56,233 nt of DNA from Bacteroidota bacterium (GTDB lineage: Bacteria; Bacteroidota; Bacteroidia; Bacteroidales; Prolixibacteraceae), in contig JAUYMU010000102.1 in NCBI GenBank assembly GCA_030698405.1, positions 1 through 56,233 on the forward strand, in the 5' to 3' direction. Positions 1 through 56,233 of this stretch are shown here, in pieces; the stretch's first letter is position 1; the number at the start of each line of letters is the position of its first letter. Position numbers and translations under genes: made by a program. The notes under the pieces are model-generated. The model was not told the origin of the DNA and did not search any database. It saw only the letters and a list, made by a program, of their open reading frames with translations.

Positions 1-2891
1 CAGGTGCAGTAATCCTGATAAATGCCCCCGGCAAAAAGGACTTGCAACAGCTTGCAATGGTAAAAACATTGGGTCAGTTGAGATACCAGCCAGCCGAACC
101 TTATTTAATCGGTTTAACCAAATCTGCCAATGTTCAGTTGCAGAAACAGATACTGGCTGCATTGGCCAATATTGGCGGGAAAGAATCCTATAAAACTTTT
201 ACAACTGCCGCAAAATCAGCCAAATTTCAACCCGACCAGGCTGAAACCATGATTGCTTATCTTCAGTATGCCAAACGTTTGGCCGAACAAGGCGAAACCA
301 AACTGAGCAATAAGTTGTGCGGTTCCGTGATGAAAAAATGCATTGAGGACAATCAGTTGATTTACCGCTCATCGGCACTGGCAGTTCCGGGTTTTGGCAA
401 TAACGAATTGTTCCTGAAAGAAATTCAGCATCAGAATAAAGTGTATCGCAATGCGGTTTTGACCAACGCGGCCTCTCAGCTAAAAAGTGAAAACTTCGGT
501 TCATGGATTGCTGCGATTAAAACAGTCCCTGCCGAAACGCAGGCTGAAATACTTCATTTTCTGGCCAATCGTCCCGAAAGCGAAGTCCTTCAGAATGCCA
601 TTCTGCCAGGCCTTTCTTCCGGAGAAGAAATGGTAAGGCTCGAAGCCATCCGCGCATTGGCCGTTAACCAGAAACAAAAGGCAGTACCGGTTTTGATAGA
701 ACAATTGAAAACAGCGAACAGTGACAACGAACAGGCTGAAATTGAACTGGCATTGCTCAATACCTGCTCCGTTAAGGAAGGGGGTTTATTAATCGCTCAG
801 CTCGGTGAAATGAACGATGCCGGTAAAAAGGTACTGATCAAAGTTTTGGGAGAAAGAAGGGCTACTAATGCTTTTGCTCAAATTATTAACTATTGCAACT
901 CAGGAAATGCCTCCTTAGGAACTGTCGCATTTGCTGCCCTCGAAAAAGTTTCGAAAACAGAAAATGCGCCGGAATTGATTGCTTTGCTCAAAAATACCGA
1001 TGATAAAGAGTCGGTTAAAAATATACAAAATGCACTGATTGCCATTTATTCAGGAACAACAAAACCCGATGCTAATTTGGTACTGAAGGAGATTGAAACT
1101 GGCGGTATGAGCGATAAACTCATTCCCGTACTGTCATCGCTGAACGATCCCAAAGCATTGAAAAAAGTTGTTGGCTTGTTGAAAACTGGTACTCAGGCTG
1201 AGCAGGAAGCTGCATTTGTTTCACTGTCGAATTGGAATGACGCATCGGCTGCACCTCATTTGTTTGCTGCGTTTACCAATCCTGAAATGAAATCGTTCCG
1301 CATGAATGCGCTGAAATCATACATCAGGATTACGCTCGATTCTAATTTACCCGACGATCAGAAATTGCTGATGATCCGCAAACTGATGCCGGAATGTTTA
1401 ACTTCCGGAGAAAAAACGCAGGTGATTCAGGCTGCACGAAATGTAAAAACTTTCCTGTCGCTGGTTTTTGTTTCAGAATATCTTGATGATCAACAATTGG
1501 GATCTAATGCGGCTGCGGTGGTGAAATTTCTGGCATTGCCTTCTTCAGGAAAGAAAAACGGCCTTACCGGTGATTTTGTAACTGAGGTTTTGACCAAAGT
1601 TATGGGAAAAATGACCGGTCCTGATAGTCAGTATGATGTGATAGATGTGCGCGAATACCTCGGAAAAATGCCGAATGAGAAAGGCTATGTGAGCATTTTC
1701 AACGGAAAAGATTTGACCGGCTGGCATGGATTGGTGAAAAACCCGATTGCCCGCGCCAAAATGAAACCGGAGGAACTGGCCAAAGCTCAGCTTGAGGCAA
1801 ATACCAAAATGCTGACCAACTGGTCGGTAAGGGATGGCGCCATTTATTTCAGTGGCGAGGGCGACAACCTTTGCACAAAGAAAATGTACGGCGATTTTGA
1901 GATGATCGTTGACTGGAAAATCAGCAAACATGGCGATAGCGGAATTTACCTTCGTGGAACGCCACAGGTTCAGATTTGGGATACTTCGCGTGTTGATGTG
2001 GGCGCGCAGGTAGGTTCGGGCGGTTTGTACAACAACCAGAAACATCCAAGCAAACCGCTGGTGTTGGCCGACAACGCCATTGGCGACTGGAATACTTTCC
2101 GTATAAAAATGGTGGGCGAACGTGTAGCCGTTTTCCTGAACGGTATTTTGGTGGTCGATAATGTGGTGATGGAAAATTACTGGGATCGTACAATGCCGAT
2201 TTTCAAAACCGAAGCCATTGAATTGCAGGCTCATGGAACTGATCTGGCTTTCAGAAACATTTTTGTAAAGGAGCTGAATCTGGACGAAGTGAAACTAAGT
2301 TCCGAAGAAGAATCGGCTGGGTTCAAACTGCTGTTCAACGGAAAAAACCTCGATAACTGGATTGGAAACAAGGTAGATTATGTGGCTGAAGATGGATTGC
2401 TGGTTGTTAGTCCGCGTGAAGGAGCTCACGGAAACCTGTTTACCGAAAAGGAATATTCTGATTTCATTTTTCGTTTCGAATTTCAGTTGACTCCGGGCGC
2501 GAACAATGGTCTCGGAATTCATGCTCCGCTAACCGGCGATGCTGCTTATGCAGGCAAAGAGTTGCAGATTCTGGACAACACTGCCGACATTTACAAGGAT
2601 CTGCAGGACTATCAGTATCACGGTTCTGTTTACGGGATTATCGCAGCAAAAAGGGGCTTTCTGAAACCGATTGGTGAATGGAATTATCAGGAAGTATATG
2701 TGAAAGGCGATGACATTAAAATTACGCTGAACGGAACTGTAATTCTGGAAGGAAACATGAAAGAAGCCAGTAAAAACGGCACCGCCGATCACAAAGATCA
2801 TCCGGGACTGTTGCGCAACAAAGGATACATAGGATTCCTCGGACATGGATCGGAACTGAAATTCAGGAACATAAGAATTCTGGAACTTTAA
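1..2891 (+). CDS. HEAT-repeat protein with two DUF1080 domains (5' end outside window)
   Basis: The frame is open from the first bases of the window, so this is the 3' part of a larger gene; the in-frame TTG at 42 is not a convincing start. About 962 residues are visible. Roughly the first 540 are helical repeats rich in Ala and Leu, resembling HEAT repeats. Two DUF1080 (3-keto-disaccharide hydrolase-like, concanavalin fold) domains follow, each opening with a FNGKxLxxW motif, near residues 562 and 772. DUF1080 proteins in this phylum are usually secreted and act on glycans or glycosides; the repeats probably mediate binding. A terminator-like hairpin lies downstream at 3052. The domain call is firm; the substrate cannot be read from the sequence. 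Confidence 0.85.
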   Translation, partial: GAVILINAPGKKDLQQLAMVKTLGQLRYQPAEPYLIGLTKSANVQLQKQILAALANIGGKESYKTFTTAAKSAKFQPDQAETMIAYLQYAKRLAEQGETKLSNKLCGSVMKKCIEDNQLIYRSSALAVPGFGNNELFLKEIQHQNKVYRNAVLTNAASQLKSENFGSWIAAIKTVPAETQAEILHFLANRPESEVLQNAILPGLSSGEEMVRLEAIRALAVNQKQKAVPVLIEQLKTANSDNEQAEIELALLNTCSVKEGGLLIAQLGEMNDAGKKVLIKVLGERRATNAFAQIINYCNSGNASLGTVAFAALEKVSKTENAPELIALLKNTDDKESVKNIQNALIAIYSGTTKPDANLVLKEIETGGMSDKLIPVLSSLNDPKALKKVVGLLKTGTQAEQEAAFVSLSNWNDASAAPHLFAAFTNPEMKSFRMNALKSYIRITLDSNLPDDQKLLMIRKLMPECLTSGEKTQVIQAARNVKTFLSLVFVSEYLDDQQLGSNAAAVVKFLALPSSGKKNGLTGDFVTEVLTKVMGKMTGPDSQYDVIDVREYLGKMPNEKGYVSIFNGKDLTGWHGLVKNPIARAKMKPEELAKAQLEANTKMLTNWSVRDGAIYFSGEGDNLCTKKMYGDFEMIVDWKISKHGDSGIYLRGTPQVQIWDTSRVDVGAQVGSGGLYNNQKHPSKPLVLADNAIGDWNTFRIKMVGERVAVFLNGILVVDNVVMENYWDRTMPIFKTEAIELQAHGTDLAFRNIFVKELNLDEVKLSSEEESAGFKLLFNGKNLDNWIGNKVDYVAEDGLLVVSPREGAHGNLFTEKEYSDFIFRFEFQLTPGANNGLGIHAPLTGDAAYAGKELQILDNTADIYKDLQDYQYHGSVYGIIAAKRGFLKPIGEWNYQEVYVKGDDIKITLNGTVILEGNMKEASKNGTADHKDHPGLLRNKGYIGFLGHGSELKFRNIRILEL

Positions 2892-2960
2892 AAGTGGTCA
2901 GTTTGCAGTCTCAGTTGGCAAAAGGAGACGGGAGACGGGAGACCGCAGAATGGAATACTG

Positions 2961-3018
2961 CTCCTTCAGCATCGCTCCCTGAGTAGCGAAGCGTATCGAA
3001 GGGAGCGTATCGAAGGAG
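2961..3018. repeat. REP-like imperfect palindrome
   Basis: The left arm CTCCTTCAGCATCGCTCCC and the right arm GGGAGCGTATCGAAGGAG are nearly complementary. The short motif GCGTATCGAAGG occurs twice in the right half. The element lies between the DUF1080 gene and the next operon and codes for nothing recognisable. It resembles small intergenic palindromes scattered through bacterial genomes. Confidence 0.5.
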
Positions 3019-3051
3019 AACACCCAAACTAAGTAAATCAAATAACCACCA

Positions 3052-3085
3052 CTTCCTGTTTGCAAAAGCAGGAGGTTTTTTATTT
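3052..3085 (+). terminator. Rho-independent terminator after the DUF1080 gene
   Basis: A 10-bp stem (3052-3061 with 3066-3075, two G-U pairs) is closed by a GCAA tetraloop and followed by six T and then ATTTT. It lies about 160 bases after the stop codon and before the next promoter region. Confidence 0.75.
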
Positions 3086-3150
3086 TCTGAAAAAACTACG
3101 ATCCCGATTATTGTGTAATTTAGCTGCATATTCAAAATAAATTAAAGGTT

Positions 3151-3402
3151 ATGCTTGAAAAGGGATTTATAAGAAATCAGGAAAATGAAAACAGCAAGCA
3201 TCAGAAGCTTGCCTCAATAATAAGCAAAACGCTACTTTACCTTGGTGCGATTGTTCTAATCGGTTCGTTTATTTACCTGCTCGTAAATTGGGGAACGAAT
3301 GACTTCCTGATAGGAATGCTGATGCCATTTATGGTTACTGGGCTGGGTCTCATTCTCGTAAGCTGGCTGATTAGCCGGGCTTATTCCAAGGTGCACAGGT
3401 AA
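3151..3402 (+). CDS. Small two-helix membrane protein, unknown function
   Basis: An 83-residue protein with a charged N-terminal stretch (about 25 residues), two hydrophobic segments near residues 26-46 and 53-75, and a basic C-terminal end, so both tails are probably cytoplasmic. No family was recognised. An AAAGG purine run sits just before the ATG. The stop is 16 bases before the YdeI-like gene and that gene is 8 bases before the radical SAM gene, so the three are probably one transcript. Nothing in the sequence tells its role. Confidence 0.6.
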   Translation: MLEKGFIRNQENENSKHQKLASIISKTLLYLGAIVLIGSFIYLLVNWGTNDFLIGMLMPFMVTGLGLILVSWLISRAYSKVHR

Positions 3403-3418
3403 TTCTCAAAAGAATAAA

Positions 3419-3976
3419 ATGGCTCCGATTTTTTTTGCAAATACCAATGAGTTCAGAAAATGGTTGGAAGAAAACCATCAGACTGAGAAAGAATTGATTG
3501 TTGGCTATTACAAAGTTGGCACAAAAAAGCCCAGCATGACATGGTCGGACTCAGTGGACGAAGCACTCTGTTTTGGCTGGATCGATGGAGTTCGACGGTC
3601 CGTAGATGCTGAAGGATATTGCATCCGGTTTACGCCGCGTAGCCCGAAAAGCAACTGGAGTGCGGTAAACATTGCAAAAGTCGAAGAACTGATCCGGGTT
3701 GGAAAAATGACTCCCGCAGGATTGGCTGCCTTCGAAAAACGCGCTGAAGCCCGTTCTGAAATTTACAGTTACGAAAACCGTCCGGAGAAATTTACTGCGG
3801 AAATGGAAACCAGGTTTCGGGAAAAGAGCGAAGCATGGAATTATTTTGATATTCAGGCACCATCGTACAAAAAAAACATCATTTACTGGGTGATGAGCGC
3901 AAAGCAGGAAGCCACCCGAATTTCGAGATTGAATAAACTGATGGAAGCCTGCAGCGAAGGGAAAAGACTTATATAA
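3419..3976 (+). CDS. YdeI/OmpD-associated family protein
   Basis: The 185-residue protein matches the YdeI or OmpD-associated (OmdA) family: an N-terminal FxxWLEENH-type segment, the conserved EALCFGWIDG block near residues 43-52, and an RFTPR..SNWS motif. Family members are small soluble proteins linked in some bacteria to antimicrobial peptide resistance, but the biochemical activity is unclear. The ATG at 3419 directly follows an AAAAGAATAAA stretch. It is the second gene of a tight three-gene group. Confidence 0.8.
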   Translation: MAPIFFANTNEFRKWLEENHQTEKELIVGYYKVGTKKPSMTWSDSVDEALCFGWIDGVRRSVDAEGYCIRFTPRSPKSNWSAVNIAKVEELIRVGKMTPAGLAAFEKRAEARSEIYSYENRPEKFTAEMETRFREKSEAWNYFDIQAPSYKKNIIYWVMSAKQEATRISRLNKLMEACSEGKRLI

Positions 3977-3984
3977 AATTAGAC

Positions 3985-5136
3985 ATGGACAATTTTCAGG
4001 TATTTGTAAAGCCAGTCGGGGCCAGTTGCAATTTGGCTTGCAGCTATTGCTATTACCTTGAAAAAAGCGAACTGTTCGCTGATTCCGGGTTTCACCGAAT
4101 GGCAGATGATTTACTTGAAACGTACATTGTTCAGCACATTCAGGCTTCCACCGAACCAACCATTTTCTTTTCGTGGCACGGTGGCGAACCCACTTTGGCC
4201 GGACTGGATTATTTCCGGCGAATTGTTGAAATTCAGAAAAAGCACATTCCGACCGATCGCTTCGCTTTAAACGGCATTCAAACCAACGGCACATTGCTAA
4301 ACGACGAGTGGTGCCAATTCCTGAAAAAAGAGAATTTCATCGTTGGGATCAGTATCGACGGATCGGAACGATTTCACGCTGTCAACCGATTCAGGAAAGA
4401 TGGAAAGTCATGCTTTGATGAGGTTTTGCGGGGTTATCGACTCTTGCAATCATATCAAATTCCTTGTGAGGTACTTTGCGTGGTTCATGCCCAAAATGTT
4501 GGATCTCCGTTGGAAGTTTATCGTTATTTCAAAAGCCTGAAAGCTGAATTCATTACATTTTTGCCCTTGGTCGAAAAGCAAACTTCCGACGAAAAAATGG
4601 GTTCGGAAAGAACAGTTCCCGCAAAAGCTTTTGGCGATTTTTTGTGTGCCATTTTCGATGAGTGGAAAACCTCGGACATTGGAACCGTCAAAATACAGAT
4701 TTTCGAAGAAGCGCTCAGGACTGCATTTGGTTTGGAACATTCACTCTGCATATTCAAACCCGTTTGTGGGCGCGTTCCGGTAATCGAGCGAAACGGCGAT
4801 TTTTACCCGTGCGATCATTTTGTTGATCCTGCTCATCATATAGGAAATATTCGGCAAAAATCACTTTCAGAACTATTGGAAAGCCCGCAGCAGAAAGCAT
4901 TTGGTCAGGCAAAACTTGACACTTTGCCAAATTTATGCCTCAATTGCGAAGTCAGGGAAATGTGCAACGGTGCCTGCCCCAAGGACCGCTTCATTAAAAC
5001 TCCGGAAGGTGAATCCGGCCTGAATTATCTGTGTGAAGGATATAAATTGTTTTTCAACCACTGCAAACCATTTGTGGAGGAAGTTGCGGAAGCGTGGAGA
5101 GGTGAAAGTCAAGCCCCTCTCCAACCTCTCCCCTAA
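3985..5136 (+). CDS. Radical SAM/SPASM enzyme, anaerobic sulfatase-maturating type
   Basis: The 383-residue protein has the radical SAM cluster motif CxxxCxxC (Cys15, Cys19, Cys22), a WHGGEPTL block, an IQTNGTLL strand and a C-terminal Cys-rich SPASM region including VCGR, PCDHF, LCLNC, MCNGACPKD and LCEGY. This is the pattern of anaerobic sulfatase-maturating enzymes, which oxidise an active-site Cys or Ser of sulfatases to formylglycine. No sulfatase gene is in the window, so the substrate must lie elsewhere. The last residues (SQAPLQPLP) are encoded by a palindromic repeat and the stop codon sits in its loop, so the natural C-terminus has probably been replaced. Confidence 0.85.
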   Translation: MDNFQVFVKPVGASCNLACSYCYYLEKSELFADSGFHRMADDLLETYIVQHIQASTEPTIFFSWHGGEPTLAGLDYFRRIVEIQKKHIPTDRFALNGIQTNGTLLNDEWCQFLKKENFIVGISIDGSERFHAVNRFRKDGKSCFDEVLRGYRLLQSYQIPCEVLCVVHAQNVGSPLEVYRYFKSLKAEFITFLPLVEKQTSDEKMGSERTVPAKAFGDFLCAIFDEWKTSDIGTVKIQIFEEALRTAFGLEHSLCIFKPVCGRVPVIERNGDFYPCDHFVDPAHHIGNIRQKSLSELLESPQQKAFGQAKLDTLPNLCLNCEVREMCNGACPKDRFIKTPEGESGLNYLCEGYKLFFNHCKPFVEEVAEAWRGESQAPLQPLP

Positions 5137-5145
5137 GGGAAGAGG
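5125..5145. repeat. Palindrome containing the stop codon of the radical SAM gene
   Basis: CCTCTCCCC (5125-5133) pairs with GGGAAGAGG (5137-5145) with one mismatch. The three-base loop is TAA, the stop codon of the upstream gene. The motif looks like a mobile intergenic repeat that has run into the coding end. Confidence 0.5.
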
Positions 5146-5213
5146 CTTTGGGTTTTACAAAATCTGAAAGTTTCTATTCAAAAGAGCAATCATACCAAAC
5201 TTTGGCCACACAA

Positions 5214-5234
5214 AAGTCCCCCTTCGGGGGATTT
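5214..5234. repeat. C5-TTC-G5 hairpin, REP-like or terminator
   Basis: CCCCC and GGGGG are separated by TTC, and the stem extends through T-A, G-T and A-T pairs. Another GGGGG follows six bases later. It lies between two convergent genes and may help terminate either, but no clean T run follows directly. Confidence 0.5.
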
Positions 5235-5246
5235 AGGGGGCTTTGT

Positions 5247-6086
5247 TTATTTCAATTTTTTCCTGAAGAACTCGATCGTACGTTTCCAGGCAAGATCGGC
5301 GGCTTCCTTGTTGTACCGTTCAGGATTTGAATCGTTGTTGAAAGCATGCGCAGCACCTTCGTACATGTATAGCTGATACTTAATTTTCGCTTCCTTTAAG
5401 GCTGCCTCAAAAGCCGGAATTCCCGCGTTAATACGTTCATCGTTTCCGGCGTAATGTAAAAGCAGCGGGGCTTTTATTTTCGGAACATCTTCGGCCTTTG
5501 GTTGTCCGCCATAATACGGAACGGCTGCATCCAGTTCAGGAGCGTTTACGGCAACATGGTTCGTCATGGCGCCACCCCAGCAAAAACCAGTGCAGCCCAC
5601 TTTGCCGGTTGTCAGCGGATTGGTTTTCAGATACGCAACGGCAGCCGAAAAGTCTTTCTTGGTTACCTCGTAGTCCAGCTTTTGAAACATTGGGCCGGCT
5701 TCTTCCGGTTTTTCAGGCGTGCCACCCAGCGGCGACAAAGCATCGGGGGCAAGCGCAGCAAAACCTTCGAGGGCCATTCGTCGCGCAACATCTTTAATGT
5801 GTGGTTGAAGTCCGCGGTTTTCATGAATTACAATAACTGCCGGAAGTTTTTTCTTCCCTTTCGGACGGGCAAGATATGCGATCATCGGGCCACTTGCTCC
5901 GGTATAACGAATAGTTTCGGTAATAAGGCGTGGGTCGTCAGCTTTGATGATTTCAGCAAATAATTGAGCAGGAAAAGAACTCAGAAGAACTGATCCACTG
6001 GCGAATGCGGTAGTTTTCCTTAAAAATTGGCGGCGTCCGGTATTGATGCCGGGTTCAGTGTTTGATGTTTTTGGATTGGGTTCCAT
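5247..6086 (-). CDS. Dienelactone hydrolase family protein with Tat signal
   Basis: An alpha/beta hydrolase of 279 residues. The twin-arginine motif GRRQFLRK (residues 17-24) precedes a hydrophobic segment ending near QLFA, so the enzyme is probably exported folded. The dienelactone hydrolase triad is visible as Cys169 in GFCWGG, Asp216 in GNDER and His247 in GAAHAF. Typical members open cyclic lactone esters, but exported relatives act on unknown esters. It converges with the radical SAM gene and is monocistronic as far as can be seen. Confidence 0.9.
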   Translation of the reverse strand: MEPNPKTSNTEPGINTGRRQFLRKTTAFASGSVLLSSFPAQLFAEIIKADDPRLITETIRYTGASGPMIAYLARPKGKKKLPAVIVIHENRGLQPHIKDVARRMALEGFAALAPDALSPLGGTPEKPEEAGPMFQKLDYEVTKKDFSAAVAYLKTNPLTTGKVGCTGFCWGGAMTNHVAVNAPELDAAVPYYGGQPKAEDVPKIKAPLLLHYAGNDERINAGIPAFEAALKEAKIKYQLYMYEGAAHAFNNDSNPERYNKEAADLAWKRTIEFFRKKLK

Positions 6087-6253
6087 TTGGCATTTTTTTA
6101 AGTTTCAGTTGATTTAAATCATATTGTGGCTAAGTGATTGAAAAATCAACTAAAATTACAACTAATTGTTTTGAAATTTGTTTGAAAGCTAAAGTTTTTG
6201 AATTCAACGATTTCAAGAAGTGTAAAAATCAGAAAACATTAAATTTATAAATT

Positions 6254-6961
6254 ATGAGATCATTATTTGCTATTTTGTCCATACTGGTTGTTTTTTCGGG
6301 CTGTGTTAGAAAGAACAAAGTACCGACAGCTCAAAACCAAAGCCTTGCCAATCCTTCAATGCACGAAGTTAAAGTTGAAGAAGTTATTCAGGCCTCACAA
6401 TACACCTACTTGAAGGTAAGTGAAAATGGCACTGAAAACTGGATTGCAGTCAGTCGCCAGGAAGCCGAAAAGGGTGAAATTTATTATTTCAACAAGGCGC
6501 TTGAAATGAAGAACTTTCATAGTAAAGAACTGGAGCGCGATTTTGAAACCATTTTCTTCGTTCAGGAAATCAGTACCCTGCCCATTATTGCTGATGTGCA
6601 GACTCCGGCACAGCAGGGAAACAAGGTTGCCTTATCTCAGAAAGAAGGAATATCGGTATCTCCGGCAACAGAAGGACTTTCGATTGCCAAACTGTACAGC
6701 AGCAGAAGCGATTACGCCGGCAAAACCATCAAAATGAAAGGGCAGGTAGTTAAAGTGAACGAAGAAGTAATGGGCAAAAACTGGGTACATATTCAGGATG
6801 GAACCATTGATGGCGAAAACTTTGACCTGACCATTACCACACTCGATAAAGCTGCTGTTGATGAAGTGGTTACCTTTGAAGGAACTATCACGCTAAACAA
6901 AGATTTCGGATACGGATATTCTTATGAATTGATCATGGAAGATGCGAAATTGGTGAAATAA
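6254..6961 (+). CDS. Lipoprotein with C-terminal OB-fold-like domain
   Basis: The 235-residue protein starts with a lipoprotein signal, with Cys17 in VFSGC. Residues about 35-100 look like a small beta-rich domain. The C-terminal 90 residues, from IAKLYSSRSDYAGKTIKMKGQVVK (written here as IAKLY...VKMKG-like), resemble the bacterial OB-fold domain of periplasmic nucleotide or ligand-binding type. No enzyme motif is visible. The last about 30 codons and the terminator are duplicated at 10070-10230, where only that fragment remains. The TAA is followed by a strong terminator. Confidence 0.7.
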   Translation: MRSLFAILSILVVFSGCVRKNKVPTAQNQSLANPSMHEVKVEEVIQASQYTYLKVSENGTENWIAVSRQEAEKGEIYYFNKALEMKNFHSKELERDFETIFFVQEISTLPIIADVQTPAQQGNKVALSQKEGISVSPATEGLSIAKLYSSRSDYAGKTIKMKGQVVKVNEEVMGKNWVHIQDGTIDGENFDLTITTLDKAAVDEVVTFEGTITLNKDFGYGYSYELIMEDAKLVK

Positions 6962-6988
6962 GTTACGGGTTTAATTTTGAACGAAAAT

Positions 6989-7030
6989 AAAAAACTCTGC
7001 CGGGTGTGAAAACCATGGCAGAGTTTTTTT
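6989..7030. terminator. Bidirectional terminator, copy A
   Basis: AAACTCTGCC (6992-7001) pairs with GGCAGAGTTT (7017-7026), with an A run before and seven T after. It serves the lipoprotein gene on the plus strand and would serve the decayed ABC gene on the minus strand. The same hairpin is repeated at 10189-10230. Confidence 0.8.
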
Positions 7031-7136
7031 ATGTAATATGACTGAATTGTACAAATAAACTACCAGAAGAATCGATTCAAAAGCCTCTTTGTCTAACAGA
7101 TTCTTTTGGATGATTTCGAAGAAACCCTGATTTAAA
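7031..7136 (-). pseudogene. Remnant of an ABC exporter 3' end, copy A
   Basis: On the minus strand the translation reads EIIQKNLLDKEAFESILLVV, which aligns with EVILSNQLYREAFEEIMLVV in the better preserved remnant at 10253-10466. The stop codon seen in that copy is lost here and the frame runs on through the terminator. Only about 30 codons remain, abutting the stop of the envelope gene at 7137. This supports a duplication of a convergent lipoprotein/ABC-exporter locus followed by decay. Confidence 0.6.
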
Positions 7137-7571
7137 TTATTCCTTGTTTTTAAAATAATACCTGAAACCAATTGCAGTATAGAGATAACTCCGTTCTTTG
7201 ACCCCATCATAGGTTGGTTCTATTTCTATGTGTAAGCCCGTGTTTTCCAAAATTTTGGAAGTATTAATTTTAAATCCGATTGGAATCATAATGCCATATT
7301 GAGAACTTGGAGAACCTCCTATGCCTCCGTAAATACTGTACTTTTCGGTATTGGTAAAATTATAATACACTACGACTTCTGGTCTGGCATTTTTGTAAGG
7401 CATACTTCCGTACATTCGTATTTCTCCCCATACTTTCCTCGAAAAATCAAAGCCAATCCCAACTTTCGAATACTCTTTTGAGGTGTAATAAGATGCGCTG
7501 AATTGCCCAAATGATTTGATTGTTAGCAACACAAGCAGCAATACTGTTACCAGAATAATTTTTGATTTCAT
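7137..7571 (-). CDS. Predicted small outer-membrane or periplasmic protein, unknown
   Basis: A 144-residue protein with a signal peptide (hydrophobic to about residue 20, ending KSFGQ). The mature part is rich in alternating aromatic and polar residues and ends in YTAIGFRYYFKNKE, like the terminal strand of a small beta-barrel. No family was recognised. It is the last of three minus-strand genes (9216 to 7137) with short gaps of 8 and 14 bases, so it is probably co-transcribed with the barrel and lipoprotein upstream. Confidence 0.55.
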   Translation of the reverse strand: MKSKIILVTVLLLVLLTIKSFGQFSASYYTSKEYSKVGIGFDFSRKVWGEIRMYGSMPYKNARPEVVVYYNFTNTEKYSIYGGIGGSPSSQYGIMIPIGFKINTSKILENTGLHIEIEPTYDGVKERSYLYTAIGFRYYFKNKE

Positions 7572-7585
7572 AGATTCTTTTAGGT

Positions 7586-8131
7586 TTATTCGATTACTAT
7601 CCCGAAACTAATCCCAAAATAATCAAACCCTTCTTTGTAGAAATCATGTAAATACCTGATACCTAAAGCGTATTTGGTCGAAATATTATAATCAGCTCCC
7701 AAACCTGCATTAAACCCTAATCCGGTCGAATAATCATTATACGGCAACAATTCAAGATTACTATTAACAAGTATTTGGGTTGAGTTAAAATGCCTTACCC
7801 CACCACCACCAAACATTAACAGCTCTACTTTATCAACCACCTCAGGATGATAATACAATTCAAAATTCCCGGCAAAAATTGAGCTTTGAGAAAAGGCTCC
7901 CGCTTTGTTCGTTATTATTTTCTTATCCGAAGCCATTGCATATCCGATATTTAGCCCATAAGAAAAGTTTTTCCTTATGGGGAAAATCAAATCGCTGTTG
8001 CTACCTAAACCATAACGTGAGCCTATATGAACCAGACCAGACCCTATTTTTACAGAAGGCTTTCCTTGCGAAAAAGTACTATATCCAGCAAAAACACAAA
8101 AAATAATGACTATTAATCTTTTAGATACCAT
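7586..8131 (-). CDS. Predicted outer-membrane beta-barrel protein
   Basis: The 181-residue protein has a signal peptide ending near STFSQG. It continues with amphipathic strands rich in Gly and Tyr and closes with FDYFGISFGIVIE, consistent with an eight-stranded OmpA/OmpW-like barrel. No specific family was recognised. It is the middle gene of a three-gene envelope operon inside the segment bounded by the duplicated lipoprotein fragment. Confidence 0.6.
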   Translation of the reverse strand: MVSKRLIVIIFCVFAGYSTFSQGKPSVKIGSGLVHIGSRYGLGSNSDLIFPIRKNFSYGLNIGYAMASDKKIITNKAGAFSQSSIFAGNFELYYHPEVVDKVELLMFGGGGVRHFNSTQILVNSNLELLPYNDYSTGLGFNAGLGADYNISTKYALGIRYLHDFYKEGFDYFGISFGIVIE

Positions 8132-8139
8132 GACGTTAA

Positions 8140-9216
8140 TTATTTGTAACCATCAATAAATTCTATCAATCCTGTGCTATATACTTCTCCAATATGACTG
8201 TCATCTATGTGAACCGTAATGGAACCACAAAGAATATCATATCCTTCCCAATTGAAAGTATAATTCGATACTGAAGTGAATTCTTGACCTGTTACTTTAT
8301 CAATATCTTTATAAGTATATGACCCATTATACGTATAATTTTTGCCGGCTCCATCAACTTCAACCCAATGAAACAAGACTGTCTTGGTAAATGATTCGAT
8401 ATCCCAATAGTATAAATAGCGACCTGTAGTACCATTAGTATCCCACCACACGTTATCTATGTATTTACGTTTTGAAGGATAAAAATATTGCTCGCTTATG
8501 TTTCCTTTTGCTGACTTCATAATGCAGCGAAGCTCTGGGGCTCCTTTTATCCAACTTTCAATTTCACCAAGATCTGGACACTTAATTTTCATCATATATT
8601 CTGATTTAACGCCAACTCTCGCAGATTTCGCGGTAAGATTTTCTGAAGGCTCCCCATCAATATCAACGCGTTCATTATATGAAATTACCCAGACTTCATT
8701 ATTCCTGGCGAAATTTTCATCAATTAAAAAATCAGTTTCTCTTATTTCTCCGTTTTCATCCAGATAAACCGATTTAAATTGCTTTGTCGAATCATTTGCA
8801 TTTAATCCATCTATAATATAAATAGGCGAATCACTTTTTGCAGATTTCAATCTTCCTTCTTCAAATTGTGGAATATAAATTTGTGGATAAAGCCCCTTAT
8901 CTTTTAAAGTAGAAACAACTGATCCATATTTTTGATCTATTGAAGCGCTTTTGAGGCCTTTCCCATTTAGATTAGTTAGAAGTACATTATCATCACCGTC
9001 AAATCTCTTTGACACTTCATCATAAACAAATTGTTTAAATTCGGAGTTTGCACTTAGTTTGACAATGTTATTTATCAATGAATGTGTATCCTCTTTTGTA
9101 GTTAATAACGTTCCCTGAGAATTGTTTACACTATCCTCTTTTACAGGTTCCTCAGAACATGTGATTAAAAACAAACTAACAGATAATATTAATAAGCAAA
9201 TTCTAAGATTCTTCAT
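8140..9216 (-). CDS. Lipoprotein of unknown function
   Basis: The 358-residue protein has a lipoprotein signal with Cys20 (LFLITC, then SEEP). Residues 30-130 are charged and helical and the rest looks beta-rich with many Tyr and Trp. A segment near residues 130-140 reads SDSPIYIIDGLNAND. No known catalytic motif is visible. It is the first gene of a three-gene operon with two predicted outer-membrane proteins (8-base gap to the next), so a surface or periplasmic role is likely. No homologue family can be named. Confidence 0.6.
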   Translation of the reverse strand: MKNLRICLLILSVSLFLITCSEEPVKEDSVNNSQGTLLTTKEDTHSLINNIVKLSANSEFKQFVYDEVSKRFDGDDNVLLTNLNGKGLKSASIDQKYGSVVSTLKDKGLYPQIYIPQFEEGRLKSAKSDSPIYIIDGLNANDSTKQFKSVYLDENGEIRETDFLIDENFARNNEVWVISYNERVDIDGEPSENLTAKSARVGVKSEYMMKIKCPDLGEIESWIKGAPELRCIMKSAKGNISEQYFYPSKRKYIDNVWWDTNGTTGRYLYYWDIESFTKTVLFHWVEVDGAGKNYTYNGSYTYKDIDKVTGQEFTSVSNYTFNWEGYDILCGSITVHIDDSHIGEVYSTGLIEFIDGYK

Positions 9217-9769
9217 TGTTTTTATTTTAAATTAAACACTATTTTCACGAACTGAATTTTACCCTATTTTAGCATCGTGCAAGTTACCACATAAGGCTGA
9301 CCCGTTCTTGAAAGATGGAATAGCTCCAACTTTTGGCCGCACCGGCGGGTCGTACCCAGCAGAAATTAGACGATCGGCAGGGAGGATTAACCCGGTGCGG
9401 CCTATTAAATGAATTTATTGATGCTCATATTTTGGACATATTTGTGGCAAGATTGAAAAATATGTTGTTGCATTCTGATTTATCAAAGTCGATGGGTAAA
9501 CAATTCCAATGGTGGCCAAATCCTTCCCTGAACAAGTGTTCTTCACGATTATCTTCAAATTGGCAACTAAATCGAATGTTATGATGAGCGAATATATGAG
9601 ATAAATCATTAATAATAAAATATATTTTATTCCAATTTATGTCTGTTTTGTTATATGGCTGTTTTTCAGTACAGACCAAAAATATGTTGTGTAACATGCG
9701 AAAATAAATCAAAAGCGAGGGTAACCTTTTGCCTTTTTGGGGAATAAACTAAATATGATTTGTTCAATT
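9217..9769. other. Gap of about 550 bases without a convincing gene
   Basis: Short open frames exist on both strands but show no family resemblance, start signal or coding rhythm. The stretch holds an 11-bp perfect inverted repeat (9335-9345 and 9392-9402), unusually GC-rich for this neighbourhood. It is probably debris from the rearrangement that produced the duplicated segments on either side. Confidence 0.5.
9335..9402. repeat. 11-bp inverted repeat with GC-rich arms
   Basis: GGCCGCACCGG at 9335-9345 and its exact complement CCGGTGCGGCC at 9392-9402 are 46 bases apart. The arms are far more GC-rich than the flanks. It could be the end of a lost mobile element or a structured RNA; neither is established. 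Confidence 0.5.
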
Positions 9770-10063
9770 TTAGCAGAACATCCGTTCCAGCAATTGCTCT
9801 TTAAACTGTTCTGAAACAGGCAGTTTGTGATCTTCAATCTGTATTTGGTTCCCTTCAATGTGGTCTATTTTGGAGAGATTGACGATGGTCGTCCGGTGCA
9901 CCTTCATGAACGATGAACCTTTCAGCTTTTCTTCCCAGCTTTTAAGTGTGCCGTGTACCACCAGTTTTTTGTCGGTGCAGAAAATGGTCACATAGTCGCC
10001 ATATGATTCAATGGGCTGGATATTGCCGATACTAATTTGGTAAAACCGACGATCGGAGTTCAC
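9770..10063 (-). pseudogene. LytTR DNA-binding domain, receiver domain missing
   Basis: The 97 residues match a LytTR output domain: an ESYGDYVTI segment, FMKVHRTTIVNLSKI, and the closing LPVSEQFKEQLLERMF. Full LytR/AlgR-type regulators carry a receiver domain of about 120 residues before this. Here the frame begins at GTG 10063, and an in-frame stop at 10069-10071 lies in the neighbouring lipoprotein gene fragment, so the 5' half was removed at a recombination junction. If translated it would be an unphosphorylatable DNA-binding protein. No histidine kinase gene is adjacent. Confidence 0.75.
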
Positions 10064-10069
10064 CCTGAT

Positions 10070-10161
10070 TTACCTTCGAAGGAACCATCACCCTGAACAA
10101 GGATTTTGGCTACGGATATTCCTATGAGTTAATCATGGAAGATGCCAAACTGGTGAAATAA
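10070..10161 (+). pseudogene. 3' fragment of the OB-fold lipoprotein gene, copy B
   Basis: The translation TFEGTITLNKDFGYGYSYEL and the remainder to ...DAKLVK plus TAA equal the last about 29 residues of the gene at 6254. About 12 of 92 bases differ and all the changes are synonymous. The following 76 bases including the terminator are identical to copy A. The 5' end abuts the truncated LytTR gene. Confidence 0.85.
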
Positions 10162-10188
10162 GTTACGGGTTTAATTTTGAACGAAAAT

Positions 10189-10230
10189 AAAAAACTCTGC
10201 CGGGTGTGAAAACCATGGCAGAGTTTATTT
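10189..10230. terminator. Bidirectional terminator, copy B
   Basis: AAACTCTGCC (10192-10201) pairs with GGCAGAGTTT (10217-10226). It is the same hairpin and loop as at 6989-7030. It lies between the convergent lipoprotein fragment and the ABC-exporter remnant. Confidence 0.75.
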
Positions 10231-10252
10231 ATGTAATATGACAGAATTTATC

Positions 10253-10466
10253 TCAGGAAACTACAAGCATAATTTCTTCAAAAGCCTCCCTGTATAATTG
10301 ATTAGATAGAATTACCTCATTGTGAGTTCCGGTTGCCGCTATTTGCTTATTTTCAATGACATAAATAAAATCGGTATGACGCGCCAACTGAACACGGTGA
10401 GTTACAAAAATGACCATCATATATATTAAAAGGAGGTTCCTTTGGCTTGAATTCCTTAGATGTCAT
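10253..10466 (-). pseudogene. ABC exporter reduced to its two ends, copy B
   Basis: On the minus strand a plausible start at 10466 reads MTSKEFKPKEPPFNIY. Then, in another frame, comes the end of an ABC exporter ATPase: VIFVTHRVQLARHTDFIYVI (H-loop in VTHR), a GTHNEV segment and EAFEEIMLVVS with TGA at 10253. In an intact exporter several hundred residues (membrane domain, Walker A, signature) lie between these parts. The simplest reading is a large internal deletion that left both ends. That the N-terminal 16 residues belong to the same gene is inferred from position only. A TATATTTG box lies upstream. Confidence 0.65.
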
Positions 10467-10482
10467 AATTTTCAATTTTAAA

Positions 10483-10490
10483 CAAATATA
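10483..10490 (-). promoter_or_regulatory. -7 box TATATTTG upstream of the ABC remnant
   Basis: It matches the Bacteroidota TAnnTTTG consensus exactly and lies 17 bases before the ATG at 10466. No clear TTG -33 box is at the usual distance. Confidence 0.35.
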
Positions 10491-10563
10491 AAGAATTTCA
10501 ATCAGATAAAGTGTTTGTTCCAGTTTCTGTGTCCTGAAAGACAATAAAATTTGACTTATAACA

Positions 10564-10602
10564 AAACAGCAGCCCGAAAACCTTTCGAACTGCTGTTTTT
10601 TG
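10564..10602. terminator. Strong hairpin terminator after the degraded RelE-type locus
   Basis: AAACAGCAG (10564-10572) pairs with CTGCTGTTT (10590-10598), with an inner CGAAA/TTTCG helix. T runs flank it on both strands. It follows the toxin remnant in the minus direction. Confidence 0.7.
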
Positions 10603-10609
10603 TATTGAA

Positions 10610-10732
10610 CTGATCACTGTATCGTTATAACCCAAATTAAATCCTTCACTTATACAGTTTAGAAGGATTTTGCCGATTATCCCAAATTCGGATGATTTCA
10701 ACTTTTGCTCTTGAATGTATGCGATAATATGT
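10610..10732 (-). pseudogene. C-terminal remnant of a RelE/ParE-type toxin
   Basis: In the frame shifted from the antitoxin, the minus strand reads YYRIHSRAKVEIIRIWDNRQ and then NPSKLYK plus a stop at about 10644. The IIRIWDNRQNPxKL ending is characteristic of Bacteroidota RelE/ParE toxins. The first about 70 residues are missing and the remnant overlaps the 3' end of the antitoxin gene. A deletion has removed the toxin start and body. The outer limits given are approximate. Confidence 0.65.
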
Positions 10733-10994
10733 TGATTAGATTCGGGTATTTGGCCTGCATTTCCGCAACAACCTGCTCGTGTGGTATCCCCTTCCCGTTA
10801 TCTAATTCTGCAATTCCCTCGTCAAGAAATGCTTTTAATTCATCAGTTAATTCTACTTCATCAGAATCAAGCTGGATTTCGTAACCATTGTGCTTGTATA
10901 GCATAACACTATTTTTTGGAAATAGATTCAAAACCCTTTTTAATTCAGGAAACAGACTTTCTTCAATATCAATTTGAAACGTTTTCATTTTCAA
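10698..10994 (-). CDS. Orphan antitoxin-like protein of a RelE/ParE-type pair
   Basis: The 98-residue acidic protein has an N-terminal beta-like segment (FQIDIEESLFPELKRVL) and a C-terminal helical part ending GIPHEQVVAEMQAKYPN, the layout of antitoxins preceding RelE/ParE toxins in this phylum. Its last about 11 residues arise from fusion to toxin sequence after a deletion. A consensus -7 box lies 14 bases upstream. The antitoxin frame is intact while its toxin is gone. Function as a DNA-binding antitoxin is inferred from context. Confidence 0.7.
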   Translation of the reverse strand: MKMKTFQIDIEESLFPELKRVLNLFPKNSVMLYKHNGYEIQLDSDEVELTDELKAFLDEGIAELDNGKGIPHEQVVAEMQAKYPNLINILSHTFKSKS

Positions 10995-11007
10995 TTTTTC
11001 TTTGCGT

Positions 11008-11015
11008 CAAAGTTA
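11008..11015 (-). promoter_or_regulatory. -7 box TAACTTTG for the orphan antitoxin
   Basis: An exact TAnnTTTG match lies 14 bases before the ATG at 10994, implying a very short leader. No good -33 box is seen. The same octamer precedes the HigB-like remnant at 14455. Confidence 0.4.
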
Positions 11016-11049
11016 TGAAAAAATGAAATAAATTGTAACTGACCACTTT

Positions 11050-12258
11050 TCACACCCTCACTTTTGGCACTTTCAGAACGCCAACCAAAACGGTGGCAAT
11101 TACCAGGAATACTGCGGCCACCAGGTATCCGTTGCTATACGCACCGGTTTTATCGGCAACCATACCGCCCAGCATTGGGCCAATTACTCCGGCCACACCC
11201 CATCCGGTGAAAATCATTCCGTAGTTAACTCCCAGGTTTTTCATGCCAAAAAATTCAGCGGTGGTAGTGGGGAACAGTGAGAAAACGGCTCCGTAAGCCA
11301 GACCTGCAACGGCTGAACCAACCATCAGCAAAGGGATGGAAGTATAAAACATGAAAAGGAACATGTTCACTGCCTGAATCATAAATACGATCATCATTGC
11401 ACGGGTGCGTCCAACTTTGTCGGATAAAACGCCTGCACCCAAACGGCCCAATGCGTTGAAAACGGAAAGAATCACTACCAGCATGAACCCGGCAGTTTTC
11501 CAGTCGGCCTGAACTACCGCAATACTTGGAAGGTGCGCGATCAGCATCAGTCCGGCAGTTGCAGCAAGCAAATACATGATCCACAGCAAATAGAACTGAG
11601 GTGTTTTCGACACTTCGTCCCAGGTAAAATTATTTCCTTTGGAGGCAGGAGCAGCGGTATTGTTTGCGGCTTTTGGCGCTTCCACTTCAGGAGGATTTTT
11701 CAGGAACATGGCAAGTACTACAACAGCAACAATGGCAAATACGCCGAGAATGATGAATGTATTGCCGATGCCCTGTGATTTAAGTAAACTGGCGGTAATC
11801 GGGGTGATGTAAACTGGCGAAAGTCCAACTCCGGCAACCACGATTCCGGCGATCATTCCTTTTTTCGACGATTCGAACCATTTCATGGCGCAAGGCGTTG
11901 CAGCCGAATATCCAAGTCCGATTCCTATTGAACCGATTACACCGAAAGTAAATACCATCATGGCCAGACTGGTTGCAAAACCGGAGGCAATCAATCCGCC
12001 ACCGAGCATTAATCCGCTGAAAATGGTTACCGGCCGTGGACCGAATTTATCCTGAGCCCGTCCGGCAAAAATCATCGTAACTGCAAAAACTGCTGCCGAA
12101 ACAGTGAAAGGAAGTGCGGCATCGGTATTGGTCCAGCCCCAGTCGCTTACCAGCGCTTTTTTGATGACGCCCCACGAGTACAGGACGCCCATGACCAGGT
12201 TTATGCCCAATGCGGCAAAGGTGATGATCCAACCTTGTTTGTTAGTCGATTTGTTCAT
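11050..12258 (-). CDS. MFS transporter, oxalate/formate antiporter (OFA) family
   Basis: The 402-residue protein has 12 predicted membrane helices. It begins GWIITFAALGINLVMGVLYSW, which is typical of OFA-type major facilitator proteins, and carries the A-motif-like GRAQDKFGPRPV loop between helices 2 and 3 and LSDKVGRTRA between helices 8 and 9. OFA members exchange small carboxylates such as oxalate, formate or lactate; the substrate here cannot be read from sequence. It has its own leader of about 100 bases, divergent from the GH5 gene, and no neighbour points to a substrate. Confidence 0.85.
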   Translation of the reverse strand: MNKSTNKQGWIITFAALGINLVMGVLYSWGVIKKALVSDWGWTNTDAALPFTVSAAVFAVTMIFAGRAQDKFGPRPVTIFSGLMLGGGLIASGFATSLAMMVFTFGVIGSIGIGLGYSAATPCAMKWFESSKKGMIAGIVVAGVGLSPVYITPITASLLKSQGIGNTFIILGVFAIVAVVVLAMFLKNPPEVEAPKAANNTAAPASKGNNFTWDEVSKTPQFYLLWIMYLLAATAGLMLIAHLPSIAVVQADWKTAGFMLVVILSVFNALGRLGAGVLSDKVGRTRAMMIVFMIQAVNMFLFMFYTSIPLLMVGSAVAGLAYGAVFSLFPTTTAEFFGMKNLGVNYGMIFTGWGVAGVIGPMLGGMVADKTGAYSNGYLVAAVFLVIATVLVGVLKVPKVRV

Positions 12259-12471
12259 TTTTTAAGAGATTTTTGGGTTCTTAAAATAATGTATAAATAT
12301 TCAAATTTGCTAATAGCAAAAAAAGAAATATTAAAATTGACACAAAAACACCTTTGATGCTAATTGTTTGAAAGTAAAATGTGGGTTTTGCTTAAAGAAA
12401 TGAGTTGTTTTTCATTTTTGGTATTCTTACCGATAAACATTACAATTGTACATTCATTCAACGAACTAACC

Positions 12472-13728
12472 ATGATTCAAAAAATTTCATTTCTCCTGCT
12501 AATTTACTGCTTCCTGATTTTTCAGGGATGCCAACCTTCAACTCAAAAAGAAACTTCAGCAACACCACAATTCATTAAAATTGATGGCCAAAATCTGATT
12601 GCCCCCAATGGCGAAAAGTTTTTTATCAGGGGAACCAACCTTGGCAACTGGCTCAATCCAGAAGGTTATATGTTTAGCTTTAAACGCACAAGTTCTGCCC
12701 GACTGATCGATCAGGCTTTTCGTGAAATGGTTGGGCCAGACTTTACAAACGAATTCTGGAAACTGTTCAAAGACAACTACATCACCCGCGAAGATATTCG
12801 GTATATCAGGAAAACGGGTATGAACACCATCCGGATTCCGTTTCACTACAAATTGTTTACCGATGAGGATTACATGGGTCTGACCGTAAATCAGGATGGA
12901 TTTCAACGAATTGACAGTCTGGTGGAATGGTGCCGCGAGTCGGAAATTTACCTGATTCTGGACATGCACGATGCACCTGGCGGACAAACCGGTGATAACA
13001 TCGACGACAGTTACGGCTATCCGTGGTTGATGACCAGCAACGAAAGCCAGCAGCAGTTTATCGAAATCTGGAAAAAGATTGCAGATCATTACAAAAACGA
13101 ACCGGTTATTTTGGGATACGATTTTCTGAACGAACCAATTGCCCCCTATTTTGGCGACGACATGAAAATGCTGAACGCAGCGCTCGAACCGCTTTACAAA
13201 CGTGTTGTGGCTGCCATCCGCGAAGTGGATAAAAATCACATTGTCATGTTGGGCGGCGCACAGTGGAACAGTAATTTCAAGGTTTTCAAAGATTCGAAGT
13301 TCGACGACAAAATGATGTACACCTGTCATCGATACTGGTGCGATACGCTTCAGGCAAATATTCAGGATTTTGTGGCTTTCCGCGACTCGGTGAACCTGCC
13401 GATTTTTATGGGCGAAACCGGAGAAAACAATCATCAGTGGGTGGCTGCATGGACCCGCCTGATGGAGCGCAACAACATAGGCTGGACTTACTGGCCATAC
13501 AAAAGAATGGGCGGCCCCAGCTCAATGATGAATATCGCAGCACCCGAAAACTGGGAGTTAATCGTTGCTTTTACTGAAAGCCCGCGAAACAGTTTCGATG
13601 AAATCAGAAAAGCCCGTCCTGATCAGGAAGTGGTAAAAAAAGCCATGCTTCAACTGATAGAAAACAGCAAATTCAGCAATTCAAAAGTGAACGAAGGATA
13701 TGTAAAAGCGATGGGAATGAAGCCCTAG
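12472..13728 (+). CDS. Glycoside hydrolase family 5 (cellulase-like) lipoprotein
   Basis: Starting at ATG 12472 the protein has 418 residues and a lipoprotein signal with Cys20 (IFQGC). Upstream in-frame codons begin with TTG and would bury the signal, so they are rejected. The GH5 fold is marked by GTNLGNW (54-60), RIPF (121-124), the acid/base Glu221 in DFLNEP and the nucleophile Glu315 in FMGETGEN. GH5 enzymes cut beta-linked glucans, mannans or related glycans. No SusC/D pair is nearby, so it may act outside a classical polysaccharide locus. It ends 20 bases before a strong terminator. Confidence 0.9.
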   Translation: MIQKISFLLLIYCFLIFQGCQPSTQKETSATPQFIKIDGQNLIAPNGEKFFIRGTNLGNWLNPEGYMFSFKRTSSARLIDQAFREMVGPDFTNEFWKLFKDNYITREDIRYIRKTGMNTIRIPFHYKLFTDEDYMGLTVNQDGFQRIDSLVEWCRESEIYLILDMHDAPGGQTGDNIDDSYGYPWLMTSNESQQQFIEIWKKIADHYKNEPVILGYDFLNEPIAPYFGDDMKMLNAALEPLYKRVVAAIREVDKNHIVMLGGAQWNSNFKVFKDSKFDDKMMYTCHRYWCDTLQANIQDFVAFRDSVNLPIFMGETGENNHQWVAAWTRLMERNNIGWTYWPYKRMGGPSSMMNIAAPENWELIVAFTESPRNSFDEIRKARPDQEVVKKAMLQLIENSKFSNSKVNEGYVKAMGMKP

Positions 13729-13748
13729 CTAAATTTTTAAGGACAAAG

Positions 13749-13785
13749 AAACAGGGTGCCGGATTTGAACCGACACCCTGTTTTA
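13749..13785 (+). terminator. Rho-independent terminator after the GH5 gene
   Basis: AAACAGGGTG (13749-13758) pairs perfectly with CACCCTGTTT (13774-13783), followed by T-rich sequence. It also lies just beyond the stop of the convergent antitoxin gene and may serve both. Confidence 0.85.
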
Positions 13786-13807
13786 TTACTTCTGGACAAG
13801 GTTCATT

Positions 13808-14191
13808 TTAAAGATCCTCATTTTCCATCTTCTTAACAGCAATATACTGATCATCTCCGGAATCGGAAATTACCATGTGATAGTGAGTTACAATCGGGTT
13901 TTTTGCTTCATTTGAAGTATTTATAAGTTGAATACCCAATAAATCACCGATTTCAAAAAGAGTGTCAGCCGTAAAATTATGTGTTCCACTCAGCCATTTG
14001 GTAATTACGGAAGCTTGTTTTCCCATCTTTCTGGCCAATTCAAGTTTCGAAATGTTCTTTGCCTTCATGGCATTAAAAATTCGCTCGGCAAGTTGCATCC
14101 GTTTGTCTGTCATTTTTTGTTCTTCCGGAGTTATTTTCGTCAACAAACCGTCCAGCACTTCACTTTGATATTTTTCAGCTGATTTCTTCAT
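13808..14191 (-). CDS. HTH (Xre/HigA-like) antitoxin
   Basis: The 127-residue protein (start MKKSAEKYQ) carries a helix-turn-helix of Xre type at about residues 50-80: KLELARKMGKQASVITKWLS. Antitoxins of this build in Bacteroidota follow a HigB-like toxin and repress the pair. The start overlaps the remnant toxin end at 14175, as in intact pairs; a start eight codons earlier at 14215 is possible. The protein looks complete although the toxin has an internal deletion. It shares its terminator region with the GH5 gene. Confidence 0.8.
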   Translation of the reverse strand: MKKSAEKYQSEVLDGLLTKITPEEQKMTDKRMQLAERIFNAMKAKNISKLELARKMGKQASVITKWLSGTHNFTADTLFEIGDLLGIQLINTSNEAKNPIVTHYHMVISDSGDDQYIAVKKMENEDL

Positions 14192-14439
14192 TATCGTAGA
14201 ATTCAAGGTTTCCAATTAAACTCGTTCCATTTTTGGAAAATTCTATTTCCCCCTCCTTAATCCGAAGCGTTAATAGTTTTTAGCCTTTTGACAATGTCAA
14301 TTAATTCACTTTTAAATGTTGCTAAATTGTCTTTTATAAAACGGTCGAATGTTGTTATATTTTCAGTTTCATTAACGATTGCGTATATAGTAGCAGCTTT
14401 CCCGTTGAAATTTTCGAGTTCGACTATTTTAAATCCCAT
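14175..14439 (-). pseudogene. HigB-like toxin gene with internal deletion
   Basis: From ATG 14439 the frame reads MGFKIVELENFNGKAATIYA and continues through about residue 56 (DIVKRLKTI), matching the N-terminal part of a Bacteroidota HigB-like toxin that precedes HTH antitoxins. It then shifts frame into LRIKEGEIEFSKNG and GNLEFYDNEEIS with TGA at 14175, matching the C-terminal end of that family. The central catalytic part of roughly 50 residues is missing. The resulting 60-residue frame is not expected to be toxic. Confidence 0.7.
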
Positions 14440-14454
14440 TGTATTTCTGAATTA

Positions 14455-14462
14455 CAAAGTTA
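14455..14462 (-). promoter_or_regulatory. -7 box TAACTTTG for the HigB/HigA-like locus
   Basis: An exact TAnnTTTG match lies 16 bases before the ATG at 14439. It is the same octamer as at 11008-11015. The -33 region is not recognisable. Confidence 0.4.
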
Positions 14463-14487
14463 TAAAATTTACTTATAAGTGAAATGC

Positions 14488-16839
14488 TTAATTAATTGAA
14501 ATTTCATCAATAAACATCCATGCAGGATTTCCTTCGCCAACGTGACCTTTGGGGCATCTGCCCAAATTTTGGGATACTATTTTGACAAAACTGACAGGTG
14601 CCGGATCAAACGAAGCCAAAAAATCCTTCAGTTGTTTTTCTCCTGAAAGCGGATCCACATCATTTAAAACCTCTGCCACTTTCTGAAATCTAACGCCATC
14701 TTCAGAAACAAAGAATTCCATCTTCTTCGGGAAGAAGATATAAGCACCGGCATTTTGAAGTGATCCGACCGAGATGCTGCTAATTTCGGTCGGCTCGTGC
14801 AAGTCAATCACCACTTCCATGTTGGTTGCCGACCAGCCCTGCCATTCGCCGTCCTGATGGTTGGTGGTTCCCCGAATACCGTTCACAAGTGTATATTCCC
14901 CCGAACCTTTGTAATATTCGCTGAAAGGAAACCGGTATTTTACTGGCTTTACGGTTGCTTTGTTGATGTTAAATGACTGGCTCATTGTTTTTTCGTAAGG
15001 AATCCCATTGGCAAAAGTTATTGCTTTCAAGGTCGATGTTTTATCGAGCAGTACCGGTTCTGAATAAATGGTTGATAAATTTGTTGGTTCACTGCCATCG
15101 GTTGTGTAATGAATTTCTACGCCGGGAAGTTCACTGTTCAAACTCACTGCGAGCTGTTTTTTCTCCGCATTGAACTCGGTTTTTGCCGAAACCTTGTAGG
15201 CGCTTTTCGAATAGTTGATTCCCATCTGGTCGTATCGTTTCATAAACAATTGAATACGGCGCGAAAAATCTTCCCAGTTGCGTACTTCTTTCTGACTCCA
15301 AACGGCTTCGGCCAATGCTGCAACTCGCGGAAAAGTCATGTATTCTGCATGTTTCAGATCGGGCACATATTCTGTCCAAAGATTGGCTTGTCCGCCCAAA
15401 ATATGTTTTGCTGCATCGGCACTTAATTCTTCAGGAACAGGATTGAAACTATACACTTTACTGAGCGGCAAATAACCGCCAATCGCCAATGGTTCCTGAT
15501 CCATCGAGCCTTGATAATAGTCGATGTAACAGTGCGAATTTGGGGTCATTACCACATCGTGTCCCTGATTGGCAGCATCAACGCCTCCCTGAAATCCGCG
15601 CCAGCTCATAACTGTAGCTTCAGCAGGCAATCCACCTTCCAGAATTTCGTCCCAGCCAAGCAGCACTTTTCCTTTCGAATGGAGAAATTTTTCCACCCGT
15701 TTGATGAAATAACTTTGCAGTTCGTGCATGTCTTTCAGTCCTTCGGTTTTGACCCGTTTTCTACAATCCGGACATTTTTCCCATTCGGTTTTCGTTGCTT
15801 CATCGCCTCCGATGTGAATGTATTTCGAAGGGAAAAGATCGATCACTTCGGTTAAAACATCTTCAAGGAACATGAATGTAGAATCTTTTCCGGCGCAATA
15901 AATATCGGTGATGGGCCAGACGCCGCCCGGAAGAACGGTAAACGGCCCTCCAGTACACGAATACTGCGGATAGGCTGCCAGTGCGGAGGTAACATGCGCA
16001 GGCAGTTCAATTTCGGGCACAATGGTTATAAAACGACTTTGGGCATAGGCCACCATTTCTTTGATATCTTCCTGGGTATAAAATCCGCCGTAAGTAGCAG
16101 TTTCGCCGGGTTCCTGTTTCGGGCGCGAGTTCCAGTGCTTGTCTTCGCGGTCAACCCGCCATGCGCCAATTTCTGTCAGTTTGGGATATTTTTTGATTTC
16201 AATCCGCCAACCCTGATCATCGACCAAATGCAGGTGCAGTGTGTTGATTTTGTGAATTGCCAGATGGTCGATCATGCGCAGAACATCTTCTTTTGGGAAA
16301 AAATGGCGCGAAACATCGAGCATATAACCGCGCCATTCGAATGCAGGACCATCCGAAATGCTGACAGCCGGAACCAGCCATTCAATTTCTTGCTGGTTCA
16401 AAGTACCTTCAATTTCTATCGGAAGCAATTGACGCAAAGTTTGCACGGCATAATAGAAACCGGCAGGTTTGGCCGCTTTGATTTCGATGCGGTTTTCCGA
16501 TACTTCCAGCGAATAGGCTTCAGGCGCCATCACAGGTTCTGTCCTGAAATAAACCTGATTGGAACCCTCGTCGCCACCCACAATAATATCCAGTTTGTAT
16601 CCTGAAGCTTTTCCAAAGAGTTCAGAAAAACCATCAGCAATAACCTTTTGGTCAACACTTTCGACCACCAGCCGGGTGCTTTTTTTGAATTTGAAAGACG
16701 ATTCGCCCAAAATCATTTTTTGAGGTTGGGGGATGAGCGCAAGTTCGCTTTCAGTGAAAGTTTTATTGGGTTCGCAACTTGAAAATACGAATGTGCAAAC
16801 CAAAATAAACAGTCCGGGTAATACATTTCTACGATTCAT
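14488..16839 (-). CDS. Beta-N-acetylhexosaminidase, GH20, lipoprotein
   Basis: The 783-residue protein has a lipoprotein signal (Cys22 in FSSC), a GH20b N-terminal domain (about 35-160) and a GH20 catalytic barrel (about 165-510). The catalytic pair Asp346-Glu347 is in HIGGDEATKTEW; LHLHLVDDQGWR and the Trp pockets are present. It continues with a chitobiase-type C-terminal beta domain (about 550-630) and an F5/8 type C-like carbohydrate-binding domain at the end. It removes terminal GlcNAc or GalNAc from glycans at the cell surface. The length and domain order are usual for Bacteroidota enzymes. Confidence 0.95.
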   Translation of the reverse strand: MNRRNVLPGLFILVCTFVFSSCEPNKTFTESELALIPQPQKMILGESSFKFKKSTRLVVESVDQKVIADGFSELFGKASGYKLDIIVGGDEGSNQVYFRTEPVMAPEAYSLEVSENRIEIKAAKPAGFYYAVQTLRQLLPIEIEGTLNQQEIEWLVPAVSISDGPAFEWRGYMLDVSRHFFPKEDVLRMIDHLAIHKINTLHLHLVDDQGWRIEIKKYPKLTEIGAWRVDREDKHWNSRPKQEPGETATYGGFYTQEDIKEMVAYAQSRFITIVPEIELPAHVTSALAAYPQYSCTGGPFTVLPGGVWPITDIYCAGKDSTFMFLEDVLTEVIDLFPSKYIHIGGDEATKTEWEKCPDCRKRVKTEGLKDMHELQSYFIKRVEKFLHSKGKVLLGWDEILEGGLPAEATVMSWRGFQGGVDAANQGHDVVMTPNSHCYIDYYQGSMDQEPLAIGGYLPLSKVYSFNPVPEELSADAAKHILGGQANLWTEYVPDLKHAEYMTFPRVAALAEAVWSQKEVRNWEDFSRRIQLFMKRYDQMGINYSKSAYKVSAKTEFNAEKKQLAVSLNSELPGVEIHYTTDGSEPTNLSTIYSEPVLLDKTSTLKAITFANGIPYEKTMSQSFNINKATVKPVKYRFPFSEYYKGSGEYTLVNGIRGTTNHQDGEWQGWSATNMEVVIDLHEPTEISSISVGSLQNAGAYIFFPKKMEFFVSEDGVRFQKVAEVLNDVDPLSGEKQLKDFLASFDPAPVSFVKIVSQNLGRCPKGHVGEGNPAWMFIDEISIN

Positions 16840-16971
16840 TTTTCAAACTTAATGAGTGATTGATCCTGAAGCAGTTTCAAATGGCAAGATAGCACAATAT
16901 GTCCAATTGTAAAAGAATGGAATCGGGGGTTTGTTATTTATCAGCAAAATCGGTTGGAAACCTACAATTTT

Positions 16972-17982
16972 TTAATGCCGGCCGCCAAACGACACCATCT
17001 TCTGAATTTGTTCATCCCACAAACGAAGCTTTAACGACTTCATGCTCATCATAAAAGTTACAGGTTTTACTTCTTTGAAGATCGTGTTTTCGCGGTAGCA
17101 TTTCGACAAATAGTAGTTCGGGATTCGGGCATTCAGGTGGTGAATATGGTGAAACCCAATATTTCCGGAGAACCATTGCAACAATTTTGGAAACTTGACA
17201 AATGAACTGCCTTCCAGTGCCACTGTCCGGTAATTCCATTCTTTATTTCTGAACCACGTTACATTTTCGTATTGGTGTTGCAGATAGAAAAGCCATAATC
17301 CGGAAATCGCTGCAATGTATAGGATCGAAAGCTGGATGATCACGAACGTACCAGCCCCGATTGCCAGACTCATGCCTGTAAAGATGAGCAGAAGTGCCGC
17401 ATTGGTGAAATACACATTCATTTTTTCCTTTTTGGTCATTCCTTTGTTAGTCAGCCGGTTTTGAATCAGAAACACATACAACGAACCCAACCCGAACATC
17501 ACAAAAGGGTTGCGGTAAATCCGGTATTTGATCCGGTCCAATTTGTTGCCTGCCAGATATTCTTCTTTGGTCATGGTCCAAACATCGCCAACGCCACGTT
17601 TGTCGAGATTGCCAACAGTGCCGTGATGCTTCATGTGCTGGTTGTGCCACTTGTCATAAGGTGTAAATGCCAGTATCCCGAAAAACATTCCAACCATCCG
17701 GTTTATCTTTTGCGATTTAAAATACGATCCGTGTCCGCAATCGTGGAAAATAATGAACAGCCGCACTAAAAAACCTGCTGCCAGAACAATTAAAAAAGCA
17801 GTCAGCCAATACGAAATGGAAAGGCTGAAATTGATTAATACCCACAGTCCAACGTAAGGAATAAATGTATTGGATATTTGCCAGATACTTCTTCCGAGGT
17901 TGGGTGATTGATATTTTTCTATGTTTTTGCTGATAGCTATCCAGGGATTAACTTCCTGATTGATTTGTGCTGATGTTTCCAT
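16972..17982 (-). CDS. Membrane fatty acid desaturase
   Basis: The 336-residue protein has four or more hydrophobic helices and the three histidine boxes of membrane diiron desaturases: HDCGH (80-84), HNQHMKHH (113-120) and HHIHH (278-282). The pattern fits the acyl-lipid omega-type desaturases, which insert a double bond into membrane lipid acyl chains using oxygen. That implies at least occasional aerobic life. It stands alone, with about 130 bases to the GH20 gene and a divergent sigma factor gene on the other side. Confidence 0.9.
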   Translation of the reverse strand: METSAQINQEVNPWIAISKNIEKYQSPNLGRSIWQISNTFIPYVGLWVLINFSLSISYWLTAFLIVLAAGFLVRLFIIFHDCGHGSYFKSQKINRMVGMFFGILAFTPYDKWHNQHMKHHGTVGNLDKRGVGDVWTMTKEEYLAGNKLDRIKYRIYRNPFVMFGLGSLYVFLIQNRLTNKGMTKKEKMNVYFTNAALLLIFTGMSLAIGAGTFVIIQLSILYIAAISGLWLFYLQHQYENVTWFRNKEWNYRTVALEGSSFVKFPKLLQWFSGNIGFHHIHHLNARIPNYYLSKCYRENTIFKEVKPVTFMMSMKSLKLRLWDEQIQKMVSFGGRH

Positions 17983-18089
17983 TGATTTCTTCAGTTAAAA
18001 ATACTATCATCCGGTTTGTTAAACGTTTTTGTACAACTTTTGGTTGTTCTAGTTGTGTTAAAACTATTTAAGATGCTGATTATTCGCGA

Positions 18090-18097
18090 TACATTTG
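18090..18097 (+). promoter_or_regulatory. -7 box TACATTTG upstream of the sigma factor gene
   Basis: An exact match to TAnnTTTG. It lies inside the longest open frame, which argues that translation starts downstream, at 18116 or 18185. No TTG -33 box is at the usual spacing. Confidence 0.45.
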
Positions 18098-18184
18098 ATT
18101 CGCTTAAGTCAGAACATGAATTTTTTGCCTGAAAAATGTAACCAACGGCTTATAGATCTTACTAAATGGACAAAGCGTTTAACA

Positions 18185-18700
18185 ATGAGGGAAACCAAGG
18201 AAGAACAGTTTAAAAAGATCGTTGCCGAAAACGGCGACCGGATCACGCGAATCTGCCGCTATTACAATCCGGACAAGGAAGATCAGAAAGACATGGTTCA
18301 GGAAATTCTAGTGAATATCTGGAACAGCCTGGACAAATTTCGAGGCGAATCTGCCATCAGCACCTGGATTTACCGGATTGCCATAAATACTTCGCTCAGT
18401 TTCACAGGTAAGGCTTTTCGTCACATGAAGATGCAAATCAACACCGATCAGCAAAATCTGAATATGCTGATCGAGGACGATGACCTGGAAGCAAAATTGA
18501 AGCAGGAAGCTGATCTGGAACAATTGCAAACGCAACTCAACCAGTTGTCGGTCATCGATAAAGCTTTGATTTCACTGTTGCTTGAAGGACTTTCGATGCG
18601 CGAAATCGCCGATGTGATTGGCCTTACCGAACCAAATGTGAAGGTAAAGATCCATAGGATTAAGGAAGAACTTAAAAGGAATATGAGTAAAAACAAGTAG
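18185..18700 (+). CDS. ECF-type RNA polymerase sigma factor
   Basis: About 171 residues from MRETKEEQF. Region 2 is seen as DQKDMVQEILVNIWNSLDKF with STWIYRIAINTSL, and region 4 as LSMREIADVIGLTEPNVKVKIHRIKEEL. The start at 18185 matches the usual beginning of this sigma group and leaves room for a -7 box at 18090. It is followed 22 bases later by a membrane protein that may control it. It probably directs an envelope-related regulon, but the target promoter is unknown. Confidence 0.9.
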   Translation: MRETKEEQFKKIVAENGDRITRICRYYNPDKEDQKDMVQEILVNIWNSLDKFRGESAISTWIYRIAINTSLSFTGKAFRHMKMQINTDQQNLNMLIEDDDLEAKLKQEADLEQLQTQLNQLSVIDKALISLLLEGLSMREIADVIGLTEPNVKVKIHRIKEELKRNMSKNK

Positions 18701-18722
18701 AATTCTTATAAACACAACAATC

Positions 18723-19283
18723 ATGGAAACAAATCATATTAATCAATCACCCATCGATCTCGAAATATTAATCAGCGACCTGAAAACCGAAGATGCAAGA
18801 AACCTGAAGTTGATGCACCAAATGCAGCAACTCATGTGGGGAATTGCATCAGTCTATGTCTTTATTATTGCATTAAAATTTATTATGACCTCCCCGTGGT
18901 TTGAGAAATTAGGCGGATTTCTGACCTTGGTGGCACTTGTTGCATTCGCATTAATTTTCCGAAACTATCACAAGGAATACAAATCGATAGATTATGGCAT
19001 TCCAACCATTCAAATGCTACAAAAAGCTGCTATCCGATACGGTTTATTACAATCGCGGGTTTTGTACATAGTTGTTCCTATCATTTTAGAAGGCATCGGG
19101 TTAAATCTAATGATGTACGATAATTTTACTGATCTTGAGCCACTGAACCGAATTCTGTTTTTTCAAATGAGCTATTTCTTGGTGATGGTGATTGCATTTA
19201 TAATCGGATATGTCATCTGGAAGAAACTTCAAAAACCACTTCGCGATCATGCTCTGGCTTTATTAAGAGAGTTTGAATCCTGA
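18723..19283 (+). CDS. Four-helix membrane protein, possible partner of the sigma factor
   Basis: A 186-residue protein with a soluble N-terminal part (about 35 residues) and four hydrophobic segments near 36-56, 64-80, 110-130 and 145-165, ending in a short charged tail. It follows the ECF sigma gene by 22 bases, the position of anti-sigma factors. It lacks the FecR, RskA or zinc-finger features of known types, so an anti-sigma role is only an inference. The soluble part DLEILISDLKTEDARNLKL could be the sigma-contacting region. Confidence 0.65.
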   Translation: METNHINQSPIDLEILISDLKTEDARNLKLMHQMQQLMWGIASVYVFIIALKFIMTSPWFEKLGGFLTLVALVAFALIFRNYHKEYKSIDYGIPTIQMLQKAAIRYGLLQSRVLYIVVPIILEGIGLNLMMYDNFTDLEPLNRILFFQMSYFLVMVIAFIIGYVIWKKLQKPLRDHALALLREFES

Positions 19284-19331
19284 TTTAACCTGAAAAATTG
19301 TTTATTTTGTGGTGAACCTGAAATTTTCAAA

Positions 19332-21986
19332 ATGGCATCCAAAATTTATTCGGCAATCCTGATTTTCCTTCTTTTTGTGTCTTGCTCAAAGCAGCCGGTA
19401 CTCATCCAAAATCCGGAACGACTGACCGATATTCAGCGTATGTTGACGGTTCAAAAAGAAATGACTTCGAAGAGTCAGATTCCAATCTGGGATATATTTG
19501 ACGAGCAACTTTCTCCGGAAGAAAAACAAGCTATGGAGTTTTTGTATGCATACATGCCATTGAGCGATCTGGCGGATTATAAACCAGATTTTTTCCTGAA
19601 GAATACACAATTTAGCCTGAAATCCCGTCAGGAAATGCCGTGGGGAAAGAACATTCCGGAGGAAGAATTCCTGCATTTTGTTTTGCCTTTGCGGGTGAAC
19701 AACGAAAACCTCGATAATTTCCGGGAAGTGATGTACGACGAAATCACCCAACGCGTGAAAGGCATGGACATGAAACAGGCCGCGCTGGAAATCAATCACT
19801 GGTGCCACGAAAAAGTAAACTACCGCGGAACCGATTCGCGTACCAGCGCACCGCTCAGCACTGTGAAAAAGACTTTCGGACGTTGCGGCGAAGAATCTAC
19901 TTTCACCGTTACCGCTATGCGTACCGCCGGAATACCCGCCCGTCAGGTTTACACGCCACGCTGGGCGCATTCCGATGACAACCATGCCTGGGTGGAAGTC
20001 TGGATCGATGGGAAATGGAATTATCTGGGTGCATGTGAGCCTGATGTTGACCTGAACATGGGTTGGTTCAGCGAGCCTGCCACACGAATTATGCTGGTTC
20101 ATACCCGCGCTTATGGCCATTATTTAGGGAATGAAAACGTGATTGTGGGAGAAGACCGCTTTTCGGAACTGAATCTGAGTCCGAACTATGCCACCACCAA
20201 AAAAGTTACAGTTTCGGTGAAGAACTCCGACGGAACATCTGCCGACAGCGCGAAAGTGGAATATCAGCTTTACAATTATGCAGAATATTACCCGATTGCA
20301 AAAGCATTTACAATTACGAGCGGAACGGCCAGCCTGATAACCGGCATGGGCGATCTGGTCGTGTGGGCAGCCAAAGACGGAATGTTCGCCTACAAAAAAC
20401 TTTCGGTTCCTGAAACTGATACACTCGAACTTGTGCTTAACCAGTTGGTTCCCGCAAACGAAAGTGAGTCTTTTGATTTGGTTCCGCCACATGCCGCCAA
20501 AGTAGAACTAAACGTAACCGAAGAAGCCCGAAAAGAGAACGATCGGCGTTTGGCGCTGGAAGATTCCATTCGGAATGCAACGATGGCCACTTTTAAAGAT
20601 TCGGTTTGGATTACAGAATTTGCCGCCAGAACAAAACTTCCGGCTGACACAATCGCCCGGTTTATAAAATTAAGCTACGGAAACTGGGATCAGATTTCGG
20701 TTTACCTTGAAAAAAATTCTTCGCAATATAGAAATACGGTTCTCGAATTGGCCATTCAGATTGCCGACAAAGATTACAGCGATGCGCCCGAATCCATTCT
20801 GACGGATCATTTGGTGCAAACAGCAAAATTTGAATCACAAAAGTTGGTTCGCTCGAAAGAACTGTTTACCCGGTATGTTTTGTCGCCCCGGATTGCGCTT
20901 GAAAACCTGAGCCCATGGCGAAGCTTTCTGAGCAATGCTTTTGGCGCTGAAATGGCACAATCAACCCGAAACGACATTTCAGTTTTGACCAACTGGATTC
21001 GCGAAAAAATCCGCATCAATACTGTTGCCAATCTTCATTCACGTGCACCCATTTCGCCAATTGGCGTTTACAATTTGCGGGTAGCCGATCCGCTTTCGCG
21101 CGATATTTTCTTTGTTGCAGCCTGCCGTACTTTTGGTATTCCGGCGCGTTTAAATCCTGAAACCCAAATTTCGGAGTACCATAAAAACGGTGAATGGCTG
21201 CGTGCCGGTTTCGATCCCGCAGCAAATACGCAGCCGGATAAAGGTTTGCTGAAACTGACAGATAAAAACAATCCGGTGGTTCCGCAATATTACCTTCACT
21301 ACACCATTGGTTTCCTGAAAGATGGCTTTTACCGTACCCTCGAATTTCCTGAAGGTGGCAGTCTGACCAATCAGGAAAAACCCATCGAACTGGAAGTTGG
21401 GCAGTACTCGCTTGTTACCGGTAACCGACAGGAAGATGGTTCGGTGCTGAGCCAGATGACTTTTTTCAGCATTGAAAAAGGTAAATTAACCACCGTTCCG
21501 GTTGAATTACGCAAACAGGCCGGCGAGCTGAAACCTTCAGGAAAATTAAATTTGGGGCAGCTGAGTCTTGAAAAAGACGGAAAAGTCGTGAGCCTATCGT
21601 CGCTGGTTGCCGGAAATTATTCAGTGTTGGTGGTACTCGATCCCGACAAAGAACCTTCGAAGCACATCCTGAACGATTTAGGCCCGTATGTCGATCATTT
21701 TAACAAGTGGGGCGGACAATTTGTGTTTGCCATGCCCGCCGAAAAAGCCGGTCAGGCAGGAGTGCTGAAAACGTATCAGTTACCGGCAAAAATGGAAAGT
21801 GGTATTGATCCTGACGACCAGATTCTGAATGCGATTTCGGCCATTTATGGCACCGGGTTAAAAGATAAACTGCCGCTTGTGTTGTTCTGCGATGCCTCCG
21901 GAAATGTTTATCTGTTTTCGTCGGGCTACAAAATCGGCATGGGCGAGCAATTGCTGAAAGTGATTTCGGCCATCGAATCGAATTAA
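19332..21986 (+). CDS. Transglutaminase-like lipoprotein
   Basis: The 884-residue protein begins with a lipoprotein signal (Cys18 in LFVSC). A transglutaminase core lies at about 150-245 with Cys185 in GRCGEES, His218 in DNHAW and Asp238 in GACEPD. A second weaker core near residues 590-640 (FFVAACRTFGIPARL) keeps its Cys but shows no clear His/Asp, so it may be a degenerate duplicate. A beta-rich middle domain and a thioredoxin-like C-terminal part (about 755-880) follow. Family members usually hydrolyse or cross-link peptides at the envelope. It lies 48 bases after the sigma-factor partner gene. Its end overlaps the convergent gene by four bases. Confidence 0.85.
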   Translation: MASKIYSAILIFLLFVSCSKQPVLIQNPERLTDIQRMLTVQKEMTSKSQIPIWDIFDEQLSPEEKQAMEFLYAYMPLSDLADYKPDFFLKNTQFSLKSRQEMPWGKNIPEEEFLHFVLPLRVNNENLDNFREVMYDEITQRVKGMDMKQAALEINHWCHEKVNYRGTDSRTSAPLSTVKKTFGRCGEESTFTVTAMRTAGIPARQVYTPRWAHSDDNHAWVEVWIDGKWNYLGACEPDVDLNMGWFSEPATRIMLVHTRAYGHYLGNENVIVGEDRFSELNLSPNYATTKKVTVSVKNSDGTSADSAKVEYQLYNYAEYYPIAKAFTITSGTASLITGMGDLVVWAAKDGMFAYKKLSVPETDTLELVLNQLVPANESESFDLVPPHAAKVELNVTEEARKENDRRLALEDSIRNATMATFKDSVWITEFAARTKLPADTIARFIKLSYGNWDQISVYLEKNSSQYRNTVLELAIQIADKDYSDAPESILTDHLVQTAKFESQKLVRSKELFTRYVLSPRIALENLSPWRSFLSNAFGAEMAQSTRNDISVLTNWIREKIRINTVANLHSRAPISPIGVYNLRVADPLSRDIFFVAACRTFGIPARLNPETQISEYHKNGEWLRAGFDPAANTQPDKGLLKLTDKNNPVVPQYYLHYTIGFLKDGFYRTLEFPEGGSLTNQEKPIELEVGQYSLVTGNRQEDGSVLSQMTFFSIEKGKLTTVPVELRKQAGELKPSGKLNLGQLSLEKDGKVVSLSSLVAGNYSVLVVLDPDKEPSKHILNDLGPYVDHFNKWGGQFVFAMPAEKAGQAGVLKTYQLPAKMESGIDPDDQILNAISAIYGTGLKDKLPLVLFCDASGNVYLFSSGYKIGMGEQLLKVISAIESN

Positions 21987-23209
21987 AATCCAATATCATA
22001 AACCATCAGCGAATTTCCATGCCTCAGGTAAAGCCTGCGATCATGAATTACAGGATGCGCCCAGTGTTCGCCGGTTCCCTGCGAAATATCGAATTTGCTT
22101 TTGATGGTAAAATGGTCGGGACCCATGTCAACCAAAGCAAACTGGCCTTTTTCGCTGTAGCAATAGTACAAACCGTCGGCATAAATAATTACACCATTGC
22201 CAAAATCAGACGAGATTAATTTTTCATTCCCGGTTTTGGTGTCTACAGCATACCAGTCGTTTTTCCGGTAGGTTGACCCGTAGATAAACCCTTCATTTAT
22301 GATTATCCCTCCCATCAGGTTCTGTAGTTTTTCGTTTCTCCAGAGTTGTTCAACATTTTTTCCGTCGGCGGATAATTTCAGTGCCACCGTTCCGGAGTTC
22401 TTTTCGCCCGATGCGCTCGAACAATAAATCACTCCGTCTATATAAACCGGCGTATTGGCGTGTATTTTATTTCTTTGCTGCTGCTCGGTTCTCCAGTATA
22501 ATTCACCGGTTTCGGCATCAAGTCCAATCACCGACATGGCAGTCATGGTTACAATCAACCTTGTGCCGTTATGATTTGCAATTACCGGAGAACAATAGGC
22601 CGCCGGTTCACCAAATCCTTTGCTCGTCCAGATTGTTTCACCTGTAAACCTGTTCAATGCAACCACATTATTTTCTTTTCCGCCCGGCGTGCAAATAATC
22701 CGGTCGCCATCAACCAGCAACGATTCGGTCATGCCCCATTGAATATTTTCGGCATCGAATTTTTCAAGCAGATTGACAGACCATTTTATATCTCCTGAAA
22801 TGGCATCGAAACAGTAAACAACTCCCTGCCCGCTTACAAGATAAACCAATTTGCCAACCACCGTTGGTGTTGACCGTGGACCTGTATAATTTGTAAACCA
22901 CTCCAATCCATATTCTTTTTTCCATAGGAGTTTTCCTTTCAAATCAAAAGAATAAAGAAATCCGGTGGAATCGGGCATTCCGGTTGTGAAAAGTCTTTCT
23001 TCTCCAATACCAACGGAACTGTGCCCGGCTCCAAGTCCATCAAAAGACCACGACAAGGTTGGACCACCTTCAGGCCAATCTTTTAATAACCCTTTTTCAG
23101 AATAAATACCATCGCGGTTAGGGCCGCGCCAATTTGAATAATCGCTGCTCTTTGTGAATGCAAAGAGGATAAACAATCCGAAAAGCGGGATCAACTTATT
23201 TTTTGCCAT
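21983..23209 (-). CDS. PQQ-type beta-propeller protein
   Basis: The 408-residue protein has a signal peptide (LIPLFGLFILFAF) and the opening NWRGPNRDGIYSEKG seen in PQQ-like repeat proteins. Repeats with G-x-L-x-W-K/T motifs and AxDxxTG turns follow along the whole length. Such proteins form seven- or eight-bladed propellers in the periplasm; many do not bind PQQ and no dehydrogenase residues are evident here. It overlaps the transglutaminase gene tail-to-tail by four bases. Confidence 0.85.
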   Translation of the reverse strand: MAKNKLIPLFGLFILFAFTKSSDYSNWRGPNRDGIYSEKGLLKDWPEGGPTLSWSFDGLGAGHSSVGIGEERLFTTGMPDSTGFLYSFDLKGKLLWKKEYGLEWFTNYTGPRSTPTVVGKLVYLVSGQGVVYCFDAISGDIKWSVNLLEKFDAENIQWGMTESLLVDGDRIICTPGGKENNVVALNRFTGETIWTSKGFGEPAAYCSPVIANHNGTRLIVTMTAMSVIGLDAETGELYWRTEQQQRNKIHANTPVYIDGVIYCSSASGEKNSGTVALKLSADGKNVEQLWRNEKLQNLMGGIIINEGFIYGSTYRKNDWYAVDTKTGNEKLISSDFGNGVIIYADGLYYCYSEKGQFALVDMGPDHFTIKSKFDISQGTGEHWAHPVIHDRRLYLRHGNSLMVYDIGF

Positions 23210-23403
23210 GGGACTTTCGTTAAAATTTTCTGAATAAAACTAGAAAAAAAACTGAATATATCCTTTACCTTTTAATAATTTTACCTTTACAATATTATTC
23301 TGTAAGCGCTTTTTCTTAAACTTTCAATTCTGGGTTAAACCATCAGGACAGATGATAGTCAAAAATACTTTAAGTTTTTTCTTTCATACAAGGAATATAA
23401 AAA

Positions 23404-24522
23404 ATGGCAAAACAATCAAGGAATCTCATCAGGATTACAATTACTGTTATATTATTATTTGTCATCGCGGGGATCATTTTCTATCCCAAAATTAAAGCGA
23501 TATTTAAGTCTAAGTCAGAACAAGGCTCAACAGGCATAAGCCCCAGGGGGCAGCAGCCATTGTTTGCCAGCGGATATATTTTGGTTCCCACCGAAATGGA
23601 CGAAATGATTTATAGCACCGCCTCCCTTTTACCTGACGAGGAGGTTGATTTATCGTTTGAAACCCAGGGAAAAGTGGTGGGCATATTCTTCAAGGAAGGC
23701 ACACGGGTTAAGAAGGGGGAGTTGCTGGCAAAAATCAATGATAAGCCCTTGCAAGCGCAACTGCTCAAATTGCGATCGCAAATTAAACTGGTGGAAGAAA
23801 GGGAATTCAGGCAGCGGCAATTACTCGACCGCGATGCAATCAGCCGCGAAAGCTACGATCAGGTAGTGACCGAATTAGAAACCCTGAAGGCCGATGTAAT
23901 GCTGGTGGAAGCCAGGATTGCCGAAACCGAACTGAGGGCTCCCTTTAATGGAACGGTAGGCTTACGAATGATTAGTGAAGGCGCTTATGCCTCCACACAA
24001 ACCAAAATTGTAAAACTGATAAAGTTCAGTCCTTTAAAAATAGAATTTTCCATACCCGAACGCTATGCCGATGAAATCGTTCCGGGATTTCCTATTACCT
24101 TCGAAATTGATGGTTTTCGTGAAAAATTTCAAGCCAGGGTATATGCCATTGAACCGAAGGTGAATATGAACACGCGTACCATTGTTGCGAGGGCATTGTA
24201 CGCCAACTCCAAAGAAGAGCTCAAGCCTGGCCGGTTTGCAAGTGTAAGGGCAAGGTTGTCGCAGATTGAAAATGCTATTTCGATTCCAACTCAGGCGCTC
24301 ATTCCTGAAATGTCCGGGGAGAAAGTGTTTATTCTGCGAAATGGAAGAGCAAAAGAAGTAAAGGTTACAACCGGGCTTCGTACCGAATCGCATATACAGA
24401 TCAGAACCGGACTCGAATTTGGCGATACGCTGCTTACCACGGCAACCCTGCAACTTAGAGACGATCTTCCTGTTCAGCTCGATACTTTGGTTACCAATCA
24501 ACATTTAGTTAACAAATTATAA
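23404..24522 (+). CDS. RND efflux periplasmic adaptor (HlyD/MFP family)
   Basis: The 372-residue protein has an N-terminal membrane anchor (about 10-27), a lipoyl-type half motif near VDLSFETQGKVVGIFFKEGT, a short coiled-coil hairpin (about 120-165), a second half motif at APFNGTVGLRMISEGAYAS, and beta-barrel and membrane-proximal domains. It links the inner-membrane RND pump to the outer-membrane channel. It is first in a three-gene operon: its stop overlaps the pump start (TAATG) and the TolC-like gene overlaps the pump end. Substrates cannot be predicted. Confidence 0.9.
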   Translation: MAKQSRNLIRITITVILLFVIAGIIFYPKIKAIFKSKSEQGSTGISPRGQQPLFASGYILVPTEMDEMIYSTASLLPDEEVDLSFETQGKVVGIFFKEGTRVKKGELLAKINDKPLQAQLLKLRSQIKLVEEREFRQRQLLDRDAISRESYDQVVTELETLKADVMLVEARIAETELRAPFNGTVGLRMISEGAYASTQTKIVKLIKFSPLKIEFSIPERYADEIVPGFPITFEIDGFREKFQARVYAIEPKVNMNTRTIVARALYANSKEELKPGRFASVRARLSQIENAISIPTQALIPEMSGEKVFILRNGRAKEVKVTTGLRTESHIQIRTGLEFGDTLLTTATLQLRDDLPVQLDTLVTNQHLVNKL

Positions 24523-27500
24523 TGAGCCTTTCATCCGTCAGTATAAAAAGGCCTGTATTGGCCACCGTATTTTCACTGGTGATCCTGCTGTTTGGGATCA
24601 TTGGAATGACTTACCTGGGAATCAGGGAGTTTCCCAGTGTTGATCCTCCCATTATTTCTGTAAGCACCTCTTATCCGGGAGCAAACTCCGATGTTATTGA
24701 GACCCAGATCACCGAACCTTTGGAGCAATCCATTAATGGTATTCCCGGAATTCGCACCCTTACCAGCAGCAGCAGCCAGGGGAGCAGCCGCATTACGGTA
24801 GAATTTGAACTGTCCGTTGACCTGGAAACAGCGGCCAACGATGTACGCGACAAAGTATCACAGGCACAGCGTTTTCTTCCGCGCGACTGTGACCCACCAA
24901 CTGTTGCCAAGGCCGATGCCGATGCCAGCCCGATCATGATGATTGCGGTAAAAAGTCCAAAACGGTCATTACTTGAACTTTCTGAAATTGCCGAACTGAC
25001 TTTTAAAGAGCAGTTGCAAACGGTTTCAGGAGTAAGTGCAGTAAGTATTTGGGGCGAGAAACGATTTGCCATGCGAATCTGGCTAGATCCGGCAAAACTG
25101 GCTGGCTACCAAATGACTCCGCTGGACGTTCGCAATGCCATTTTACGCGAAAACGTGGAGCTTCCGGCGGGAAGTATTGAAGGAAATACAACAGAGCTTA
25201 CCATCCGAACCCTTGGATTGATGACCACTCCTGATGAATTCAATAGCCTGATCCTAAGGCAGTCGGGTGATCAGTTGATTCGGGTACGCGATATTGGCCG
25301 GGCAGAACTGAGCCCGGAAGATTTGCGCGGTATTATGAAAATGAATGGAATCCCCATGGTGGCCACCGTAATCATTCCGCAGCCCGGTGCCAACCACATC
25401 GAAATTGTGGATGCGGTTAAGCAACGGTTGGATTTCATTAAAAAAGACTTACCCGATGATGTGGAAATAGATATTGGTTTCGACAACACCCAATACATCC
25501 GCTCTTCTATCGATGAGGTGAAGACGACGATCTATTTGGCTTTTTTCCTGGTGGTGGTCATCATTTTTGTCTTTTTGCGTGACTGGCGCACAACCATTAT
25601 TCCCATTTTAGTTATCCCAGTTTCGCTGGTTGGATCATTTTTTATCATGTACGTGGCGGGCTTTACCATCAACGTAATCACCCTGTTAGCCATAGTCCTT
25701 TCAATCGGTTTGGTAGTGGATGATGCCATTGTTATGATGGAAAATATTTATGTAAAAATTGAGCAGGGGATGAGTCCACGGCAAGCCGGGCTGGAGGGAT
25801 CCAACGAGATATTTTTTGCCATTATAGCCACCACCATTACCCTGGTAGCCGTTTTCTTTCCCATCGTTTTTCTCGAAGGAATGACTGGGCGTCTTTTCCG
25901 CGAGTTTAGTATCGTGATTGCGGGCGCTGTCACCATTTCATCGTTTGTGGCTCTTACTTTGACTCCGATGCTTTCTACCAAACTGCTTAAAACACACCAT
26001 TCCCGAAGCAAGGCCTATAATTATTCCGAAAAATTCTTTGTCAGGCTCAACGATGCGTACAGGCGGTCGCTTGAAAATTTTATCGGACAAAAGTATATTT
26101 CACTCGGCATACTCTTGTTGTCCTTTTTCCTGATCTTTTTTCTCTGGAAAGTTATCCCGGCTGAGATGGCGCCCCTTGAAGACCGTTCACAGATGAATGT
26201 CAATGTCACTTCGCCTCAGGGAGCAACCTATGAGTTCAATTTTGAATACGTTGAGGATATAGGTAAGCTGGTTGAGAAAGTCATTCCGGAGCGGGAGAAA
26301 GTGACCACCCTGGTTCGCGGGAGCTGGGCTTTTGTTCGAGTGGTACTGAACCATCCATCGGAACGGGAGCGCACACAGCAGCAGATTGCCAGTGCCTTAT
26401 CGTCCGAACTTCAGAAAAAGACCAAAGCGCGCGCCAATGTGATTCAGCAATCCACTTTTGGAGGACGGCGTGCCGGTCAGCCTATTCAGTATGTGCTTCA
26501 GGCACCAACCATTGACAAACTCCGGGAAGTTCTGCCTGCCTTTATGGCCGAAGTTCAGGATAACCCGACCTTCGTGATGGCCGATGTGAACATGAAATTC
26601 ACCAAGCCCGAACTTCAGATTCATATTAACCGCGACAAGGCGAATCTACTGGGCGTTTCAACCCAAAACATTGGGCAGACGCTGCAGCTTGCTCTTAGTG
26701 GTCAGCGCTTTGGCTATTTTATCATGAATGGAAAACAATACCAGATCTTGGGGGAATTGGATCGGCAGGACCGGAATCAACCACTTGACCTAAAATCGCT
26801 TTATGTGAGGAACGAACGGGGAGATATGCTGCAACTTGATAATTTTGTAACCCTGAAAGAAACTACGGCGCCACCCGAGCTGTACCGCTACAATCGTTTT
26901 GTTTCTGCAACCATTTCATCGAGTCTGGCCGATGGAAAAACCCTCAGTCAGGGAATAGAAGAAATGGATCTGATTGCTGATAAAGTGCTCGATGATTCAT
27001 TTCGAACGGCTCTTGCTGGCGACTCCAAGGACTTTATGGAAAGTTCGTCCAGTTTGATGTTCGCTTTTTTACTGGCCATCCTCTTGATATTCCTGGTGCT
27101 TTCGGCCCAGTTTGAAAGCTTCAAAGATCCTTTTATTGTGATGATGACGGTTCCTTTGGCATTAACCGGCGCCTTGCTTTTTATGTGGTACTACGATGTC
27201 ACCATGAACATCTTCAGTCAGATAGGTATCATCATGCTCATTGGGTTGGTTTCGAAAAACGGAATTCTGATTGTTGAGTTTGCCAACCAGCGAAAGGAAG
27301 CCGGAATGAATAAGCTGGATGCGATCAAATATGCATCGGCAGCAAGATTCCGCCCAATTCTTATGACCAGCTTGTCAACCATTTTAGGTATTTTGCCTTT
27401 GGCCCTGGGCTTCGGCGAAGGCGCTCAAAGTCGCGTGTCGATGGGTATTTCAGTAGTTGGCGGACTTACAATTGCCACCATTCTTACCTTGTATGTGGTG

Positions 27501-27587
27501 CCAGGTATTTACCTGTTAATTTCAAGTGAATCAAAAAATTTAAATAATGATACGATTACTCCCGAAAAGATTGATATTCAGGCATAA
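24522..27587 (+). CDS. RND efflux pump, HAE1 (AcrB-like) family
   Basis: A full-length 1021-residue inner-membrane pump with the N-terminal SIKRPVLATVFSLVILLFGI helix, two large periplasmic loops and the TM4 proton-relay pair in LVVDDAIVMMEN. The second-half motif GLVSKNGILIVEFAN is also present. It exports hydrophobic compounds, drugs or detergents using the proton gradient. The start codon overlaps the stop of the adaptor gene, and the 3' end overlaps the TolC-like gene by 41 bases, so the three proteins are translated together. Confidence 0.95.
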   Translation: MSLSSVSIKRPVLATVFSLVILLFGIIGMTYLGIREFPSVDPPIISVSTSYPGANSDVIETQITEPLEQSINGIPGIRTLTSSSSQGSSRITVEFELSVDLETAANDVRDKVSQAQRFLPRDCDPPTVAKADADASPIMMIAVKSPKRSLLELSEIAELTFKEQLQTVSGVSAVSIWGEKRFAMRIWLDPAKLAGYQMTPLDVRNAILRENVELPAGSIEGNTTELTIRTLGLMTTPDEFNSLILRQSGDQLIRVRDIGRAELSPEDLRGIMKMNGIPMVATVIIPQPGANHIEIVDAVKQRLDFIKKDLPDDVEIDIGFDNTQYIRSSIDEVKTTIYLAFFLVVVIIFVFLRDWRTTIIPILVIPVSLVGSFFIMYVAGFTINVITLLAIVLSIGLVVDDAIVMMENIYVKIEQGMSPRQAGLEGSNEIFFAIIATTITLVAVFFPIVFLEGMTGRLFREFSIVIAGAVTISSFVALTLTPMLSTKLLKTHHSRSKAYNYSEKFFVRLNDAYRRSLENFIGQKYISLGILLLSFFLIFFLWKVIPAEMAPLEDRSQMNVNVTSPQGATYEFNFEYVEDIGKLVEKVIPEREKVTTLVRGSWAFVRVVLNHPSERERTQQQIASALSSELQKKTKARANVIQQSTFGGRRAGQPIQYVLQAPTIDKLREVLPAFMAEVQDNPTFVMADVNMKFTKPELQIHINRDKANLLGVSTQNIGQTLQLALSGQRFGYFIMNGKQYQILGELDRQDRNQPLDLKSLYVRNERGDMLQLDNFVTLKETTAPPELYRYNRFVSATISSSLADGKTLSQGIEEMDLIADKVLDDSFRTALAGDSKDFMESSSSLMFAFLLAILLIFLVLSAQFESFKDPFIVMMTVPLALTGALLFMWYYDVTMNIFSQIGIIMLIGLVSKNGILIVEFANQRKEAGMNKLDAIKYASAARFRPILMTSLSTILGILPLALGFGEGAQSRVSMGISVVGGLTIATILTLYVVPGIYLLISSESKNLNNDTITPEKIDIQA

Positions 27588-28926
27588 GTATAAAAGTTTA
27601 TTGGTTGTTTTTATGTTTCTTTTGCTGTTTGTAAATACAGAGGCACAAGACATATACGACCTGAGCCGTTGTGTGCAAACAAGCCTTGAGCAGAATTTTG
27701 CGGTCAAAGTAGCACGCAACCAGGAAGAAATTGCGGGCAATAATTATACGCGGGGAAATGCTGGGTTTTTGCCCACGGTTACCACTACCAACCGGTTTGG
27801 AGGAAATGTTACTTCCACTACGCAAAACATGAACAACGATACTAAAAATACCTCCAAAGGAATTCAAAACACAACGGGATCGGCTGGTGTAAATCTTGAC
27901 ATGGCTTTGTTTCGTGGGTTCAATGTACAAACCACCTGGCAAAAGTTAAATGAATTAAAGCAGATAGGGGAGCTGAATACCCAAATGGCCATGGAGAATC
28001 TGGTTGGGCAGATAGTTGCAGAGTACTATTATCAAATTCAGCAGTTGAATTATTTCAACAACATGAAGTATGCAGTTTCGCTTTCAAAAGAGCGCGTTCG
28101 GATTGATGAGGAGCGTTATCTGCTGGGGGCATCATCAAAACTGGAACTGCTTCAATCTAAAGTTTACTTGAACGAAGACAGTTCGCGGCTTGCCCGCCAA
28201 AACGAGCAAATTCTGGAATCGGAAGTACGGCTGAAGAAACTGATGGCACTCGAAAATCTGGAAGAGGATATTGAATTGAAGGACACATCCATTGTTTTCA
28301 ATCCGGATTTAAACTATAAAGAGTTGCTTGATTTGACCCTGGATTTGAACACCAGTTTGCAGATTGCAAAAAAAAATCACCTTATCTCTGAACTCGATTA
28401 TAAAATAATTGCATCGCGGTCGTACCCCTACCTAAATTTTTCGTCGGGTTACAATTACGCCTACCGTGGTTACGGAAGTGGAACAATAAGTGACTATGGT
28501 ACTTTGACAATCAAAAATCAGCAAAGTCAGACCTTGAATTACGGCCTTGTTTTGGGGATGGATATTTATAACGGAAACAATCGTCGCAGGGAAAAAACAA
28601 ACGCCTTGATTGAAGTGGAAACGCGGGTTTACCGGTTTCAGGAAGTCGAACAAGATGTAAAAGCCGAACTGCTCACTGTATATAATGCCTACCAAAATAA
28701 CCTGCGTCTGGCAAAAATGGAAGGACAAAACCTCGAGGTGGCCCGCGAAAACCTTGAAATTGCCCTGGAACGATACCGTCTGGGTGCGTTATCGGGACTG
28801 GAATTACGCGAGGTACAAAAAAGTTTGCTGGATGCAGAAGAAAGACTTATTTCCGTGAAGTTTCAAACCAAGCTGGCCGAAATTTCATTGCTGCAGATTT
28901 CAGGAAAAATTATGAATTACATTTAA
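27547..28926 (+). CDS. TolC-family outer-membrane efflux channel
   Basis: The 459-residue protein has a signal region ending FVNTEAQ after a basic start. Two repeats of long helical segments follow, each ending in the TolC-type motif: RYLLGASSKLELLQSKVYL and RYRLGALSGLELREVQKSL. It forms the trimeric outer-membrane duct of the RND pump encoded just upstream. The start lies inside the pump gene, giving a 41-base overlap and probable translational coupling. Downstream genes are separated by about 50 bases. Confidence 0.9.
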   Translation: MIRLLPKRLIFRHKYKSLLVVFMFLLLFVNTEAQDIYDLSRCVQTSLEQNFAVKVARNQEEIAGNNYTRGNAGFLPTVTTTNRFGGNVTSTTQNMNNDTKNTSKGIQNTTGSAGVNLDMALFRGFNVQTTWQKLNELKQIGELNTQMAMENLVGQIVAEYYYQIQQLNYFNNMKYAVSLSKERVRIDEERYLLGASSKLELLQSKVYLNEDSSRLARQNEQILESEVRLKKLMALENLEEDIELKDTSIVFNPDLNYKELLDLTLDLNTSLQIAKKNHLISELDYKIIASRSYPYLNFSSGYNYAYRGYGSGTISDYGTLTIKNQQSQTLNYGLVLGMDIYNGNNRRREKTNALIEVETRVYRFQEVEQDVKAELLTVYNAYQNNLRLAKMEGQNLEVARENLEIALERYRLGALSGLELREVQKSLLDAEERLISVKFQTKLAEISLLQISGKIMNYI

Positions 28927-28973
28927 TTCTGAGAAATAGAGGCAAACATCCCCGGGAATTAATTACTGAAATT

Positions 28974-29846
28974 ATGAACTATCCATTTCTGCTTTTGCTT
29001 TTGCTATTGGTTTCTGTTGGCGAATCATTTGGAAAAATTCCTGTAAAAAAGGGCAATCCCGAACTTGTTTCGAAAATCAAATCTAATTCAGGATTGGTTG
29101 CCTTTTGGGATTTCAAAGAGGGTGCCGGGAAACCCCGGAAAGCTTTTGGAGAGGGAAAATTTCCGCTGAAAGAACAAAAAGGTCAGATACCGCGGGTTTC
29201 AGAAGGGCCGATTTCGGGCTTCTCCGCATTATTTAAAGACAGTGCTTTCCTGAGTTTGCCGAACCGCAAAACCGGAAAGCTGAACATTTATGGCAAAAAT
29301 CAGGGTGTAACGGTGATGGCCTGGGTAAAATGGGAAGGCAAAACCGGATTTGTGGGCGGCATGTGGAACGAATACGCTTCGGGCGGCAAACGCCAATACG
29401 GGCTTTTTGTGAGTTTACCACATTACAACGGAGGCGATCAGGTGTGTGGACATATTTCTGCGACCGGAAAACCAACTCCACCATTTCCATATTCCATCGA
29501 TTATTCGGCCAGCAAGCAAACGGTTGAAAAAGGTCAGTGGCAATTCGTGACTTTTACCTACGATGGAGAATTCATCTGCTCGTACCTGAATGGTGAATTA
29601 GAAGTCCGCGAGCCGGAACTGATAAAAAACACCAAAGGTTTTCCGGGGTATCCTGAAGGAATCACCCATTCGGAGAATCCTTACTTTTATCCTGATGGAA
29701 TGGGGAACAATGGCTCTGATTTTACGGTTGGCGCCGTTTTGCTGGCTCGTGGAATGGGCAACTTTTTCCGGGGACAAATTGGTGGATTGGCCTTATTTGA
29801 TAGAGCGCTGAGCGCGGAGGAAATAACTGGGTTCCTAAAAATATAA
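28974..29846 (+). CDS. LamG/concanavalin-like domain protein, secreted
   Basis: The 290-residue protein has a signal peptide (MNYPFLLLLLLLVSVGESFG) and one LamG-type jelly-roll domain across about residues 45-285, with VAFWDFKEG at the start, VTVMAWVKWEGK in the middle and GQIGGLALFDRALSAEEI at the end. Such domains bind glycans or proteins and usually lack catalysis. It follows the efflux operon by 47 bases but is probably functionally unrelated. It converges with the GNAT gene. Confidence 0.8.
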   Translation: MNYPFLLLLLLLVSVGESFGKIPVKKGNPELVSKIKSNSGLVAFWDFKEGAGKPRKAFGEGKFPLKEQKGQIPRVSEGPISGFSALFKDSAFLSLPNRKTGKLNIYGKNQGVTVMAWVKWEGKTGFVGGMWNEYASGGKRQYGLFVSLPHYNGGDQVCGHISATGKPTPPFPYSIDYSASKQTVEKGQWQFVTFTYDGEFICSYLNGELEVREPELIKNTKGFPGYPEGITHSENPYFYPDGMGNNGSDFTVGAVLLARGMGNFFRGQIGGLALFDRALSAEEITGFLKI

Positions 29847-29899
29847 ATTATCAATTTGACTTCAGTACCAAAGATAAGAAAAGTATTTACCGGCAATCA

Positions 29900-30379
29900 T
29901 TATTTTTCCCGCTTAAACAATGGCAGTCCGGCCAATCTTGCAATGGTTTCTGCAGCCAGATCTCCCTCTTTGCTGAATGCCCAAACAAAAGCAGCTTTTA
30001 AAGGATGTTCTTTGCGGATGCTTTCAATGGCATTTATACAAAGTTGTTTCGTAATTCCTTTCCTTCGGTATTCTTCCAGAACCAAGGCCGAGCAAAGGTA
30101 AACTGCTTCATAAGGTGTATCAAGCTGAGTCAGTTCAAAAAGCTCTTTTTCTGAAATTTCAGAATTAATAAACCGGTTCATTAAATCAATGGTGGTAGGA
30201 ATAAGCAAAACCCACGCAACCGATCCATTGCCTTCATTGTATTCCGAAATAGTGGCAGGATGTATCTTTTTCAAACGTTCCAAAACTTCCTGATTCACAT
30301 CAAGTTGAGTAGTGTCACTTTTTACGGCAAAAACTTCGTCTGCCAGTTGGATCAGTCGTTCAAAATTGCTTATGGGCAT
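29900..30379 (-). CDS. GNAT-family acetyltransferase-like protein
   Basis: A 159-residue protein. The acetyl-CoA motif A is visible as LEEYRRKGITKQLC near residues 101-114, after a beta strand EAVYLCSALV. The substrate is unknown. The N-terminal helix-rich half (LIQLADEVFAVKSD) is longer than in minimal GNATs. Its start lies 9 bases after the pntB stop in the same direction, so it may be the last gene of the transhydrogenase transcript. Confidence 0.7.
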   Translation of the reverse strand: MPISNFERLIQLADEVFAVKSDTTQLDVNQEVLERLKKIHPATISEYNEGNGSVAWVLLIPTTIDLMNRFINSEISEKELFELTQLDTPYEAVYLCSALVLEEYRRKGITKQLCINAIESIRKEHPLKAAFVWAFSKEGDLAAETIARLAGLPLFKREK

Positions 30380-30388
30380 GTTTATTCG

Positions 30389-31831
30389 CTATAAACTCTT
30401 TATTTCGCTCACCAGATTTTGAAGCGTATTTTTGGCATCACCAAACAGCAACCGGGTTTTTGCATCGAAGAACAATTCGTTTTCAATTCCGGCGTAACCT
30501 TTGCCACGGCCGCGTTTCATCACGATAATGTTTTTCGCCAAATGGGCATTTATAATCGGCATTCCCGCAATCGGACTGCCCGGATCGGTAATCGCGGCAG
30601 GGTTTACCACATCGTTTGCGCCAATCACCATTACCACATCGGTGTTGGGCATGTCGGGATTGATGCTGTCCATTTCGAACAACTGGTTGTATGGCACATC
30701 CGCTTCAGCAAGCAATACATTCATGTGTCCCGGCATTCGGCCAGCCACCGGATGAATGGCATAGCGTACATTTACGCCTTTTCCTGAAAGTATTACATCC
30801 AGTTCGTGACAGGCATGTTGGGCCTGAGCGACTGCCAGTCCGTAACCTGGAACAATCACCACACTTTTCGAATAACTCAGCAAGATGGATGCATCGCTCA
30901 TCGTGATTTCCTTCATGTCGCCAATCTGATCTTTGTTCGACGAAGCGCCTCCGCCACCAAATGCGCCAATAATCACATTCAGCAACGAGCGGTTCATGGC
31001 ATTGCACATCAGGATAGTTAAAATCGTACCGGCAGCACCAACCAGGATTCCGCCAAGAATCATTGCCTGATTGTTGTAAATGAATCCAGCCATGGTTGCA
31101 GCGATTCCTGTCAAACTGTTCAGAAGTGAAATTACAACAGGCATGTCGGCGCCTCCAATGGGCATCACGAACATTATCCCGTAAATCAAAGAAACTGCCA
31201 GTAACAAATAAATTGCCCAGTTCAATTGTTCCGGAGTTTGTCCTGAAGTCATTATAAATACTGAAATAGCCACAACCACCAACAGCAGGAAAATATTTAC
31301 ATATTTCATCATTCCGGAGAAGATATCGCCCACTTTACCGTCGAGTTTGCCGTAAGCAACCATACTTCCGCTAAAAGCAATGCTGCCAATTACCAGTCCC
31401 AAAATGGTTACCAATACTGAACCGAGGTTATTCATGTCGGCATTCGGAAATTCGAGCAAAGCTACCAACGCCGAAGCAGCTCCACCAGTCGCATTGTAAA
31501 ATGAAACCATCTGTGGCATGGCAGTCATTTTGATGCGTAGAGCCATGATCCAGCCAATGACGGAGCCAACACCCAGCGCAGCCAGGATAATCCAGATATT
31601 TGCGAGCGGAATTCCTCCGCCCTGCGCATTTTTATGAAGCAAGAGAGTAGTGATTATTGCCAGGAACATCCCGCTTGCGGCATAAATGTTCCCTTTCCGG
31701 GCCGTTTCAGGATGGCTTAACAATTTCAGCCCGATTACAAAAAACAAGGCTGCCAGTAAATAACTCAGTTCGAGTAAAGTTCCACCCAAGGTGAAATCGA
31801 TGCCATATAAATTTCCGATTACCTGATCCAT
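30389..31831 (-). CDS. pntB: NAD(P) transhydrogenase subunit beta
   Basis: The 480-residue protein has nine or so membrane helices in the first 260 residues. The C-terminal NADP(H)-binding domain follows, with VVIVPGYGLAVAQAQHAC, the KGVNVRYAIHPVAGRMPGHM block and VMVIGANDVVNPAA. Together with the two alpha subunits it couples proton flow to hydride transfer from NADH to NADP+. The gene is third in a pntAA-pntAB-pntB operon with gaps of 2 and 10 bases. The three-polypeptide form is usual in this phylum. Confidence 0.95.
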   Translation of the reverse strand: MDQVIGNLYGIDFTLGGTLLELSYLLAALFFVIGLKLLSHPETARKGNIYAASGMFLAIITTLLLHKNAQGGGIPLANIWIILAALGVGSVIGWIMALRIKMTAMPQMVSFYNATGGAASALVALLEFPNADMNNLGSVLVTILGLVIGSIAFSGSMVAYGKLDGKVGDIFSGMMKYVNIFLLLVVVAISVFIMTSGQTPEQLNWAIYLLLAVSLIYGIMFVMPIGGADMPVVISLLNSLTGIAATMAGFIYNNQAMILGGILVGAAGTILTILMCNAMNRSLLNVIIGAFGGGGASSNKDQIGDMKEITMSDASILLSYSKSVVIVPGYGLAVAQAQHACHELDVILSGKGVNVRYAIHPVAGRMPGHMNVLLAEADVPYNQLFEMDSINPDMPNTDVVMVIGANDVVNPAAITDPGSPIAGMPIINAHLAKNIIVMKRGRGKGYAGIENELFFDAKTRLLFGDAKNTLQNLVSEIKSL

Positions 31832-31833
31832 AG

Positions 31834-32148
31834 CTATTTCTTTTTCTTTTTAAACATTTCCAACATGCGGTCGGTCACCACAAAACCACCCACCACGTTG
31901 AGCGTAGCAAAAATGATGGCAAAAATTCCAAGGATCAGTTCAAGCGAGAGTTTTGAAGCATCGGTATGTCCGACAAGGATAATCCCGCCGATAATAATTA
32001 CACCACTGATGGCATTGGCCCCCGACATAAGCGGAGTGTGCAGCACCGAAGGCACGTGGGATATCACTTCAATACCCAGAAAAACTGAGAGGGCAATGAT
32101 GAAAATCGCTTCTTTATAAGTGAAAAAGTAAACCAATATTTGTTCCAT
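31834..32148 (-). CDS. pntAB: NAD(P) transhydrogenase subunit alpha, membrane part
   Basis: The 104-residue protein has three hydrophobic helices and conserved segments VFLGIEVISHVPSVLHTPLM and SGANAISGVIIIGG, diagnostic of the membrane part of the alpha subunit. It sits between pntAA and pntB and forms part of the proton channel. Confidence 0.95.
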   Translation of the reverse strand: MEQILVYFFTYKEAIFIIALSVFLGIEVISHVPSVLHTPLMSGANAISGVIIIGGIILVGHTDASKLSLELILGIFAIIFATLNVVGGFVVTDRMLEMFKKKKK

Positions 32149-32158
32149 GAGGATTATT

Positions 32159-33286
32159 TTATGATTCGATTATTGACTTAACACGTTCGTTCAGGATTTC
32201 GCCATTGCGGGTTATACAGGTTCCCCGAACAATATCGTCGTCGAAATTCAGATTCAGGACGCCTTCCGCAGTAATAATTAATTGCAGAAAATTAAAAAGG
32301 TTTTTGCCGAACATTTTGCTGGCATCAACCGGCATCAGTGACGGATAATTCGACTGGCCGATTATTTTGACTCCGTTGTGAATCACCGTTTCGTTGTCCT
32401 TGCTGAACTCACAATTTCCACCGCTCGAAGCTGCCAGGTCGATAATGACCGATCCGGGTTTCATTTTTTCAACGGCTTCTTTGGGAATGAGCAAAGGTGC
32501 TTTTCGTCCGGGAATCTGTGCGGTGCAAATAATCACATCCGCTTTGGCAGCATGTTCGTTGATTACCTGTTGTTGTTTTCGTTTGAATTCTTCAGTTTGT
32601 TCCACTGCATAACCACCGGCAGCAGCATCTTCTTTGGCACCTTCCACTTCCACAAATTTGGCCCCGAGGCTCATCACTTCTTCTTTTACAGCAGAACGCA
32701 CATCAAAAGCCTGAACCTGTGCGCCAAGTTTTCGTGCAATGGCAATGGCCTGAAGTCCTGCAACTCCGGCTCCAAGTATCAAAACGGTCGCCGGGCGAAT
32801 GGTTCCCGCAGCAGTCATGAACATCGGAAAGAAATTAGGAAGCTCCGATGCAGCCTGCAAAACTGCTTTATAGCCCGAAACGGTGGCCATCGACGAAAGT
32901 ACGTCCATCGCCTGTGCCCTTGACGTTCGTGGAATGGAATCCATGCTGAAACTGGTGATTCCTTTCGCGATAAATTTCTTTACCAATTCGGGATTTGAAA
33001 GCGGGTTGTACTGGCTCAACCAAATTTTGTCGCTTTTCAGCAAGTCAATCAATTCAGGAGCGGGTTCACCAATCTGAACCAGCAAATCAGCTTTTTGCAA
33101 TACTTCTTCTCTTGAATAAATGGTTGCTCCAACTGTCTGATAGGCTTCGTCGGACTGAAAAGCACTAGCCCCTGCATCCTTTTCGACGTAAACTTCCACT
33201 TTTTGACGTACCAGGTTGGCGACAATTTCAGGTAAAAGTGCCACCCTTTGTTCGGCACCACTTTCTTTCAGAAGTCCTATAATCAT
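32159..33286 (-). CDS. pntAA: NAD(P) transhydrogenase subunit alpha, NAD-binding part
   Basis: A 375-residue soluble protein related to alanine dehydrogenase. The Rossmann motif is at VLILGAGVAGLQAIAIARKL, followed by AQVQAFDVR for the adenosine ribose, and the N-terminal part has GLLKESGAEQRVALLPE. It binds NAD(H) on the cytoplasmic side. It is the first gene of the operon, with about 190 bases of leader shared with the divergent antitoxin gene. Confidence 0.95.
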   Translation of the reverse strand: MIIGLLKESGAEQRVALLPEIVANLVRQKVEVYVEKDAGASAFQSDEAYQTVGATIYSREEVLQKADLLVQIGEPAPELIDLLKSDKIWLSQYNPLSNPELVKKFIAKGITSFSMDSIPRTSRAQAMDVLSSMATVSGYKAVLQAASELPNFFPMFMTAAGTIRPATVLILGAGVAGLQAIAIARKLGAQVQAFDVRSAVKEEVMSLGAKFVEVEGAKEDAAAGGYAVEQTEEFKRKQQQVINEHAAKADVIICTAQIPGRKAPLLIPKEAVEKMKPGSVIIDLAASSGGNCEFSKDNETVIHNGVKIIGQSNYPSLMPVDASKMFGKNLFNFLQLIITAEGVLNLNFDDDIVRGTCITRNGEILNERVKSIIES

Positions 33287-33446
33287 TGGTTTGATTTTAA
33301 ATTAGTCGTATTCACAAAATAATGTAGTTTCAAACAAGTAAAATCAGTAAAAGTTTAGCGGTTAGGTAGAGCAGATTGATTCTGAAGCAGTCTTTTTTGA
33401 AGCACAATCTGATGTAACAATGCAACAAAAAGAAAGAAATAATTGT

Positions 33447-33454
33447 TAAGTTTG
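33447..33454 (+). promoter_or_regulatory. -7 box TAAGTTTG for the orphan antitoxin
   Basis: An exact TAnnTTTG match lies 22 bases before the ATG at 33477. No clear -33 box is seen. Confidence 0.4.
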
Positions 33455-33476
33455 CAGATGGTTAAAGCTTTTTATT

Positions 33477-33725
33477 ATGAATTCAGCAGAGATAAAATTA
33501 GACTTATTCCGTAAAATAGACAACCTTGATAACCGCAAATTAAAGGAAATCTACAATAGTATTGTTGGTTTATTGAACTCTCCATCGGCTGGAGAAACAT
33601 CATTGAGTCCAGAGTTAAAAGCAGCCCTTGACGATGCATTGGATGGTAGCAAAAAGGGGCAAGTGAGTACACACGAGGAAGTAATGCAAAGAACAAGGAA
33701 AAAGTATTCTAACTTATTTAAATGA
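33477..33725 (+). CDS. Orphan antitoxin-like protein (ParE/RelE-type module)
   Basis: The 82-residue protein has a helical N-terminal part (LDLFRKIDNLDNRKLKEIYN) and a C-terminal segment ELKAALDDALDGSKKGQVST followed by HEEVMQRTRKKY, typical of antitoxins encoded just before a ParE/RelE toxin. The expected toxin is missing; only a short tail remains immediately downstream. A -7 box lies upstream. Binding to a toxin encoded elsewhere is possible. Confidence 0.7.
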   Translation: MNSAEIKLDLFRKIDNLDNRKLKEIYNSIVGLLNSPSAGETSLSPELKAALDDALDGSKKGQVSTHEEVMQRTRKKYSNLFK

Positions 33726-33775
33726 AAATGATAATCTGGAATGATTATCGGAATAATATAAAGCTAAAACTTTAA
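33722..33775 (+). pseudogene. Toxin tail remnant after the antitoxin
   Basis: ATG overlaps the antitoxin stop and the frame reads MKMIIWNDYRNNIKLKL then TAA. The ending resembles the IxxWDxRxNPxKL-type C-terminus of ParE/RelE toxins, so the start and end appear fused after loss of about 80 codons. The resemblance is short and therefore uncertain. Confidence 0.45.
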
Positions 33776-33811
33776 CTTAGAGTCCATTCTGATAAGTCAA
33801 GAAATTAGAAA

Positions 33812-33906
33812 TGCCACCAAGACACCAAGAAACTAAGTTACACAAAGTGTTGAATATATGTTGAATAGTCTTGGTGAATCCTTTGGGTCTTTGAGTCTTC
33901 GTGGCA
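33812..33906. repeat. Imperfect inverted-repeat element (MITE-like)
   Basis: The element begins TGCCACCAAGACACCAAG and ends with GTCTTTGAGTCTTCGTGGCA, which are imperfectly complementary. CTTGGTG recurs inside. It is non-coding and sits in the gap between the orphan antitoxin and the DUF2797 gene. Similar sequences are widespread in intergenic DNA of many bacteria, so it is probably a small mobile or structured repeat. Confidence 0.5.
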
Positions 33907-34005
33907 GAAAAAGCTTTTCAGAGTAGACTCAACTAATATCTTTATTACTTACTGTTTCCCATTTCCCCAACAATTCCGTACTTTGGCTGCACAAAAATTC
34001 AAAAC

Positions 34006-34809
34006 ATGCTTGCTTCCGGAAACATCATAAAAATGCGGTCTGAATTTGCAGATCCGGTTCAGTATTTTCTTCAGGTGGGAGAGAACGAACTGCCAATGAA
34101 TGACCTGATCGGGAAAAATATACAACTCGCTTTTACCGGGCAAATCAACTGCATTGTCTGCGGGAAACGAACCAAAAATTCGTTTGGACAAGGCTTTTGT
34201 TACAACTGTTTGCAAACGGCTCCCGAAGCCAGCGAAACGGTAATGCGTCCCGAATTGTCGAAAGCACACCTCGGCATTGCCCGCGACATGGACTGGGCCC
34301 GCGAACACGATCTGATTGACCATTACGTTTATCTGGCCGTTTCCGGAGAGTTGAAAGTCGGCGTTACGCGGCATCACCAGGTGCCTACCCGCTGGATCGA
34401 CCAGGGCGCTACGAAGGCGATCATCCTGGCCTGCACACCCAACCGTCACATTTCCGGAGTGATCGAAGTTTATCTGAAAAACTTTTTTTCCGATAAAACA
34501 AACTGGCGATCAATGCTTCAGAATAAAACAATATTGCCGGTTGAGCTGCTTCAGGAAAAAGAAAAGGCTTTTCAGCTGCTTCCCGCCGAATTGAAACAAT
34601 ATTTGTATTCCGACAACAAAATCTGGCAATTCAACTATCCGGTTGTTTCTTTCCCTGAAAAGGTGACCAGCGTTTCGTTTGATAAAGACCCGGTAATTTC
34701 AGGAATTCTGAATGGCATAAAGGGGCAATACCTTATTTTTTCGGACGGACGCGTGTTGAATATCCGCAAGCACAACGGCTATTTACTGAATATCAGTGAG
34801 GTTGAATAA
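34006..34809 (+). CDS. DUF2797 family protein
   Basis: The 267-residue protein belongs to DUF2797: a four-cysteine zinc-binding-like motif CIVCGKRTKNSFGQGFCYNC (residues 49-68), then HLGIARDMDWAREHDLIDHY and the block GVTRHHQVPTRWIDQGA. The function is unknown. Bacterial members are single-copy soluble proteins, and the region after the zinc motif recalls a GIY-YIG-like arrangement (YVYLAVSGELKVGVTR), which suggests nucleic-acid binding as an inference only. It is monocistronic. Confidence 0.85.
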   Translation: MLASGNIIKMRSEFADPVQYFLQVGENELPMNDLIGKNIQLAFTGQINCIVCGKRTKNSFGQGFCYNCLQTAPEASETVMRPELSKAHLGIARDMDWAREHDLIDHYVYLAVSGELKVGVTRHHQVPTRWIDQGATKAIILACTPNRHISGVIEVYLKNFFSDKTNWRSMLQNKTILPVELLQEKEKAFQLLPAELKQYLYSDNKIWQFNYPVVSFPEKVTSVSFDKDPVISGILNGIKGQYLIFSDGRVLNIRKHNGYLLNISEVE

Positions 34810-34914
34810 ATTGGTAAATTTCACTATGGTGTAAATAAGTCTTTCTATCTCCGCATTTTTTTTCGTTAATTTATGGCTTCTAAAGAACCGCGATTGACAA
34901 ACAAATTTTGAATT

Positions 34915-35934
34915 ATGGAAAATATAGATTGGAGTAATCTGGCATTCGGTTATATGAAAACCGATTACAATATACGTTGTACATATAAAGATGGAGCCTG
35001 GGGTGAGCTGGAAGTCAGTGATAGCGAATATCTTAACCTACACATGGCAGCCACTTGTCTGCATTATGGGCAGGAATCGTTCGAAGGATTAAAAGCATTT
35101 CGCGGTAAAGACAATAAAGTTCGTGTTTTCCGGATGGATGAAAATGCCAAACGGATGCAGGATTCAAGTGTCGGGACGATGATGGCCATACTTCCTGTTG
35201 AAAAATTTCAGGAGGCAGTTGTTAAGGCTGTAAAGCTGAACGAACGCTTTGTGCCACCTTACGAATCGGGTGCAGCTCTTTATATTCGTCCATTTCTTTT
35301 TGGAACTGGCGCTCAGGTAGGTGTAAAACCTGCCAATGAATATATGTTCATTATTTTTGTAACTCCGGTTGGGCCTTATTTTAAAGGAGGTTTCCAAACA
35401 ACTCCATTCGTTATCATGCGCGAATTCGATCGCTCTGCACCACTCGGAATGGGCAAATACAAAGTGGGCGGAAATTATGCTGCCAGTTTAGTTGCAGGAC
35501 AAAAAGCACACGAATTGGGTTATTCCAACGTTTTTTACCTCGATGCCAAAGAAAAAAAATACATCGACGAATGTGGTGCGGCCAATTTCTTCGGAATCAA
35601 AAACAACTCTTACATCACCCCGAAATCAAGCTCCATCCTGCCTTCAATAACCAACAAAAGTTTGATGGTTTTGGCCGAAGAAATGGGGATGAAAGTTGAA
35701 CGCCGTCCGGTTCCGGTTGAAGAACTGGCTACTTTTGAGGAAGCCGGCGCCTGTGGAACTGCCGCGGTAATCAGCCCGATTGAGCGAATAGACGATTACG
35801 ATGAAAAAATTTCGTATGTATTCTCAAAGGACGGAAAACCAGGACCAATCAGCGAAAAACTGTACCACAAACTTCAGGGCATTCAGTACGGCGACGAACC
35901 GGATGTATATGGTTGGGTAACGATTGTTGAATAA
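34915..35934 (+). CDS. ilvE: Branched-chain amino acid aminotransferase
   Basis: The 339-residue protein is a class IV PLP aminotransferase of the longer IlvE type. The Schiff-base lysine is Lys183 in KYKVGGNYAAS. LHYGQESFEGLKAFRG is near the start and YLDAKEKKYIDECGAANFFG is in the middle. It makes the last step of Leu, Ile and Val synthesis or the first of their breakdown. It is followed by its own terminator and is not in an ilv operon here. Confidence 0.93.
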   Translation: MENIDWSNLAFGYMKTDYNIRCTYKDGAWGELEVSDSEYLNLHMAATCLHYGQESFEGLKAFRGKDNKVRVFRMDENAKRMQDSSVGTMMAILPVEKFQEAVVKAVKLNERFVPPYESGAALYIRPFLFGTGAQVGVKPANEYMFIIFVTPVGPYFKGGFQTTPFVIMREFDRSAPLGMGKYKVGGNYAASLVAGQKAHELGYSNVFYLDAKEKKYIDECGAANFFGIKNNSYITPKSSSILPSITNKSLMVLAEEMGMKVERRPVPVEELATFEEAGACGTAAVISPIERIDDYDEKISYVFSKDGKPGPISEKLYHKLQGIQYGDEPDVYGWVTIVE

Positions 35935-35954
35935 GAAATTATATTCAGATATTT

Positions 35955-35990
35955 AAAACCCTGTATGACTTGTTTTGTGCAGGGTTTTTT
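35955..35990 (+). terminator. Rho-independent terminator after ilvE
   Basis: AAAACCCTG (35955-35963) pairs with CAGGGTTTT (35980-35988), followed by more T. It lies just before the end of the convergent ispD gene. Confidence 0.8.
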
Positions 35991-35999
35991 GTTGGTAGT

Positions 36000-36677
36000 T
36001 TACTTTTTTATTTTTTCCTGAAGAAATGCCTCCGCCACAATTAAATCAGTTGGATTGGTAATTTTGATATTTTCCCTGTTTCCATCAACCATAAATATTG
36101 TAAATCCTGCTTTTTCAGCCACGGATGCATCGTCGGTAAATGCTGTATCAAAAGTTTGTTCGTATGCTTTAAGTATTTGATCACTCCGGAATGTTTGGGG
36201 TGTTTGAACACTCAAATACAAAGTTCTGTCCACAGAAACACTTCGCAGGCCTTTCTGTTTACGCAGCGATTCATTAATGCTTAAAACCGGTATTGCATTT
36301 CCATTTTTTTGAGCCATGTGATTGCATCTTTCCAATGTTTCCCGGCTTACCAATGGCCTGACTCCGTCGTGGATAAATACAATTCCATCTTCCCGGATCA
36401 GTTTCAATCCGTTCAGCACTGAATAAAAACGTGTTTCGCCGCCTGATACAATTTGATGTGGGAGCGAAAAATAATGTTTCAGACATAACTCTTCCCACAA
36501 GTTCTTTTGGGCATCCGGAAGAACCAGTATCAATTCACTTTCCGGATCAAAATCAAAAAAGACCTGAATGGTGTGCATTAAAACCGGCTTTTCGCACAGT
36601 TGAAGAAACTGCTTAGGAATTTCAGAACCCATCCGGCTTCCAGAACCTCCGGCAACAATAATTACAAACTTTTTCAT
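36000..36677 (-). CDS. ispD: 2-C-methyl-D-erythritol 4-phosphate cytidylyltransferase
   Basis: The 225-residue protein has the nucleotidyltransferase signature IVAGGSGSRMGSEIPKQFL near the N-terminus. VFIHDGVRPLVS and TDDASVAEKAGFTI complete the IspD pattern. It joins CTP to methylerythritol phosphate in the non-mevalonate isoprenoid pathway. It converges with ilvE and starts 45 bases from the divergent DUF2461 gene, so the two promoters share a short region. Confidence 0.93.
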   Translation of the reverse strand: MKKFVIIVAGGSGSRMGSEIPKQFLQLCEKPVLMHTIQVFFDFDPESELILVLPDAQKNLWEELCLKHYFSLPHQIVSGGETRFYSVLNGLKLIREDGIVFIHDGVRPLVSRETLERCNHMAQKNGNAIPVLSINESLRKQKGLRSVSVDRTLYLSVQTPQTFRSDQILKAYEQTFDTAFTDDASVAEKAGFTIFMVDGNRENIKITNPTDLIVAEAFLQEKIKK

Positions 36678-36722
36678 ACTTTCAGCGTTGAAAGCAAAAG
36701 TACAATTTCATTCGTAGATATT

Positions 36723-37382
36723 ATGCAACAAATTCTCAACTTCCTTTCAGAACTAAAGGAAAACAACAACAAGGAATGGTTTGACCAAAACCGCGACCGT
36801 TACCAGGAATGTCGCAAAAAAGTTTTATTTCTTACCGAACTGATTATTCACGAAGCTGGCAAATTCGATCCCGAAATCGGGGTTCAGGATCCGAAAAACT
36901 GTGTTTTCAGGATTTTCAGGGACGTGCGTTTTTCGAACGACAAAACTCCCTACAAAACCAATATGGGTAGTTTTATTTCCAAAGGAGGCCGCAAAAGTAT
37001 AAGTGCCGGTTATTATCTGCACGTCGAGCCGGGTGCTTCGTTTGTTGGAGGTGGTTCATATTGCCCGCCTCCTGATGCTTTAAAGGCCATCAGAACCGAA
37101 ATATTTGATCATCCGGAAGACTTTAAACAACTCGTTTACACCGAATCTTTCCGCAAAGTTTATCCTGAATTTTACGACGATAAACTGAAAACGGCTCCCA
37201 AAGGGTTTCCAAAGGATTTTCCTGAAATCGATTTACTGAAGTATAAATCGTTCGCGTTTGGATCAGCAATTGACGATTCTATTGTAACAAGTGATGCTTT
37301 TGTGGAAAAAATACTGAGCACAATGAAGGAATTATACCCTGTAAACCGGTTTTTAAACACTGCTTTAGACAAATGGCTTTAA
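36723..37382 (+). CDS. DUF2461 (TIGR02453) family protein
   Basis: From ATG 36723 the protein has 219 residues and begins MQQILNFLSELKENNNKEWF, the standard opening of DUF2461. RIFRDVRFSNDKTPYKTNMG and YYLHVEPGASFVGGG are also diagnostic. The frame is open further upstream to 36600, but that part overlaps ispD on the other strand and lacks family similarity. The function is unknown; the protein is probably cytoplasmic. Confidence 0.88.
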   Translation: MQQILNFLSELKENNNKEWFDQNRDRYQECRKKVLFLTELIIHEAGKFDPEIGVQDPKNCVFRIFRDVRFSNDKTPYKTNMGSFISKGGRKSISAGYYLHVEPGASFVGGGSYCPPPDALKAIRTEIFDHPEDFKQLVYTESFRKVYPEFYDDKLKTAPKGFPKDFPEIDLLKYKSFAFGSAIDDSIVTSDAFVEKILSTMKELYPVNRFLNTALDKWL

Positions 37383-37554
37383 TTATGGCTACTGTAAAAA
37401 TTACCATTCGACCGTCAAAATGAGGGTTTCGTCACGAAATTCGAACCGTTCATGAATTAGTTCAAATAATAGGGTAACCATTGGGTGGAAAAAGGAATTA
37501 ACTATAGGCAAATGTATAATTTTGCACATCCACCATTTCTATAACATATCAAAC

Positions 37555-37587
37555 AAAAAAGCCTGGCGAATTTCGTCAGGCTTTTTT
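37555..37587. terminator. Bidirectional terminator between DUF2461 and the acyl ligase
   Basis: AAAAAAGCCTG (37555-37565) pairs with CAGGCTTTTTT (37577-37587), so it has U tracts in both directions and serves both convergent genes. Confidence 0.9.
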
Positions 37588-37603
37588 CTGCAAATGTTCG
37601 CCG

Positions 37604-39244
37604 TTAGGTGTACAAATACCGTTTGATATTCCTTTTCGGTGTTTTCTCAAATTCTTTGTCAACCAAAATGATTGAACTCAACTGAGCGAATTTGGGCAGA
37701 ACTTTGTTTACGTGTTTGCAGTTTTCGGCCATGATTTGCTGAAGCCGGTTTTCGTCGGGCTTTTCCGCTTCAATCCTTTCCGGATCAGGAAATACGAATG
37801 CCACCAGTTTTCCTTCGCGTTCGGTAATTACACATTCAAGCACAAATGGCTGGTTGTTGAGTTTTGCTTCCATCTCTTCAGGATAAATATTTTGACCTGA
37901 TGGACCGAGCAGCATGTTTTTGCAGCGGCCCCGGATGTAAATGAAATCGTCGGCATCAATTATCCCCAGGTCGCCCGTATGCAGCCAGCCTTCGCTGTCG
38001 ATGGCTTCGGAAGTAGCCTTCTCGTTTTTATAATAACCCTGCATCACGTTGGTTCCTTTCAGGAGAATTTCGCCCACTTCGTTGTACGGATCTTTCGAAT
38101 CGATGCGGACTTCCATCCGGTCAACCAATTTCCCGGCTGACGATTTTCTGAAGCTTGTCCAGGGCTCATAGGAAATCAGCGGACCACATTCTGTCATTCC
38201 GTAGCCGATAGTGAACGGGAATTTTATTTTACGGAAGAAAGTTTCAACTTCATGGTTCAGTGGGGCACCTCCAATAACAATTTCCATAAAATTGCCCCCA
38301 AAAGTTTCAATCAGGCTGGCACGTACTTTCTTAAACAGAAGTAATTGAATTCCGGGGACTTTGAGCAGAAATTTGATTACCGGTTTATTGATGGTCGGCA
38401 ATATCCGTTTATAGTAGATTTTTTCAATCACCAAAGGAACCGACAGTATCAGTCTTGGTTTTATTTCCTGAAATGCTTTGATAATCAGTTGTGGAGTGGG
38501 CGGTTTTGTCAGGAATGTGACGTGGCAACCAACCGAAACAGGGAAAAGAAATTCGAACAGCAAACCAAAAACATGCGCCATTGGCAAAAAAGAAACAATG
38601 CGGTCGCCTGCCTGCAATGGCATGTGATCTTGCGCATAAACGATGTTCGACAGTAAGCTGCGGGCTGGTATCATCACGCCTTTTGTAAAGCCTGATGTTC
38701 CGCTTGTGTATGAAATTACACATAAATCCTCATCCTGAAAATCATTGAGTTCAAAATTTTCAGGATTCGATTTTCCAGCAAATTCAGGAGTGAAACATTG
38801 AACCCATTTGTCATTTTCCGTCTGATCTTTAAAATACAATGGTGAAAAATCGTTCAGGCTAATTATTCCCGATATTTCCGGAATTTTTGTTTGATCCAGC
38901 TTTTCGAATAAACCATCAGCAGCAAAGAGGAAAACCGATTCGGAATGATTCAGGATGTGGTGAATATCTTCAGGATTAAAATCGGGTAAAACCGGCACTG
39001 CGACAGCACCATAGCCCGATATCGCCAGAAATGTGATGGCCCAGTTGGATGAATTTCGTCCAAGAACGGCAATTTTGTCGCCCTGTTTAATTCCTGATTC
39101 GCGGAAAAAACAATGAACCTGCCTGATTAACTGCGCAGCTTCACCGTAAGTACACTGCGATCCATGATAATCAGAAAAAGCAGGTGAGTTCCAGTTTTTC
39201 CTGAATGTTTGGGCATAAAGTTCAATTAATTTGTCTCGTTTCAT
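37604..39244 (-). CDS. AMP-forming acyl-CoA/acyl-ACP synthetase
   Basis: The 546-residue protein carries the adenylating-enzyme P-loop SYTSGTSGFTKGVM (about 179-192), the TIGYGMTECGPLIS motif with the catalytic Glu, and WLHTGDLGIIDADDFIYIRG followed by the C-terminal hinge and the catalytic Lys region KTPKRNIKRYLY. It activates a carboxylic acid, most likely a long-chain fatty acid, as acyl-AMP and passes it to CoA or ACP. Its ATG overlaps the stop of the aldo/keto reductase gene, so the two are translated together. Confidence 0.9.
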   Translation of the reverse strand: MKRDKLIELYAQTFRKNWNSPAFSDYHGSQCTYGEAAQLIRQVHCFFRESGIKQGDKIAVLGRNSSNWAITFLAISGYGAVAVPVLPDFNPEDIHHILNHSESVFLFAADGLFEKLDQTKIPEISGIISLNDFSPLYFKDQTENDKWVQCFTPEFAGKSNPENFELNDFQDEDLCVISYTSGTSGFTKGVMIPARSLLSNIVYAQDHMPLQAGDRIVSFLPMAHVFGLLFEFLFPVSVGCHVTFLTKPPTPQLIIKAFQEIKPRLILSVPLVIEKIYYKRILPTINKPVIKFLLKVPGIQLLLFKKVRASLIETFGGNFMEIVIGGAPLNHEVETFFRKIKFPFTIGYGMTECGPLISYEPWTSFRKSSAGKLVDRMEVRIDSKDPYNEVGEILLKGTNVMQGYYKNEKATSEAIDSEGWLHTGDLGIIDADDFIYIRGRCKNMLLGPSGQNIYPEEMEAKLNNQPFVLECVITEREGKLVAFVFPDPERIEAEKPDENRLQQIMAENCKHVNKVLPKFAQLSSIILVDKEFEKTPKRNIKRYLYT

Positions 39245-40128
39245 ACTGCTTTTGCAATTCGCATGATGCGGCTTACCGCTTCGTCTATCTGTTCGGTGGT
39301 GGTCATGCCGATGGTCATACAGTCAACATTTTTGCTGCCGATGACCCATTGAAGCGATTTTTCGCGCCTACTTTCTTCTGTCATCTTTCCTTCACCAAAA
39401 ATTTTCATTCCGATGATTCCTTTTCCGCTGTCGTGCGCCTTTTTCAGAACTGCCATCACTTCTTCTGAAGTAGCATCCATAACCAGCCCTTCAGGATTGA
39501 TGCGAGCCAGAATTACCTCCACCCAGGGATCGTCAACAGCTAGTTTAAGCGCTTCGAAATTGTGGCACGAAACGCCCAAAGTTTTTATGACCCCTTTTTG
39601 TTTTGCTTCTGAAAGCGCTTCGATGTATGGTTTTTTCTCTTCCTGCCATTTGTCGTTGGTCATGCAATGCAGCAGCATTATGTCGAAATAGTCAGATCCG
39701 GTTTCCATCCTGAACCGATCCAGTGTTTTCATAGGTGCATCCGGATTCCATTTTTCGGCGCGTGTCCATATTTTCGAGAGCAGTGTGGCTTTTTCGCGCG
39801 GAACTTCTTTCAGAATAGCTTTTACGTTGTGGTGCGAACCGTACAAATCGGCAGCATCATAAAAAGAGACTCCTCTTTCGTGCGCATAACGGGCAAGTTT
39901 AACCCAATTTTCGAGTCCCATTCGTGTCATGTCCGATGACTGATTTCCGCCATGTGTTCCGGTTCCCATCGCCAGACGGGGAACAATCAATCCGGTTTTG
40001 CCCAGTTTCACCTTGTCAATTTGGGCAATCTTCGAGTTGGCATAAACTGAATTGCCAAAGCCTGTGGAGATGGCAGCTGCGCCAATTAGCCCGGCCTGTA
40101 TGAAATGTCTTCTTGAAATTGGTTTCAT
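39241..40128 (-). CDS. Aldo/keto reductase with Tat signal
   Basis: The 295-residue protein begins SRRHFIQAGLIGAAA (residues 5-19), a twin-arginine signal. The AKR fold follows, with the catalytic set Asp91 in FYDAAD, Tyr96, Lys119 in LLSKIW and His154 in LLHCM. LGVSCHNFEAL and IGMKIFGEG are typical of exported AKRs. It reduces an unknown carbonyl, and its overlap with the acyl ligase gene suggests a common pathway, though none is known. Paired operator-like palindromes lie upstream at 40261-40334. Confidence 0.9.
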   Translation of the reverse strand: MKPISRRHFIQAGLIGAAAISTGFGNSVYANSKIAQIDKVKLGKTGLIVPRLAMGTGTHGGNQSSDMTRMGLENWVKLARYAHERGVSFYDAADLYGSHHNVKAILKEVPREKATLLSKIWTRAEKWNPDAPMKTLDRFRMETGSDYFDIMLLHCMTNDKWQEEKKPYIEALSEAKQKGVIKTLGVSCHNFEALKLAVDDPWVEVILARINPEGLVMDATSEEVMAVLKKAHDSGKGIIGMKIFGEGKMTEESRREKSLQWVIGSKNVDCMTIGMTTTEQIDEAVSRIMRIAKAV

Positions 40129-40258
40129 ATCTATTAGTTTTAGTGATCTGCAATGATTGATAATTCCGTATGGTTTTATTCAGACATATAACAATCTGCA
40201 TAGCTTAATGGGCGGTTGAAGATATGAAAATAATTTATCCGTTGAGTCTATTCCGAAA

Positions 40259-40336
40259 AGTCATCCGATGAATATTTTGTAAAGTACTCAAATACAGTAT
40301 GATACGGCAATCATCTTGCAAATTCATCGGATGACT
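40259..40336. promoter_or_regulatory. Two operator-like palindromes 63 bp apart
   Basis: TCATCCGATGA (40261-40271) and TCATCGGATGA (40324-40334) are each near-perfect palindromes. Together they form a 15-bp inverted repeat at 40259-40273 and 40322-40336. The centres are 63 bases apart, six turns of B-DNA, which suits a looped dimeric or tetrameric repressor. They lie between the divergent aldo/keto reductase and outer-membrane protein genes. The regulator is unknown. Confidence 0.55.
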
Positions 40337-40434
40337 GGGTAAACTGAATTTCAGGCGAAAGGAATGTTAGAAAAGTGTTGGTAACAATTTGGCTTGTAAA
40401 ATATACAACAACGAACCAGAATGGCTTTTTTAAC

Positions 40435-40442
40435 TATTTTTG
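40435..40442 (+). promoter_or_regulatory. -7 box TATTTTTG upstream of the outer-membrane protein gene
   Basis: An exact TAnnTTTG match lies 38 bases before ATG 40480. It is downstream of the two palindromes. The -33 region has no clear TTG. Confidence 0.45.
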
Positions 40443-40479
40443 GCGATCATTAACTTTTAATCAACTTAAAGATTGCATT

Positions 40480-41193
40480 ATGAAGAAATTAGTTCTTATT
40501 CTGTTCGTTACCTTACTTGCTTTTGGCACTTATGCCCAGAATATCCAAACCCATTACGACATGGGAAAAGATCGCGGATACCTGACCACAACTGTTGAAA
40601 TGTTCAGACCCGACAAAACCGGCAACACTTTCTTTTTTATCGACTTCGATTATGGATCAAATGGCGTTGAGAACAGTCCTTCACTGGGCTATTTCGAAAT
40701 TGCCCGTTGCTTCAAGTTGGGTAAATCACCTTTTAGCTGGCATGCTGAATACAATGGTGGTTTGTATAGACCAGTTCCCAGTGTCGGAGCTTCAATCAGC
40801 AATGCATGGTTAACAGGTGTCGATTATTCATGGAATGCTAGTGATTTCTCAAAAGGGTTCTCTCTGAAAGCTTTATATAAAAACATAGCCAATACTTCTG
40901 ACGAGAAACCAAATAACTTTCAGTTGACAGCTGTTTGGTACTTAAACTTTGCAAAAGGAAAATTGTCTTTCACAGGATTTGCTGATTTCTGGAGAGAAGG
41001 ACATACAGTTTCAAACGATGGCTTTGTTAACAATTTTCAGGAAAAGGAATTTATTTTCTTAACTGAACCACAGTTGTGGTACAACTTTAACAAGAATTTT
41101 GCTGCAGGTGGCGAAATTGAATTGAGCAATAACTTTGCAGGGCACGATGGCTTTATGGCAAACCCAACAGCCGCGCTGAAATACACCTTTTAA
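40480..41193 (+). CDS. DUF5020-like outer-membrane protein (Tsx-like)
   Basis: From ATG 40480 the 237-residue protein has a signal peptide (KLVLILFVTLLAFGTYAQ). The mature barrel begins with IQTHYDMGKDRGYLTTTVEM and ends in NPTAALKYTF, a final strand with a terminal Phe. The pattern fits the DUF5020 family, related to nucleoside-specific Tsx channels. An earlier in-frame start (40375) lies upstream of the -7 box and would bury the signal. The next gene, 11 bases downstream, is a purine permease, so this channel probably lets nucleobases or nucleosides across the outer membrane. Confidence 0.75.
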   Translation: MKKLVLILFVTLLAFGTYAQNIQTHYDMGKDRGYLTTTVEMFRPDKTGNTFFFIDFDYGSNGVENSPSLGYFEIARCFKLGKSPFSWHAEYNGGLYRPVPSVGASISNAWLTGVDYSWNASDFSKGFSLKALYKNIANTSDEKPNNFQLTAVWYLNFAKGKLSFTGFADFWREGHTVSNDGFVNNFQEKEFIFLTEPQLWYNFNKNFAAGGEIELSNNFAGHDGFMANPTAALKYTF

Positions 41194-41204
41194 TCTGAAC
41201 GGAT

Positions 41205-42512
41205 ATGGAATTTCTAAATAAGTATTTCAAATTAGGCGAGAACAATACAACAGTAAGAACTGAGATTCTTGCCGGGATTACCACTTTTATGACCATGGCC
41301 TATATTCTGGCCGTTAATCCTGACATCCTGAGTGCAGCCGGAATGGACAAAGGGGCAGTATTTACTGCAACCGCCCTTGCTTCGCTGGTCGCTACATTGG
41401 TAATGGCGCTTTATGCCAAATTACCTTTTGCGCTTGCTCCGGGTATGGGGCTGAATGCGTTCTTTGCATTTACAGTTGTTTTAGGCATGGGTCATTCATG
41501 GCAGTTTGCCTTAACCGCAGTTTTTCTTGAAGGTTTGATCTTCATAGCTTTAACTGCATTCAATATCCGGGAAATGATTGTCAATTCGATCCCAAACAAC
41601 ATGAAACATGCGATTTCAGTGGGTATCGGATTGTTCATTGCTTTCATTGGATTAAAAAATGCAGGCATCATTGTTAGCAGTCCTGCGACATTTGTTACGC
41701 TGGGCGATCTCACCGACCTAACCAACAATGCCGGAGCAGTGGTGGCACTTCTGGCGCTTGTTCTCACAGGTGTTTTACTGGCATTAAAAGTAAAAGGCGC
41801 TTTGTTAATAGGCATCCTTGCCGGAACGGTTATTGGGTTGGCTTTTGGAGTTACACAGCTTCCAACTTCATTCGATTTGACACCTCCTTCGCTTAGCCCG
41901 ATTTTTATGAAATTTGAATGGTCACAAATCCTGACTTTTGATATGATGATTGTGGTATTTACCTTTTTGTTTGTTGACATGTTCGATACGGTAGGTACTT
42001 TGATCGGTGTTTCGTCGAAAGCCAACATGCTCGACAAAGAAGGCCGGGTTCCACGCGTGAAACAAGCCCTGATGGCCGATGCGGTTGGAACTACATTCGG
42101 CGCCATGCTCGGAACTTCAACTGTTACAACTTATGTCGAAAGTGCGGCAGGCGTTTCAGAAGGTGGACGTACGGGTTTAACTTCCCTAACTGTTGCCATC
42201 CTGTTTTTCTTCGCGTTGTTCCTTTCTCCGATTTTCCTGATGATTCCGGGTGCAGCAACAGCTCCTGCCCTGATTTTAGTTGGAGCAATGATGATGACTC
42301 CCATCAAGAACATTGATTTTGACGATTACACCGAATCTATCCCGGTATTTCTCACCATCATCATGATGCCATTGACATATTCTATTTCTGAAGGTATTTT
42401 GTTTGGCGTACTTTCGTATGTTATCCTGAAATTGCTGACTGGAAAATTCAAAGATATCACAGTCGTAACAGCTGTTCTGGCAGTTTTATTCCTGCTGAAG
42501 TTTTTGATGTAG
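41205..42512 (+). CDS. AzgA-type hypoxanthine/guanine/adenine permease (NCS2)
   Basis: The 435-residue protein has 12 or more membrane helices. It shows the AzgA-type signatures TEILAGITTFMTMAYILAVN at the start, PFALAPGMGLNAFFAF, and DMFDTVGTLIGVSSKANMLD in the centre. GTSTVTTYVESAAGVSEGGR holds the substrate-binding acidic residue. It takes up purine bases with protons. It is co-transcribed with the outer-membrane protein and followed by a terminator, so the pair forms a compact uptake unit. Confidence 0.93.
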   Translation: MEFLNKYFKLGENNTTVRTEILAGITTFMTMAYILAVNPDILSAAGMDKGAVFTATALASLVATLVMALYAKLPFALAPGMGLNAFFAFTVVLGMGHSWQFALTAVFLEGLIFIALTAFNIREMIVNSIPNNMKHAISVGIGLFIAFIGLKNAGIIVSSPATFVTLGDLTDLTNNAGAVVALLALVLTGVLLALKVKGALLIGILAGTVIGLAFGVTQLPTSFDLTPPSLSPIFMKFEWSQILTFDMMIVVFTFLFVDMFDTVGTLIGVSSKANMLDKEGRVPRVKQALMADAVGTTFGAMLGTSTVTTYVESAAGVSEGGRTGLTSLTVAILFFFALFLSPIFLMIPGAATAPALILVGAMMMTPIKNIDFDDYTESIPVFLTIIMMPLTYSISEGILFGVLSYVILKLLTGKFKDITVVTAVLAVLFLLKFLM

Positions 42513-42536
42513 GTTTACATTTAAAATTGAAACCAT

Positions 42537-42571
42537 AAAAAAGCTCTCCGGAAACGGGGGGCTTTTTTTAT
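42537..42571 (+). terminator. Rho-independent terminator after the purine permease
   Basis: AAAAAAGCTCTCCG and CGGGGGGCTTTTTT form a long stem with two G-T pairs closed by a GAAA tetraloop (42551-42554), followed by a T run. Confidence 0.85.
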
Positions 42572-42597
42572 ATGGTTTGTATATAAATTGTAGGTAC

Positions 42598-42635
42598 AAA
42601 AAAAGAGTTGCAAAATTTTACTCTTGCAACTCTTT
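42598..42635 (-). terminator. Terminator of the tRNA-Ala transcript
   Basis: A 12-bp perfect stem, AAAGAGTTGCAA (42602-42613) with TTGCAACTCTTT (42624-42635), is followed on the minus strand by seven U from 42604 down to 42598. It lies 10 bases after the tRNA 3' end. Confidence 0.85.
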
Positions 42636-42645
42636 GATTTTCAGG

Positions 42646-42719
42646 TGGAGAATATCGGAATCGAACCGATGACCTTTTGACTGCCAGTCAAACGCTCTAG
42701 CCAACTGAGCTAATCCCCC
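42646..42719 (-). tRNA. tRNA-Ala (anticodon GGC)
   Basis: The 74-base minus-strand sequence folds as a full cloverleaf: acceptor GGGGGAT with ATTCTCC, D stem GCTC/GAGC, anticodon stem TTTGA/TCAAA around loop CTGGCAG, and T stem ATCGG/CCGAT with loop TTCGATT. The anticodon is GGC. The third acceptor pair is G-U, the identity element of tRNA-Ala, and the discriminator is A. CCA is not fully encoded. It is the last unit of a transcript that begins with four tRNA-like units upstream. Confidence 0.93.
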
Positions 42720-42720
42720 G

Positions 42721-42826
42721 TATTCAAATATTTTAATCCTACCTTTATTTTTGGAATTGAACCGATGACCTTCCCGATTTCCATCGGGACGCTCTAGTCC
42801 CGAACCTTCGGGAAGCTAATCCCCCG
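42721..42826 (-). repeat. tRNA-like unit 1 of 4 (106 bp)
   Basis: On the minus strand it begins GGGGGATTAGCT like the tRNA, then TCCCGAAGGTTCGGGA in place of the D loop, CTAGAGCG as in the tRNA, TCCCGATGGAAATCGGGA in place of the anticodon arm, and AGGTCATCGGTTCAATTCC as in the T arm. The 3' acceptor strand is lost. It is adjacent to the real tRNA-Ala. Confidence 0.85.
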
Positions 42827-42932
42827 TATTCGAATATTTCAATTCTGCCTTTATTCTTGGAATCGAACAGATGACCTTCCCGATTTCTATCGGGACGCTC
42901 TAGTCCCGAACCTTCGGGAAGCTAATCCCCCG
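42827..42932 (-). repeat. tRNA-like unit 2 of 4 (106 bp)
   Basis: It has the same layout as unit 1. The anticodon-arm substitute is TCCCGATAGAAATCGGGA, with the stem intact and the loop changed. The T-arm loop TTCGATTCC is as in the tRNA, but the stem start reads ATCTG. Confidence 0.85.
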
Positions 42933-43039
42933 TATTTCAAATATTTCAATTCTGCCATTATTCTTGGAATCAAACCGATGACCTTCCCGATTTCTATCGG
43001 GACGATCTAGCCCCGAACCTTCGGGAAGCTAATCCCCCG
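42933..43039 (-). repeat. tRNA-like unit 3 of 4 (107 bp)
   Basis: It has the same layout with scattered changes: GGGGCTAGATCG replaces GGGACTAGAGCG after the D hairpin, costing one pair there, and the T loop reads TTTGATT. The anticodon-arm hairpin is unchanged from unit 2. Confidence 0.85.
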
Positions 43040-43144
43040 TATTCAAATATTTCAATCCTACCTTTATTCTTGGAATTGAACCGATGACCTTCCCGATTTC
43101 AATCAGGACACTCTAGTCCCGAACCTTCGGGAAGCTAATCCCCC
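43040..43144 (-). repeat. tRNA-like unit 4 of 4 (105 bp), first in the transcript
   Basis: It has the same layout. The anticodon-arm hairpin TCCTGATTGAAATCGGGA has one C-to-T change, giving a G-U pair. A promoter lies directly upstream at 43156-43183, so this is the first transcribed unit. Confidence 0.85.
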
Positions 43145-43155
43145 TTTCGAGGCGA

Positions 43156-43183
43156 CAAATATATAAATATTTTTCATCTGCAA
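43156..43183 (-). promoter_or_regulatory. Promoter of the tRNA-like array and tRNA-Ala
   Basis: On the minus strand TTG (43183-43181), 17 bases, then TATATTTG (43163-43156) fit the Bacteroidota TTG / TAnnTTTG promoter. The predicted start is a few bases before the GGGGG of unit 4. No other clear promoter lies between this and the real tRNA. Confidence 0.6.
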
Positions 43184-43694
43184 GGAGTTGACTCCGTTCA
43201 AAATTCAATTTATAATTTCAATTTCTGACTCCAAATTTCCAATCTGCCGGTTTTCTGCCAGCGAGTTGCTGGAAATGAGTCAACTTGAAAGTTATCAGCC
43301 AAGTGAAAAATTAAAGGCATCAACGAATTCCACAGCCACATGGTGAAGAATCCAAATCCAACTATTGTTGAAGGCGAATGAGGCAGATGAATATTTTAAT
43401 GAATAGGATTTTTTTCGCAAAAAATGTGTTCTGGTCTGATTTTTGTCTACTCACACAATTGAATAGCGATAAAAAATTCTCATGAACAGTGTTCATAATC
43501 AAATTTCAAGTAGTTGAAATTCAACATTAAAGCTCCATGATTCGCAATGAATCAATATCTATGAGAAGTAGGATAAAAAGTAATTTTAGGTTGAATAATG
43601 TTTTGAAATTTTAACCGGTGAATCACTGAAATTTTTCCTGATCAACGTGTGAGATCAATTTTATTGAAAATTGCATTTTAGGATAAGTCGGTTA

Positions 43695-43723
43695 TTGCAA
43701 TTGAATATTATTTTTTATCTTTA
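43695..43723 (+). promoter_or_regulatory. Candidate promoter of the first TonB gene
   Basis: TTG (43695-43697), 18 bases, then TATCTTTA (43716-43723), one mismatch from TAnnTTTG. The ATG is 56 bases downstream. Confidence 0.35.
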
Positions 43724-43778
43724 GCCCCTCAATACTAGATGTGCTTACATTAAAGAAATAAACTAATATCACTAAATT

Positions 43779-44468
43779 ATGGAACTCAAGAAATCACCCA
43801 AAGCAGATCTCGAGAACAAGAGGAATATCTTTGTTCAGCTAGGGTTGGTGGTCGCTCTTGCTATCTGTTTGTACGGTTTTGAAGCAACAAACAAGGTTAG
43901 TCAGGTTGATTCTCTCGGATCAATGTCTGACCAGACAGTAGAAGAAGAGATTATTCCAATCACCCGTCAGGATCAGGTACCACCACCACCGCCACCACCA
44001 CCACCCAAAGTGGTTGATATGTTGGTGATTGTTGATGACAATACCGATATTCAGGACGAATTGGAAATTGAAGATTCAGAAGCAACCGATAAAACTGCTA
44101 TTACTGCTGTAATGCAGGTTTCAGCTGCCAAAGAAGAAGAAAATGAAGACACTCCGGTATTCTTCATCGTGGAAGAAATGCCTGAATTCCCGGGTGGTCA
44201 GTTGGCTTTGCGTAATTTTATTGCACAGTCGGTTAAGTATCCGGTTATTGCTCAGGAAAACGGCATTCAGGGAAAAGTATTTGTTAATTTCGTTGTTGCA
44301 AAAGACGGAACTATAACCAATGCAAAAATTTTCCGAGGTGTCGATCCTTCATTGGACAAAGAAGCTTTACGTGTTGTGAACAGCCTTCCAAAATGGAAAC
44401 CTGGAAAACAAGGTGGAAAAGCGGTAAGGGTTTCTTACACTGTTCCAATCAACTTTGTACTTCAGTAA
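43779..44468 (+). CDS. TonB-like energy transducer, paralogue 1
   Basis: The 229-residue protein has a short cytoplasmic start (KKSPKADLENKRN), one membrane helix (about 18-35), a proline run PPPPPPPPP at 68-76, an acidic linker and a TonB C-terminal domain from about residue 140 (EFPGGQLALRNFIAQSVKYP ... VNSLPKWKPGKQGGKAVRVS-type end). It transmits proton-motive force to TonB-dependent receptors in the outer membrane. It shares start and end motifs with the gene at 46044, with hflX between them, and is followed by its own terminator. Confidence 0.88.
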   Translation: MELKKSPKADLENKRNIFVQLGLVVALAICLYGFEATNKVSQVDSLGSMSDQTVEEEIIPITRQDQVPPPPPPPPPKVVDMLVIVDDNTDIQDELEIEDSEATDKTAITAVMQVSAAKEEENEDTPVFFIVEEMPEFPGGQLALRNFIAQSVKYPVIAQENGIQGKVFVNFVVAKDGTITNAKIFRGVDPSLDKEALRVVNSLPKWKPGKQGGKAVRVSYTVPINFVLQ

Positions 44469-44493
44469 GAAAGAATTAAATATTTTATAAATT

Positions 44494-44528
44494 TCCTGGT
44501 TCTGTCTTCACGGAACCAGGATTTTTTA
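44494..44528 (+). terminator. Terminator after the first TonB gene
   Basis: TCCTGGTTC (44494-44502) pairs with GAACCAGGA (44513-44521), followed by six T. It separates the TonB gene from hflX. Confidence 0.85.
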
Positions 44529-44546
44529 TTTGTAATTGTTGAATAT

Positions 44547-45761
44547 ATGATTGAAAATTCGCCCATAACCGAAACTGCTGTTTTAGTTGGACTGATCACC
44601 AGGGATCAGGACGAAACCAAAGCAAGGGAATATTTAGACGAACTGGCATTTTTGGCCGACACCGCAGGTGCAGAGGTGAAAAAACATTTTCTGCAACGGT
44701 TAGACATTCCGAACCACGCCACTTTTGTAGGCACAGGAAAACTTGCTGAAATTGGTGAGTATATAAAAGCACATGAAATTGGCACAGTGATTTTTGATGA
44801 TGACCTTAGTCCAACACAACTTCGGAACATTGAAAAAGAACTGGAATGTAAAATACTGGACAGAACTTTTTTGATTCTGGATATTTTCGCCGGAAGGGCG
44901 CAAACCGCGCATGCTAAAACGCAGGTTGAACTGGCTCAATATCAATACATGCTGCCGCGACTGACCAGACTTTGGACCCACCTTGAACGGCAGCGTGGTG
45001 GAATCGGGATGCGCGGACCGGGCGAATCGCAAATTGAAACCGACCGCCGGATCATACTCGATAAAATTGCTTTGCTAAAAGAACAGTTGATAAAAATTGA
45101 CAAGCAGAAAACTACCCAGCGCAAAAACCGCGGCAGAATGGTGCGCGTAGCCTTGGTGGGATACACAAATGTTGGTAAATCGACCATGATGAACCTGCTT
45201 TGTAAATCAGAAGTTTTTGCTGAAAACAAGCTTTTTGCCACACTCGATACCACTGTACGTAAAATGGTGGTGGCCAATTTGCCGTTTCTGGTGGCAGATA
45301 CTGTTGGGTTTATCCGTAAACTGCCACACGGCTTGGTTGAATCATTCAAATCGACACTCGATGAAGTGCGCGAATCAGATATCCTGATACATATAGTGGA
45401 TATTTCGCATCCGGGATTTGAAGAGCAAATAGAGGTGGTGAACCGGACACTGAACGAAATTCAGGCTGGAGATAAACCGATAATTTATGTGTTTAATAAA
45501 ATTGATGCTTTCACTTTTGTTGAAAAGCATGAAGATGATTTAAGCCCACGAACAAAAAGCAATATTTCGCTGGAAGAATGGGAGAGTAGCTGGATGGGAA
45601 AAGACAATACTCCATCTCTGTTCGTTTCTGCAAAAACAAAAGAAAACATTGATGAACTAAAGAACACTTTGTACGAAGAAGTAAAGAGAATTCATGTTAC
45701 ACGTTTCCCTTACAACGATTTTTTGTACGATGAGAATTGGACCGGAGATACTGAACAGTAG
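44547..45761 (+). CDS. hflX: Ribosome-associated GTPase HflX
   Basis: The 404-residue protein has the HflX N-terminal domain with GTGKLAEIGEYI (63-74) and the glycine-rich RQRGGIGMRGPGESQIETDR segment (148-167). A G domain follows with the P-loop GYTNVGKST (205-213), the DTVGF switch II motif and NKID. HflX splits stalled or stressed ribosomes and binds 50S subunits. The gene is full length and lies between two TonB paralogues, with a terminator on each side. Confidence 0.95.
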   Translation: MIENSPITETAVLVGLITRDQDETKAREYLDELAFLADTAGAEVKKHFLQRLDIPNHATFVGTGKLAEIGEYIKAHEIGTVIFDDDLSPTQLRNIEKELECKILDRTFLILDIFAGRAQTAHAKTQVELAQYQYMLPRLTRLWTHLERQRGGIGMRGPGESQIETDRRIILDKIALLKEQLIKIDKQKTTQRKNRGRMVRVALVGYTNVGKSTMMNLLCKSEVFAENKLFATLDTTVRKMVVANLPFLVADTVGFIRKLPHGLVESFKSTLDEVRESDILIHIVDISHPGFEEQIEVVNRTLNEIQAGDKPIIYVFNKIDAFTFVEKHEDDLSPRTKSNISLEEWESSWMGKDNTPSLFVSAKTKENIDELKNTLYEEVKRIHVTRFPYNDFLYDENWTGDTEQ

Positions 45762-45851
45762 CCGCAAGTTGGATTGTTAATAGTTTTAATTTTTTGATAA
45801 TTCTCATATTCTTCAAGCAGTTCCGGATGTTTTGAAAGTCGGAAGATATTC

Positions 45852-45885
45852 AATCAGGTCAGACCTTTTTCTGGCCTGATTTTTG
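45852..45885 (+). terminator. Terminator-like hairpin after hflX
   Basis: AATCAGGTCAGA (45852-45863) pairs with TCTGGCCTGATT (45870-45881) with one mismatch, followed by a T run. A right-arm-like fragment occurs near 43432 upstream of the other TonB gene. Confidence 0.75.
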
Positions 45886-46043
45886 TTTTTATTGTAAAGT
45901 CAACAGGTTTGAACAACTGAACCGTGTTCATATTCAATCACTACCAGATTGTGTGCAACAAGTACTTTCTCTCTAATTCTGCTAACCAGTGGAATACTAA
46001 CATGAAAACAAAAAATGAATCAGAAAACTAAACAACTTACATT

Positions 46044-46730
46044 ATGGAACCCAAAAAAACACCTCGGGCAGATCTCGAAGGCAAAAGGAAATTCTTCTTT
46101 GAATTAGGGTTGATCCTGGCAATTGCAATTTGTTTGTATGGTTTTGAATCGACAACTAAGAAGAATCAGCTAATTTCTCTTGGAGCTCTCGACAAAAATG
46201 CGGCTGTTGAAGAACTAACTCCATTGGTTCGTCTGGAAGAAGTTAAACCAATCATTCCACCGTTGCCGAGAGTAGCTGACCTAATTCGAATTGTTGAGAA
46301 TGATACAGAGCTTGACGAAGAATTGGACATTAAAGATTCAGGAGGTGACAACTACACTGCAATTTATGCTGAACCACAATTGTTTGCCTCCAAGGAAATA
46401 GAGAGAGATGATGCAACAATTTTCTATGCTGCGGAAGAGATGCCGGAATTTCCGGGCGGATATCAGGCTTTACTGAACTTTTTGAGTCAGAATATTAGAT
46501 ACCCGTCGATTGCTTCTGAAAGCGGTATCACCGGAAAAGTTACCGTTAATTTCGTGGTAAATAAAGACGGTTCAATTTCTGATGCGACAATACTTCGTGG
46601 AGTTGACCAGGCGCTTGATAAAGAAGCATTGAGGGTAATCAACAGTTTGCCAAAGTGGAAACCCGGCAAACAGGCAGGAAAACCTGTACGTGTTTCTTTC
46701 TCAGTTCCCATTAATTTTAAACTTCAATAA
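46044..46730 (+). CDS. TonB-like energy transducer, paralogue 2
   Basis: The 228-residue protein is a paralogue of the one at 43779: KKTPRADLEGKRKF at the start, a membrane helix at about 18-35, and a TonB C-terminal domain from EFPGGYQALLNFLSQNIRYP to a WKPGKQAGKPVRVSFSVPIN ending. It lacks the polyproline run, carrying only PIIPPLPR there, so its periplasmic reach may be shorter. The two genes probably arose by duplication and now may serve different receptors. Confidence 0.88.
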   Translation: MEPKKTPRADLEGKRKFFFELGLILAIAICLYGFESTTKKNQLISLGALDKNAAVEELTPLVRLEEVKPIIPPLPRVADLIRIVENDTELDEELDIKDSGGDNYTAIYAEPQLFASKEIERDDATIFYAAEEMPEFPGGYQALLNFLSQNIRYPSIASESGITGKVTVNFVVNKDGSISDATILRGVDQALDKEALRVINSLPKWKPGKQAGKPVRVSFSVPINFKLQ

Positions 46731-46784
46731 GTAAATCTATCGTACTGGTTTCGGTTCAATTGGTTGACAAAGTTATATTGCAAC

Positions 46785-46816
46785 AAAAAAGCCCGTTAAT
46801 TATACGGGCTTTTTTT
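46785..46816. terminator. Bidirectional terminator between TonB 2 and asd
   Basis: AAAAAAGCCCGT (46785-46796) pairs with ACGGGCTTTTTT (46804-46815), with U tracts in both directions. Confidence 0.9.
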
Positions 46817-46854
46817 GAGTCTATTGTCTGACATCTAACATCTTGTGTCTTCTA

Positions 46855-47865
46855 TTATTTGACTTCGCCATTTTTAATCAACCATTCAGCAATCTGAACA
46901 GCATTCAAAGCAGCGCCTTTTTTGATTTGATCGCCCACGCACCAGAAAGTAAGGCTTTTAGGGTTTGAAACATCTTTCCGGATTCGGCCAACATACACAT
47001 CGTCCATTCCTGAAACAAACAATGGCATCGGGTATTTTTTCTCTGCCGGAACGTCCAAAACGGTTAACCCTTCCAGTTTTTCCATCCCGTCTTTTACTTC
47101 CTGAATGTCCAGCGCTTCTTCGGTTTCAACCCAAATAGCTTCGGAATGTGCTCGTGCAACCGGAATACGGATACAAGTCGCGCTTACTTCAGCATCAGTA
47201 TGCATAATTTTCTTGGTTTCCCAGTTCATTTTCATTTCCTCTTTGGTGTAGTCGTTTTCAAGAAAAACATCAATTTGAGGAATGATATTCATGGCCAACT
47301 GGTATGGAAACTTACTAATAGTTGGTTCTTCACCATTGGCAACTTGTTTGATCTGTGTTTCAAGCTCTGCTATTCCCTGTGCCCCGGCACCACTTGCAGC
47401 CTGATAGGTAGCCACATGCACACGAACAATTTTCGACAAATCGTTGATTGGTTTCAGCGCAACCACCATCTGAATGGTCGAACAGTTCGGGTTGGCGATA
47501 ATGTTACGCGGACGATTGCGCGAATCTTCAGGATTTACTTCAGGAACAACCAAAGGCACATCATCATCGTAGCGAAAAGCGCTTGAATTGTCGATCATTA
47601 TTGCCCCGTATTTTGTGATTGTATCGGCAAATTCTTTCGAAATAGATGCGCCAGCCGAAGTTAAGGCAATATCGATGTCCTTAAAATCATCGTTGTGCTT
47701 GAGCTCCTTAACAACCAGCGTTTTGCCTTTGAATTCATACTCGTTTCCGGCCGAACGGCCAGATCCAAACAAGACCAGTTCATCGAGCGGAAAATTTCTG
47801 TCAGCCAATACTTTCAGGAATTCCTGGCCTACCGCACCACTTGCACCTACTACTGCAACTTTCAT
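46855..47865 (-). CDS. asd: Aspartate-semialdehyde dehydrogenase
   Basis: The 336-residue protein has the N-terminal NADP motif [14 protein letters not shown], the active-site Cys128 in NPNCST, and conserved blocks [13 protein letters not shown] and [15 protein letters not shown]. It reduces aspartyl phosphate to the semialdehyde for Lys, Thr, Met and diaminopimelate synthesis. It is monocistronic with a terminator on its 3' side and a divergent surface-protein gene upstream. Confidence 0.95.
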
Positions 47866-47982
47866 TTCGATATTTATTTAATTGTGTTACTAATTTTAAT
47901 TACTGCTACAACAATCAGTTTTGTTTATTTGAACAAATCTTGTTAACTTAATTCAGAATTTCAAAACCAATATATAAGAAGA

Positions 47983-49914
47983 ATGACCAAAAATAGCTGT
48001 TTACTTTTAATTTCTCCTAAAACCGGCAGATTTATTTTTATTTTCGCAATAATAGTTGTCTATTTATTAACAACTGTAAGCAAAACTGCATCTAGCGAGA
48101 ATAATACCAATCAGTATCCTTCAGTAAAAATAGAAACCTTCTCCGGAAAAGATACAGTAGTTTCCGTTTTCAATAACGATTTCGAATCAGGGAATCTTTC
48201 AGGATGGAAACTAACCGACGATTGGGAGGTTTCAGCATCAGAAAAAATCGCTGGAAATTTTTCACTTAAACATTTATCAAAACCCATAAGTGGCAATTCA
48301 TCCTTATTCCACAATGTTTCTGCTGATCTGGATCTTGTGGATTTGGAATGGGCGTTCACATTCAAAAACGGGAAATGGGATCCTTCCTCGTCCAATCGGT
48401 TTTTGTTTTACCTTACTGCCGATACAATTCGCACCGACCTGATTAACGGTTATGCGGTGGGTGTAAATATATCAGGAACAAGCGATTTGCTTAATCTCTG
48501 GCGCATCAGAAAGGGTAAAGCTGACAGTCTCATTATTCAAACAGATATGGATTGGAATGCCTCAAATTTGGCGACGATTAATGTAAAACGAACAACCCGT
48601 GGAAAATGGACTTTGAATTACCTGAAATCAGGAGAAACAAATCCTAAATCGTTTTCGGGAACTGATCGCAGCCGGTTTACCTTTACGAATATCGGAATCA
48701 CGTTTAAATATACCGCTACCCGCTCCGGACAATTGTGGATCGATGATATTTTTGTCAACCAACTTCCATCCGAACTTTTCATTCAAAAACTAACACTTGT
48801 AAATTCTCACTCAGTTTTGCTAACTTTCAACAAGCCAATAAACCCAGCCTCTATTCTCTCCGGAAATTTCATTCTGACTGATGAAAACAACCGGAATATT
48901 TCTGTTACCCAAGCCAAAATGGTTGCTGGCTCCGACAATTCAATTGAAGTGAGTTTTGGAAAAACCAATGGAATTGAACTCCGCTTATCTGTTTCGGGGA
49001 TTTCAGATCTTTCAGGAAAAATCATGATTCCAGAAACCCGAACTTTTTCCTATTCTTTTTCTCCTGAAGTTGGATCAATCCTCATCAACGAAATTCTGTT
49101 CAATCCTTTTTCCGGAGGAGTCGATTTTGTAGAACTTGTGAATGTTTCTGAACAGACCATTCCGGTTCACCGCCTGAAACTGGCAAGCAGAAACGACACG
49201 CTGGCATTGAAACAAATTTATGCGATCAGTGCCGAAAAAAGATACTTGAACCCCAGTGAATTTCTTGTGTGCACGAAAGATCCATTAATATTAGCTACAC
49301 AGTATTTTTCGAAAGATCCTGGAAGTTTTTGTACCATGAAAACCTTGCCAAGTTTCTCTGATGATGCCGGAACAGTTGTTTTACTGAACGATTCGCTGGA
49401 AGTCTTGGATGAATTCAGCTACTCCGCCAAAATGCACTTTCTGTTTCTGGCCGACGAAAATGGTGTTTCGCTCGAACGTATTTCGCTGGAAAAACCAACC
49501 GCCGATCGCAGCAACTGGGCATCTGCCGCAGCATCGGTAGGTTATGCAACGCCCGGATTACCCAATTCACAAACCGGCAGCGAAACCGAAATTCAGGATG
49601 AAATTACACCCGAGCCCAAAGCATTCTCGCCGAATGGTGATGGGTACAACGATGAACTTGCAATTAAATTCAGTTTCAGCAAACCCGGCTATATGGCCAA
49701 TGTCCGCATTTTTGATATAGCCGGAAGAAAGGTGAAATTTCTGGTTAAAAACCAATCGTTGGCGCAGGAAGGAAGCTGGCTGTGGAACGGCACAACTGAA
49801 GCAGGACAAAAATTAGGCATTGGAGTTTATATTATTTTGGTTGAAGTTTTTGATCAGGAAGGACAAGTAAAAAGGTTTAAGAAGGCTTGCACGATTACCG
49901 ATCGGTTGAATTAA
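47983..49914 (+). CDS. Secreted surface protein with lamin-tail and FlgD-like Ig domains
   Basis: The 643-residue protein has an uncleaved-looking or late signal (hydrophobic about residues 17-32). A beta-rich N-terminal domain begins FNNDFESGNLSGWKL, a LamG/jelly-roll-like pattern. An Ig-like segment follows around 260-350. A lamin-tail domain starts at about 365 (GSILINEILFNPFSGGVDFV), and a C-terminal FlgD-type Ig starts at KAFSPNGDGYNDEL (about 546). This multidomain layout is common in Bacteroidota surface or secreted proteins, often with adhesive or enzymatic partners. No catalytic motif is visible. Confidence 0.75.
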   Translation: MTKNSCLLLISPKTGRFIFIFAIIVVYLLTTVSKTASSENNTNQYPSVKIETFSGKDTVVSVFNNDFESGNLSGWKLTDDWEVSASEKIAGNFSLKHLSKPISGNSSLFHNVSADLDLVDLEWAFTFKNGKWDPSSSNRFLFYLTADTIRTDLINGYAVGVNISGTSDLLNLWRIRKGKADSLIIQTDMDWNASNLATINVKRTTRGKWTLNYLKSGETNPKSFSGTDRSRFTFTNIGITFKYTATRSGQLWIDDIFVNQLPSELFIQKLTLVNSHSVLLTFNKPINPASILSGNFILTDENNRNISVTQAKMVAGSDNSIEVSFGKTNGIELRLSVSGISDLSGKIMIPETRTFSYSFSPEVGSILINEILFNPFSGGVDFVELVNVSEQTIPVHRLKLASRNDTLALKQIYAISAEKRYLNPSEFLVCTKDPLILATQYFSKDPGSFCTMKTLPSFSDDAGTVVLLNDSLEVLDEFSYSAKMHFLFLADENGVSLERISLEKPTADRSNWASAAASVGYATPGLPNSQTGSETEIQDEITPEPKAFSPNGDGYNDELAIKFSFSKPGYMANVRIFDIAGRKVKFLVKNQSLAQEGSWLWNGTTEAGQKLGIGVYIILVEVFDQEGQVKRFKKACTITDRLN

Positions 49915-49924
49915 AGATAGGCAA

Positions 49925-50299
49925 TCATTTTCTTCGATCAACCCGCATTCGTGTCATCCGTTCCCGCATTCCGCCGTTTTTCAGGAAGTCTTCACTAAGC
50001 GATTGCAACTGCTTAAACAGCATATAATCGTTCTGCTTGATCAGACAAATCGCCATGCTTGCGATCGTTTCCGGAGGACGGGTCTTTACCAGTTGCATAT
50101 AAAAGGCAGAATCGTTGTGTTTTCGTCCAAGCTCACGCATCTTCAGGAGTTCCTCCGAACCATCCTCCCACTGACGGTGATTCCTGGTGCGTAAATAATC
50201 TTCATAATCGAGTAGAAGTTCATGCATACTTGCTTTGGCAACATTCACCAGCTTTATCTCAGTCTCCTTCGATGTTGCCGAAGCCGCGCTCCCTTCCAC
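49925..50299 (-). pseudogene. Four-helix-bundle suffix protein, N-terminally truncated
   Basis: The 124 residues contain the family segment EGSAASATSKETEIKLVNVA, then LLLDYEDYLR and the suffix CLIKQNDYMLFKQL with DFLKNGGMRERM. Complete members have about 70 further residues before NIVEGSAAS. Here NI precedes the GTG codon but a TAA stop lies directly before it, and no upstream homologous sequence remains before the divergent gene at 50370. It is probably a 5'-deleted copy, though a short product could still be made. It ends 10 bases from the convergent surface-protein gene. Confidence 0.7.
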
Positions 50300-50369
50300 A
50301 ATGTTTTACCCAAACTGTAACAAAACATAAAACCCCAATACCAATTTCCCAAAACTATAATCTCCGCAA

Positions 50370-51845
50370 ATGAACCACAACCTTTTTACATTAGCCTGGC
50401 GCGAAACCATCCGCTCGGCATACTGGGGCAAAAGCCTGGCCACCAATATCGGACTGGGTTTTTTAGCCCTTTATTTTTCTGCCAGCTTTCTCTTGCTGGG
50501 TTTTGCCATTCCCGAAATACTAACCAAAGATTTTCCTGATGTTGATCCGGTGAGTAAATTCAACAGTATTTTGCTGGCGTATTTTGGTATCGATCTGATT
50601 ATCCGCCAACTGATGCAAAAGTTGCCAACGGTTAGTTTCAAGCCTTTGTTGCTGCTGAATATTCGTCGCCGGGAAATTGCCAATTATCTGATGATTCGCT
50701 CGGTGTTCAACTTTTTCAATTTGCTGCCATTCTTTTTGTTGCTGCCGGTCACTTTTTCGCTGGTCAGCAATGCTCATTCTGGATTGGCAACAACAAGTTG
50801 GTTTCTGGCAATATTTATCCTGATTTTCAGCAACCATTTTCTGGCGATTTACCTGAAATGGCGGTTCAACGAAGCCGAATATGGATTTTTTATTTTGCTT
50901 GCAGCGCTTGCCGGATTATTTGCCGTCAATCATTTCGGAATCATCGATCTTTCCGGCGGACTGGGCAAACTGCTCGACCTGATTTTGGTTAATCCTGCAT
51001 TGGCAATTGGTTTCATTTTGCTTCCGGTGTTATTCTACTTCTTGAATGTCAGGTTCTTGCTGAGCCGCATGTTCGTGAATTTGGTTTCAGGAAAACAAAA
51101 AGCCGAAAAAATTAGTGACTACTCCTGGCTCGACAAGCTGGGAGAAACCGGTCGTTTTATTGCGCTCGAACTGCGGCTGATCTGGCGAAATAAGCGTCCG
51201 CGCTCGGTAGGCATGATGACGTTGATAATGCTTGCCTACGGCTTGCTGATTTACCGCACTGAACCGGGCAAACCCGCTCCCGAATTTATTTTCATTCTCG
51301 GCGGAATCGTCATTGTGGGTATGTTCTCCATTTCGTACGGGCAGTTTTTCCCGGCCTGGCACAGCAACTATTTTTCGATGCTCATGTGCCAGCGCCTGAA
51401 AATGAAACAGTTTTTGCAATCGTTTTACATGTTGGTGACGGTGGTTTCCGTGGCTTGCTATTTCCTGACACTGCCTTACGCATTTATGCATACCAAAATT
51501 ATTTACACGCACCTGGCCATGCTGTTTTATAACCTCGGAATCAACATTCCGCTGCTCTTTTTCATTGGCTTGTACAGCAAAAAGCGATTGGATCTCAACC
51601 AGTCGTCGGTAATGAATTACCAGGGCGTTGGCGCAGCGCAGTGGCTAGTGGGATTGCCAATGTTTCTGATTCCAATCGGCTTGTTTTATTTGTTTAAACT
51701 GGCGTTTGGCGACGTTGGCGCTTATGCCGGACTCGGAGTTATGGGACTCATCGGCATACTGTTCCACTCCGTCGTTATCGACTTTTTCGCGAAAAAATAC
51801 CTGAAACAAAAACATCAACTCATTAAAAACTACAAAAACTCCTGA
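50370..51845 (+). CDS. DUF5687 family ABC transporter membrane protein
   Basis: The 491-residue protein has about ten to twelve hydrophobic helices and the N-terminal LAWRETIRSAYWGKSLATNI pattern of DUF5687. FKPLLLLNIRRREIANYLMI is also conserved. It lies 2 bases before an ABC ATPase gene and is therefore the likely membrane partner. The substrate is unknown; related proteins occur throughout Bacteroidota. The start is close to the truncated gene on the opposite strand. Confidence 0.85.
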   Translation: MNHNLFTLAWRETIRSAYWGKSLATNIGLGFLALYFSASFLLLGFAIPEILTKDFPDVDPVSKFNSILLAYFGIDLIIRQLMQKLPTVSFKPLLLLNIRRREIANYLMIRSVFNFFNLLPFFLLLPVTFSLVSNAHSGLATTSWFLAIFILIFSNHFLAIYLKWRFNEAEYGFFILLAALAGLFAVNHFGIIDLSGGLGKLLDLILVNPALAIGFILLPVLFYFLNVRFLLSRMFVNLVSGKQKAEKISDYSWLDKLGETGRFIALELRLIWRNKRPRSVGMMTLIMLAYGLLIYRTEPGKPAPEFIFILGGIVIVGMFSISYGQFFPAWHSNYFSMLMCQRLKMKQFLQSFYMLVTVVSVACYFLTLPYAFMHTKIIYTHLAMLFYNLGINIPLLFFIGLYSKKRLDLNQSSVMNYQGVGAAQWLVGLPMFLIPIGLFYLFKLAFGDVGAYAGLGVMGLIGILFHSVVIDFFAKKYLKQKHQLIKNYKNS

Positions 51846-51847
51846 TC

Positions 51848-52564
51848 ATGATCCAGATACAAAACCTCATAAAAGCTTACAACAAAGAAATCGTTCTGAA
51901 TATTCCTGAACTAACCATCAATCGAGGCGAAATATTCGGATTGGTTGGCAACAATGGCGCCGGGAAAACCACACTTTTTAATCTGGTTCTCGACCTGATT
52001 ACAGCCAGTAAAGGCGAAATTATCAGCAAAGGAATTCATGTGCGTGAATCGGAAGACTGGAAAGATTTTACCGGCGCTTTTATCGACGAAACTTTCCTGA
52101 TTGGCTACCTCACCGCAGAAGAATATTTTGGATTTATTGCAGGTTTAAGGAGGGTGAGCAAAACCGAAACGGGCGATTTCCTGAATGGATTTGCCGACTT
52201 TTTCAATGGTGAAATCACTGGCAAGAAGAAATTCATCCGCGACTTTTCGAAAGGAAACCAAAAGAAAGTAGGGATTGTTGCCGCCTTGATGGGCAAACCC
52301 GAAATCGTGGTTCTGGACGAGCCATTTGCCAATCTCGACCCCAGTTCGCAATACAAACTCCGGAAACTGATCAAGGATTTTGCGGCTGAAAACGGCACCA
52401 CCTTCCTGATTTCCGACCACACCCTTGATAATATCGCCGACGTTTCAACCCGGTTGATTATCCTTGAAAAAGGCAAAATCGTTCGCGATGTTCCGAAAAC
52501 TGAAACCACGCTTCAGGAGGTGGAAGCGTTTTTTAAACCGGTGGTGGAGGTGGATTTGTTTTAA
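51848..52564 (+). CDS. ABC transporter ATP-binding protein
   Basis: The 238-residue protein has Walker A GNNGAGKT (34-41), a signature-like FSKGNQKKVGIVAALMGKPE (instead of LSGGQ), Walker B IVVLDEPFANLD and the H-loop ISDHTLD. The unusual signature still carries the SxGxxQK/KK pattern seen in bacterial exporters of the ABC-2 type. It pairs with the DUF5687 membrane protein just upstream and probably drives export of an unknown substrate. Confidence 0.9.
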   Translation: MIQIQNLIKAYNKEIVLNIPELTINRGEIFGLVGNNGAGKTTLFNLVLDLITASKGEIISKGIHVRESEDWKDFTGAFIDETFLIGYLTAEEYFGFIAGLRRVSKTETGDFLNGFADFFNGEITGKKKFIRDFSKGNQKKVGIVAALMGKPEIVVLDEPFANLDPSSQYKLRKLIKDFAAENGTTFLISDHTLDNIADVSTRLIILEKGKIVRDVPKTETTLQEVEAFFKPVVEVDLF

Positions 52565-52628
52565 ATTGAGGTACTATAAAGCCCTCATTTAAAAAGTTTT
52601 AGTTATACATATACTATTTTAAATATAG

Positions 52629-53200
52629 ATGATAGAAAAAGAGTATCATTATTGGTTTGAACCTGATGAAAGAATTGAAGGATTAAAGGCTATGTTTGAA
52701 GGTTTTGATAATGCCATAAAGATTTCGAAAAGAAATACGAAGAAATTAGTTGGTATGATGCTGATTTCTACTATGAAGAGACCGATCTGATTTATGGGGT
52801 TGTATTGGTAAGTCTCCAGAACTACATAAATAAGTGGTGCACAGTTTTCGTTGAATCAAAATTATTTGGTTATACGAAAACCTATCAATTCTACGAGAAG
52901 GGTTCGAAAATAATAAACAATGGCGTAACTCAAATTCGACTTATCATTGAGCTTGCAAATTATTTTAAGCACAGGGATGATGAAGGTAATTTGCAGTTTC
53001 ACACATCAGATTGCCTCGCAAAATTAAACCTTTCTGAATTATCAAAAAAAGAGAACGAAATAATTCCAAATAGATTAGAAATTGAGGGATTACTTCTATT
53101 ATGTTCTAACGAAATAAATCTTTTCGAATTAATGCAAATAGTAATCGATTGGAGAGAGAATGTGATCAAAGAGTCAAAAATTAATATCGGTACAAATTGA
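52629..53200 (+). pseudogene. Unknown gene with a frameshift near 52720
   Basis: From ATG 52629 the frame reads MIEKEYHYWFEPDERIEGLK through FDNAIKI and then drifts to a stop near 52790. A second frame, offset by -1, continues from FEKKYEEISWYDADFYYEET into an open frame running to 53200. Joined, they give about 190 residues of helical, charged protein, so one base has probably been lost, or the assembly has an error, near 52705-52722. No family was recognised. A restart at 52805 may give a shorter protein. Confidence 0.6.
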
Positions 53201-53318
53201 GAGATTTTAAGCTTCGTTAAGCTAGAAATCAGTAATCCTCAAACAACCCATTCAAGAATTGATTTGACTTTGGCAAAATGATCCCCAAAATATTGTAATT
53301 TTAGCCAAAACTATTTTG

Positions 53319-53639
53319 ATGGCAGACAAGCTCACCATATTGAAAGATTTGAAAAGCTATTTGCAGAAGACTTACAAGGATTCTGTAAAAGATGTCATAC
53401 TGTTTGGTTCACAGGCTTATGGCAGTCCCAATGAAAACTCGGATTACGATATTTTAATTGTTTTGGAGAAAGATTATAATGCCCGCGATGAAAACCAAAT
53501 CTTTGATTTGTGTTACGATATGAATCTGAAATACAATATTATAATTGACGCTCACCTAATTTCCGAAAGAGAATTGACCACCATAAAAGGCAAACAACCG
53601 ATATTCACAAAAGCAATTAAATCCGGAATTTACGCATGA
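53319..53639 (+). CDS. MNT-type nucleotidyltransferase (antitoxin-like)
   Basis: The 106-residue protein has the minimal nucleotidyltransferase signature: VILFGSQAYG (26-35) followed by NSDYDILIVL with Asp42 and Asp44. It is followed by a HEPN gene overlapping by 4 bases, the usual MNT-HEPN toxin-antitoxin arrangement, in which the nucleotidyltransferase modifies and silences the HEPN RNase. ATG 53319 is preferred over the TTG at 53316. Confidence 0.85.
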   Translation: MADKLTILKDLKSYLQKTYKDSVKDVILFGSQAYGSPNENSDYDILIVLEKDYNARDENQIFDLCYDMNLKYNIIIDAHLISERELTTIKGKQPIFTKAIKSGIYA

Positions 53640-54043
53640 GCCTTCAAGAAAATGAAAGAACTGAGTTGATCAAGTACAGGCTTGAAGAAGCCAGAGAAAC
53701 GATTACAGATGTTCAGCTTTTGATTGACAACAACCGGTTGAGAGCTGCCGTAAACCGTATTTATTATGCCATGTTTTATTCTCTGCTTGCACTCGGATTA
53801 GCCTACCAATTTGAAACCTCAAAGCACCAGCAATTACTCGGTTGGTTCAATAAGAATTTTATTCACGAAGGATTAATTGATGCCAAATTTGGCAAAATCA
53901 TAAACAAAGCATCAAACAGAAGGACTCAAGGAGATTACGAATCGTATGTTGAGTTTGACAAAGCTGTTATTCTTGAAATGTCCGATGAAATGAAAGAATT
54001 TATTTCAGAGATTGAACGGTTTCTTAACCAAAATAATCTATGA
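53636..54043 (+). CDS. HEPN domain protein (toxin-like)
   Basis: The 135-residue all-helical protein has the HEPN features RAAVNRIYYAMFYSLLALGL and a late NRRTQGDYESYVEFD segment. It overlaps the MNT gene by 4 bases (ATGA), and its own end overlaps the start of the next gene by 4 bases. HEPN proteins of this type cut RNA in toxin-antitoxin modules. Both partners look intact, unlike the three broken modules elsewhere in the window. Confidence 0.85.
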   Translation: MSLQENERTELIKYRLEEARETITDVQLLIDNNRLRAAVNRIYYAMFYSLLALGLAYQFETSKHQQLLGWFNKNFIHEGLIDAKFGKIINKASNRRTQGDYESYVEFDKAVILEMSDEMKEFISEIERFLNQNNL

Positions 54044-54681
54044 TCGTGCACCGATTAAAACAATCCGTCCTTTTCCTCTCCTTCTCCACCCTTTTCGCCT
54101 GCACCCAACCCGCACCCAAAATCAGACTGCAATCGGGCGATGTCCTGTTTCGGGGAGCGACTTCAGGAAAGATTTCGGAGGCGATTGATAAAGTGACGCA
54201 AACTTCAGGCGAAACCCATTTTTCGCATGTGGGTTTGGTCGAAGTTTCGGATACAGGAATTGTTGTGTTACATGCCAGTCCGGAAGGAGGAACCTGCGTG
54301 GTTTCGCTCGATGAGTTTCTGCATCCCGAAGGCGATTCGGTAATGGTGGTTGCCTACCGGTTAAAAGAGGAATGGCAAAAAGCGATTCCTGCGGCATTGA
54401 CCAGGGCGAAAAAACTGCTTGGCAAACCCTATAATTTCAGCTACATTCTATCCGACACTGCTCACTATTGCTCCGAATTTGTGTATCTGGCCTTTGCTGC
54501 CGATTCGGTTTTTACACTTGAGCCGATGACTTTTAAGGATCCGGCAACCGGAAGCTTTCCTTCTGCCTGGGCAGACTACTATCAGAAAATGGGACTTGAA
54601 ATTCCGGAAGGACAACCAGGCTGCAACCCAAATGGAATGGCTGCTTCTGACAAACTGGAGCGGATTGGCCAAATAAAATAA
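54040..54681 (+). CDS. YiiX/YebB-like cysteine peptidase lipoprotein
   Basis: The 213-residue protein has a lipoprotein signal with Cys21 (LFACTQP). A permuted papain-like NlpC/P60 fold is suggested by LQSGDVLFRG, His63 in FSHVGLVEV and Cys144 in AHYCSEFVYLAF. YiiX relatives are envelope cysteine hydrolases or amidases of largely unknown substrate. Its ATG overlaps the stop of the HEPN toxin gene, so a surface enzyme is coupled to a toxin-antitoxin pair, which is unusual. Confidence 0.8.
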   Translation: MIVHRLKQSVLFLSFSTLFACTQPAPKIRLQSGDVLFRGATSGKISEAIDKVTQTSGETHFSHVGLVEVSDTGIVVLHASPEGGTCVVSLDEFLHPEGDSVMVVAYRLKEEWQKAIPAALTRAKKLLGKPYNFSYILSDTAHYCSEFVYLAFAADSVFTLEPMTFKDPATGSFPSAWADYYQKMGLEIPEGQPGCNPNGMAASDKLERIGQIK

Positions 54682-54686
54682 GCTCA

Positions 54687-54830
54687 TGCAGGGCTAAAGC
54701 CCAATTTTGGTGATCATTTCCATCCGTCCCATAAATGGGACGGCAAAGGATATTCTCCTAATTTAACAGTTACTTTAAATCGAAGCACTATCCTTTGCCG
54801 TCTGCTTCAGCTGACGGACTCAATATCGAA
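54687..54830. repeat. Palindrome-rich intergenic repeat
   Basis: It contains GGGCTAAAGCCC, CCGTCCCATAAATGGGACGG, and a 14-bp inverted repeat GACGGCAAAGGATA (54739-54752) with TATCCTTTGCCGTC (54789-54802). CCGTCTGCTTCAGCTGACGG follows. It forms the last codons of the ABC-2 permease gene. It looks like a REP- or MITE-type element. Confidence 0.55.
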
Positions 54831-56002
54831 TTTTCCTTCAATATCTTTTTCGCATTGTGCTTTGCCGAAAAATACAGCGCGATGGCAGCAGTGCAGAAAT
54901 AAAAGCACAGCTGTAAAAGCATCAGGAAATATTCGTGCCTGATTTCATACATACCAACACCCATACTCCGAACACGCAAATAGGCTGGCATCATGATGGT
55001 TGATGGAAACAGATGCGCCAGATTGTAAACGACTGGCGGAATGGAGGATGCCGGCCACGAAATTCCGCTCAGGAAAACCACGATGGGCGAAAGAAAAACC
55101 ATGAACATGATGGACGATTCGCGCCGCTTAAACAAAACTGACAGTGTAATTCCCATAAAAATAACTGATAGGAGAAATGGTAAAGTCAACATCAGAACAG
55201 AAAGATAACTGCCCTGGTTGGGGTAGTTGAACCATGAATGAATCCATACCATGGTAAACAAACAGTTGACGGCATAAACTGTAAGGTACGACAAGGTTTT
55301 CCCAAACAAAATAGGTAAAACTCCGCCTTTTTTGAGCGCGTCAGGAACCATAAAACTGTCCCGGTTTTTCTCTTTGGTGGTTCCGCCCAACATTCCGATT
55401 CCGATCAGCAGCGTTTGTTGCAGAATAATAATGATAATCCCGGGCATCACGAACGAACCATATCCGGAGGAAGGATTAAACCAGAAATGCATGTCGGTTA
55501 CCAGTGGATCGCGCATTTCCACGGCCTGATCGTAGGTTTTACCTTCCATCATCAGCTTTTTGATTTCAATTCCGGCGGAAAATGTCCCGACCGTTTTTAC
55601 CGATCCGGCGATCAATTGCCGGTAAATCAGGAAATAACTTCCGTCGGCAAACACCGATACATTGGTTTGTTTTCCGTTCAGGATATCCTTTTCGAAATTC
55701 TGAGGAATCACCACAATTCCGCCGGAATTTCCCTCGAAAAAATCATTTTCAGCCTCATCCAGACTAACTGCCACACGGCTGATTTCAATCTGTTCGGCGC
55801 CATTGATCGTGCGGATAAGTTGGCGGCTGGTTGTGGTCCGGTCAAGATCGACAATCGTAGTTTTCAGTTCGCGAACTACCTCGTTTTTATAGGCAATGGA
55901 ATAAGCCAGCGGATAGATCATCAATGCACCAATCAGAATAAGGAGAGCTCCGCTGTCTTTGCGGATGTTCCTCATTTCAGTCCGGTAAAACTGTCCGGTC
56001 AT
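54788..56002 (-). CDS. ABC-2 type transporter permease
   Basis: From ATG 56002 the protein has 404 residues, with one N-terminal helix (about 17-38), a large extracytoplasmic part (about 40-180) and five C-terminal helices. The pattern matches the YhhJ/ABC-2 exporter family, with the block SPIVVFLSGISWPASSIPPV. Codons upstream to 56101 lie in a palindromic repeat and are rejected as a start. The C-terminal residues SPSAEADGKG are encoded by another repeat, so the natural end has been altered. The ATPase partner is not in the window. Confidence 0.8.
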   Translation of the reverse strand: MTGQFYRTEMRNIRKDSGALLILIGALMIYPLAYSIAYKNEVVRELKTTIVDLDRTTTSRQLIRTINGAEQIEISRVAVSLDEAENDFFEGNSGGIVVIPQNFEKDILNGKQTNVSVFADGSYFLIYRQLIAGSVKTVGTFSAGIEIKKLMMEGKTYDQAVEMRDPLVTDMHFWFNPSSGYGSFVMPGIIIIILQQTLLIGIGMLGGTTKEKNRDSFMVPDALKKGGVLPILFGKTLSYLTVYAVNCLFTMVWIHSWFNYPNQGSYLSVLMLTLPFLLSVIFMGITLSVLFKRRESSIMFMVFLSPIVVFLSGISWPASSIPPVVYNLAHLFPSTIMMPAYLRVRSMGVGMYEIRHEYFLMLLQLCFYFCTAAIALYFSAKHNAKKILKENSILSPSAEADGKG

Positions 56003-56031
56003 TTCCAGACCTTTGTGCAAGCCTCCCCCGA

Positions 56032-56048
56032 CCCCTCCGCAGGAGGGG
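56032..56048. repeat. Short GC-rich palindrome CCCCTCC-GCA-GGAGGGG
   Basis: A 7-bp perfect stem with a GCA loop lies upstream of the permease start. It accounts for the SCGGVGGG-like translation of the apparent N-terminal extension, which is why the later ATG is preferred. Confidence 0.5.
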
Positions 56049-56233
56049 AGAAAGAACCGCAGGCAACTTTTCGTGATTTCTGAGATATAATTCACTAACA
56101 TTTCGGAGGAAAAATTTCTTGATCCACATGGGTTTATAGAGTGACAAAATTCGATTACCTACCTCTAAGATTGACATATATATCTGTAATACAATTGTTT
56201 ATAATGATCTTTCTTTTTTTAGTGGATTACGCT

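Follow-up and report, generated by a model that had tools for sequence, protein, structure and literature searches.

The window analysed here, positions 1 to 56,233 of contig JAUYMU010000102.1 of a Prolixibacteraceae genome (GCA_030698405.1), contains on its minus strand an array of four head-to-tail units, at 42720-43144, that occupies the space between a promoter-like site and an intact tRNA-Ala(GGC) gene with its intrinsic terminator (Table 1). TRF detects the array as a repeat with a period of 106, 4.1 copies and a score of 739, and an independent repeat search gives spacings of 106, 106, 107 and 106. Together with ARAGORN, Rfam and a terminator scan, these results bear out the order of features proposed in a preliminary description of the locus, namely four tandem units, then tRNA-Ala(GGC), then a strong terminator. 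Elsewhere in the window, two similar proteins, encoded at 43779-44468 and 46044-46730 and presumably TonB-like, flank a GTPase that we take to resemble HflX.

Table 1. Features of the tRNA-Ala(GGC) locus in window coordinates. All features are on the minus strand, so each unit starts at its higher coordinate.
Feature	Position	Strand	Basis or detail
Promoter-like site, TTG-17-TATATTTG	43156..43183	-	Sequence reading; congener leaders
Unit 1, partial tRNA-Ala copy, 106 bp	43039..43144	-	D-loop hairpin 43117-43132; anticodon-arm hairpin 43091-43108, stem with one T-G pair
Unit 2, 107 bp	42932..43038	-	Anticodon-arm hairpin 42985-43002; D hairpin 43011-43026, one T-G pair
Unit 3, 106 bp	42826..42931	-	Hairpins 42878-42895 and 42904-42919
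Unit 4, 106 bp	42720..42825	-	Hairpins 42772-42789 and 42798-42813
Intact tRNA-Ala(GGC)	42644..42719	-	ARAGORN; Rfam RF00005, 67.8 bits
Intrinsic terminator, 14 pairs and T tail	42602..42635	-	Terminator scan

Each unit reproduces the 5' two thirds of tRNA-Ala, matching the gene exactly at its 5' end, and bears two hairpins of the TCCCGA..TCGGGA type, the first within the D loop and the second at the anticodon arm; it extends into the start of the T arm and closes with an A+T-rich linker that, by eye, is leader-like. The pattern TCCCGA-N1..10-TCGGGA has six matches in the window, all of them within the array, against 0.04 expected. The uniformity previously ascribed to the hairpins holds for most of them: the D hairpin is exact in three of the four units, as is the anticodon-arm hairpin, but unit 1 has TCCTGATTGAAATCGGGA and unit 2 has TCCCGAAGGTTCGGGG. 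Similarly, the junction CTAGAGCG, described as common to the units, reads CTAGAGTG in unit 1 and CTAGATCG in unit 2. The anticodon arm, described as replaced outright, is replaced in its stem but not in its loop: the loops TGGAAA and TAGAAA are similar to the native loop CTGGCAG. In a test for tRNA character (cloverleaf, acceptor stem, T arm and 7-nt anticodon loop) the array units fail, the 3' strand of the acceptor being missing, and ARAGORN and Rfam, run over the array, call only the intact tRNA-Ala, with no Rfam family at threshold over the units. The claim that the units cannot decode is upheld. We conclude that the array is real and non-decoding, and that its units are unable to mature.

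The promoter had been described as consensus-like. TTG-17-TATATTTG is indeed present in the sequence, and TATATTTG precedes tRNA-Ala in 12 of 15 unit-free congeners (leaders counted by eye), but the site is absent from the output of a sigma-70 scan of the window. The promoter type, together with the taxa of the named matches described below, points to a Bacteroidota host. Judged from the anatomy of the locus, a single precursor transcript across the array is plausible.

Twenty-three genomes of the genus were scanned for the same arrangement; 17, including the source genome, have an intact tRNA-Ala, and six gave no full match. Within 500 bp upstream of the intact gene, 15 of the 17 genomes have no unit, one (G009) has a lone unit with a normal D arm, and the source genome has four, on which count we rejected the array as a regular component of the tRNA-Ala leader. 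In G019, whose neighbouring permease is 97% identical, promoter, tRNA and terminator are kept and nothing lies between promoter and tRNA. We conclude that the array is probably a recent gain, with unit loss a possible history for some of the 15 unit-free congeners.

These observations bear on the proposal, made in the preliminary description, that the hairpins are functional. In such a reading, the units would be transcribed within the tRNA-Ala leader as an RNA that serves as a processing signal, sponge or regulator, with hairpins maintained by selection. The position of the array between a promoter-like site and a terminator is consistent with such a role, as are the hairpins that remain paired from unit to unit and the folding of the 558-nt array stretch, which is stronger than that of 100 shuffles (z = -5.2); however, perfect palindromes fold well regardless of use, copy number among congeners is 0, 1 or 4, and no Rfam family is matched at threshold. 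The off-consensus stems in units of relatives comprise 5 with T-G pairs and 7 with mismatches (real tRNAs and stray matches set aside by eye), and so show no preference for wobble over mismatch; the window's own two stem changes both make T-G pairs and are too few for a test. The preliminary description itself took a scattering of the same hairpins as a repeat to speak against function, and the source genome has exactly this, with 84 copies of TCCCGA-N1..12-TCGGGA vs. 2 for a reversed control pattern. The functional proposal is thus left unsupported, and we regard it as quite improbable.

Units of this class are found at other tRNA genes and in other genomes. In the source genome, units flank tRNA-Met (contig 14), one on each side, and tRNA-Lys (contig 53), which has a single downstream unit besides its upstream units. 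A wide pattern, AGAGC-N0..3-hairpin, occurs in 72 of 140 genomes of the family, some of these genomes having it only at non-tRNA sites; among the 48 family genomes listed, nine show, by eye, only the AGAGCNTG form, which is non-tRNA-like in the loci viewed. A stricter pattern that includes tRNA context yields at least 118 stretches in named genomes, many of them in MAG contigs that are possibly misbinned, and at least one of them (L058) having the look of a chance match. Among the 80 of 118 titles listed, the taxa are mostly Bacteroidota, with Acidobacteria, Dehalococcoidales, Kiritimatiellae, Marinimicrobia, Ignavibacteria, Verrucomicrobia, Nitrospirae, Armatimonadetes, Patescibacteria and more. 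Units are also present in a cultured relative, Algoriphagus aquaeductus (L119). Three viral contigs match the unit pattern; one of them, from a viral collection (L271), presents, within ~700 bp, unit, unit, GIY-YIG-like frame (by eye), tRNA-Pro and unit. At one locus (L164, 6135-6740), eight units with an 86-bp period lie downstream of tRNA-Thr, and no GIY-YIG gene was found there. A description of the arrangement was not found in the open-licence PMC papers searched. The tandem tRNA pseudogenes of Photobacterium are similar in being tandem non-decoding tRNA copies inside a tRNA transcription unit; to our knowledge they have no stem swap or nuclease link.

The mapped loci (the 118 listed tRNA-context loci and L168) allow comparison of units upstream and downstream of their tRNA. 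The 118 listed loci contain 170 pattern units, of which 124 lie no more than 900 bp from an intact tRNA on the same strand and 107 pass a half-score filter. After filtering, upstream units keep the tRNA 5' half better in 52 of 52 cases (39 of 39 loci), and downstream units keep the 3' half better in 44 of 55 cases (35 of 44 loci); unfiltered, the corresponding counts are 59 of 63 and 49 of 61. A replicate reproduced the upstream tendency (28 units, median 0.97 vs. 0.34) but not the downstream rule (11 units, medians 0.81 and 0.44), all but two of its downstream units coming from one Met lineage of the family in which the T arm is also altered.

We assessed loop retention across the class with a single unit for each combination of locus, isoacceptor and side (n = 83, listed loci), a set in which units from related hosts are non-independent. 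Compared with the anticodon loop of the adjacent tRNA, the sequence between the hairpin arms has a mean match of 3.54, vs. 2.56 (sd 0.09) under permutation (0 of 2000), and permutation of isoacceptor groups gives 3.28 vs. 2.40 (0 of 20,000). The native loop orientation fits better in 54 units and the inverted orientation in 11, with 18 ties, and the inverted match is weak (66 of 5000 permutations as high). The 5' stem of the native tRNA equals TCCCG in 0 of 83 cases. Loop retention was replicated in other, previously unused loci (p = 0.0014, n = 22). By isoacceptor, the unit's own loop ranks top in 9 of 18 groups; the groups in which it does not are Met (8th), Val-GAC (last), Ile, Gly-UCC, Pro-UGG and four others. 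Of the 83 units, in genomes other than the source genome, 21 have a 17-nt arm, and 3 of these 21 retain the anticodon of the neighbour. Because of the loop-match permutations, the preference for native orientation and the replicate, we conclude that in units of this class the anticodon stem has been swapped to TCCCGA/TCGGGA, and that the native loop tends to stay. Simple whole-hairpin insertion, considered initially, was abandoned after the loop test, and we know of no insertion mechanism that replaces a hairpin stem as a unit while keeping its loop.

tRNA genes are attachment sites of integrative islands, and a division of tRNAs at the anticodon loop is also seen in congeners. Pieces of tRNA-Ala(GGC) spanning 29/30/32/33-75 lie apart from the intact gene (L264, L265, L267, L268, L258, L269; six 3' pieces viewed), and pieces spanning 1-39 are listed at G001:C1:3018156 and G015:C46:1448 and meet the 3' pieces in the anticodon loop. 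These scattered pieces may mark attachment sites of islands that crossed over in the anticodon loop; a 1-39 fragment in G022 was dismissed as such a site, since the piece stops at a contig end (L259). If the units themselves arose through island integration, they would be tRNA halves left behind when a recombinase crossed over within the anticodon loop, and the rule by which halves are kept does look alike. However, the units extend beyond the loop into the variable and T regions, their stems are swapped, they are arranged in tandem, and no island separates them from the tRNA; we therefore consider an origin in island integration very improbable.

The palindrome itself is not confined to tRNA copies. 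It is present at least once in 237 of 247 genomes of the phylum, and several of the copies viewed outside tRNA-like units are embedded within larger inverted repeats or repeat elements. The source genome (G000) has a dispersed element, CAGCCTG-[TCCCGAT..ATCGGGA]-GCAAAGGATA, at 16 places, with a central stem of either TCCCGA..TCGGGA or CCCCGA..TCGGGG; in five copies the outer base is changed on both sides of the pair (CCCCGAT..ATCGGGG). Other palindromes occupy the anticodon arm in GIY-YIG loci picked without reference to TCCCGA: TGGCGCC..GGCGCCA at tRNA-Pro (L214) and CTCCGAC..GTCGGAG at tRNA-Lys (L217). In two further loci picked in this way, a palindrome lies in the T loop (L228) and TCCCGA is found again (L230). 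REP elements have as their partner a Y1 transposase, RAYT. With its many dispersed copies the TCCCGA..TCGGGA palindrome resembles REP elements, a likeness judged on dispersal; it differs from them in that its arms replace tRNA anticodon stems while the loop stays, and in that the companion gene encodes a GIY-YIG protein. PMC3733652 describes REP elements as GTAG- and CGTC-tagged small dispersed palindromes. The suggestion in the preliminary description that a REP-like hairpin had colonised an amplified tRNA gene therefore came close, but missed the retention of the loop; the polarity rule and the GIY-YIG genes beside many relatives were likewise not part of that description.

At the listed loci, a GIY-YIG gene separates the tRNA from its unit in 27 of 55 downstream cases vs. 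2 of 52 upstream cases. Of 65 tRNAs with any unit, 32 have a GIY-YIG gene within 350 bp downstream, vs. 7 of 64 unit-free tRNAs (p = 2e-6), but no such enrichment is seen where the units are all upstream (4 of 23 vs. 7 of 64 unit-free, p = 0.47). In the source genome, each of the three small GIY-YIG genes has an intact tRNA on one side and a palindrome-bearing altered tRNA copy on the other; the fourth GIY-YIG match is a 624-codon frame that is UvrC-like by size. On contig 6, the copy that follows the GIY-YIG gene (L167, 1845-1921) is a full-length tRNA-Val-like sequence with anticodon arm TCCCGGTGTAACCGGGA, called tRNA-Tyr by ARAGORN, yet 91% identical to the adjoining tRNA-Val. The window contains no GIY-YIG gene or convincing remnant, the best tblastn match (E = 0.010) lying at 53759, far from the array. 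For upstream-only arrays such as that in the window, the nuclease link is unproven.

The tRNA-linked protein, encoded outside the window, matches the Pfam GIY-YIG domain (3.6e-16) and PDB 1zg2 (1e-6), and a model of it (pLDDT 91.7) retrieves with Foldseek 1zg2 (4.9e-5), Slx1 (1.3e-3), I-TevI (0.049) and UvrC (0.24). Residues Y17, G19, R27, H31 and E63 are invariant in an alignment of 16 proteins. As modelled, the protein is a GIY-YIG protein of the Slx1 lineage, with a predicted fold nearest to 1zg2 (UPF0213) and then to Slx1. PMC1564403 places UPF0213 (1zg2/1ywl) among Slx1-lineage GIY-YIG nucleases, and PMC6902002 reports that Slx1 cuts branched DNA. The proteins analysed here share with UPF0213 a single small domain with conserved Y, YxG, R, H and E, but differ in adjoining one tRNA isoacceptor, in having several copies per genome, and in being often flanked by direct repeats.

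When isoacceptor identity is mapped on a tree of 31 of these proteins, it requires 10 changes vs. 17.7 when shuffled (0 of 200); support is weak at 20 of the 28 inner branches, and some rows are long. Restricting the tree to Bacteroidota (24 rows) gives 6 changes vs. 12.8 (0 of 500), and with 21 class-named rows isoacceptor requires 7 vs. 10.5 (0 of 200) and host class 11 vs. 12.8 (17 of 200 as low). Clustering is also seen for host phylum (4 changes vs. 5.9, 0 of 200), and, as read from the sequences, the isoacceptor grouping could come from old vertical linkage. By analogy, the isoacceptor fidelity resembles that of homing endonucleases faithful to one gene. Free-standing and intron homing endonucleases of I-TevI type have a GIY-YIG domain and lineages faithful to a target gene, and the proteins here share the domain and may share the fidelity; they differ in that no intron or intein is present, an intact tRNA adjoins the gene, cutting is putative, and the fold match to I-TevI is weaker than that to Slx1.

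When GIY-YIG loci are selected on Pfam score alone, 17 of 26 have flanking direct repeats, as do 3 of 3 in the source genome, vs. 0 of 87 control windows; three of the 29 loci from the phylum were too short, and the controls came from other loci, mostly of the same genus, unmatched for gene type. The flanking repeats are tRNA copies, tandem GIY-YIG copies or dispersed palindromes (e.g. TGTCACCCTGAGCTTGTCGAAG), and only ~5 of the 29 Pfam-chosen loci are at tRNA copies. Across 247 genomes of the phylum, GIY-YIG and palindrome counts show a moderate correlation, uncorrected for descent (rho = 0.45); one genome has 15 GIY-YIG matches and zero TCCCGA hairpins. At seven loci (L211, L215, L218, L219, L220, L222, L236), the small GIY-YIG gene lacks a called tRNA in its vicinity and is flanked by direct copies of dispersed palindromes. 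At another (L227), an RNase P RNA (979-1478, minus) directly adjoins a same-strand GIY-YIG match.

The main rival to a nuclease-linked origin is one without a nuclease, in which part of a tRNA gene was duplicated in tandem, decayed, and was passively colonised by a REP-like palindrome, the GIY-YIG genes being separate selfish genes that also favour tRNA loci. The dispersal of the palindrome, partly inside larger inverted repeats and repeat elements, agrees with passive colonisation, as do the occupation of tRNA-copy arms by other palindromes and the upstream-only arrays without GIY-YIG excess, and for upstream-only arrays like that of the window this account fits about as well as the nuclease-linked one. 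It leaves unexplained the upstream/downstream polarity, the GIY-YIG clades that follow isoacceptors and, if insertion was simple, the replacement of a stem around a native loop. We judge it rather unlikely, though to be reckoned with.

The reading we tentatively favour, at somewhat under even confidence, is that the units are decayed tRNA copies rewritten by mobile palindromes, as part of a tRNA-directed, GIY-YIG-linked selfish system. We favour it because the palindrome is dispersed, the class is recurrent, the locus shows gain, loops are retained, halves are kept with polarity, the GIY-YIG gene is specifically placed and the GIY-YIG tree follows isoacceptors; it is weakened because the window has no GIY-YIG gene, upstream-only tRNAs show no enrichment, the downstream replicate failed, the loop match is missing in some groups, few of the Pfam-chosen GIY-YIG loci are at tRNA copies, GIY-YIG and palindrome counts correlate only moderately, and the proteins also group by host phylum. 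According to this selfish-system hypothesis, the nuclease would act on hairpin-forming tRNA DNA, and the unit class would be the remains of a system directed at tRNA genes. Repair from neighbouring copies and dispersed palindromes would generate partial copies, and the stem swap would leave copies that are no longer a target, or that are unable to recombine harmfully with the real gene. Inner halves would be lost, since recombination there would leave only a dead stem-swapped tRNA, whereas recombination in the outer half would restore a normal gene. In the window, the tandem array of non-decoding partial tRNA-Ala copies with leader-like linkers, lying after the native promoter and ahead of the intact gene, would then be a nuclease-free solo by-product, transcribed as a long 5' leader and removed by RNase P.

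A more specific version, which we think unlikely, is hairpin exchange: one Slx1-like GIY-YIG lineage per tRNA gene would process the extruded anticodon hairpin, and repair would overwrite the stem with a shared palindrome while the loop is kept. If hairpin exchange were true, the mobile unit would be a stem sequence rather than an insertion cassette, and the system would span bacterial phyla.

The arrangement recurs in several phyla at tRNA genes, which are essential, and seems undescribed in the open-licence PMC papers searched. If the favoured reading is true, hairpin stems are replaced as units with the loop retained. For the many small GIY-YIG genes known in Bacteroidota the arrangement offers a natural context, and near-tRNAs of this kind may turn up in tRNA annotation and in studies of tRNA fragments from these bacteria.
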